Below, one piece after another: positions 1 to 38,281 of a DNA stretch of 38,281 nt; the first letter of the stretch is position 1; the number at the start of each line of letters is the position of its first letter. This stretch comes from Alphaproteobacteria bacterium (GTDB taxonomy: Bacteria; Pseudomonadota; Alphaproteobacteria; UBA9655), in NCBI GenBank assembly GCA_027459605.1, contig DAIDHR010000019.1, forward strand, positions 1 through 38,281, in the 5' to 3' direction. Made by a program: the position numbers and the translations under genes. The notes under the pieces were generated by a model that was not told the origin of the DNA, did not search any database, and saw only the letters and a list, made by a program, of their open reading frames with translations.

Positions 1-74
1 ACATTTCTTATCCTTTTCAGTGAGTTAACCTAATCTTAGACTATCACATCTCTAGGACTTTTGCAGCAGGTTCT
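1..74 (-). mobile_element. Insertion sequence 5' end (partial, left copy)
   Basis: These 74 bases are the reverse complement of 38205-38278 with a single mismatch (position 28). Read on the minus strand the block begins AGAACCTGCTGCAAAAGT, which resembles terminal repeats of IS5-type elements. It then carries an AAAGGA ribosome-binding site and an ATG at 4-2 that runs off the window. The simplest reading is the 5' end of an IS whose transposase gene points out of the window. The family assignment is inference because no transposase sequence is visible. The exact boundary at 74 is defined only by where the two copies stop matching. Confidence 0.7.
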
Positions 75-88
75 ATACATATTATAAT
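61..88 (+). promoter_or_regulatory. Candidate hybrid promoter at IS edge
   Basis: TTGCAG at 61-66 lies inside the IS end and TATAAT at 83-88 lies in the flanking DNA, 16 bases apart. They sit 19 bases before the start codon of the secreted-protein gene at 107. The -10 is a perfect consensus and the -35 matches three of six positions. An outward -35 inside an IS terminus that creates a promoter with a host -10 is a known behaviour of IS elements; its use here is inference. Confidence 0.4.
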
Positions 89-106
89 TATATTGTGGAG
101 GAGGCT

Positions 107-484
107 ATGAAACCACTTTTAACTTTTGCTATTTGTATGGGATTGGCTACTAATTGTTATGCAAGTAGAATTTCAATGTTCTTTGAAGTTTCTGATCAGA
201 AAAATATGCCTCATGCGGTAGTCATTACTCTTCCCGATAAAGAAAAGGTAACAGTAAAAGATCCCAAACCAGAGTCCCGAATAGCCATTAAGGACAATTA
301 TCCACTCCAGGGAAGAGAGATCGTTAAGTTCTCCCTTCTTGATGCTGAGGGAAAGGAAATGAGGGTTGAAGCAAATCAAGTAATGATACCTGCTTGGTTT
401 GGTGGACATAAAATCGAAGCTGCTAGATTAATATTCAGCATGAATAAAAACGGGGAATATACCTGCGAAGCTTCAGTAAAATAA
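107..484 (+). CDS. Secreted protein of unknown function
   Basis: A 125-residue protein that I do not recognise. The ATG at 107 follows a GGAGGAGG ribosome-binding site at 97-104 with ideal spacing, so it is preferred over the in-frame GTG at 95 that lies inside that site. Residues 1 to about 19 form a Sec signal peptide with a short charged start, a hydrophobic core and a cleavage site after CYA. The mature part of roughly 105 residues is rich in alternating hydrophobic residues and looks like a small beta-sandwich exported to the periplasm or beyond. It stands alone, immediately inside the IS end, and is convergent with the ftsB-like gene. A second secreted-protein gene sits next to the other IS copy at the far end; I see no clear sequence similarity between the two. 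Confidence 0.75.
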   Translation: MKPLLTFAICMGLATNCYASRISMFFEVSDQKNMPHAVVITLPDKEKVTVKDPKPESRIAIKDNYPLQGREIVKFSLLDAEGKEMRVEANQVMIPAWFGGHKIEAARLIFSMNKNGEYTCEASVK

Positions 485-606
485 AGTGAATATTCGGCTA
501 AAGTTAGAGATTTTAATGCAAATTTCTATGGCTTCTGTCATTACGGGGACTGTACTCCGAACTCATCCAAGAAGACGGTCACTTTCTAGTTGCTTCGTCA
601 CCAGTT

Positions 607-626
607 TGTCATTCTTCACAATGACA
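607..626. repeat. Small hairpin repeat between convergent genes
   Basis: TGTCATT at 607-613 and AATGACA at 620-626 form a perfect 7-bp stem around a 6-base loop. It lies between the convergent ends of the secreted-protein gene (484) and the ftsB-like gene (681). Another TGTCATT occurs at about 537. Motifs of this kind belong to dispersed palindromes common in bacterial intergenic DNA. There is no T-tract, so I do not call it an intrinsic terminator. Confidence 0.4.
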
Positions 627-680
627 GTAACCTATTGATTTTACAATATTTCTAGAAAATCGTGAGGGTTAGGAGGGCTC

Positions 681-1013
681 TTAGATATCCTTGGGCTTAT
701 TTAACCTGAGGATAACAACTTCATCTGGCCGCGTGTAGCCGAGCTGAAGGCGGACTTGTTGATCCAAAAGATCGCGATTGATACTTTCAGGACGTAAGGC
801 TGTAACCTTTTCTTCCAACTCTTGCCGGATTTGAGTAATGTCCTTTAACTCCCCTTGGGCTTTCACAAGACGTTCTTGAAGTTGAACCCACGCAAGAACT
901 CCTCTATCTCCCTGAATGGAATGATAAACAAAGTATCCCACCACAGAAAGGGCCAAAAAAGGTGCCATGGCTTTTTGACTAAGCCGCTGAAGATTGCGTG
1001 TATTTAAATTCAT
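681..1013 (-). CDS. ftsB: FtsB/DivIC-like septum formation initiator
   Basis: A 110-residue bitopic membrane protein. Residues about 14-32 form one transmembrane helix after a basic N-terminus, which predicts a type II topology. Residues about 38-72 form a charged coiled coil (QLQERLVKAQGELKDI and onward), followed by a short globular tail with LGYTRPDEVVI, the usual end of this family. Family knowledge: FtsB pairs with FtsL and FtsQ in the divisome and helps to activate septal peptidoglycan synthesis. In many Alphaproteobacteria the gene lies between eno and pdhA; here neither neighbour is present, so the locus has been rearranged. The symbol is based on architecture and could equally be written divIC. 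Confidence 0.8.
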   Translation of the reverse strand: MNLNTRNLQRLSQKAMAPFLALSVVGYFVYHSIQGDRGVLAWVQLQERLVKAQGELKDITQIRQELEEKVTALRPESINRDLLDQQVRLQLGYTRPDEVVILRLNKPKDI

Positions 1014-1133
1014 GAGAGAATTTTAGGCTAATTTTATTTAAATTACAAATATAAATTGATTTAATGTTGGTCAATATGGCGTCAAGCCTCCTATAAAAAG
1101 TGGGAGGAATCTAAGAGTGAAAATATTCGAATT

Positions 1134-1781
1134 TTACAATGTTCCAAAAAGGCGGTCGCCAGCATCACCGAGGCCTGGAAGAATATAGGCTTTTTCATTA
1201 AGCCTTTCATCGAGAGCAGCAGTATATATGGGTATATTGGCATATTTCTGATTGAAGACACGTACACCCTCAGGGGCTGCAACAAGGGCCATAAACTTAA
1301 TTTTGGAAGGTTTGGCACCATGTCTAATCAGAGCATCAAGCGCTGCAACCGCAGAATTTCCCGTGGCGAGCATTGGATCAACAAGAAAAAATGTGCGACC
1401 ATTTGCATGGGGGAGTTTTACCAAATACTCAACTGGTTTTTTTGAGACGGGATCTCGGTACATCCCAATGTGGCCCTCATCGGCTTCAGGGATGAGCTCC
1501 AGAAAACCATCTGCCATTCCAAGCCCAGCCCTTAAAATAGGAACAATGGCAGGATTTGGACCTGCTAAAATAGGGGCTTCCATAGAGGTGAGAGGAGTTG
1601 AAATTTGCTCGCTTGAAAGAGGAAGATCTCTTGTAATTTCATACCCCATGAGGAGAGCAATTTCCCTTAAAAGCTGCCGAAACTGATTTTTTGGCGTATC
1701 CGCCTTCCTCATTTGAGTAAGTTTATGTTGAATCAAAGGGTGGTCTATAATGTGAAGGTTGGGAAATTCAGGATGGGTCAT
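1134..1781 (-). CDS. upp: Uracil phosphoribosyltransferase
   Basis: A 215-residue enzyme that converts uracil and PRPP to UMP in pyrimidine salvage in the cytoplasm. The PRPP-binding signature [13 protein letters not shown] is at residues 133-145, an upstream PILRAGLGM segment is at 81-89, and the uracil-binding C-terminus with [13 protein letters not shown] closes the protein. The length is typical of the family. The ATG at 1781 is chosen over a GTG one codon upstream. The gene follows rocD by 61 bases on the same strand and may share its transcript. Together with arginine breakdown it fits a lifestyle of salvaging host metabolites. Confidence 0.95.
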
Positions 1782-1842
1782 CACGCTAACCTATATGTTT
1801 GTCATTACTTACGTGATAAGCCCCTCAATATCAAGCTAAAAA

Positions 1843-3066
1843 TCAAGGAATCCCACTGCACTGTTCTATTTCAAAAAGGGTATCCTTAAAGGCTTTTAGA
1901 CCATAATCTATTTCTTCTTTTGTAATGGTGAGGGGAGGAGCAAAACGGACAACTGTTTCATGAGTGTCTTTTGTGAGAGCGCCTTTGAACCGCATTCTTT
2001 CACACACTTCCCACCCATTAACAAGGTTCTTATTGAAATCAACCCCGATCCATAATCCTTTTCCCCGGACTTCTTTAATAAATGATGAATCTATATTTTG
2101 AAGTTCTTTCATCATATAAGCCCCCAGCTCTTCTGACCTTTGGTCTAGATGCTCTTCTTGGAGTAAGGAAAGGGCTTCTTGAGCAACGGCGCAAGCCAGT
2201 GGATTTCCGCCAAAGGTTGACCCGTGACTTCCAGGGGTCATCAAAGACAGGATATCTTTACGGCTGAGAAAAAGAGAGATGGGTACAAGACCTCCCCCTA
2301 AAGCTTTTGCAAGGATAAGGCCATCAGGCATGATGTTTTCATGTTGAAAGGCAAAAATTCTTCCTGTTCGGCCCAGACCAGACTGAACTTCATCCAGGAT
2401 CAGCAAGACATTGTGTTTTGAGCAAATGTCCCGAACTTCTTTAAGCCACCCTGGGGGAGGAACAATAATTCCTGCTTCTCCTTGAATCGGCTCAACTAAA
2501 AAGGCACAAGTATTGGGCGTTATAGCTTTCTCCAAAGCTTGAGCATTTCCAAAGGGGATAGCCTTAAATCCAGGGGTGAGGGGACCGAAATCCTTTTGGT
2601 AGATGGGCTCCGTTGAAAAACTAATAAGAGTTGTGGTTCGCCCATGAAAATTATTTTCTGCAACGATAATCTCTGCTTGATTTTGAGGAATACCTTTTAC
2701 CTCATAACCCCATCGTCGAGCAACTTTTAAAGCTGTTTCAACAGCTTCAGCGCCTGAATTCATGGGAATGCCCATATCGAATCCGGAAAGAGCGCATGCT
2801 TTTTCCAAAAAAGGAGCTAATTGATCTGTATAAAAAGCACGGGACGTTAAAGCAAGTGTTTGGGCTTGATCAGTGAGAGCTTTGACAAGGCGAGGATGGC
2901 TATGGCCAAAACTAACGGCTGAATAAGCAGTCATCATATCAAGATATTTATTCCCTTCAATATCCCAAACCCAAGAGCCTTTTCCCTCGTGGAGAACGAC
3001 GGGAAGAGGGGTATAGGTGGGAGGAGCAACCATTGCTTCGCGTACGATAAAATCTTGTGTGTTCAT
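1843..3066 (-). CDS. rocD: Ornithine aminotransferase
   Basis: A 407-residue PLP-dependent class III aminotransferase that moves the delta-amino group of ornithine to 2-oxoglutarate, giving glutamate 5-semialdehyde and glutamate. Visible landmarks are the cofactor-contact segment NSGAEAVETALKVARRWG (103-120), the LDEVQSGLGRTG loop (224-235) that carries the Asp binding the pyridine nitrogen, and the Schiff-base lysine K254 in LILAKALGGG. The start codon overlaps the arginase stop by four bases (ATGA), so the two are translationally coupled. Acetylornithine aminotransferase is the nearest alternative, but the length, the motif details and the arginase partner favour ornithine as substrate. Confidence 0.92.
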   Translation of the reverse strand: MNTQDFIVREAMVAPPTYTPLPVVLHEGKGSWVWDIEGNKYLDMMTAYSAVSFGHSHPRLVKALTDQAQTLALTSRAFYTDQLAPFLEKACALSGFDMGIPMNSGAEAVETALKVARRWGYEVKGIPQNQAEIIVAENNFHGRTTTLISFSTEPIYQKDFGPLTPGFKAIPFGNAQALEKAITPNTCAFLVEPIQGEAGIIVPPPGWLKEVRDICSKHNVLLILDEVQSGLGRTGRIFAFQHENIMPDGLILAKALGGGLVPISLFLSRKDILSLMTPGSHGSTFGGNPLACAVAQEALSLLQEEHLDQRSEELGAYMMKELQNIDSSFIKEVRGKGLWIGVDFNKNLVNGWEVCERMRFKGALTKDTHETVVRFAPPLTITKEEIDYGLKAFKDTLFEIEQCSGIP

Positions 3067-3968
3067 ACCGATGTAGCCTCCTGTGCTAATAAATTTAAAA
3101 GCAAGTCTCTGATAAGAAAAAGCGTTTTATTATTTTTGTCCCGGTCAGGATTATACTCAACAATTTCAAGGGCTTTAAAAGTTAAATCCCTTTTAAGGTG
3201 TGAGAAAACTGGAAGGACTTCTCGGGGTTTTAAGCCACCAGGTTCAGGAGAGCCAACTCCAGGAGCTTCACGAGGGTCAAAGGCATCGAGATCAATTGAA
3301 AGGCCATACCCTTTCGTTCCTTGTTTGACATGGGTTAGGGCTTCCTGAAAAACAACTTTAAAGCCTTTTTCCAAAACCTCGTTCATATAATAAACCCGCA
3401 CACCAAGTTGCTTGAGGAGAGCTGCCTCGCCTTCTTCATAGCTTCGAACTCCAATAAGACAGACATGTTCGGGTCTTAAAATAGGGCCTTCTTCAAGGAC
3501 ATTAACCAGAGCAGGGTCTCCAAATCCAAGCAAAGCTGCAAGCGGCATGCCATGGTAAGCTTGAGAGGGGGTTGTTTCCATGGTATGGGCATCTTTGTGG
3601 GCATCTATCCAAATTAATCCAAATTTTTGTTTGGCTTTGAGAGCATTGGCAACTCCAGCCCATGTGCCAGCTGAAACTGACTGGTCTCCTCCAATGATGA
3701 CAGGAAATTCCTTGTTTTTAATAACGCTTTCTACCGAAAAAGCAATGCGACGACAAAGGTCTTCAATAAAGGGAAGGGTTAAAGGTCCAGGGGGAAGGCT
3801 ATGCTCCTGGGCGGATTTCTGTGGGTAAAGCGTTTCTTTCCACAGCCAGGGAAAAGAAAGTGAAGATAGAATCCCTGAACTAAAAAGAAAATCGGGTCCT
3901 TTTTCTGTCTCGCGGATTTGTGCCCCCCATCCGGAAGCAAAACCAATAAATACGACCTGATTTATCAT
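3063..3968 (-). CDS. rocF: Arginase, with Gln in place of a usual metal-ligand His
   Basis: A 301-residue ureohydrolase, expected to hydrolyse L-arginine to ornithine and urea with a di-manganese centre. Seen in sequence: GGDQS at 93-97, IDAHKDAHT with D122, H124 and D126, HGMP at 139-142 (the His that contacts substrate), SIDLDAFDP with D226 and D228, and EIVEYNP with E271. All usual residues are present except the first metal ligand, normally the His of GGDHS, which is Q96 here. The ATG at 3968 is chosen because it begins the conserved beta strand MINQVVFIG; an in-frame TTG 33 codons upstream would add a non-conserved extension. A ribosome-binding site for 3968 is poor (GGGGAG about 18 bases upstream). 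The gene is coupled to rocD. Confidence 0.88.
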   Translation of the reverse strand: MINQVVFIGFASGWGAQIRETEKGPDFLFSSGILSSLSFPWLWKETLYPQKSAQEHSLPPGPLTLPFIEDLCRRIAFSVESVIKNKEFPVIIGGDQSVSAGTWAGVANALKAKQKFGLIWIDAHKDAHTMETTPSQAYHGMPLAALLGFGDPALVNVLEEGPILRPEHVCLIGVRSYEEGEAALLKQLGVRVYYMNEVLEKGFKVVFQEALTHVKQGTKGYGLSIDLDAFDPREAPGVGSPEPGGLKPREVLPVFSHLKRDLTFKALEIVEYNPDRDKNNKTLFLIRDLLLNLLAQEATSV

Positions 3969-4427
3969 AGAACCGATTGGGTTCTGCTCCCCTTTTTCTA
4001 TCTTTCTTCCTTCGCTATAAGGCCTGGCACTCAAAACCACCACTCCCCAAGCAAGTCCCTTTCGCAACCCATATTGCTGGCTTCCTCAAGGTTTTTGAAC
4101 ACCACCTCGCGCCCGGGTCAGGCTCCTTTGCCCATTCGTTTTCGTTTGTATCCTTTACAATATCCTGTGGTATGCATGGCATTGCACTCACCTTACCCTG
4201 AAATCCAAGGCTAACTAATGACTACCAGAGATGTCCCGAGAAATATTTTACCCATGGCTGAGATCCTCTATTGTTAGCGTAATTTTTCATCTAAGGAGAG
4301 AGGATTTGTGTTTTCCAACCTCTTCCATTCTTCATACCTAACAGTATCCACCATTTGGATTAAAAACTGGTTAATACCTTTAACTTTTTGAAAAAGCTCA
4401 GTATGGTTGAGAGGAGATCGTCACCTC
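3969..4427. other. Long gap between di-iron gene and arginase
   Basis: 459 bases separate the ferritin-like gene from the chosen arginase start. The only candidate inside it is the 55-codon ORF at 4015-4182, plus a hairpin at its right edge. I see no tRNA, IS or convincing riboswitch. It presumably holds the promoter of the arginase-rocD(-upp) transcription unit, but I cannot pick one -35/-10 pair with confidence. Confidence 0.4.
4015..4182 (-). CDS. Possible small ORF, 55 residues
   Basis: An ATG at 4182 follows AAGGTGAG at good spacing and opens 55 codons ending at TAG 4017-4015, just upstream of arginase. The product begins MPCIPQDIVKDTNENEWAKE, is hydrophilic with four cysteines, and has no signal peptide or membrane segment. 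I do not recognise it. It may be a real small gene or a chance frame in the long arginase leader. The good ribosome-binding site is the only positive evidence. Confidence 0.25.
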   Translation of the reverse strand: MPCIPQDIVKDTNENEWAKEPDPGARWCSKTLRKPAIWVAKGTCLGSGGFECQAL

Positions 4428-4433
4428 TCATCC
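4405..4433 (-). terminator. Candidate hairpin at end of the di-iron gene
   Basis: GGTTGAGAGG at 4405-4414 pairs with CCTCTCATCC at 4424-4433 (10 bp with one mismatch) around a 9-base loop. It overlaps the stop codon of the ferritin-like gene at 4428. On the minus strand a T-tract follows only after about 9 bases, so termination would be weak. Confidence 0.3.
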
Positions 4434-5252
4434 TCCTTGCAAAGCCTTTGTATATTCGCGGGCTTTTGTGGTGAGCATATAAGACGCAACAAAAGAGAGA
4501 ATTTTTTGCAAGACTCCCCGAGGATTAATGCCAATCGCTTTGCATAAAAGGGCTATTCCCCTTTCTACGTGGATTTTTTGATAACATTGATAGACAACCC
4601 TTCCATAAACTTTGGTGTAGTAGGGACAGCTGAAAGGACCTTTTTCATTGTTGGCTATATAGTAAGCAAAAGCTAACTCTTCATCTTCATTTTCGAGAAT
4701 TCGACTAACAGCAACTTTAAACCGTTTAAAGATGGTGAGTTTTTCCTTTCCTTGGTAACGCTGAAAATGAGTGTAGAATAATTTATAGTGTCTCAATTCA
4801 TCTGCTGCTATTTTTCCGCAGATATGCTTTAAAAGAGGCTCATCAGTAGCATCTTTGATGGCAGAATAAAAGGACGATGTCCCAATTTCAACCATACAAC
4901 GGGCTAAAAGCTCGGCCCCGCAAGATCCCCGAATGGAATCTTTTGTCATGGTGTCAATGGGGAATCCTTCCCGGTAAGCTTTAAATCGATCTTCAAAATT
5001 GTAGGAGGGATCAGCAAGTTCAACCCACTTGGCAAGAGTTTTCCCATGTTTGATTTCATCCTTTTCCCAACTGTTGATTTCTTTTTGGAAGAGCTCATCG
5101 CCTTCGAAAACATTACATAGATAGGCTCCATAATCAGCCCCATTATGCTCAACAACACTTCCTGCTTTTATGATTTTTAGGATATCAGGATTTACTTTTT
5201 GAGCATCAAATAAAGTCCAATTGATATCTTCAAATTTCCATTTCGGGGTCAT
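4428..5252 (-). CDS. Di-iron ferritin-like protein
   Basis: A 274-residue soluble protein whose helices carry the classic two-half di-iron signature: E35, then E66-x-x-H69 (in DEIKHGK), E122 (VEIGTSS), then E152-x-x-H155 (DELRHYK). This is the ferritin/rubrerythrin/acyl-ACP-desaturase fold, so a carboxylate-bridged di-iron site is expected. The spacing of E122 and the second ExxH suggests an oxygenase- or desaturase-like enzyme rather than an iron-storage cage, but the substrate cannot be read from the sequence. It lies 44 bases downstream of atpC on the same strand and may be read through from the ATP synthase operon. The specific reaction is left open. Confidence 0.75.
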   Translation of the reverse strand: MTPKWKFEDINWTLFDAQKVNPDILKIIKAGSVVEHNGADYGAYLCNVFEGDELFQKEINSWEKDEIKHGKTLAKWVELADPSYNFEDRFKAYREGFPIDTMTKDSIRGSCGAELLARCMVEIGTSSFYSAIKDATDEPLLKHICGKIAADELRHYKLFYTHFQRYQGKEKLTIFKRFKVAVSRILENEDEELAFAYYIANNEKGPFSCPYYTKVYGRVVYQCYQKIHVERGIALLCKAIGINPRGVLQKILSFVASYMLTTKAREYTKALQGG

Positions 5253-5296
5253 TGTTCTTTCTCACAGATAGCAAACATTAATATTTTTTAATTTTA

Positions 5297-5713
5297 TTAC
5301 AAACCTTTTTGGTGAGCGATAACTTCCAGGAGCTTAGTTTGCGCAATGGATAAATTTTGATCTGCAATTTTTCTCTCCTCCGCCGTGCGGCTGTCGGCAA
5401 TATCTTCTATTAAATTTCTAATTTCAATTTCTAATGAAGCTTTATCCAAGGCTTCAAGAGGTACCCCTTCTGTTACAAGAGCAACACATCTTTCAGGCGT
5501 GACTTCAGAAAATCCACCATCCACAAAAATTCTCACAAGAATTTTTGCTTCTTCATATACAGTAATTACGCCAGGGCGCAAGAGAGAAAGAAGAGGTGCA
5601 TGACCCGGTAATATGCCGATATCCCCATCAAGGCCAGGGATAACAACCATGCTTACATTTTGATCCAAAAGGATTTTTTCTGGTGACACCAAAGTAAAAG
5701 GAATGGTTTCCAT
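5297..5713 (-). CDS. atpC: ATP synthase F1 subunit epsilon
   Basis: A 138-residue central-stalk subunit. The N-terminal beta-sandwich carries the typical segments FTLVSPEKILLDQNVSMVVI, GDIGILPGHAPLLSLLRPGVI and VFVDGG-like FVDGGFSEV (about 2-75), and a short C-terminal helical pair follows. It couples rotation of the c-ring to gamma and can inhibit ATP hydrolysis. It is last in the operon, 3 bases after atpD. The start ATG at 5713 gives the standard N-terminus. Confidence 0.95.
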   Translation of the reverse strand: METIPFTLVSPEKILLDQNVSMVVIPGLDGDIGILPGHAPLLSLLRPGVITVYEEAKILVRIFVDGGFSEVTPERCVALVTEGVPLEALDKASLEIEIRNLIEDIADSRTAEERKIADQNLSIAQTKLLEVIAHQKGL

Positions 5714-5716
5714 ATG

Positions 5717-7159
<1,443 letters not shown>

Positions 7160-7164
7160 TCAGC

Positions 7165-8049
7165 CTAAAGGGCTTCGGCCCCTGAAATAATTTCGATTAA
7201 TTCACGTGTAATATGAGCTTGCCGCATCCTATTATAGGCCAATGTTAATTTACGAATCATATCCCCTGCATTCCTGCTGGCATTATCCATGGCTGTCATA
7301 CGTGCTCCCTGTTCGCTCGCAGCATTTTCCAAAAGAGCATTGTAAATTTGGACGGCTATATTTTGGGGAAGTAACTTGCCGAGAATGGTTTCTTCGACGG
7401 GCTCGTATTCATATAAGGCTTTCAAAACTGGCCCTGATTGAGCTTCTTCTAGTTCAATGGGAACGGGAATGATTTGTTGACTCGTGATTTCTTGAATCAT
7501 CGCCGACTTAAAATGATTGTAAATCAAAGTACATACATCAAACAGGCCATCTTCAAACATATTTAGAAGACTATCTGCGATTCGTTGAGCGTCGGAAAAG
7601 CGAAGGCGGGGGTGCCCCAATTCTGTAAAAGATTCAACGACAAGCTCGCCATATTCTCTTGTTAAGACTTCCTTCCCTTTTCGTCCTATGCAAAGAAGTT
7701 TGATGCTTTGTCCTTCTGCTTGGGATGAGATAATCATTTTTTTGGCATGGCGAAGAATGGAGGAGTTAAACCCCCCGCAAAGACCACGATCAGAGGTTGC
7801 AACAACAATAAGATGGACTCCAGTATTACCTCTTCCTGTGAGGAGAGGTTGGGGGGATTCCAATGCTTGGGCATTTACAGCAAGATCTCGCAGCATTTTC
7901 CTCATCCGGTGAGCATAAGGGCGGCCCGCTTCCACATATTGCTGAGCACGCCTTAGCTTTGCCCCTGCTACCATTTTCATGGCTAAGGTAATCTTTTGAG
8001 TTGATTGAACTGATTTTCTGCGATCGCGCAGTTCCTTGAGTGTTGCCAT
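7165..8049 (-). CDS. atpG: ATP synthase F1 subunit gamma
   Basis: A 294-residue rotor shaft subunit. The N-terminal helix [20 protein letters not shown] and the C-terminal helix with [20 protein letters not shown] and [12 protein letters not shown] form the coiled coil inserted in the alpha3beta3 ring; [12 protein letters not shown] in the middle is a family hallmark. The ATG shares one base with the atpA stop (TAATG), which implies translational coupling. Confidence 0.97.
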
Positions 8050-9578
8050 TAGACAAAGATTTTTACAAAGTTCTTAAAAAAGGTATGAAGCTTTTCATCA
8101 GTCTTTTCAGAAATTGCCTTCTCGCTCCGGATAGATTCCAGAATACCGGGACTTTCCTGACGTATTGCCTTAAGGGCCGCTTGTTCAAAGCGACTCACTT
8201 CTCCTATGGGAAGCTGGTCTAGATAGCCCTTCACCCCGGCAAAGATAGATACCACTTGCTCTTCGACTGGCATGGGAGAATATTGAGGTTGTTTGAGAAG
8301 TTCTGTTAAGCGACTACCGCGATTGAGGAGCTTTTGCGTTGCCACATCTAGGTCCGATGCAAATTGTGCGAAAGCAGCCATTTCACGATATTGGGCCAGC
8401 TCAAGCTTAATTGTTCCTGCTACTTGTTTCATAGCTTTAATTTGAGCAGCTGAACCGACCCGGCTTACGGAAAGACCCACATTTATGGCTGGTCGAATTC
8501 CTTTATAAAACAAATCAGTTTCTAAAAAGATTTGTCCATCGGTGATTGAGATCACATTGGTTGGAATGTAGGCCGAAACATCACCTGCCTGTGTTTCAAT
8601 AATGGGAAGAGCAGTTAAAGAACCACCCCCATGTTCATCATTGAGCTTTGCAGCTCTTTCTAAAAGGCGAGAGTGGAGGTAAAATACATCACCGGGATAG
8701 GCTTCACGCCCAGGGGGACGCCTTAAAAGGAGAGACATTTGCCGATAGGCCACCGCATGCTTTGAAAGGTCATCATAAACAATAAGGGCGTGACTCGAAT
8801 GATCCCTGAAAAATTCTCCCATCGCACAGCCAGTATAGGGAGCGAGGAACTGCATAGGGGCAGGATCAGATGCTGTCGCTGCAATCACAATGCTATATTC
8901 AAGGGCTCCTTGTTCTTCAAGTGTTTTTACAATCTGTGCAACTGTAGAGCGCTTTTGCCCAATGGCAACATAAACACAGTATAGCTTTTTAGATTCATCT
9001 TCTCCCTTATTGACGTCTCTTTGGTTGAGAATCGCGTCAATAGCAAGGGCGGTTTTTCCTGTTTGCCTGTCTCCAATAATAAGTTCTCTTTGTCCTCGCC
9101 CAATGGGAACAAGTGAGTCGATAGCTTTAAGCCCCGTTTGCATGGGCTCGAAAACAGAATGCCTTGCAATAATCCCGGGTGCTTTTACTTCAACGCGGGC
9201 TGGCTTAACATCCTTAAGGGGGCCCTTCCCATCAATGGGATTCCCTAAAACGTCAACGACTCGACCCAAAAGTCCCCGACCAGCTGGAACTTCAACGATA
9301 CGACCTGTTCGCTTTACAGTATCCCCTTCTCGAATTTCTTGATCTGATCCAAAGATAACAATACCTACGTTATCCGCCTCAAGGTTTAAGGCCATTCCTT
9401 GAATACCAGAGGAAAACTCAACCATTTCTCCGGCTTGAACTTTATCAAGCCCCCAGGCTCTAGCTATCCCATCACCAACCGAGATGATTTGTCCTACCTC
9501 TTCAATGGCAGCTCGTTCTTCGAAGTTAACAATTTGTTGTTTCAAAATTGATGAAATTTCCGCTGGCCGTAGTTCCAT
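8049..9578 (-). CDS. atpA: ATP synthase F1 subunit alpha
   Basis: A 509-residue non-catalytic nucleotide-binding subunit. The P-loop GDRQTGKT is at 169-176; [17 protein letters not shown], the [26 protein letters not shown] stretch and the arginine-finger region with [12 protein letters not shown] are all present. The ATG at 9578 follows GAAGGG; an adjacent in-frame GTG at 9581 directly abuts the atpH stop and is less likely. It sits second in the atpHAGDC operon. No F0 genes occur in the window, which is normal for Alphaproteobacteria, where they form a separate operon. Confidence 0.98.
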
Positions 9579-9581
9579 CAC

Positions 9582-10130
9582 TTACCCTTCCATAACGTGG
9601 CGAAGTTTTGTTAGTTGTGTTCTAAAAGACGTATCAACCATGATAGATCCTAACTTCAAAACAATACCTGCCAAAAGGTTTTCTTTTATTTTTTGGTTTA
9701 AGATGACTTTTTTATGAAGTTGATCCGCTAGCTTTTTTTGAAGCTCATTAATTTCCTTTTGGGATAGCTCGGTTGGTGTTTCAAGGGTTCCTTGGAGAAT
9801 ACCTTCGGCTTCTTGCACGCGAACAAAAAACTCATCCAAAATTGATGTTAGGTTTTTTAACCGGCTATTTTTGCAAAGAACCATTAAAAAATGATTCATG
9901 AGTTTTCCAAGCTTCAGGGAAGCGGCTAATTTCTCAACTATATTACGTTGACTATGAAGAGGGGTTGAAGGGCTTACAATTTGAGCCCACTCAAGAGGCT
10001 CTTCGCGAACACAGAGGTTAAGACGATGGACTTCTTTCAAAACTTTACTTAACTCTTTGCTTTCTTTTGCTAAATCAAAGAGAGCGCCCCCATATCGCCT
10101 TGAAAGTTCGTCTTGCCTTAGTTCTGACAC
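9582..10130 (-). CDS. atpH: ATP synthase F1 subunit delta
   Basis: A 182-residue peripheral-stalk subunit (OSCP type) that ties F1 to subunit b. The N-terminal helical domain with RRYGGALFDLAKE (11-23) and the C-terminal conserved stretch KIKENLLAGIVLKLGSIMVDTS are clear. It opens the operon with a GTG start at 10130. I cannot identify a convincing promoter in the about 160 bases upstream that it shares with the divergent toxin-antitoxin pair. Confidence 0.93.
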   Translation of the reverse strand: MSELRQDELSRRYGGALFDLAKESKELSKVLKEVHRLNLCVREEPLEWAQIVSPSTPLHSQRNIVEKLAASLKLGKLMNHFLMVLCKNSRLKNLTSILDEFFVRVQEAEGILQGTLETPTELSQKEINELQKKLADQLHKKVILNQKIKENLLAGIVLKLGSIMVDTSFRTQLTKLRHVMEG

Positions 10131-10291
10131 AGACTATGCCCCATATTCTTAGTTGGTCTTTTTACTTATTTATCATACTGGGAACGGCCTGACAACAGGG
10201 TTAGAAGGAATTTTAATGGGAGAAAGCCCCTTTCTTTTAGCCTTCGAGAAGGAGATGCTTTATGATAATCTCTCTTAAGGAGGAATTAGGT

Positions 10292-10675
10292 ATGGATACT
10301 TCTTATAAGATAGATTTGAGTCGAATTCAAAAGGCTCAAGATGTGTTTGAGCGCTTTCGTAGGGATATGATTAGTGATCGAGATAAAGCAGGGGCTATAC
10401 AAGCTTTTGAGTTTTCCTATGAAGTTTCCTGGAGATTGATGAAAAGGGTTCTTGAATTACAGGGGCTTGACGTGGGCTCTCCTAAGGATACCTTTCGTAA
10501 AGCTGTTCATGAAAAATTAATTGATGATCCTGAAATTTGGTTTGATTTTCAAAAGAAAAGAAATTTAACAACTCATACCTATAACGAAGAAAATGTTGAA
10601 CTTATCATTTCTATTTTTGATATCTTTTCGCAGGAAATGGACAAGCTGATTCAAAGATTAAAGCCCTTTACATGA
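10292..10675 (+). CDS. HEPN-domain toxin (HI0074-like) of a HEPN/MNT pair
   Basis: A 127-residue all-helical protein of the nucleotidyltransferase-substrate-binding (HI0074) branch of HEPN proteins. Residues RNLTTHTY (R90, H95, Y97) form the R-x4-H-x-Y motif of HEPN RNase toxins, in which R and H are catalytic and Tyr is the residue modified by the partner in the studied HepT/MntA system. EFSYEVSWRLMKRVLE (40-55) is the conserved core helix. The ATG at 10292 follows AAGGAGG at 10277-10283, so it is preferred over the ATG at 10262. The stop overlaps the partner start by four bases (ATGA). Role as a toxin is inferred from family and pairing; some HI0074 proteins have not been shown to be toxic. 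Confidence 0.88.
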   Translation: MDTSYKIDLSRIQKAQDVFERFRRDMISDRDKAGAIQAFEFSYEVSWRLMKRVLELQGLDVGSPKDTFRKAVHEKLIDDPEIWFDFQKKRNLTTHTYNEENVELIISIFDIFSQEMDKLIQRLKPFT

Positions 10676-10980
10676 TTTATTTAGAAGAAAGACATCAAAA
10701 AATTATTCAAGATATTTTGAAAAAATATCCTTATACTTTTTATGTATTTGGGTCTCGAACAAAAGGATCTCAAAAGCATTTTTCTGATCTTGATTTATGT
10801 TTTAATGATGCCATTCCTATGAATATCCAAGCTCATATCGACGAAGATTTTGAAGAGTCTGATTTGCCTTTTAAGGTAGATTTGATGGATTGGAATCTGA
10901 TGGCTCCAGAATTCAAAGAAATCATAAAGAATGATCTTGTCCTTCTTCAAAAAGGTCCTCACTTTAGACAGGTTAAATAA
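10672..10980 (+). CDS. mntA: MNT-type minimal nucleotidyltransferase (antitoxin)
   Basis: A 102-residue protein with the minimal nucleotidyltransferase motif GS-x10-D-x-D: G27-S28, then D39-L-D41, and a third acidic residue at D70 in KVDLMDW. In characterised MntA proteins this fold adds AMP to the Tyr of the HEPN partner and so silences it. The full set of metal-binding Asp residues suggests it is active. It overlaps the HEPN gene, stop to start, and ends 6 bases before the priA stop on the other strand. Confidence 0.85.
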   Translation: MIYLEERHQKIIQDILKKYPYTFYVFGSRTKGSQKHFSDLDLCFNDAIPMNIQAHIDEDFEESDLPFKVDLMDWNLMAPEFKEIIKNDLVLLQKGPHFRQVK

Positions 10981-10986
10981 GTCCAT

Positions 10987-13206
10987 CTAAAAAAAACTAT
11001 AAGGATCAATGTCAATCTGAAGTCTAACCCCGGTAGGAAGGGGTGATTTCGAAAGCCAATGTTTCAAGAGAGGTTGAGGGGGAAAATCTTTAGTTGTCTT
11101 TAAGAGAAGTCGCCATCGATAATGCCCTCGGAGGAAGGCAAGAGGGGCTGGAACGGGACCTAAGAGGTCTGCCTTTGTCGTAAGAGGGAATTGTTTAGCA
11201 AGCATTCTTGCCGTTTTCTGGACTAGATCTCCTTTTTTTCCAGACAAAATAAGGGCTGCGAGCCGTCCATAGGGGGGGAGTCCATGAATCATCCTTTGCT
11301 CTGCTTCAAGGGCAAAGAATTGATTCCTTTCTTGATGAAGAATAGCCTGCATGACAGGATGGTCAGGGGCATGGGTTTGGACAAGGACTTGTCCTTGTCG
11401 CCTCTCTCTCCCTGACCTGCCTGCTACTTGATGGAGCAACTGGAATGATTTTTCAGAAGCCCTTAAATCAGCTCCAGATAAGGAACTATCCCCATCCACA
11501 ATTCCAACCAAAGTGAGAAAGGGAAAATGGTGACCCTTGGCCATAATTTGGGTTCCTATGAGGATATCTATTTTACGGTCCTGAATGTATTGAACCTGGT
11601 CAAAAACTTTTTTTGTTGTCGTTAAATGATCGCTTGTCATCAACGCACATCGGGCGTTTGGGAGGAAGCTTTTTACTTCTTCATAAATTCTCTCAACACC
11701 GGGACCAATGGGGTTATATGGGCTCTCTTCTTGACAAGCAGGGCAGGCAAGAGGCACATCTTTTGCAAATCCACAATGATGGCAAAGTAGCTTTTCCTGA
11801 AACTTATGATGAACCAATGAAATACTGCAATGAGGGCACATTAAGCGATCTCCACAGCCTTGACACAGCAAAAGGGGGGCATATCCCCTTCGATTCAGGA
11901 AAAGCATAGCTTGTTCCCCTTTATCCAAGGTTTCATTAAGCGCTTCTCGAAGCGGAGGTGAAATCCATTCATAAGGAGTTGTTTTGACTTTTCGTATTTT
12001 ACGTAAGTCAATTAATTTCACCTCTGGCATTTCAGCTCCGCCATAGCGATCAGAAAGATGAATGGACCGATACTTTCCCGAGAGCACGTTCAATTCCGTT
12101 TCGAGAGAGGGAGTAGCGGATGCGAGTACACAAGTTGCTTGGCTTAATCGGCATCGCACAACCGCCATATCCCGCGCATTATAAATAACTCCCTCCTCTT
12201 GCTTATAAGAACCATCATGCTCTTCATCGACAATAATGAGTTTTAAATCAGGAAAGGGAAGAAAAAGGGCAGAACGGGTGCCAACAATAGCAGGGAGCTT
12301 TCCTCCTAAAATTCCACGGAACGTGGCTTTTCGCTGACTTTTTCCAAGGTCCGAGTGCCAAAGAGCCGGTTGAAATCCAAAGCGAATTTTAAATCTTTCT
12401 AACCATTGAGCACTTAGGGCAATTTCAGGGAGCATAACAAGAGCCTGCCCCCCTTTTTGAATGACTTGATCGATGGCTTCAAAATAAACTTCAGTTTTCC
12501 CAGACCCTGTAACTCCTTCTAACAAAAAAGTGTGAAAGGTTTGCGATTCAAGGCTTTTATTTATTTCTTCGGCAGCTATTTGCTGGTCTAAGGTTAACTG
12601 AGGTTTCTGAGGAGGCTCCTGAGGAGGGGCTATCGAAGGAACCCAAGGGCGTTCTCTTTGAAGGCTTAAAACGCCTTCTTTAAGAAGGGTCTTCAGAATT
12701 CCTTCACTTACCCCTGTTTTTTCAGCAATGTCTGAAAGAGGAAGGGGGGAATGAAGAGTCTTTAAGAAATCGACAACCTTTTGCCGTTTTTGCGTCATAC
12801 GCTGAGGACATTTTGCAAATCCATACAGGCTTTCTCCATTTGTTTCAATGGATTCTGGGACTGGTAGGGTCATCTTTAAAATTTGGCCTCGGGGAGTCAT
12901 AGTATATTCACTTACCCAGTCGATAAATTTAAGAGCCGTTTCTGCTAACAGAACATTTTTAAATACTGCAGTAATGGATTTTAAGTTTTTTTGTGATGGT
13001 GGAGTTTTGCGCTCCCAAACGACGCCATATAAGGTTCGCGGTCCAAAAGAAACCTTAACAAGTGTCCCTGGTGCAAGAGGATAATCGCTCACATAATCAA
13101 AAGGATCGTTCAATGGAATCGGCAAGAGAACCGAGACCTGTTCAATTGACTTTACATGAGAAAAATTCGAACTCATACTATGCTCACATTTGATAAAAAG
13201 GATCAT
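10987..13206 (-). CDS. priA: Primosomal protein N' (replication restart helicase)
   Basis: A 739-residue superfamily 2 DNA helicase that reloads the replisome at stalled forks. Order: N-terminal 3'-DNA-binding domain and winged helix (about 20-200), Walker A GVTGSGKT at 231-238, the DEEH box at 327-330, and a zinc-binding insert with paired CxxC motifs (CQGCG, CPHC, CHHC, CPAC, about 450-490). The helicase C-terminal motif follows with QVAGRSGR. The ATG at 13206 lies only 5 bases from the divergent fsa start. A second ATG at 13176 (MSSNFSHVK) is equally possible, would leave 35 bases between the genes and may be the true start. Confidence 0.95.
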   Translation of the reverse strand: MILFIKCEHSMSSNFSHVKSIEQVSVLLPIPLNDPFDYVSDYPLAPGTLVKVSFGPRTLYGVVWERKTPPSQKNLKSITAVFKNVLLAETALKFIDWVSEYTMTPRGQILKMTLPVPESIETNGESLYGFAKCPQRMTQKRQKVVDFLKTLHSPLPLSDIAEKTGVSEGILKTLLKEGVLSLQRERPWVPSIAPPQEPPQKPQLTLDQQIAAEEINKSLESQTFHTFLLEGVTGSGKTEVYFEAIDQVIQKGGQALVMLPEIALSAQWLERFKIRFGFQPALWHSDLGKSQRKATFRGILGGKLPAIVGTRSALFLPFPDLKLIIVDEEHDGSYKQEEGVIYNARDMAVVRCRLSQATCVLASATPSLETELNVLSGKYRSIHLSDRYGGAEMPEVKLIDLRKIRKVKTTPYEWISPPLREALNETLDKGEQAMLFLNRRGYAPLLLCQGCGDRLMCPHCSISLVHHKFQEKLLCHHCGFAKDVPLACPACQEESPYNPIGPGVERIYEEVKSFLPNARCALMTSDHLTTTKKVFDQVQYIQDRKIDILIGTQIMAKGHHFPFLTLVGIVDGDSSLSGADLRASEKSFQLLHQVAGRSGRERRQGQVLVQTHAPDHPVMQAILHQERNQFFALEAEQRMIHGLPPYGRLAALILSGKKGDLVQKTARMLAKQFPLTTKADLLGPVPAPLAFLRGHYRWRLLLKTTKDFPPQPLLKHWLSKSPLPTGVRLQIDIDPYSFF

Positions 13207-13211
13207 AACCC

Positions 13212-13874
13212 ATGAAATTTTTTCTTGATACAGCAGATGTTAATGAAATTCGCGAGCTTGTAGAAACAGGGCTTGTCGATGGTGTTACCACTAATCCAAG
13301 CCTCGTGGCTCAAGCAGGAAGGCGGTTTGAAGATGTGCTGATTGAAATTTGTGAGCTTGTCCCCGGTCCTGTCAGTGCAGAAGTAACAGATACTACCTTT
13401 GAGGGTATGCTCGCAGAAGGGCGACACCTTGCTAAAGTTGCTTCCAACGTTGTTATTAAAGTGCCCTTAACAATTGAAGGACTCAAAGCTTGTCGCATCT
13501 TATCTCGTGAAGGGATAAAGGTGAATGTGACTTTGTGTTTTTCTCCAGCCCAAGCGATTCTTGCTGCTAAAGTTGGAGCTTCCTTCGTTTCCCCTTTCAT
13601 AGGCCGCCTTGATGATGTGGGTGAAGCAGGCATGACTCTCATCTATGAGATTGTTGAAATTTATAGAAATTATCCTGAGTTTACGACTGAAATTTTAGCA
13701 GCTTCCATCAGGCATCCTATTCATGTTGTGGATTCAGCTCGAGCTGGGGCTCATGTGGTTACAATGCCTCCCAAGGTTTTGCGCCAGCTTTATAACCATC
13801 CCCTGACGGATAAAGGGTTGTCTGCTTTTTTAAATGATTGGAAAAAGACAGGGCAAAAGATTTTAGCCCGTTAA
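13212..13874 (+). CDS. fsa: Transaldolase / fructose-6-phosphate aldolase family
   Basis: A 220-residue small (subtype 3B/FSA-like) transaldolase of the non-oxidative pentose phosphate pathway. It begins [15 protein letters not shown], has the TTNPSL strand at 26-31, the Schiff-base lysine K83 in VVIKVPLT, and the phosphate-binding end [11 protein letters not shown]. The family cannot be split into transaldolase or aldolase activity by sequence alone. The order priA / fsa / xerC beside the F1 operon is a familiar alphaproteobacterial neighbourhood. AAAAAGGA 8 to 10 bases upstream supports the ATG. Confidence 0.93.
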
Positions 13875-13876
13875 AC

Positions 13877-14827
13877 ATGGAAGATCGGGCTCAACGCCGC
13901 TTTAATGAAACTCTCGCCTTGGTTTCAGAAGATCTGAACCCCTGGGTTCAACGCTTCTATCAAAAGTTGATGTATGAAAAGCGGGCATCATTGCATACGA
14001 TCCATGCCTACTTTTCAGATTTGAAACAATTTTTTTTATTTATGACTCAGCATAGCGGTTCTCTCCCAAGTTTAAAGGGATTTGAGTCCATAACTCCAAT
14101 GGATCTCCGGGCCTTTTTAGCAAGTCGAATGAAAGAAGATGTAAGCAAAAGAACAAATGCGAGGCTTATTTCCAGCCTTAAAGGGTTTGTTCGCTTTCTC
14201 CGAAGAGAGGGGCACTCTCTTTCATCTGCTTTTGATGTGATATCCTCGCCTCGTTTAGATAAAAATTTACCCCGTCCTCTCTCCGAGACTCAATCTATCG
14301 CTCTTGTAGAACGAAGAGTAGAAACATGGGTTGACCTTCGGGACCAGGCCCTTTTTATGCTTCTTTATGGGTGTGGACTCCGTATATCTGAGGCTTTAAA
14401 TTTAAACGGAGAAAATTGGACAGAGGCTTTTCTTCTTATTAAAGGGAAAGGGGGGAAGGAAAGGCGAGTTCCTCTTCTTTCTCCTGTTTTTGAAAAGGTA
14501 AGACAGTATTTAATGGCTTCTCCCTATCCTTTGACTCAGAATGCTCCTCTTTTTCGAGGGGCTCGAGGAGATCGGTTAAACCCTGCAGTTGCAGAAAAAG
14601 CTTTGAGAAAGTTGCGCCTGGATCTTGGCCTTCCAGAAACTGCAACTCCCCATGCCTTACGCCATAGTTTTGCAACTCATTTGTTAGAAGGGGGAGGCGA
14701 CCTAAGACATATCCAAGAACTTTTAGGGCACGCTTCCCTAAGCTCAACCCAAATCTATACTGACTTAACACAAGATAAGTTATATGAAGCCTATAAAAAT
14801 GCCCATCCTAGAGTGAAAAAGCCTTAG
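13877..14827 (+). CDS. xerC: Tyrosine recombinase XerC
   Basis: A 316-residue site-specific recombinase that resolves chromosome dimers at dif with XerD. The N-terminal SAM-like DNA-binding domain spans about 20-115. The catalytic set is complete: R169 (GCGLRISEAL), K191 (KGKGGKER), H259 and R262 (HALRHSFATHLL), H285 (LLGHASLSST) and nucleophile Y294 (QIYTDL). The ATG two bases after the fsa stop is chosen; an in-frame start at 13838 would lie inside fsa. XerC rather than XerD is judged from the priA/fsa context and the pattern near the C-terminus. No phage or integron context is seen. Confidence 0.92.
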   Translation: MEDRAQRRFNETLALVSEDLNPWVQRFYQKLMYEKRASLHTIHAYFSDLKQFFLFMTQHSGSLPSLKGFESITPMDLRAFLASRMKEDVSKRTNARLISSLKGFVRFLRREGHSLSSAFDVISSPRLDKNLPRPLSETQSIALVERRVETWVDLRDQALFMLLYGCGLRISEALNLNGENWTEAFLLIKGKGGKERRVPLLSPVFEKVRQYLMASPYPLTQNAPLFRGARGDRLNPAVAEKALRKLRLDLGLPETATPHALRHSFATHLLEGGGDLRHIQELLGHASLSSTQIYTDLTQDKLYEAYKNAHPRVKKP

Positions 14828-14909
14828 CAATACTAATAGGACCTTCCTCAAAAAAGTAACCCAATAGAAAAAATGAAAGGGATTTGATTTTGGACTTGGG
14901 TGTGAAGTG

Positions 14910-14945
14910 AAAAAGCTCTTTCTAGTAAAAAACAGAGACTTTTTT
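14910..14945 (+). terminator. Rho-independent terminator after xerC
   Basis: AAAAAGCTCT at 14910-14919 pairs with AGAG and CTTTTT (14934-14937 and 14939-14944) with one bulged A, and the 3' arm merges into a run of six T. It lies 83 bases after the xerC stop and would end an fsa-xerC transcript. Confidence 0.5.
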
Positions 14946-15050
14946 GAGTATTAAATCTTGACAATTAAAAAAAACCATGGGAAGTCTATTTCTCGCTTAA
15001 GGCATAGCAAAACATTTTGAAAATTTTAAAATATAAAAGTAATATTTCAT

Positions 15051-17153
15051 ATGAAAAAAAAAGCTATTTTGGGTATAGTGTTTGGTAATATATCATGCCT
15101 CTTAGTATTGTTCATCATTGTGCTCCACGGAATAGTAAGAATTCCAGAAATTCCTTATGCAGAAGCTCTTCTCGGGGAATACTATTGGGCTCCTGCGATA
15201 AACTTTGCTGCAGGAAAGGGGTTTACAGACGACCGCACATATAGTGAGGCTTCCCCGGAACTGGCCAAATTTAGTCGTTTTTGTAAAATGTCCAGATCAA
15301 AGGAGAACAAAAATGGGATTTTAACTGATAAATTAAAACCTTACCCTTCCCTCCATACTTACAAAGATTATACGCCTAAAACCCACCGTTTACACCTTCC
15401 AGATGGAAATGGGTATCGTCTTGTTGTTGGAATATTATGGAAATATTTTGGATATAACTGGTATTATGTTGGGCTTCTGAATTATTTTTTTAGTTTACTT
15501 GCACTGTTGAGTCTTTTGTATTGTAGCTACAGAGTTCTAGGTGCTCCCTATAGCATCGCCATTGGTTTTATATACGCAACCTCCTTAGTTGAAACGTATT
15601 ATGTTGCTAATTTTGGGAGAGATGGGACGCCTCTGTGGTTTGCCTCATATTTAATTTGTATGCTTGTACTCCTTTTTAATAGGGAATTAACCCTTAAACG
15701 TCTTACAAATTATGCGCTTCTCATTGGAGTTATTATATTTCTGGCTATCGAAGGTCGGAGCAGTAGCATCTACTTTCTCCCTATTGTATCTATCATATAT
15801 TTTATTATGATTTATTTCTTTAAAAACCCTAAAATAAGATTTACCCATTTTAGCTTTTTGAATAATTACTTTATTAAGCAGACATTTGTTTTTACCTACA
15901 CTTGCTTTTTGACTATCTTTACTACTTTCCTTCTAAGCAAACTAATGTCTTATTTTATACCTGAAATTAATTCTGCTAGACCTGTTAGCTTTATGCATGT
16001 TATTTTTCTAGGATTGGGTGTATGGGCAGATCCATCCACTTTTGGAAACCCAACCACACCTGGATTACTTAGGTATAATGATGGTTTTGTAACATATTTA
16101 GCTATGGAATTTGGAAGAAGGGCATTAAACTATACTAACATTGATTATGCTTCTATTTATCACAGAAATTCCTTAGCCTATTTATATTATCTCATTGCAA
16201 ATAAATATCCTTTTTTCTTTTTCTATAAAGTTGTGTTTGAATCCATTTTTAACACGCTGGTGAATTTAGGGGAACCTATACGCTATGGGGTTTATAAAGC
16301 GCATAGGTACGGAAAGTTATTTTTGTATGAAACAAGATATCTTTATAAGTGGAAATTGATTTTCATTCTAAGCTTTATTGGCTCCTTATTATTGTATTAT
16401 AAATTTAAGTTAAGAAAAGTATTATTTATCCTTCTTACATTCATTTTTTTTAACGCAGGAATGTCTTTTCTCCAATATGGGGCGCGTCATGCTCTCATGG
16501 GGCATCCAGCTTATTATTTCTTGAATGCTGTTACCCTTGGTTTTATTTTTGATTATATAAAAGGTTTGGATAAACAATTCGTAAAAGAATTACCATTTTC
16601 TCTTTTGACTGCAATTGAGGTTCAAAAGAAGGCCATTCTTGCCAGAATAAGCTTTCTTAAAATAAACTGGAAGTTTTCAATAAAGCATGGACTCCATGCA
16701 ATATTGATATTATCGATACTTCCTACCTTTTTCTTGGTAAAAAGAAAGCTAAATTCAATTGAGAAAGCGAATATAAAAGAGATGCAGCTTGTTTTTCATT
16801 CCTTAAACAAAACACCTTTGAAAGTAGATTTAACAAAAAAGGGGTCTAATCTGCCGGATGCTTTACTCTCAAAAAGCGTAGGAATTTATTGCACAATAGG
16901 ACAAGTCTCCAAACCTAAGCCAATTCATGCTGAATTACATCTAAATAAAAAGATTTTTTATAAGACAAATATAAAACCAGTAGTTGGTGAAAATGTGATC
17001 CTTTTTATTCCTTTCTTTTACCCTGCGCGAAACTACCAAATTGTTTTTCATGATCCTTCTAGGCAATGCAAGTCATATTATTGGAGTGATCTTAAGGATT
17101 GGAAGGGACCGCTATGGGAAGGATCCTATGATCAAAGTAAGTTTGAAAGGTGA
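15051..17153 (+). CDS. Large polytopic membrane protein, GT-C-like layout
   Basis: A 700-residue integral membrane protein with no family I can name. About 11 hydrophobic segments are visible: one at 5-27, then a long hydrophilic loop of about 100 residues, then clusters near 140-165, 170-260, 275-305, 430-500, and a last one near 550. A soluble tail of about 150 residues follows. A first large external loop after helix 1 that contains paired acidic residues (TDDR) and a multi-helix body recall GT-C glycosyltransferases that use polyprenyl-linked sugars, but I cannot find a diagnostic motif, so this is only a layout comparison. Codon use is more A/T-rich than in the neighbouring housekeeping genes, suggesting a separate origin. 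It is flanked by non-coding DNA on both sides and is probably a single-gene unit. Confidence 0.75.
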   Translation: MKKKAILGIVFGNISCLLVLFIIVLHGIVRIPEIPYAEALLGEYYWAPAINFAAGKGFTDDRTYSEASPELAKFSRFCKMSRSKENKNGILTDKLKPYPSLHTYKDYTPKTHRLHLPDGNGYRLVVGILWKYFGYNWYYVGLLNYFFSLLALLSLLYCSYRVLGAPYSIAIGFIYATSLVETYYVANFGRDGTPLWFASYLICMLVLLFNRELTLKRLTNYALLIGVIIFLAIEGRSSSIYFLPIVSIIYFIMIYFFKNPKIRFTHFSFLNNYFIKQTFVFTYTCFLTIFTTFLLSKLMSYFIPEINSARPVSFMHVIFLGLGVWADPSTFGNPTTPGLLRYNDGFVTYLAMEFGRRALNYTNIDYASIYHRNSLAYLYYLIANKYPFFFFYKVVFESIFNTLVNLGEPIRYGVYKAHRYGKLFLYETRYLYKWKLIFILSFIGSLLLYYKFKLRKVLFILLTFIFFNAGMSFLQYGARHALMGHPAYYFLNAVTLGFIFDYIKGLDKQFVKELPFSLLTAIEVQKKAILARISFLKINWKFSIKHGLHAILILSILPTFFLVKRKLNSIEKANIKEMQLVFHSLNKTPLKVDLTKKGSNLPDALLSKSVGIYCTIGQVSKPKPIHAELHLNKKIFYKTNIKPVVGENVILFIPFFYPARNYQIVFHDPSRQCKSYYWSDLKDWKGPLWEGSYDQSKFER

Positions 17154-17476
17154 TTTTTATCTCTATCGAGAGATAACCTGAACTTAGGGCTGAATAAATG
17201 CCTACGAGTAACATTAAAAAGTAATATTGCCTTCTTTACGGTCTTATTAAGCTTTACAATCCCAATTTGGAGCTCTTGATTTTTCATCCAATTCAGGGCA
17301 TGAATAATTTATGGACCTCTAACAAGTTCACTACAGAGTGCTGCCCTGACTCTTTTGTCCTCAACGAGATTAGGATTATTTCAGGGTTTTTAAATTGTTT
17401 ATTAATAAGTGGTCTAAAAAAATTTAGCATGAAAGGGGTTAGAGGTGTTCACTTTATTAGCAAGAAGAGGTTAATT
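17154..17476. other. Gap upstream of the methyltransferase gene
   Basis: 323 bases with no gene I can support. A perfect 8-bp hairpin, TTATCTCT/AGAGATAA at 17157-17176 with loop ATCG, sits directly after the stop of the membrane-protein gene but lacks a downstream T-tract. An in-frame extension of the methyltransferase reading frame back to 17267 exists but encodes a non-conserved, cysteine-containing stretch and is not accepted as coding. Confidence 0.4.
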
Positions 17477-18058
17477 ATGCAGCTTCAAATGAGCAACTCT
17501 GTTGGGACTAGACTTTTTATTTTAAGAGCGCTTCTTAATCCGCGGCGGTTAGGGGCCGTTGCTCCAAGTTCTCGCCATTTAGGGGCCCTTTTGGCTCGGC
17601 ATGCTGTAGTTGATGATGGATCCCCTATTGTTGAGCTTGGAGGGGGTACAGGCGCACTGACACGGGCGCTGATTAAGGAAGGTATTGATCCAGCTCGAAT
17701 TTATGTGATTGAATTAGATTCAGCTCTTGCAAATTACTTGAAAAACGCTTTTCCAAAGGTGAATGTTATCCAAGGAAATGCAGCTGAACTTGATAAGATT
17801 CTTCCTCCTTCAATTATAGGGAAGGTCCAAAGGGTTGTCTCTGGCATCCCGATGATTAATATACCCGAGGGCGTCCGGAAAAAAATACTCAAAAACTGTT
17901 TTGATATTATGGCTCCTGAAGGCAAGCTTCTTCAGTATACTTACTCCCCACGTTCTTCAATTAACGCAAAGGCCTATAGATTAAAGAAGAAAAGGCTAGG
18001 GACCACTTTTCTAAACTTGCCTCCAGCAACTGTCTGGCAATATACCAGGGATCGGTAG
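17477..18058 (+). CDS. SAM-dependent methyltransferase, phospholipid N-methyltransferase-like
   Basis: A 193-residue class I methyltransferase. The N-terminal block FILRALLNPRRLGAVAPSSR (14-33) is typical of the PmtA-like phospholipid N-methyltransferase group. Motif I is VELGGGTGALT (52-62), motif II ends in VIELD (77-81), and GNAAEL follows at 100-105. Family members methylate phosphatidylethanolamine towards phosphatidylcholine; rRNA adenine dimethylases share the fold but not the N-terminal block. The ATG at 17477 follows AAGAAGAGG and starts at the conserved region. Its stop is 7 bases from the stop of the convergent MarR-type regulator. Confidence 0.8.
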   Translation: MQLQMSNSVGTRLFILRALLNPRRLGAVAPSSRHLGALLARHAVVDDGSPIVELGGGTGALTRALIKEGIDPARIYVIELDSALANYLKNAFPKVNVIQGNAAELDKILPPSIIGKVQRVVSGIPMINIPEGVRKKILKNCFDIMAPEGKLLQYTYSPRSSINAKAYRLKKKRLGTTFLNLPPATVWQYTRDR

Positions 18059-18064
18059 TTGAAA

Positions 18065-18523
18065 TTATTCGACTAAACCATGGGCAATGATAAAGCTCCA
18101 GTAAGATTCGATTTTGCGAAGGAGCTTAAGAGTTTCCGTTAAATTTTGATCAACAATTCCATTGTATTTCAAATTAGAAGCCTGGTGGGTGAAGATCTTA
18201 TCCAATCTATCATAGAGCTTAATCCCCTTTTCCGAAAGGCGGACCTTACTTGCTCTTTTATCATGTTTAGCCTGTTCTTGAATAAAGTATCCATTTTCAA
18301 CAAGCTTTTTTAAATTATAAGAGACATTTGAGCCCAAGTAGTAACCGCGGTTAGAAATTTCTCCGACGGTCATTTCGCTCTTACCAACGTTATATAAAAT
18401 AAAGCATTGAACATTATTGATGTCAAAAATGTGAAGACGATCGAGCTCAGTTTTCACCACATCCAAAAAGAGATGATGAAGCCTCTCTATAAGGGTAATT
18501 GTTTCAAAATAAAGGGCTTTCAT
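18065..18523 (-). CDS. ldtR: MarR-family regulator, LdtR-like
   Basis: A 152-residue winged-helix regulator. Residues RLHHLFLDVVKTELDRL, then DINNVQCFILYNVG, RGYYLGSNVSYNLKKLVE and the wing DKRASKVRLSEKG match what I know of the alphaproteobacterial LdtR group (studied in Liberibacter, where it controls an L,D-transpeptidase gene and stress tolerance). It should bind DNA as a dimer. An inverted repeat at 18534-18567 lies directly upstream and could be its own operator. It is convergent with the methyltransferase gene. The symbol rests on remembered family sequence and is tentative. Confidence 0.82.
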   Translation of the reverse strand: MKALYFETITLIERLHHLFLDVVKTELDRLHIFDINNVQCFILYNVGKSEMTVGEISNRGYYLGSNVSYNLKKLVENGYFIQEQAKHDKRASKVRLSEKGIKLYDRLDKIFTHQASNLKYNGIVDQNLTETLKLLRKIESYWSFIIAHGLVE

Positions 18524-18533
18524 AGTAACTCTC

Positions 18534-18567
18534 TTGCTATATATTTCACTAATTATATTTATAGCAA
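18534..18567 (-). promoter_or_regulatory. Candidate autoregulatory operator of the MarR gene
   Basis: TTGCTATA at 18534-18541 and TATAGCAA at 18560-18567 are perfect inverted arms separated by 18 bases; the arms begin 11 bases upstream of the start codon. Position, symmetry and AT-rich core fit an operator overlapping a promoter. Binding is inferred. Confidence 0.4.
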
Positions 18568-18780
18568 AAATGTGTTAAATTTTATTTAATGTTGAGGGAT
18601 TGTGTCTCTGGCCTTTTTAAAGTTAAGTTAAGAAAGCTTTGTGGCTTTGAGGACCATGTACTATCCTAATTTTTATTTAATTTAAGCAGGTTGAACAGAT
18701 TCACTTTACGGAAAACCTCTATTCTGATAAGCCTTTCCATTATACACTTGGTGTTGATTAGAGTTTGATAGATTAAAAAC

Positions 18781-19245
18781 ATGGCTAAACCTTCACGCAA
18801 ATCCGCCCTTAAGAACCGATCAGCCAGTCGGCTTGCTGCTGTGCAAGCTCTATTTCAAATTGAACATACGGGGTGTTCTCCTCATGAAGTTATCTTGGAA
18901 TTTATAACCTATCGGTTCAAGAACAAAGAAGAAGGACTTATCAAAGCCAATACTTCATTCTTTAGAAAGCTTGTCGAAGGGGCTTGGAGAATTCATAATC
19001 AAAGTGATGAAATGATTCATGGGGCTTTAAAACAGGGGTGGACCCTCGACCGCATAGAGCCAGTCGCGCGCGCTATTTTAAGGGCTGCTCTTTATGAGAT
19101 CTGTGAGACCCAAACTCCTTCTGCGGTAATTATTGATGAGTATTTAAATATCACGCACGGTTTCTTTGATGAGGCAGAAGTATCTTTTGTTAATGGTGTC
19201 TTAAATACAATTACACAAAAAATAAGGCCCACTATCAATTCCTAA
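18781..19245 (+). CDS. nusB: Transcription antitermination factor NusB
   Basis: A 154-residue all-helical RNA-binding protein. SRLAAVQALFQIEHTG (16-31) is the family-defining first helix with the arginine-rich lead (SRKSALKNRSA), and RIEPVARAILRAALYEI and VIIDEYLNITHGFFDEAEVSFVNGVL mark the C-terminal half. NusB with NusE binds boxA of rRNA leaders. In many bacteria it follows ribH; here it stands alone. The ribosome-binding site is weak. Confidence 0.93.
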   Translation: MAKPSRKSALKNRSASRLAAVQALFQIEHTGCSPHEVILEFITYRFKNKEEGLIKANTSFFRKLVEGAWRIHNQSDEMIHGALKQGWTLDRIEPVARAILRAALYEICETQTPSAVIIDEYLNITHGFFDEAEVSFVNGVLNTITQKIRPTINS

Positions 19246-19337
19246 CTAAATTTCTCCCCTTTTAAATGTTTTTTAACAAACAAAGCATAAGCTTAAGATA
19301 TCAAGAATCTTGCATATTAACTTTTAAAGAGGCCAAA

Positions 19338-19733
19338 ATGAAAGACCAAGAATATGAAAAAGTACTTCGCCAAGCTTATGAAGAAATTTTAAATCAAAAA
19401 AAATTTGATATTAGTGATAGAATTTTTGCTAAAGACGTTGTCATGTATGATGGAAAAGATACAGTTAGAGGTCTCGAGGAGGGGAAAAGGCTGATTAGAG
19501 AAAGAAGTGAAGCTGTCCCAAACTTTCACACCACCATTGATGATATTCTTATCTCTGGAAACAAAGCTGCCGTTCGCTGGCATTCAAGTGGTAAAGCTAT
19601 CCGGGATTTTGCTGACTTTAAGGCGGGTCAAGAAACAAAATATGAGGGGGTGACCGTCTTCGAAATGCAGAACAATTTAATTTCAAAGCTTTGGCAATAT
19701 GGAACGGCAATTGATATCAGTGTTTATAGATAG
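19338..19733 (+). CDS. SnoaL-like / NTF2-fold protein
   Basis: A 131-residue small alpha+beta protein. The pattern of an N-terminal helix, then FAKDVVMYDGKDTVRGLEEGK, then FHTTIDDILISGNKAAVRWHSSGK and YEGVTVFEMQNNLISKLWQYG is that of SnoaL-like polyketide-cyclase/ester-cyclase relatives with a conical NTF2 fold. Members act on small molecules or simply bind them; no substrate can be assigned. The ATG at 19338 follows AAAGAGG and is preferred over a start at 19266 that would add a non-conserved segment. No polyketide genes are nearby. Confidence 0.8.
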   Translation: MKDQEYEKVLRQAYEEILNQKKFDISDRIFAKDVVMYDGKDTVRGLEEGKRLIRERSEAVPNFHTTIDDILISGNKAAVRWHSSGKAIRDFADFKAGQETKYEGVTVFEMQNNLISKLWQYGTAIDISVYR

Positions 19734-19743
19734 AGATGTAAAA

Positions 19744-19764
19744 TAATTTCTTTCAAAGAAATTA
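19744..19764. repeat. Perfect 10-bp palindrome
   Basis: TAATTTCTTT at 19744-19753 and AAAGAAATTA at 19755-19764 are exact inverted arms around a single C, 8 bases after the SnoaL-like gene. It could be a weak terminator or a binding site; no T-tract follows on either strand beyond a short run. Confidence 0.4.
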
Positions 19765-20014
19765 AAAGAAAATCAGATGTACTGGGTTTTTTTAATAATA
19801 CCTCAGAAACTGATATGTCTGAATTTGAAATAATCAACTGTTCCATAGTTGCAAATCCGAGGGAACAAAAATAATTCTTTCTGACGGTAACGTCAAAAAA
19901 TTTGGTATTATACCTCAAGGCTTCGTTTCAGAATATTTTTCTTGAACAAATACTCTTGCTGTGGTTTTGTGTAATATCTCATGCTAGAAAAAAATTAATA
20001 AAAGAGGTTCTTAC

Positions 20015-20200
20015 ATGAAATTTCCTTCTTTCGTATACACTATAGCCTATATTCTTGTTATGTGTGGTGCTCTCAATTGGGGACTTGTTGGATTGCTTGG
20101 CATTGATCTTGTTGCCCGCCTTTTTGGGGGTGGAAGTTTAGGAGCAAAAATCGTCTACATTCTAATTGGGGTGAGTGCGGTTCTTCTGTTGCTTAAATAA
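20015..20200 (+). CDS. DUF378 small membrane protein
   Basis: A 61-residue protein with two membrane helices (about 7-28 and 41-60). The sequence LVMCGALNWGLVGLLGIDLVA followed by a glycine-rich turn GGGSLGAK is the DUF378 (YuzA-type) signature. The function of the family is unknown. AAAAGAGG lies 8 bases upstream of the ATG. It is separated from neighbours by non-coding DNA and is probably monocistronic. Confidence 0.88.
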   Translation: MKFPSFVYTIAYILVMCGALNWGLVGLLGIDLVARLFGGGSLGAKIVYILIGVSAVLLLLK

Positions 20201-20292
20201 GTATTATATTCTTCCCCCCTTTCTGAGGGCTTGTATTGGAAAAATACCTGACATAAAGTTACTCAAAACAAAAATTTTTGGGAAAGTTTGCA

Positions 20293-21300
20293 ATGATCCA
20301 TTTCTCTCATTTTATGAAAAAAAGTGTTTTAATCCTCCTTTTAATGGGGAGTGTGGTTTTAACGGGATGCCAAAAAAAATGTCCTTTTGAACAGATCAAG
20401 ACAGCTGCAGACCTTTATCCGGCTCGTCCCGTTCCAAACCCACCGCAGCTTTCCCAAATAACAGGGCGAAAGATAGAGGCCCTCATTGAAAAAGCGAATA
20501 AGGGAAACATCGAGGCTCAAAATGAGCTTGCCCAAAGATATCACTGGGCGAATTTTCCTGCTCCCCTGTTGAAGAAAATGAAAGTTAGAGGTTGGAAAAA
20601 TGTGGAAGAGAGGGCTAAGAATGATTATCAATTGGCCTATGTCCTTATTACTACGCGCGCAATTAATGATTATCCGAAACTCGCTGAGCATATTCGCTAT
20701 CAGGCTGATCATTTGGATGCCGCATCCCAAAATTTAATGGGAGTCCTCCTTCTAAGAGGGATTAACCTTGAAGAAGATCGAATGGGGTTTTCTTGGGTTC
20801 AAAAAGCAGCAGATCAAGGATTTGCTCCAGGGCAACTTAATCTTGCCTACCAATACCTTATGGGGGATTTTGTGGAAAAGGATTTGGAAAAGGCTTTTGC
20901 GCTTATGGAAAAGGCTGCTGAACAAGGCTATCCTCTTGCACAATATTACGTGGGGTTAATGTATGCCCGAGGGGAGGGTGTTTCCCAAGACATAGAAAAA
21001 GCCATGGATTGGTATGAGCGAAGTGCTAACCAGGGATTTGTCCTTGCTCAAGGAGATTTGGGTGAGTTGTATCTGCAACGAGGTGATCTTAAAAATGCTG
21101 TTCAATGGCTTAAAAAAGCAGCGAGCCAAGGGGATGGCCCTTCTGAACTTGCTCTTTCAAAGCTTTATGCCAAAGGGGAGGGGGTTCCTCAAAATCTAAA
21201 GCTAGCGAAGAAGTTGCGAGAAAGGGCCCACAGCGTTAGCTTCTCATCTTCAGAGCCCATTTTTCTACAAGGACAGGAACGTCTTTTTCATGGGTTGTAA
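20293..21300 (+). CDS. Sel1-repeat lipoprotein
   Basis: A 335-residue predicted lipoprotein. The hydrophobic leader ends in the lipobox LTGC with the lipidated Cys at about 26, so the mature protein is membrane-anchored. From about residue 140 it carries Sel1/TPR-like repeats of about 36 residues, for example AQYYVGLMYARGEGVSQD with EKAMDWYERSANQG; I count five or six. Such repeats bind other proteins, and in host-associated bacteria some are involved in host interaction, though many are house-keeping. The ATG at 20293 follows GGGAAAG with good spacing; an ATG at 20314 (MKKSVLIL) is an alternative that keeps the lipobox. Confidence 0.87.
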   Translation: MIHFSHFMKKSVLILLLMGSVVLTGCQKKCPFEQIKTAADLYPARPVPNPPQLSQITGRKIEALIEKANKGNIEAQNELAQRYHWANFPAPLLKKMKVRGWKNVEERAKNDYQLAYVLITTRAINDYPKLAEHIRYQADHLDAASQNLMGVLLLRGINLEEDRMGFSWVQKAADQGFAPGQLNLAYQYLMGDFVEKDLEKAFALMEKAAEQGYPLAQYYVGLMYARGEGVSQDIEKAMDWYERSANQGFVLAQGDLGELYLQRGDLKNAVQWLKKAASQGDGPSELALSKLYAKGEGVPQNLKLAKKLRERAHSVSFSSSEPIFLQGQERLFHGL

Positions 21301-21338
21301 AAATATGTTCCTAATTGAGAAACCCTTCCTGTAATTTT

Positions 21339-22016
21339 TCATGCTCTTAGTTGAGAAATATGCATACCAATGAGACGAGCGATCATAACTGTCAGGTAAA
21401 TTTGTCCAGTTACTGCTTCTAGGATAGAAAAAAATTTAGCCGGCTGCGATAAGGGGACAATGTCCCCATAACCTGACGTTGTTAATGTTACGAAACTAAA
21501 ATAAATCATATCCTGTCCATGGGCCGTATAAAAATTAGACTCTGCAAGGGTTTGCGGCAAAGCAAAAGATCCCGGCGAGAGATACTCAAGAAGTGTAAAT
21601 ACGATGCCGCCAAATATACCAAGCAAGAAATAAACAGAGAGGGCAGCGTATATAACATCTTTTGTGACATATGTTGTTGTAAATAAAAGCTGAAGAAGAA
21701 CATAGATAACAAATGCAAAAAAAATGCAGTTAAAGACAAGAGTAATTTCGTCTATCTTGGGATTAAAATTGAATAATCTAAGTATTGTTGGGGATGCTAG
21801 AATTATAGTAATAGCGAGATATATTTTATTATTTGAGCACATATAGACAGATACTGCTAATATGCTTAGCAGTGATAAGTCGAGAGCAATCCGTCCGTAT
21901 TCACCTTTGCTAAAAAATGGAGCTACAATAAAAAAAATGATAATCGATAAGAGCAAGCCAAGGTAGGTAAATCTTGGCAAGGCAATCTTGTTAGGAGAGG
22001 ATATCGACTTAGCCAT
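21339..22016 (-). CDS. Potassium-channel-like membrane protein
   Basis: A 225-residue membrane protein of the Ion_trans_2 type. Four hydrophobic segments precede the pore (about 18-36, 44-60, 66-80, 92-114), one follows at 121-143, then the pore helix and the selectivity filter TLTTSGYGD (177-185), and a last inner helix from about 195. The filter sequence TSGYGD differs from the common TVGYGD at one position but keeps the GYGD core, so K+ conduction is likely. There is no charged S4-like voltage sensor and no cytoplasmic RCK domain. The ATG at 22016 is chosen; the frame is open to 22070. The end is convergent with the Sel1 lipoprotein gene. Confidence 0.83.
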   Translation of the reverse strand: MAKSISSPNKIALPRFTYLGLLLSIIIFFIVAPFFSKGEYGRIALDLSLLSILAVSVYMCSNNKIYLAITIILASPTILRLFNFNPKIDEITLVFNCIFFAFVIYVLLQLLFTTTYVTKDVIYAALSVYFLLGIFGGIVFTLLEYLSPGSFALPQTLAESNFYTAHGQDMIYFSFVTLTTSGYGDIVPLSQPAKFFSILEAVTGQIYLTVMIARLIGMHISQLRA

Positions 22017-22091
22017 CTGATACTTTATTCTCCAGATATTTTCAGGTACACTAACAAGATAAACTAACAAAAAAGTCTTGAGGAAACGTAA

Positions 22092-22367
22092 ATGGGGAGG
22101 AAGTATCCATATAAAATCCTCTTGATCATGACATTATTTTTAAAAGGGTGTAGTGAGCCTAGTGAAGAGAAAAAAAGCATTGTACGGCCTGTAAAAGTTT
22201 TTCATATTTCAGGTGCCAAAAATATTACCCAACGAAGTTTTCCAGGGTTCGTTGAAGCAGCTCAAAAAGCGGATCTTTCTTTCCAGATTACAGGACAACT
22301 TATTGAACTTCTTGTCAAAGAAGGAGATAAAGTTTGTGTTTGTCTGTCATGTATGAAAATACGATAG
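22092..22367 (+). pseudogene. RND efflux membrane-fusion protein, truncated remnant
   Basis: The first about 81 residues match the start of periplasmic adaptor (HlyD/AcrA-type) lipoproteins: lipobox LKGC, then IVRPVKVFHI, RSFPGFVEAAQKADLSFQITGQL and LVKEGDKV. A full adaptor of this class is about 350 residues and would continue with the biotinyl-lipoyl and coiled-coil domains. Homology stops at KEGDKV and the frame ends 10 codons later in non-homologous CVCLSCMKIR. No RND pump gene or outer-membrane partner follows. The gene is therefore a deletion remnant. Its ribosome-binding site (GAGGAAACGTAA) survives, so a short lipoprotein might still be made. Confidence 0.8.
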
Positions 22368-22510
22368 GAGGAATTCAAACTCCCTTAGAATTTGAGCTTT
22401 TTCTCAACCTCATGGGGTTTTTGAGTATGCGCTTAGACCTTACCTCAGTTTTCAGTGCGTTTGCCATGATGGACCCACAAATCTCTCCACTTACTCAACA
22501 GGAAAATTAA
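22349..22510 (+). pseudogene. 53-codon frame downstream of the adaptor remnant
   Basis: An ATG at 22349 in another frame opens 53 codons that end at TAA 22508-22510, overlapping the 3' end of the dipeptidase gene on the other strand. The product begins MYENTIGGIQTPLEFELFLN and is unlike any family I recall. It directly adjoins the point where adaptor homology stops, so it may be the tail of a different gene joined by the same deletion. Coding status is uncertain. Confidence 0.3.
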
Positions 22511-23204
22511 AATATGTTTCAGGATAGGGTTCATTCATTAAGGTAAAGTGCCACCATTCTCGATGATAATTCTTGAATCCATGTTTTTCCATAAGGCTTA
22601 CAAGTAGCAGTCGATTCGCTCGAACTTCAGGAGGAAAAGTAGGGTTATGCGTGTGCGCAGCCTCTCCGAAGTAATCAAATCCTGTTCCCATATCAATAGA
22701 ATTATCAGCGAAACGGTCCCCTTTCGGTAAGCTACCATCACGAAGTGGATCACCAGGTTTCCAGGTAGGTTGAGGAGGGGCGGGAAGGGGAACAAGGGTT
22801 AAATCGACTGTACTGCCACGCGTATGTCCAGATTTTTTTGCAATATAGCCTAATTCAAAAACTTCTTTTTTATTAACTTTCGGATAAAATTCTATCTTCA
22901 TGAGTTGATCTGAAGGGTCGTCTGCCCATGAAGCAAATGAATCAACAGCTTCTTGGGGACGATACGCATCGTAGACTTTAAGGGTGAGTTGAAAGCGCTG
23001 CAACTCTTCTTGCACAGCTTTTAAAGCAAGGGCTGCTGCTTCTGTTAAAATGATAACTGGGGCATTATAACCGGGAACAGGTCTTCCAACAAAGTTATGG
23101 TACCCTGCATAACGAACTTCCTGGAGTATTGTCGCGTCAATGTCTTGGAGATAAACAAACCCTTCAGGAAGAGCTTGGGGACGAGGAGCTATTTGTGTTG
23201 TCAT
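22491..23204 (-). CDS. ddpX: D-alanyl-D-alanine dipeptidase
   Basis: A 237-residue zinc metallopeptidase of the VanX/DdpX (M15D) family. Conserved residues: R82 in YDAYRP, zinc ligands H127 and D134 in SGHTRGSTVD, catalytic E216 and zinc ligand H219 in REWWHF. It hydrolyses free D-Ala-D-Ala. Without vanA/vanH-type genes nearby this is not evidence for glycopeptide resistance; recycling of peptidoglycan dipeptide is more likely. No signal peptide is seen. The ATG at 23204 has AAAGGTGAGG upstream; a GTG three codons earlier lies in that site. Confidence 0.92.
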   Translation of the reverse strand: MTTQIAPRPQALPEGFVYLQDIDATILQEVRYAGYHNFVGRPVPGYNAPVIILTEAAALALKAVQEELQRFQLTLKVYDAYRPQEAVDSFASWADDPSDQLMKIEFYPKVNKKEVFELGYIAKKSGHTRGSTVDLTLVPLPAPPQPTWKPGDPLRDGSLPKGDRFADNSIDMGTGFDYFGEAAHTHNPTFPPEVRANRLLLVSLMEKHGFKNYHREWWHFTLMNEPYPETYFNFPVE

Positions 23205-23338
23205 GAACCTCACCTTTTAGGTCTTTGTATTTGAAATAGTTTGCCACTGTTATAGCGCAATTTCAAGGCTAACCATGAACCTCTTTTTTTATGATGACGT
23301 TAGAGGACATCTTTCTTTCTCTAAAATACCTACCTATT

Positions 23339-24127
23339 TTATTCCTTTTTCTTTTTTGTAAAGCTTTCAATCATGGGCATTAGCTCAATGGGAAGAGGGA
23401 ATACAATTGTTGAGTTATTTTCTTCCGCAATCATACCAAGGGTTTGGAGGTAGCGGAGCACCATAGTTTGAGGTTGTTTAGCTAACGTTTGTGCAGCCTG
23501 GAGAAGTTTTTCAGATGCCTGATATTCACCTTCCGCATGAATAACTTTAGCTCTACGATCACGCTCAGCTTCAGCTTGCTTGGCGATAGCCCGAATCATA
23601 CTCTCGTTAAGGTCGACTTGCTTAATTTCGACATTCACAACCTTAATTCCCCAGGCTTCTGTTTGCTCGTCTAAAATGCGCTGTAGGGATGAATTGAGCT
23701 TATCCCGCTCCGCCAAGATAACATCCAGTTCGTGCTGCCCAAGAACTGACCTTAGAGTGGTTTGGGCTAGTTGGCTTGTGGCTTCAAAATAATCCTCAAC
23801 GTTAATAATGGCCTTTTGTGGATCAACGACGCGGAAATAAAGAACAGCATTTACTTGCAGAGATACGTTATCTCGAGAAATGACTTCTTGGGTTGGGATG
23901 TCTAAAACAACCAAACGCAAGTCAACCCGTATCATCTTCTGAATGATAGGAATGACAAGAATAATGCCAGGGCCTTTAACTTTCCAAAAGCGACCAAGTG
24001 TAAAGACAACACCCCGCTCAAATTCCCAGAGAATACGAATGCTACGAAGCAAAAAGAGAAGAATGATAAATCCAACAGCGCCTAAAATAAGGTAAGTATT
24101 TTGCATGTCTGGTGAAACTTCGTACAT
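23339..24127 (-). CDS. Slipin (SPFH/stomatin-family membrane protein)
   Basis: A 262-residue protein: one N-terminal membrane helix (about 10-28), an SPFH domain from about 30 ([53 protein letters not shown] split across the domain), then a helical [20 protein letters not shown] region. Family members oligomerise on membranes and form microdomains. It starts directly after the NfeD stop codon (TAAATG), the classic STOPP-NfeD operon in which the slipin is the substrate or partner of the NfeD protease. Confidence 0.93.
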
Positions 24128-25447
24128 TTAAGTGCCTCTTTTGTTTAATGGTTTTACGGTTAATTCTAACCCTTTATAGTGAGTAATTTCAACTAATTGT
24201 CCTTTTTTTAAAGGAAGGCTAGAGCGGGCTTTCCAAAGCTCTCCCCCAACTTTGACCCAGCCCTCATTCGTGAAATCATTTTGGACAATGGCAATGCTTC
24301 CCAGAAGGGCTTCATGTCCGCTCACAATCTTCTTTTTCCTTGCCTTTAAGGCAAATCCAAGAAGGATTATAAAGAAGGTGAGAGAGCCCGCGCTCATGCC
24401 AATAATTAAGCCCCAAGGGGTTGAATAGCCTTTGACATTTAGGAGCAGGATAGATCCGAAAAAAAAGGCGATCACGCCGCCAATGCTCAGAACACCATGG
24501 GTTGGAACCAGAAGTTCTGAAGCCATAAAAATCAGTCCCATGATTGTTAAAGCAAGCCCTGTATAATGGATGGGGAGAAGTTGAAAAGCATAAAGACCTA
24601 AAAGCAAAGCAATTGTACCTGCAACGCCAGGAAGAACCATCCCAGGATTGACGAATTCGAAAAAAATTCCCCAAATACCAATAATGAGCAAAATATAAGC
24701 AATGTTGGGGTCTGTGATGACTTGAAGGAAACGAATACGCCAGTTAGGCTCTAAGACCTCAACTTTTACATCTTGGGTATTTAATACTTTTGGTTGGTTT
24801 AGGAGGGTAACGGTCTTTCCATTAATCTGTTTTAAAAGATCAGGAACATCATGGGCTAGGATATCAATGACTCGCAATTGCAAGGCTTGGCCTGATGAAA
24901 GACTCGCTGCTTCTCGAACTGCTTTTTCAGCCCAATCAGCATTTCGTCCTCGAAGGTGAGCTAACTCCCTGATATAAGCTACAGAATCACTCATCATCTT
25001 TTTTTGCAATTGCATTTCAGACGATGTTTCTTCCTTCGACTCTCCAAATCCTAAGTCTCCTATAGAAATGGGGGTAGCGGCTCCTAAGTTAGTTGCAGAG
25101 GTCATGGCTGCAATGTGGCTTGCATAAAGGATATAGGTTCCGGCGCTTGCAGCTCGAGAACCCTCTGGTGCAACATAAGTTACAACGGGGATAGGGGAGG
25201 CGAGAATATCAGAGATAATCTCCCGCATTGTTTTATCAAGACCCCCTGGGGTATTGAGTTTTAAAATTATAAGTTCAGCCTTTTCAGATGTCGCTTGTTC
25301 AATTCCTTGATGAACATAATCTTCAATCGCAGGGCCAATCGGTCCATCCACGTTGAGTTGGACAACAATTTTACTGGAGAGGACTTCATACTCCTGAACT
25401 AAGAGAAGAAAAATGAAAGAGAGCAGAAGAAAGAGGATTTTTTTCAT
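24128..25447 (-). CDS. nfeD: NfeD-family membrane serine protease
   Basis: A 439-residue long-form NfeD protein. It has an N-terminal signal/anchor (1-18), then a ClpP-like S49 protease domain with oxyanion stretch LNTPGGL (65-70), nucleophile S101 in SRAASAGTY and general-base lysine near 149-150 (KKMMSDSVAYIRELA). Four or five membrane helices follow (about 245-390). The protein ends with an OB-fold NfeD domain (LLGSIAIVQNDFTNEGWVKV). Archaeal relatives cleave the C-terminus of their slipin partner. No clear ribosome-binding site is seen before the ATG. Confidence 0.92.
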   Translation of the reverse strand: MKKILFLLLSFIFLLLVQEYEVLSSKIVVQLNVDGPIGPAIEDYVHQGIEQATSEKAELIILKLNTPGGLDKTMREIISDILASPIPVVTYVAPEGSRAASAGTYILYASHIAAMTSATNLGAATPISIGDLGFGESKEETSSEMQLQKKMMSDSVAYIRELAHLRGRNADWAEKAVREAASLSSGQALQLRVIDILAHDVPDLLKQINGKTVTLLNQPKVLNTQDVKVEVLEPNWRIRFLQVITDPNIAYILLIIGIWGIFFEFVNPGMVLPGVAGTIALLLGLYAFQLLPIHYTGLALTIMGLIFMASELLVPTHGVLSIGGVIAFFFGSILLLNVKGYSTPWGLIIGMSAGSLTFFIILLGFALKARKKKIVSGHEALLGSIAIVQNDFTNEGWVKVGGELWKARSSLPLKKGQLVEITHYKGLELTVKPLNKRGT

Positions 25448-25891
25448 GATAGTTTATACAAATATTCTGAGCTCTAGCGTAAAATTTTCCGTGCTGTTTG
25501 AAATTATATAATAAAATTTGATCTTAAGGATATTAAAATCTTTAAAGATTATCTCCAAAGCGTTAACCTGAATGATCTTGATTTTAGACCAAAACCATCC
25601 AAGAGCCATTATAGGATTTTGCTAATTTCTCAACTAATTAAAAGGGTTAAACTTTGAAAAGAACCTGACTGCTTTGTTTCCTTCTTTTTTTCTTCGGCAA
25701 GGCGCTTCGCAAGGTATTTTGCTGAGCTTTGAGAACATTTAATTTAGCAGCAATTAAATAATGTTCTTTACCAGGATTAGGCTCTATTCTCTCGACTCAT
25801 GCCTCCCAAAAATAAAGTTTATTATTTGGTGAAGAAAAAGAAGAAGAGGCATTTAAAATAGTCCAGATATGGGAAAACCTTAACCTTTCCT
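25448..25891. other. Gap between nfeD and tRNA-Leu(CAA)
   Basis: 444 bases with no supported protein gene. It contains the AT-rich hairpin at 25732-25767 listed separately and a 20-codon lysine-rich frame at 25799-25861 without a ribosome-binding site, which I do not accept. It must hold the nfeD promoter, which I cannot place. Confidence 0.4.
25732..25767. repeat. AT-rich stem-loop
   Basis: AGAACATT at 25732-25739 and AATGTTCT at 25760-25767 pair, extended by TAATT/AATTA towards a loop TAGCAGC, with a 3-base bulge on the right arm. Neither side has a T-tract. It lies in the long gap between nfeD and the tRNA gene. Confidence 0.35.
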
Positions 25892-25978
25892 TGGTGCCCC
25901 CGGGGAGGGTCGAACTCCCACGTCCTTGCGGACAACAGATTTTGAGTCTGCCGCGTCTGCCAATTCCGCCACAGGGGC
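25892..25978 (-). tRNA. tRNA-Leu (anticodon CAA)
   Basis: The minus strand folds as a class II tRNA of 87 bases including an encoded CCA. The acceptor GCCCCTG pairs with CGGGGGC, the anticodon stem GCAGA/TCTGT holds the loop CTCAAAA with anticodon CAA, a long variable arm (GTCCGCAAGGAC) identifies a leucine-type tRNA, and the T arm is GGGAG/CTCCC with TTCGACC. It reads UUG codons. A strong promoter sits directly upstream. Confidence 0.97.
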
Positions 25979-25990
25979 CTAATGATGCGC

Positions 25991-26018
25991 ATCATACCGA
26001 TGTCGCTTTTGCCGTCAA
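25991..26018 (-). promoter_or_regulatory. Promoter of tRNA-Leu(CAA)
   Basis: On the minus strand TTGACG (26018-26013) and TATGAT (25996-25991) are 16 bases apart, and the -10 ends 12 bases before the mature tRNA 5' end. The -10 overlaps a perfect 14-base palindrome, ATGATGCGCATCAT, at 25982-25995. Confidence 0.65.
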
Positions 26019-26454
26019 TAGAAAAGAATGCAAGACTTTTACAAAAAAGTAAGATGAATAAGTAAAAAGTAAAAAATCCATCTATATGAGAGAAACTTTG
26101 AAAAATTTAAATATTACGATGTTTAGTTAAAAAAGGAAGGAAATATTTAAGCTTTCGCAAAAGCTGAGAAAAAAGAATGAGGGCTCGTTTATGATTTGCT
26201 TAGTTAACCCAATGTAATCTCTCCAGCTAGCTAAGGAAAGACGTAAAAGTTTACACTTCTAAGAGTCTCTTTAGAATTCAAGTTAAACCATCTATCGAAT
26301 TCAACAAAAATCAATTTACAGGGCAATCGATGGGTATTGATTAATAAGAAAAACGGGTCGTGTAACCATCCATCCCACCTCGCAGTATACGTGAAAATTA
26401 AGGCTAACCTTTACAACTGGTTACGAAAGGAGAAGAAATAGTCTTCTCCCTTTC
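26019..26454. other. Gap between tRNA-Leu(CAA) and the small heat-shock gene
   Basis: 436 bases with no supported gene. There is a short hairpin AGCTTT/AAAGCT near 26151-26166 and the hairpin at 26425-26454 listed separately. No reading frame of useful length is present, and I see no IS remnant or RNA gene. Confidence 0.4.
26425..26454. terminator. Hairpin at the 3' end of the small heat-shock gene
   Basis: GAAAGGAGAAG at 26425-26435 pairs with CTTCTCCCTTTC at 26443-26454 with one bulged base around a 7-base loop, immediately after the Hsp20 stop. On the plus strand it is followed by a T-rich run (26455-26465), but that run is the antisense of the final Lys codons. For Hsp20 transcription on the minus strand there is no T-tract, so its role as terminator is uncertain. 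Confidence 0.35.
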
Positions 26455-26895
26455 TTATTTTTTTTGAATTTCTATTTTATGAACATTTGGCTTTGATTTT
26501 TCAGATCGAGGGATTGAAAGCTGCAAAATCCCGTCTTTAAAAGAAGCCGAAATTCTCTTTTGCTCAGGTTCATAAGGAAGTTTTAAAGATCGGGTAAAAG
26601 ATCCATAAGAACGCTCTGTAATATGGTAGGTCTCTCCTTCTTTAATTTCCTCAGATTTTTTTTCTCCACTGATGGTAAGGATGTTATCAGCAAGGGATAT
26701 ATGAATATCTTTTTCTGAAACTCCCGGAAGTTCCGCGGTTACCTGAAGTCCGTCTTTGCTTTCTTTAACTTCAAAGTCCGGTGTTATGCCCTGTACCGCT
26801 GTGCTTGTCTCAAAAAGACGATCAATCTCTTGCCTTAAGAAATTAAAAGGATCAGCAACAAGTCCACGTTGGATTGGAATCAAATGTCTTGGCAT
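26455..26895 (-). CDS. Small heat-shock protein Hsp20
   Basis: A 146-residue alpha-crystallin-type chaperone that holds unfolding proteins in large oligomers. An N-terminal arm of about 40 residues leads into the alpha-crystallin domain (about 43-132: DFEVKESKDGLQVTAELPGV, YGSFTRSLKLP, KDGILQLSIPR), followed by a basic tail. The ATG at 26895 follows AAAGGAG and gives the family-like start MPRHLIPIQRG. A second in-frame ATG at 26928 has its own GAGGAG site six bases upstream and would add 11 residues encoded by the internal ribosome-binding site. It is transcribed away from the His/Cys-rich gene. Confidence 0.92.
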   Translation of the reverse strand: MPRHLIPIQRGLVADPFNFLRQEIDRLFETSTAVQGITPDFEVKESKDGLQVTAELPGVSEKDIHISLADNILTISGEKKSEEIKEGETYHITERSYGSFTRSLKLPYEPEQKRISASFKDGILQLSIPRSEKSKPNVHKIEIQKK

Positions 26896-27035
26896 GATTA
26901 TTCTCCTTTTTTTATCACCATTTTTCATAATGAACTCCTCTTATTTTTTATGTAGGTAGAGTTGATCAAGAAAAAAAGATTCAAGGTAAAAAATAAAAAG
27001 GAAAGGTGTAAGCCTCTCCTTTTCTATTTGGATTG

Positions 27036-27647
27036 TTATCTTCCAGCTCGCCTCTTATACAGCCTAGCATCAATTGGGCTTGGCGCGTACATAGAAATGG
27101 GATAAGCATAAACCGGGTTGGTTCCCTCCACATATACTGCATGAGGATGCATGCGGCTAGGATACCAATACATGCCTTGAGTACGCAAAGGTACATAATT
27201 TGGCAACATATTTGCACTAGCGTGAGGGTACCAGAAATATCCTCCGGCATACCAGTATGGATTTTCCTGACGTCCCTGGTAGTATTGAGGAGCGCAAGCA
27301 TTTGTTTCACATGTTTCAGCTTGACATGGACTCGTCTCACAAGGTGTTTCGCATCCGCAAGGTTGAACAACTGGAACAAGAATATTTGATTCCATCGAAG
27401 TTGGGCGAGCATGATGCACATGGTGCTTGTGGTGCTTCCTATGATGCTTCTTGCGATGATGCTTGGGAGGGCATGGTGCTGCCTTTTCGTGAGGCATAGC
27501 TTCCTTCATACCTGTTTCAGGAGCTTCTTTTCCTTCCATCTCCATAGGAGCTGCAGGCATATTTTCTCCCATTTTCTCTTGTGCATTTGCCCCAGATATC
27601 ATGATAAGCACGAGAGCTGAAGCCGTAGCTAAAACGTAATTTTTCAT
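27036..27647 (-). CDS. His/Cys-rich secreted protein of unknown function
   Basis: A 203-residue exported protein I cannot assign. Residues 1-22 form a signal peptide cut after ANA. An acidic, Met-rich stretch follows (26-51), then a basic histidine cluster K62-H79 with ten His, then a cysteine cluster with six Cys between 97 and 118 (CGCETPCETSPCQAETCETNAC), and finally a Tyr/Trp/Pro-rich tail from about 121. His pairs, CxC and Met-rich runs are usual ligands for Cu, Ni or Zn, so metal binding outside the cytoplasm is a fair inference, but a structural cell-surface role is also possible. ACAAGGAGGACAA precedes the ATG. It is a single-gene unit between hsp20 and mgtE. Confidence 0.85.
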   Translation of the reverse strand: MKNYVLATASALVLIMISGANAQEKMGENMPAAPMEMEGKEAPETGMKEAMPHEKAAPCPPKHHRKKHHRKHHKHHVHHARPTSMESNILVPVVQPCGCETPCETSPCQAETCETNACAPQYYQGRQENPYWYAGGYFWYPHASANMLPNYVPLRTQGMYWYPSRMHPHAVYVEGTNPVYAYPISMYAPSPIDARLYKRRAGR

Positions 27648-27905
27648 TTGTCCTCCTTGTATTATGTTGTTTTGAAGATATATGCTCTCATGGAAAGCAC
27701 GAGTTGATAATCTCCAAAAGGCAAATTAACATAAAATGGTTTAAAATTTATTAAAATTTTCCACTTGCCTAGAATACACTCCAAAACTGTCTGATTTCCT
27801 CGTAATCACAAGAAGGGCGTTCTTAAGAAACTGAAGGGGTTAGAGAAAGGGCCGAATGACTGTTAAAGTTGAGAGCCATTTTAACGAATGTTATTGATTA
27901 TTTTT

Positions 27906-29297
27906 TTAAACTAAAAATAGCTTGGCAAATCCTAAAAAGGTTGCAAAACCTAATAAATCTGTTGTCGTCGTTAAAATAGGACCGGCGCTGATTGCAGGAT
28001 CCATATCCATTTTATCAATTAAAATTGGCATAATTACACCTCCGACTGCAGCAACCATCATATTTAAAATCAATGCTCCCCCGAGGACTATCCCTAAGGC
28101 AGGATCTGCAAACCAAAAAGCAGCAATTGCTCCCATAACTCCGCCGAATACAACACCATTGATGAGTCCCACAAGAACTTCTTTCCAAATGGCACGGCTC
28201 ATGTTAACCCCACCTAATTCTCGAGTTGCAATAGCTCTGACTGTAACTGTTACCACTTGCATCCCCGCGTTCCCACTCATGGCCGCATTAATAGGCATTA
28301 AAACAGCAAGGGCTACCATTTTCTCAATGGTTTCTTGAAATTGTGAGATAACTGTTGCTGCCATGATCATGTTTAAAAGTGTAATCATCAACCAACGAAT
28401 GCGAGAATAAGAGGTGCTCAAAAGCGGTTCAAAAAAATCCGATTCGTTAACACGAGCTAGAAGCATGATATCTTTTTCAGCTTCTTCTTCAATAACATAG
28501 ACCACATCATCGACGGTTATCATTCCAACAATTCGCCCCACTTCATCCACCACAGGAGCTGAAACAAGACCATATTTCCTGAAAAGAAGGGCTACTTCCT
28601 CTTGATCCATAAGGGTCGGGATCCGCTTGATATCCACCATCATTATGTCTCTGATTTTGGTGGTGGGAGATTGACGCAATAACAAACTTAAAGGCACCCC
28701 TCCAATAGGCATATGTTTTGGATCCACAACAAAAAGATCATAAAATTTTTCAGGAAGATTCTTTTCTTTGCCCATATACTGTAAAGTATCAGCAACTGTC
28801 CAAAAACTAGGGACGCATACAATTTCTCTTTGCATAAGCCGGGCTGCACTATCCTCAGGATAAGTCAGAACTTCTTCCAAGATAACCCGTTCCCGAACGG
28901 GAATGGATTTTAAAACCTCTTTTCGTTTGTCTTCGTCTAAATATTCAATTAAAGCAAGGGCATCATCGCTCTTTAATTTTGAGATGGCTTCAGCAATATC
29001 CTGGGTCCCCAGCTGTTCAACTACCTCTTCGCGAACAATATCATTAAGATCTGCAAGGATTTCAGGATCAAAGGTGGGTCGTAAGAGTTCAATTAGAGTA
29101 TGGCGCAAGGTCGGAGGAAGATATTCTATGACTGTTGCAACGTCTGCTGCATGAAGTGGCTCAATAAGTCGCCCTACTAATTCTGTATTGTTTTCCTCAA
29201 GGGCTTCTTCGAGAGCTCGAATCGTATCTTGTGAAACCCCATAAAGAGTTTCATTTTCTTCCTGATCTGCTATTTGAAAATGCTCTTTTTCGACCAT
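27906..29297 (-). CDS. mgtE: Magnesium channel MgtE
   Basis: A 463-residue Mg2+-gated Mg2+ channel. The N-terminal helical superhelix spans about 25-135 (LHAADVATVIEYLP and DIAEAISKLKSDDALALIEYL are typical), two CBS domains about 140-265 (ending GMITVDDVVYVIEEEAEKD), the plug helix and five membrane helices from about 295. PILTTTTDLLGFATFLGFAK at the end forms the last helix, and DPAISAGP carries the conserved pore-entry Asp. The ATG at 29297 follows AGAGGG and lies 7 bases after the malic-enzyme stop, so the two genes share a transcript; an in-frame extension to 29345 would overlap malic enzyme. Confidence 0.94.
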   Translation of the reverse strand: MVEKEHFQIADQEENETLYGVSQDTIRALEEALEENNTELVGRLIEPLHAADVATVIEYLPPTLRHTLIELLRPTFDPEILADLNDIVREEVVEQLGTQDIAEAISKLKSDDALALIEYLDEDKRKEVLKSIPVRERVILEEVLTYPEDSAARLMQREIVCVPSFWTVADTLQYMGKEKNLPEKFYDLFVVDPKHMPIGGVPLSLLLRQSPTTKIRDIMMVDIKRIPTLMDQEEVALLFRKYGLVSAPVVDEVGRIVGMITVDDVVYVIEEEAEKDIMLLARVNESDFFEPLLSTSYSRIRWLMITLLNMIMAATVISQFQETIEKMVALAVLMPINAAMSGNAGMQVVTVTVRAIATRELGGVNMSRAIWKEVLVGLINGVVFGGVMGAIAAFWFADPALGIVLGGALILNMMVAAVGGVIMPILIDKMDMDPAISAGPILTTTTDLLGFATFLGFAKLFLV

Positions 29298-29304
29298 AGT
29301 CCCT

Positions 29305-31602
29305 CTAGGTGGAAGGAGGAAGAGTTTGTGCATCCACAACAGCAAGAGCCGACATATTGAAGATTCCTCGAATAGTCACGGATGGGGTGAGAATATGAAT
29401 AGGCTTTGCAGGCCCCAATAAAACAGGCCCAATGGGCTGCCCATCAGCCATGGCTTTTATTATATTAAAAGCAATATTGGCCGTATCCAGATTTGGCATA
29501 ATCAAAAGATTGGCCTGTCCCTTCAAAACGGAATTTGGGAAGGTTCGCATGCGAATCATTTCGTTCAAGGCTGCATCTGCGTGCATTTCACCTTCAACTT
29601 CTAATTCAGGAGCTATAACATTAATTTGCTTAAGAACTTTTCTCATCTTAACGGCTGAGTCAGATTGTGCAGATCCAAAGTTTGAATGAGATAATAGAGC
29701 AAGTTTTGGGATGATCCCAAATTTACGCACCTGTTCTGCAGCCATAACAGCCATTTCAGCCAGCTGGCAAGCTGTCGGATCTAAGTTTACATAAGGATCA
29801 CAAAAGAAAAAAGACCCCTTATCCAAAACCATAATGCTCATAGATGCTGCGACTTCCAGTCCCGGCTGAAGCCCAACAACATCAAGAATTGATTCAAGAT
29901 GATGTCCATAGCGTCCCGTAGGTCCACAAAGGGCTGTATCAGCCTCACCAAAATGAACCATGAGACATGCAATGACAGAAGCATTTGTTCGAAGGACAAT
30001 TTTTGCAAAATCGGGGGACACCCCTTTACGTTCCATCAGACGGTGATATTCAGACCAGTATTGGTGGTAACGAGGATCATTTTGAGGGTCAACAAGCTCA
30101 AAATCTTTATTCATTTCCATCCGAAGATTTAGCCTCTTAAGACGGGTAGCCACAACGTCCCGCCTTCCAATAATAATGGGAAAACCTATCTTCTCATCGA
30201 TAACATGTTGGGCTGCTTGGAGAACTTTCTCATTTTCTCCTTCTGCATAGGCAATACGAAGAGGCATACCCTGTGCACGGCCGAAAATGGGTTTCATGAT
30301 GAGGCTTGATCGATAAACAAACTCTGACATTTTTTGTTTGTAACTGTCGAGATCCTCGAGGGGACGCGTTGCAACTCCCGAACTCATAGCCGCTAAAGCA
30401 ATAGCTGGCGGAAGCTCAGTCACTAGCCGAGGATCAAAAGGTTTCGGAATAATATAATTTGGTCCAAATCTTAAGACTTCATTAGCATAAATGGAGGTAA
30501 CCACATCCGAGGGTTCCTGAAGGGTTAGATCAGCAAGGGCATGGACACAAGCTAGTTTCATTTCCTCATTGATGGTGGTTGCTCCAACGTCAAGGGCTCC
30601 TCGAAAGATAAAGGGAAAGCATAAGACATTATTGACCTGATTGGGATAGTCTGAACGCCCCGTAGCAATGATGGCATCCGAGCGAACAAGATGAACCTCT
30701 TCTGGTAAAATTTCAGGAATCGGATTAGCAAGGGCCAAAATAATGGGTTGGTCAGCCATAGTTGCCACCATCTCCTTTTTCACGACACCCCCGACAGAAA
30801 GGCCTAAAAAGATGTCTGCTCCTTTGATTGCTTCTGTAAGAGTGTGCAGCTTTTGGTCTGTTGCGTATTTTTCCTTGAAGGGATCCATTTTCTCGGGGCG
30901 TTCCTTATAGATGACCCCTGCTTGGTCCGTTGCAATAATATTCTCCTTCTTTAGTCCCAAACTTACAAGGATATCAAGGCAAGCAATTGCTGCAGCTCCA
31001 GCTCCAGAAGTGACAAGCTTAACGTCCTGAATTTTCTTTTTAACGAGCTTAAGAGCATTCAGAATAGCTGCTCCCACAATAATGGCTGTCCCATGTTGAT
31101 CATCATGAAAAACAGGGATATTCATCCGCCCCTTCAGTTTTTGTTCCACATGAAAGCATTCGGGCGCCTTAATATCTTCAAGGTTAATCCCCCCAAAAGT
31201 AGGCTCAAGGCTTGCAATAATATCAACAAGTTTGTCAGGATCTGACTCATTGATTTCAATATCAAAAACATCAATCCCAGCAAATTTTTTGAAGAGAACT
31301 GCTTTTCCCTCCATGACCGGCTTAGCTGCTAAAGGGCCAATATTTCCAAGACCTAACACGGCCGTCCCATTGCTAATAACAGCTACAAGGTTTGCCCTTG
31401 CTGTGAGAGCTGCTGCCTCTTGGGGATTTTCTTGGATAGCTTCACTGACCGCCGCTACCCCTGGAGAATAAGCAAGAGCCAAATCCTCTTGTGTTGAAAG
31501 GGGCTTTGTTGCCACAACCTTAAGCTTACCAGCTGGATTTGAGCGGTGATAATCGAGTGCTTGTTGATAAAGACCCTGACTCCTACTTCCTGTCTCTTTC
31601 AC
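29305..31602 (-). CDS. maeB: NADP-dependent malic enzyme with phosphotransacetylase-like domain
   Basis: A 765-residue MaeB-type enzyme that decarboxylates malate to pyruvate. The malic N-domain starts with ALDYHR and [27 protein letters not shown] and [19 protein letters not shown] carry the catalytic and metal residues; [15 protein letters not shown] (about 200) is the NADP-binding loop. From about 430 a phosphate acetyltransferase-like domain ([43 protein letters not shown]) provides allosteric control but is usually not an active Pta. The GTG at 31602 with AAGGAGG five bases upstream is chosen. Codons 4-9 of this start lie in a copy of a short repeat linked to the palindromic element upstream. 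Confidence 0.95.
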
Positions 31603-31847
31603 CCTGACCTCCTTAATCAGGCAGTAGAAGTCAGGGAACAGGATGAGCTGTATACTCTTCACCTTTTAAGTTTCGGGGGCGTTGCCTCCGGCCTTCGCGG
31701 GGGCAGGCTCTTCGGGGCTCGCTCTCTGTCACGTATTTCAATACACTTATCGCGCTCGCCCTCGGGCGCCTACCCGAAAACTTGAAATCCTTTGAGTATA
31801 TATAAGTCCTTCGCTTTCCTGATACCTGACTCCTGTTCCTGACTTCT
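31575..31847. repeat. Palindromic GC-rich repeat element between maeB and tRNA-Leu
   Basis: A compact composite. Direct copies of CCTGACTCCT-n-TTCCTG lie at 31575-31592 and 31825-31841. Inverted arms AGAAGTCAGG(G)AACAGG lie at 31626-31642 and 31832-31847. Further inside, AAGTTT(T)CGGG arms lie at 31668-31677 and 31773-31783. The core is markedly GC-rich and holds hairpins such as CGCCC/GGGCG (near 31757-31768) and GCCTCC/GGGGGC (near 31684-31704). It codes for nothing I recognise. Its right edge is 5 bases from the 3' end of tRNA-Leu(GAG). It has the look of a mobile palindromic element or MITE-like repeat. Confidence 0.6.
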
Positions 31848-31852
31848 GTTTC

Positions 31853-31939
31853 TGGTGCGGTCGAGAAGACTCGAACTTCCACGGGATCTCTCCCACAGCG
31901 ACCTCAACGCTGCGCGTCTACCAATTCCGCCACGACCGC
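31853..31939 (-). tRNA. tRNA-Leu (anticodon GAG)
   Basis: The minus strand gives an 87-base class II tRNA with encoded CCA. Acceptor GCGGTCG pairs with CGACCGC, the anticodon stem CAGCG/CGCTG holds loop TTGAGGT with anticodon GAG, a long variable arm (GGGAGAGATCCC) is present and the T arm has TTCGAGT. It reads CUC and CUU. I cannot place its promoter convincingly; the upstream DNA is shared with the divergent lipB gene. Confidence 0.96.
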
Positions 31940-32032
31940 AAAAATTTTGGGTTTCACCTTTTTATTCATAGTGCTACACCTGGGATAACAAATCTATCCA
32001 AATGCTGCAAGCGTCTTTACACGGAAATCACC

Positions 32033-32671
32033 ATGAGAACAACCCCAAACTGTGGAAATATGATTGAATGGAAATCTCAACAAGGATATGTCCCCTATTT
32101 GGATGCTCTTTCCTGGATGGAGGAAAGGGTCAAAGCTATCCAACATAAAGATGCTCCCGAATGTATTTGGTTTTTAGAGCATCCGCCCCTCTATACTCAA
32201 GGTTCGAGCGGACAAGAAAGGGATATCCTTTCCACCAGTTGTCTTCCTGTTTTTAAAACCGGAAGAGGTGGGCAAGTAACCTACCACGGGCCCGGACAAC
32301 GTGTCGTTTATCTTATGATCGACTTAAATAGGCGACACCAGGACATTCGTCGTTATGTCTTTGAGCTTGAAGAATGGGTGGTTCAAACACTTGCCCATTT
32401 TGGTATTACCGGTGAACGCCGTCCTGGACGTATCGGCATCTGGGTTCAAAAGAACGGACAAGATCATAAAATTGCAGCCTTCGGCATCCGCGTTCAAAAA
32501 TGGATCACCTCCCACGGCTTGGCCTTAAATGTCGCTCCTGATTTAAATCATTATCAACATATCATTCCCTGTGGAATCCGTGAATTTGGGGTGACTTCCA
32601 TGGCTGACCTAGGTCTTTCTGTAACTTTAAATGAGGTTGACGAAATTTTACGTAAAACCTTTCCTTTTTAG
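32033..32671 (+). CDS. lipB: Octanoyltransferase LipB
   Basis: A 212-residue enzyme that moves octanoate from acyl carrier protein to the E2 and GcvH lipoyl domains, the first step of endogenous lipoate synthesis. RGGQVTYHGPGQ (78-89) is the signature, catalytic K146 is in DHKIAAFGIR and catalytic C180 is in IIPCGI. The ATG at 32033 has only a weak GGAAA site; an ATG at 32060 (MIEWKSQQGY) would also leave the whole domain. It is followed two bases later by the YggU gene. Confidence 0.95.
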   Translation: MRTTPNCGNMIEWKSQQGYVPYLDALSWMEERVKAIQHKDAPECIWFLEHPPLYTQGSSGQERDILSTSCLPVFKTGRGGQVTYHGPGQRVVYLMIDLNRRHQDIRRYVFELEEWVVQTLAHFGITGERRPGRIGIWVQKNGQDHKIAAFGIRVQKWITSHGLALNVAPDLNHYQHIIPCGIREFGVTSMADLGLSVTLNEVDEILRKTFPF

Positions 32672-32673
32672 CC

Positions 32674-32955
32674 ATGCGCTTAGTTGTTCACTTAACCCCT
32701 AAAGCTTCTCAAAATAAGATCGAAGGCTGGGCTTTGGATGTGGATGGAAGCAAAATACTTCGTGCTAAAGTAACCGCTGTTCCAGAAGGTGGAAAAGCCA
32801 ACGCGGCTTTAATTAAGCTTTTGTCAAAAATGCTTCATATTCCAAAATCAAGCATTTCCCTTATTCGCGGAGAAACTTCTCGCGTAAAACATTTTGAGAT
32901 TGAGATAGATGAGGAAGATGCTGAAGTGTGTTTTAATGTCATATATCAAGGGTAA
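32674..32955 (+). CDS. YggU/DUF167 family protein
   Basis: A 93-residue protein with the DUF167 pattern: VHLTPKASQNKIEGW, LRAKVTAVPEGGKANAALIKLL split around residues 30-52, and LIRGETSRVKHFEI. The fold is known (alpha/beta) but the function is not. It starts 2 bases after the lipB stop and is almost certainly co-transcribed with it. Confidence 0.9.
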   Translation: MRLVVHLTPKASQNKIEGWALDVDGSKILRAKVTAVPEGGKANAALIKLLSKMLHIPKSSISLIRGETSRVKHFEIEIDEEDAEVCFNVIYQG

Positions 32956-33067
32956 AGGGGCACTTTTTATGGTTCTTCCGTCTTTACAATATGGGCGTTT
33001 TTTCCGGAAAGACCTTCTCCTTTTTACACTCATATCAAAACGGTATTTGTATTAAACCCTTTATTTC

Positions 33068-33102
33068 TTGACTTTCTCTCTCGATGTATATACAATGTAT
33101 AT
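33068..33102 (+). promoter_or_regulatory. mazEF promoter with overlapping operator
   Basis: TTGACT at 33068-33073 and TACAAT at 33091-33096 are separated by 17 bases. The -10 overlaps a perfect palindrome TGTATATACA at 33085-33094, and ATGTATAT occurs as direct copies at 33084-33091 and 33095-33102, one helical turn apart. This is the usual setting for autorepression by the MazE-MazF complex. Confidence 0.65.
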
Positions 33103-33116
33103 CAAGGAGATAAATT

Positions 33117-33353
33117 ATGCGGACACACATTCAGAAATGGGGAAATAGCTTAGCTTTAAGAATCCCTGTTCAATTTTCTCGACGTCTTCATTTAGAATCT
33201 GGAGCTATGGTTGAGATTTTACTGGAAGATGATCACTTACTTATTAAGCCTCAAAAAGATACCCTTGAACACCTTGTATCTCAAATTACGCCTGAAAATA
33301 CTCATGGAGAAATTTTTGAAGATGATGGTCCGAGGGGACATGAGGTATGGTAG
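33117..33353 (+). CDS. mazE: MazE-type antitoxin
   Basis: A 78-residue antitoxin. The N-terminal swapped-hairpin AbrB/MazE domain spans 1-45 (IQKWGNSLALRIPVQFSRRLHL, the classic start, in two parts), and an acidic, probably disordered tail (EIFEDDGPRGHEVW) is expected to bind MazF. AAGGAGA lies 7 bases upstream of the ATG. The stop overlaps the mazF start. Confidence 0.92.
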   Translation: MRTHIQKWGNSLALRIPVQFSRRLHLESGAMVEILLEDDHLLIKPQKDTLEHLVSQITPENTHGEIFEDDGPRGHEVW

Positions 33354-33712
33354 CATATGTTCCTGATCAAGGTGATGTTATCTGGATTGATTTTGAACCT
33401 CAAAAAGAAAATGAAATTAAGAAAAAAAGACCTGCATTAGTTATTTCTCCAAGATCTTATAATAAAAAGACAAATCTCGCATTGGTTATGCCTATCACAA
33501 GTCAAGTCAAGGGATACCCTTTTGAAGTTTCAGTAAATTCTCCTGAAGTTGAAGGTGTTATTTTAGCTGATCACGTTCGTTCACTTGATTGGACGGTAAG
33601 AAATGCTCAAAAAATCACAACTCTTTCAAAAAAAGTCGTTCAAGACGCTTTGATAAAGCTAACACTGCTTATTGGCTGGGAGACATCTTTAACGGAAGAG
33701 TCAAATAGTTAG
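33347..33712 (+). CDS. mazF: MazF-type endoribonuclease toxin
   Basis: A 121-residue PemK/MazF toxin that cuts mRNA at short sequences. GDVIWIDFEPQKENEIKKKR holds the conserved catalytic-loop Arg and the P-A-L-V-I strand that follows it; LVMPITSQVKGYPFEV and LADHVRSLDW are the other two conserved blocks, the latter with the usual catalytic Asp/Arg region. All blocks are intact, so it should be active. It overlaps mazE by seven bases. Confidence 0.92.
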   Translation: MVAYVPDQGDVIWIDFEPQKENEIKKKRPALVISPRSYNKKTNLALVMPITSQVKGYPFEVSVNSPEVEGVILADHVRSLDWTVRNAQKITTLSKKVVQDALIKLTLLIGWETSLTEESNS

Positions 33713-33803
33713 TTACGACCAATTCCCTTTTTATACCTGTCAGCTTGCTCTCCTGTGCCATATTCTGTCATAATAATCAAACAGGGAATAAATAGGAATT
33801 TCA

Positions 33804-34940
33804 ATGGATTTCCAACTCACTAAAGAGCAGATCGCCTTTAAAGAGGCCGCCAAAGCCTTTGCCAAAAAGGAAATGGAACCCTATGCCCAACGCTGGGATG
33901 AAGAGTGTTTCTTTCCCGTGGATACTTTAAGGAAGGCCGCCACTCTTGGGTTTGCTGGAATTTACATCAGCGAAGAGCATGGAGGGTGCGGTCTTGGACG
34001 CTTGGAAGCTTCTCTTATTTTTGAGGAACTCTCAACCGCCTGTGTATCAACAGCCGCCTATATTTCTATTCATAATATGGTTTCCTGGATGATCGGTACC
34101 TTTGGGAATTCAGACCAACGGCAGAAATGGCTTCCGGGCCTAATGACCATGGATACTCTTTCTAGTTATTGTTTAACTGAACCAAGCGCAGGCTCTGATG
34201 CAGCTTCCTTAAAAACAAAAGCGATTCGAGAGGGTAACCACTATATCCTGAATGGGGAAAAAGCTTTTATTTCTGGAGGTGGTGTAAGTGACCTATATCT
34301 CTGTATGATCCGAACAGGTGGTGAAGGACCGAAAGGTATTACAGCTCTCGTGGTGGAGCGCGGTACTCCTGGGCTTACCTTTGGTAAAAAAGAAAAGAAA
34401 ATGGGCTGGAATAGCCAACCCACGACGGCTGTTATTTTTCAAGATTGTCGAGTTCCCATTGCAAATGGCTTAGGTGCAGAAGGGGAAGGATTTAAAATTG
34501 CTATGAAAGGCCTTGATGGGGGACGGATTAACATTGCCTCATGTTCCCTTGGAGGGGCCCGAGCTTGCTTAGAAGCCGCCAGATCCTATCTGAAGGATCG
34601 GTCCCAATTTGGGAAAAAACTTGCTGAATTTGAAGCTCTGCAGTTTCGCATAGCCGATATGGCAACTGATCTTGAAGCAGCTCGCCTTATGGTTCACCGG
34701 GCTGCCCTGAAACTTCAAGAAGGAGACGCAGATGCGACTGTTGCTTGCGCCATGGCTAAGCGCTTTGCAACGGATGTGGGCTTTCGTATTGCAAATGAAG
34801 CCCTCCAACTCCATGGGGGCTATGGCTACATTAAAGATTATCAAATTGAACGGTTTGTACGCGACCTTCGGGTCCACCAAATCTTAGAAGGGACCAATGA
34901 GATTATGAGGGTCATTATTGCTCGGGATCTTCTTAAATAA
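33804..34940 (+). CDS. Acyl-CoA dehydrogenase, probably isobutyryl-CoA dehydrogenase
   Basis: A 378-residue FAD enzyme of the short-chain acyl-CoA dehydrogenase superfamily. [12 protein letters not shown] (about 125-136) and the C-terminal [24 protein letters not shown] and [11 protein letters not shown], with the catalytic Glu of LEGTNE, are complete. General knowledge of the family cannot fix chain length, but the two genes downstream are the next dedicated steps of valine breakdown, so isobutyryl-CoA to methacrylyl-CoA is the best inference. The stop overlaps the extended reading frame of the hydrolase gene. Confidence 0.9.
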
Positions 34941-34960
34941 TGGGTCAAGGGAGTCATGGT

Positions 34961-36019
34961 ATGACCAGAATACATAACGAGCTCCTCAGTGAAGTAAAAG
35001 GAAACATTGGTTGGCTTACCTTGAATCGACCGGAAGTCCTTAATGCCCTTTCTTTAAGTATCATTCGTGAGATAGCAAAGATTCTAAAAGAATGGGAGGA
35101 AATCCCCACAATAAAAGCCGTCATCATTCAGGGAGCTGGAGACAAAGCCTTTTGTGCTGGGGGTGATGTTCGAGCCGTCTATGAAGCTAAAAAATCGGGC
35201 GACCTTGAAACCTGCGATGCTTTTTTCCGCGAAGAGTATACTTTGAATGCTCATATTCACGCCTACAAAAAACCTTATATTGCCATAATTGATGGAATCG
35301 CTATGGGAGGAGGTCTCGGTATCTCCATCAATGGAAGCCACCGTATTGTAACCGAACGAGCGCTTCTCGCTATGCCAGAAACGGGGATTGGGTTTTTTCC
35401 TGATGTAGGCGCCACAACATTTTTAAATAAAACTCCTGATTCAATAGGGCTTTATTTGGGACTCACAGGATATCGTCTTAGGGCAGAAGACGCTCTTTGG
35501 TCAGGGCTTGCAACTCACTTTATCCTATCGTCAGATCTTACCGTATTTAAAGAGGAACTTTCTAAAGGAATTTCCCTTGAATCGGCACTATCAACCTATT
35601 GTCAAAAATTCCAAGTTAAGGGATTCCTTGAAAATCATTCAGATGTGATTAAAAAACACTTCAGCCACCATTCCCTCAGGCAGATCATAGAAAGCCTGGG
35701 TGGCGATTCTTCCCCTTTTGCCCAAAATACATTGAATATCTTAATGGCCAATTCCCCCACAAGCTTAGCCGTTGTTTTTCGCCAGTTAAAAGAGGAAGGC
35801 CCCCATTTATCTTTCATGGACCGAATGAAGCTTGAGTTTCGTCTTAGCCAACGATTTATCCAAGACCACGATTTTAGCGAAGGGGTGCGAGCCGTTTTAG
35901 TTGATAAAGATAAGCTTCCTCAATGGAAACCAGATAAAATAGAGGATCTCACCTCTCAAGAAATTGACCATTATTTTTCTCCTCTTCATAAAAAGGAGCT
36001 TAATATACCTCCTCGGTGA
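34961..36019 (+). CDS. 3-hydroxyisobutyryl-CoA hydrolase
   Basis: A 352-residue crotonase-fold thioesterase. FCAGGDVRAVYEAKK, IDGIAMGGGLGISINGSHRI and MPETGIGFFPDVGATTFL are typical of the HIBCH branch; the catalytic Glu lies in PETGIG and the long C-terminal domain (about 220-352) distinguishes it from enoyl-CoA hydratases of about 260 residues. The ATG at 34961 follows AAGGGAG with 7-base spacing, so it is preferred over an ATG at 34940 that overlaps the previous stop. It removes CoA from 3-hydroxyisobutyryl-CoA. Confidence 0.9.
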   Translation: MTRIHNELLSEVKGNIGWLTLNRPEVLNALSLSIIREIAKILKEWEEIPTIKAVIIQGAGDKAFCAGGDVRAVYEAKKSGDLETCDAFFREEYTLNAHIHAYKKPYIAIIDGIAMGGGLGISINGSHRIVTERALLAMPETGIGFFPDVGATTFLNKTPDSIGLYLGLTGYRLRAEDALWSGLATHFILSSDLTVFKEELSKGISLESALSTYCQKFQVKGFLENHSDVIKKHFSHHSLRQIIESLGGDSSPFAQNTLNILMANSPTSLAVVFRQLKEEGPHLSFMDRMKLEFRLSQRFIQDHDFSEGVRAVLVDKDKLPQWKPDKIEDLTSQEIDHYFSPLHKKELNIPPR

Positions 36020-36127
36020 ACATGAGGATCAGAATTATTTTTTCTATTTATTGTTTAAGAATATAAAGACTTTCTTAACTGAAATGGATTTAAATTTAAA
36101 GAGTACCTTTATCGGAATGGAGTAAAG

Positions 36128-37015
36128 ATGACAGAGATTGCCTTTATCGGTCTTGGACATATGGGCCTTCCAATGGCTAAAAATCTTCTTAAGGTTGGCC
36201 ATTCAGTTAAAGGGTATGACCTTGTTCCAGAAGCGATGAGAGCTTTTGTTGAGGTGGGTGGAGTTTCAGGACAGGACATTCCTTCTACTGTTAAGGGAGC
36301 TGATGTTGTGATAACGATGTTACCCGAAGGTAAACATGTAAAAGCCGCCTATGAAGGTCCCAATGGGATCTTTGGTCATACCACCCCTGATGCTCTGATT
36401 GCTGAATGCTCAACAATTGATATGGAAACCTCTCGTTATATTCATAAAGAGGCGGAAAAAAGATCTCTCAGACTAATCGATGCTCCTGTTTCTGGAGGCG
36501 TTGCTGGGGCAGAAGCGGCCACTCTCACTTTTATGATTGGGGGTGAAGAGGAGCATTTTAAAGCCCTCCACCCCTTCCTCGAAATGATGGGCAAAACAAT
36601 TATCTATTGTGGAGGCCCTGGCCTTGGCCAAGCGGCTAAAATCTGTAATAACTTGGTTTTGGGAATCACCATGATTGGTGTAAGTGAAGCCTTTAACCTT
36701 TCAGAAAAGTTAGAGCTTGATAAACATAAATTTTTTGAGGTGGCCTCCCAATCTTCTGCCCAGTGTTGGTCGATCTCCAAATACTGCCCTGTTCCAGGCC
36801 CTGTACCGACTTCGCCTGCTAATCGAGATTATGCTGCTGGATTTACGGCAGCTATGATGACGAAGGATCTCAAGCTCGCAGCCCAAGCTTCTCAAATGAC
36901 AAACGTTTCATCCCCCTTAGGCGAAGAAGCTTTGGCTCTCTATACTCTTTTCTGTAACAATGGTGGACAAAGGCTTGATTTTTCAGGAATTATTCAATTC
37001 TTAAAGGGACAATAA
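36128..37015 (+). CDS. mmsB: 3-hydroxyisobutyrate dehydrogenase
   Basis: A 295-residue beta-hydroxyacid dehydrogenase that oxidises 3-hydroxyisobutyrate to methylmalonate semialdehyde with NAD+. The cofactor site is FIGLGHMGLPMAKNLLK (5-21), the substrate loop DAPVSGGVAGAEAATL, and the catalytic Lys is in GQAAKICNN. Length is standard. It follows the hydrolase gene by 108 bases and closes the valine cluster. A strong hairpin terminator lies 25 bases downstream. Confidence 0.95.
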   Translation: MTEIAFIGLGHMGLPMAKNLLKVGHSVKGYDLVPEAMRAFVEVGGVSGQDIPSTVKGADVVITMLPEGKHVKAAYEGPNGIFGHTTPDALIAECSTIDMETSRYIHKEAEKRSLRLIDAPVSGGVAGAEAATLTFMIGGEEEHFKALHPFLEMMGKTIIYCGGPGLGQAAKICNNLVLGITMIGVSEAFNLSEKLELDKHKFFEVASQSSAQCWSISKYCPVPGPVPTSPANRDYAAGFTAAMMTKDLKLAAQASQMTNVSSPLGEEALALYTLFCNNGGQRLDFSGIIQFLKGQ

Positions 37016-37039
37016 AAGGAAAATCTAGAGAAAAAATTT

Positions 37040-37069
37040 GGATTGCTCTTTTAGAAACAAGAGCAATCC
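37040..37069. terminator. Bidirectional hairpin terminator
   Basis: GGATTGCTCTT at 37040-37050 and AAGAGCAATCC at 37059-37069 form a perfect 11-bp stem with an 8-base loop between the convergent mmsB gene and the secreted-protein gene at 37084. On the minus strand the stem is followed by AAATTTTTTCTC, a good T-tract for the minus-strand gene. Confidence 0.75.
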
Positions 37070-37083
37070 AGAAACAAACCTTT

Positions 37084-37989
37084 CTATTCCTCCAACAAAA
37101 TTTGAAGATTCTTTAAAATGACTGTGGAAGATTTTTTTAAACTTTTTAAGTTATTAGAAATAACGAGCGTCAATTGAGTCTCTCCTTTGGGTTGGATTTC
37201 CAGTGTGTCATTGTAATTACCACTTTTGAAAGACTTTTGGATGATAAATTTGGACCGGTCGGTATTCAATAAACCAAAAGCGGTACATCCCTCAACATCA
37301 ACTGTGTAAGGAATTTTAACGGTCTTTACTGAGGCTGGAAGGTCAAAGGTATACTTAACCTGAGACGAGCCCGTTGTATCCGTTATAAGTTTGTATAATC
37401 CATCCTTTGTTTTTACAAGTTGTGAGCCTGCAGATTGCCATCCCCAATTAAGAGTGTTGAGGTCTTGCAGGACCATAACTTTTGGAGCAGTTATTGGGTT
37501 TGGAGGAGTTATTTGTGGCTTCTCTTCCTTTTCCTCTTCATCACCCTTAACTGTTGGAGCACTTATTCCTTTTGGAGAAGTTATTTGTAGTTCTTTATCA
37601 GCTTTAACAGCTAGAGGAACGATTGGTAAATCCTTAGGATTTTGAGCAACATCCTTAGCTTTGGTTTGAGCTGTACTATAACGATAATATGCAATGGGTT
37701 TATCCTCCAGCATTACATGTGCTTCCGTAGCAACTGAATCAAAGGGGCTACTATCTGGATATCCCCTTAAAAGGGCTTTTAATTTAATGGCTTGAAAAGA
37801 AATTTTTCCTTCATTTAAGTCAACCGCATATTTGTCACGAGCTACTAAACACTCCTGCTTATATTTTGCATTTTTTCCTACAGCAATTGTAAATCTTAAG
37901 GATTTCACATGATGCGGAATTTCGATGTCTTTTGCTAACAGCATAATTGGATTATAGGTTTGAGGATCACCAGCTTTAAAAATTATCAT
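37084..37989 (-). pseudogene. Secreted protein of unknown function, 3' part of a frameshifted gene
   Basis: An open frame of 301 residues that continues the frame at 37976-38218. The part up to about 110 looks beta-rich and carries no signal of its own. A charged linker (about 135-170) holds two copies of a short unit, QITSPKGISAPTVK and QITPPNPITAPKVM. A C-terminal domain of about 125 residues (from DLNTLNWGWQ) has the strand pattern of a jelly-roll or carbohydrate-binding module. I do not recognise the family. The ATG at 37989 overlaps the preceding stop and has no ribosome-binding site. Deleting one T from the T5 run (37978-37982) joins both parts as NDNFKAGDP, so it is more likely the rest of one broken gene than an independent one. 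Confidence 0.65.
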
Positions 37990-38218
37990 TTATTGAATAT
38001 GAAAAAAGTTCATTGTAATATCTAACATCATTTTCATAATCTATCACTTCCTCTCCATCCCAAATTTTTACTTGTACAGGTATTTTTAGCCCTCTTATGT
38101 CATGTACAGATCTATCTTCAAATTCAATCCTAAATGTCTCTATTTTTGTTGCAAAAGTATTATTCACAAACAACAATGCATTTAAAAATATAAATAATCT
38201 AAACAGAACCTGCTGCAA
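37976..38218 (-). pseudogene. Secreted protein of unknown function, 5' part, start donated by IS
   Basis: An 80-codon frame beginning at TTG 38218 inside the IS end; the first four to five codons (TTG CAG CAG GTT CT) belong to the IS. The rest of the leader, VLFRLFIFLNALLFVNNTFA, is a good signal-peptide core, and a beta-rich start of the mature protein follows (TKIETFRIEFEDRSVHDIRG). The original start codon and promoter were evidently lost to the insertion. The frame ends at a TAA created by an extra T in a short homopolymer and continues in the frame of 37084-37989. A single-base sequencing error would restore a protein of about 375 residues. Confidence 0.65.
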
Positions 38219-38281
38219 AAGTCCTAGAGATGTGATAGTCTAAGATTAGGCTAACTCACTGAAAAGGATAAGAAATGTCAT
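38205..38281 (+). mobile_element. Insertion sequence 5' end (partial, right copy)
   Basis: The inverted partner of 1-74. Read on the plus strand it starts AGAACCTGCTGCAAAAGT, continues to an AAAAGGA ribosome-binding site and reaches ATGTCA at 38275-38280, presumably the transposase start, then leaves the window. Both copies therefore show the same IS end facing inward. The left edge at 38205 is set by where the two copies stop matching. Confidence 0.7.

Follow-up and report, generated by a model that had tools for sequence, protein, structure and literature searches.

The arginase gene and its metal site

The window (the whole stretch of DNA analyzed, 38,281 nucleotides from an alphaproteobacterial draft assembly of 85 contigs) carries an arginase-family gene and the gene for ornithine aminotransferase side by side on its minus strand. 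The features discussed here are the following:

1843-3066, minus strand: rocD, ornithine aminotransferase (TIGR01885, 522.3 bits against a cut-off of 378.4)
3063-3968, minus strand: arginase-family (ureohydrolase) gene, 301 amino acids plus stop, with an ATG start at 3968
3585-3611, minus strand: WIDAHKDAH, holding the metal ligands D122, H124 and D126, plus Lys125
3678-3692, minus strand: GGDQS motif, in which Gln96 (codon CAG, 3683-3681) stands at the position of the Mn-A histidine

The ATG of rocD, which is intact, overlaps the arginase stop codon (ATGA, 3066-3063). A longer arginase frame with a TTG start would reach 4067; we prefer the ATG at 3968, since the alignments of relatives begin around it. 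A minus-strand gene at 4428-5252, located between the ATP synthase genes and the arginase, encodes a protein whose match to fatty acid desaturase family 2 is only marginal (22.3 bits against a cut-off of 22.7). Elsewhere in the window, on the plus strand (10262-10980), a small gene pair encodes a nucleotidyltransferase substrate-binding protein (PF08780) and a nucleotidyltransferase (PF18765), and by its domains looks like the HEPN-MNT toxin-antitoxin type.

The window protein matches PF00491 at 195.1 bits (cut-off 22, E 2.3e-57), and the match takes in nearly the entire profile, from position 2 to 277 of its 280. Its best solved relative by sequence is the arginase of Bacillus caldovelox (1cev, E 4.5e-55), and an AlphaFold2 model, confident save for the extreme C-terminus (mean pLDDT 95.9), has the same enzyme as its top structural match (2cev; Z 42.5, rmsd 2.1, 291 residues aligned), so that an arginase fold is predicted. 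With this RocF-type arginase the window protein shares a near full-length fold, 37% identity and the motifs DAHxD, SxDxDxxDP and HGMP. The two differ at the Mn-A position, where the Bacillus enzyme has His and the window protein Gln, and at an Asn and an Asp that are replaced by His128 and Glu178 throughout the subgroup of the window protein. The score against the arginase equivalog TIGR01229 (185.4 bits) falls below the cut-off of 227.6, although none of the other four matching NCBIfam models ranks higher. The same holds for eight His-bearing relatives and one other Gln-bearing protein (L014), all of which score below the cut-off (149.6-216.9) with this model as their best match.

Read codon by codon on the minus strand from 3692 to 3678, the motif is GGA GGA GAC CAG TCA, that is, G93 G94 D95 Q96 S97, in agreement with the first-pass annotation, which had placed Gln96 at the first manganese-ligand histidine. 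Conventional arginases are described as having the motifs GGDHS, DAHXD and SXDXDXXDP with six metal-coordinating residues (PMC10028609), and in Escherichia coli agmatinase Mn-A is reported to be bound by the equivalent His126 along with Asp149, Asp153 and Asp230 (PMC8125230). These two sources agree with the metal site as first assigned, which we thus consider right. Of this conserved set (two His, four Asp) the window protein has five, the first His being replaced by Gln96; alignment to relatives shows D122, H124, D126, H139, D226, D228 and E271 all kept.

The earlier claim that every other metal and substrate residue is present thus stands for the metal and catalytic residues. It does not extend to the substrate side, where, by comparison with 1cev, His128 takes the place of the classical Asn and Glu178 that of the classical Asp. 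Both residues are at least 90% conserved in a 51-sequence alignment, and because His-bearing members conserve them too, they are features of the subgroup, unrelated to the Gln change. We take them to correspond to Asn130 and Asp183 of mammalian arginase. For human arginase I, Asn130 has been reported to determine specificity (PMC8125230). No assayed member of the subgroup is known to us.

Occurrence of glutamine at the Mn-A position

Of 87 loci gathered for alignment, 81 passed a threshold of at least 140 bits and were kept. From one search, which gave a match in 59 genomes, the best 30 of 59 loci were read; the remaining 29 were weaker (E 4e-37 to 1e-30), and four of them were read through a separate retrieval. 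Six records that duplicate those of congeners (L031-L035 and L078) are excluded from the 81. In these relatives from Alphaproteobacteria, Rhodocyclales and other groups, column 96 holds His in 79 and Gln in two, the window protein and an arginase of genome G028 (L014). Within the genus, 12 of the 14 other genomes have an arginase, 64-71% identical to the window protein, and all 12 have His. Five of the six metal ligands are constant across the 81 proteins; the Mn-A His alone varies, and solely to Gln. The first-pass annotation had proposed an alignment with related Alphaproteobacteria and had allowed that Gln might turn out to be common in proven arginases; Gln is not conserved among them and is uncommon in the relatives examined (2/81). 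Judged by this alignment, the window protein is a genuine, rare one-residue departure in an otherwise ordinary arginase.

In motif scans the pattern GGDQ....G(T/I/M)W occurs at five places in five of 385 genomes of the class, of which only the window and G028 can be aligned to arginase; in 398 genomes of the phylum it recovered the window and two of the unrelated places of the class scan, and no new case. Because the pattern demands the following G-x-W, these counts apply to ureohydrolases that have it. A search of viral contigs for relatives of the window arginase found none. No description of a naturally occurring arginase with Gln at the Mn-A ligand position turned up in the literature searched, which leaves out most subscription journals and with them the primary papers on mutants; a Gln has been placed among the metal ligands of a mammalian agmatinase-like protein, at a different position and by modelling only (PMC7313459).

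Other natural departures in the active site were seen among more distant proteins. One (L025, G043, 1501-2244), too weak a match to be among the 81, reads AGNCN, with Cys where the Mn-A His would be; its shuttle His is replaced by Asp and its catalytic Glu by Ala, and it is probably not a classical arginase. Among distant relatives, L095 has H139N, and L096 and L100 have TGDH instead of GGDH.

The arginase of G028 belongs to the same subgroup as the window protein, has GGDQS and keeps all the remaining ligands. It comes from another family, however, is 49% identical, encodes its Gln by CAA and has Met at position 125; rocD lies elsewhere in the G028 genome. Two family relatives of G028 (G059 and G060) both have His. 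On a maximum-likelihood tree of 41 proteins the window arginase falls within its genus clade (support 100/99) and that of G028 next to G059 (91/87), so that Gln needs two changes; on this tree, Gln in the two arginases arose separately. We dropped convergence as a statistical argument, since near-invariant columns are broken 55 times across the 81 proteins, for the most part in distant ones, and an extra hit on column 96 is therefore unsurprising alone. What stands without it, in the aligned sequences, is the invariance of the other five metal ligands across all 81.

Possible partner changes were also considered. Residues 18, 201 and 205 are common to both Gln proteins and occur in few others, but were rejected as compensation because each also occurs in some His-bearing proteins. 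Lys125, between the ligands H124 and D126, is unique among the 81 (Met or Leu in 77); its codon AAA (3594-3596) differs at two bases from the ATG that the compared congeners have there. It too was rejected as compensation for Gln96, since G028 lacks it.

Intactness and the link with rocD

Thirty columns of the alignment are near-invariant, each at least 97% conserved among the 81, and H96Q is the sole departure from them in the window protein, as it is in that of G028. Its rate of change is ordinary: on the tree of 41 proteins the end branch of the window arginase measures 0.31, and those of the other congeners that lack a near twin 0.30-0.42. Compared with eight representative congeners, it has a mean identity of 67.2% (62.3-67.8% for the others), with corresponding and likewise ordinary values of 74.7% (72.1-74.7%) for rocD and 81.2% (80.3-82.9%) for upp. 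By these sequence measures the window arginase is without sign of decay. Differences from seven congeners affect 50-59% of third codon positions and 15-18% of second positions; this excess at third positions, as a sequence pattern, shows long purifying selection, without timing relative to the Gln change. No relative closer than the His-bearing congeners shares Gln96. A congeneric arginase from G012 (L011, 1498-2385) has three near-invariant departures, H139Y at the shuttle His, G239S and N273S, with rocD still adjacent, and from its sequence would be a better candidate for decay than the window protein.

Within the genus, rocD and the arginase gene adjoin in all 12 congeners that have arginase, and both are missing from the same two of the 14 (G007, 96% complete and 1.2 Mb; G011, 63% complete), which suggests loss as one unit. 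The link is looser outside the genus. In G060, G195 and G100 rocD again neighbours the arginase gene and shares its strand; in the stretches read of G015, G016, G028, G059 and G330, and at most Rhodocyclales loci, it was not found beside it. We found a single arginase-family gene in the window's own genome, and neither an arginine deiminase nor an ornithine carbamoyltransferase was detected there. Arginase is therefore the sole source of ornithine for RocD among the routes tested. The operon link on which the first-pass annotation had relied is thus strong, and together with the lack of other routes among those tested it argues that the window protein would still make ornithine.

A looser manganese site as the likeliest reading

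Sister enzymes offer a precedent for an amide at the Mn-A column. The formiminoglutamase of Trypanosoma cruzi (4mxr, 2a0m) reads GGGND there, and the formimidoylglutamase of Bacillus subtilis (3m1r) GGDNS. In the T. cruzi enzyme, according to what Hai and colleagues are said to have found in 2013, Asn114 binds Mn-A, and the N114H variant (4myn) reportedly costs only modest activity; the near-identical sequence of 4myn has GGGHD at this column. These enzymes are of the same superfamily and have an amide in the same His column as the window protein, but the amide is Asn rather than Gln, their substrate is different and their sequences are distant. Since such solved members have Asn there, the rule of six ligands is not absolute for the ureohydrolase superfamily. 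In E. coli agmatinase, His126 is described as belonging to a low-affinity Mn site, and removal of that Mn as leaving almost half of the activity (PMC8125230). The position is equivalent to that of the Mn-A His replaced in the window arginase, although the protein is an agmatinase whose native residue is His, H126N being a variant.

Taking these observations together, we consider it probable (about 0.58) that the window gene encodes a functional arginase feeding the overlapping RocD, in which Gln96 would hold Mn-A weakly or yield its ligand place to water. The sequence, the rarity of Gln96, its origin separate from the G028 case, the intactness of the protein, the gene link and the predicted fold are what the analysis shows, whereas metal binding, activity and substrate we infer. 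The enzyme would convert arginine to ornithine and urea, the ornithine passing to RocD. The side-chain amide oxygen of Gln96 would coordinate Mn-A weakly, or water would fill the ligand place, and Mn-A would consequently be bound less tightly. Mn-A would retain D122, D126 and D226, and Mn-B H124, D122, D226 and D228, with the shuttle His139 and Glu271 also kept. Gln96 thus probably weakens the hold on one of the two manganese ions, and weaker or altered binding of Mn-A is plausible. We see a working enzyme whose Mn-A site is looser as the likeliest reading on three grounds: the Asn precedent, the low-affinity site of agmatinase, and the fact that this is the one ligand of the six that varies.

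Some considerations count against a working arginase. Gln is one bond longer than Asn, and Asn is the better mimic of ND1, through which the Mn-A His of arginase is reported to coordinate (PMC7370999). According to its title, the 3rla entry finds both thermostability and catalysis diminished when the manganese cluster of arginase is altered. The TIGR01229 score below the cut-off also counts here, though the eight His-bearing relatives share it. Substitutions in the central DXHXD motif of OspR left 14% (D43A), 5% (D43N) and, in a triple mutant including H41Q, about 1% of activity; H41 is the other His and not the Mn-A His, and H41Q was examined solely within the triple mutant (PMC10028609).

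The main rival is that the arginase is losing its function, H96Q being an early change, mildly or strongly damaging, in a small-genome lineage to which arginase is dispensable. The joint absence of arginase and rocD from two of the 14 congeners and the three departures in the G012 copy speak for such a course, but the window protein has no second near-invariant departure and no long branch, its frame is open and rocD is intact, and we regard loss as rather unlikely. A repurposed metal site, with another metal, a single Mn or another substrate, and possibly with Lys125 as partner change, draws on the uniqueness of Lys125 and its two base changes from ATG. G028 combines Gln96 with Met125, however, so that Lys125 is unnecessary for Gln96, and position 125 corresponds to the X in DAHXD (PMC10028609). 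Nor did we find a substrate-side residue that sets the window protein apart from its His-bearing congeners, which leaves the other substrate raised by the first-pass annotation without a counterpart in the sequence; with the rocD linkage kept as well, repurposing appears improbable. We give equally little credence to a one-base sequencing or assembly error, CAT or CAC misread as CAG: a single base separates CAG from the CAT of the congeners compared and the genome is a draft, but the remainder of the gene is clean and G028, which belongs to a different family, also carries Gln at this position, encoded by another codon.

If the preferred reading of a working arginase with a looser Mn-A is followed further, a natural arginase with Gln in the first shell of Mn-A would have been reached separately in two alphaproteobacterial families. 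The Mn-A His would then be the one metal ligand naturally exchangeable in arginases, perhaps tuning manganese affinity or the choice of metal; we put this forward tentatively, as a possibility less likely than not to hold in full. The practical weight is small, as it concerns one residue of one enzyme from a bacterium that only a draft genome represents here, and a sister enzyme already provides a precedent for an amide. The finding is relevant to the question of how complete the binuclear manganese site of an arginase has to be. Should the window protein prove active, setting it beside its His-bearing congeners would allow the part played by the Mn-A ligand to be compared in naturally occurring enzymes, as a complement to laboratory His-to-Asn mutants.
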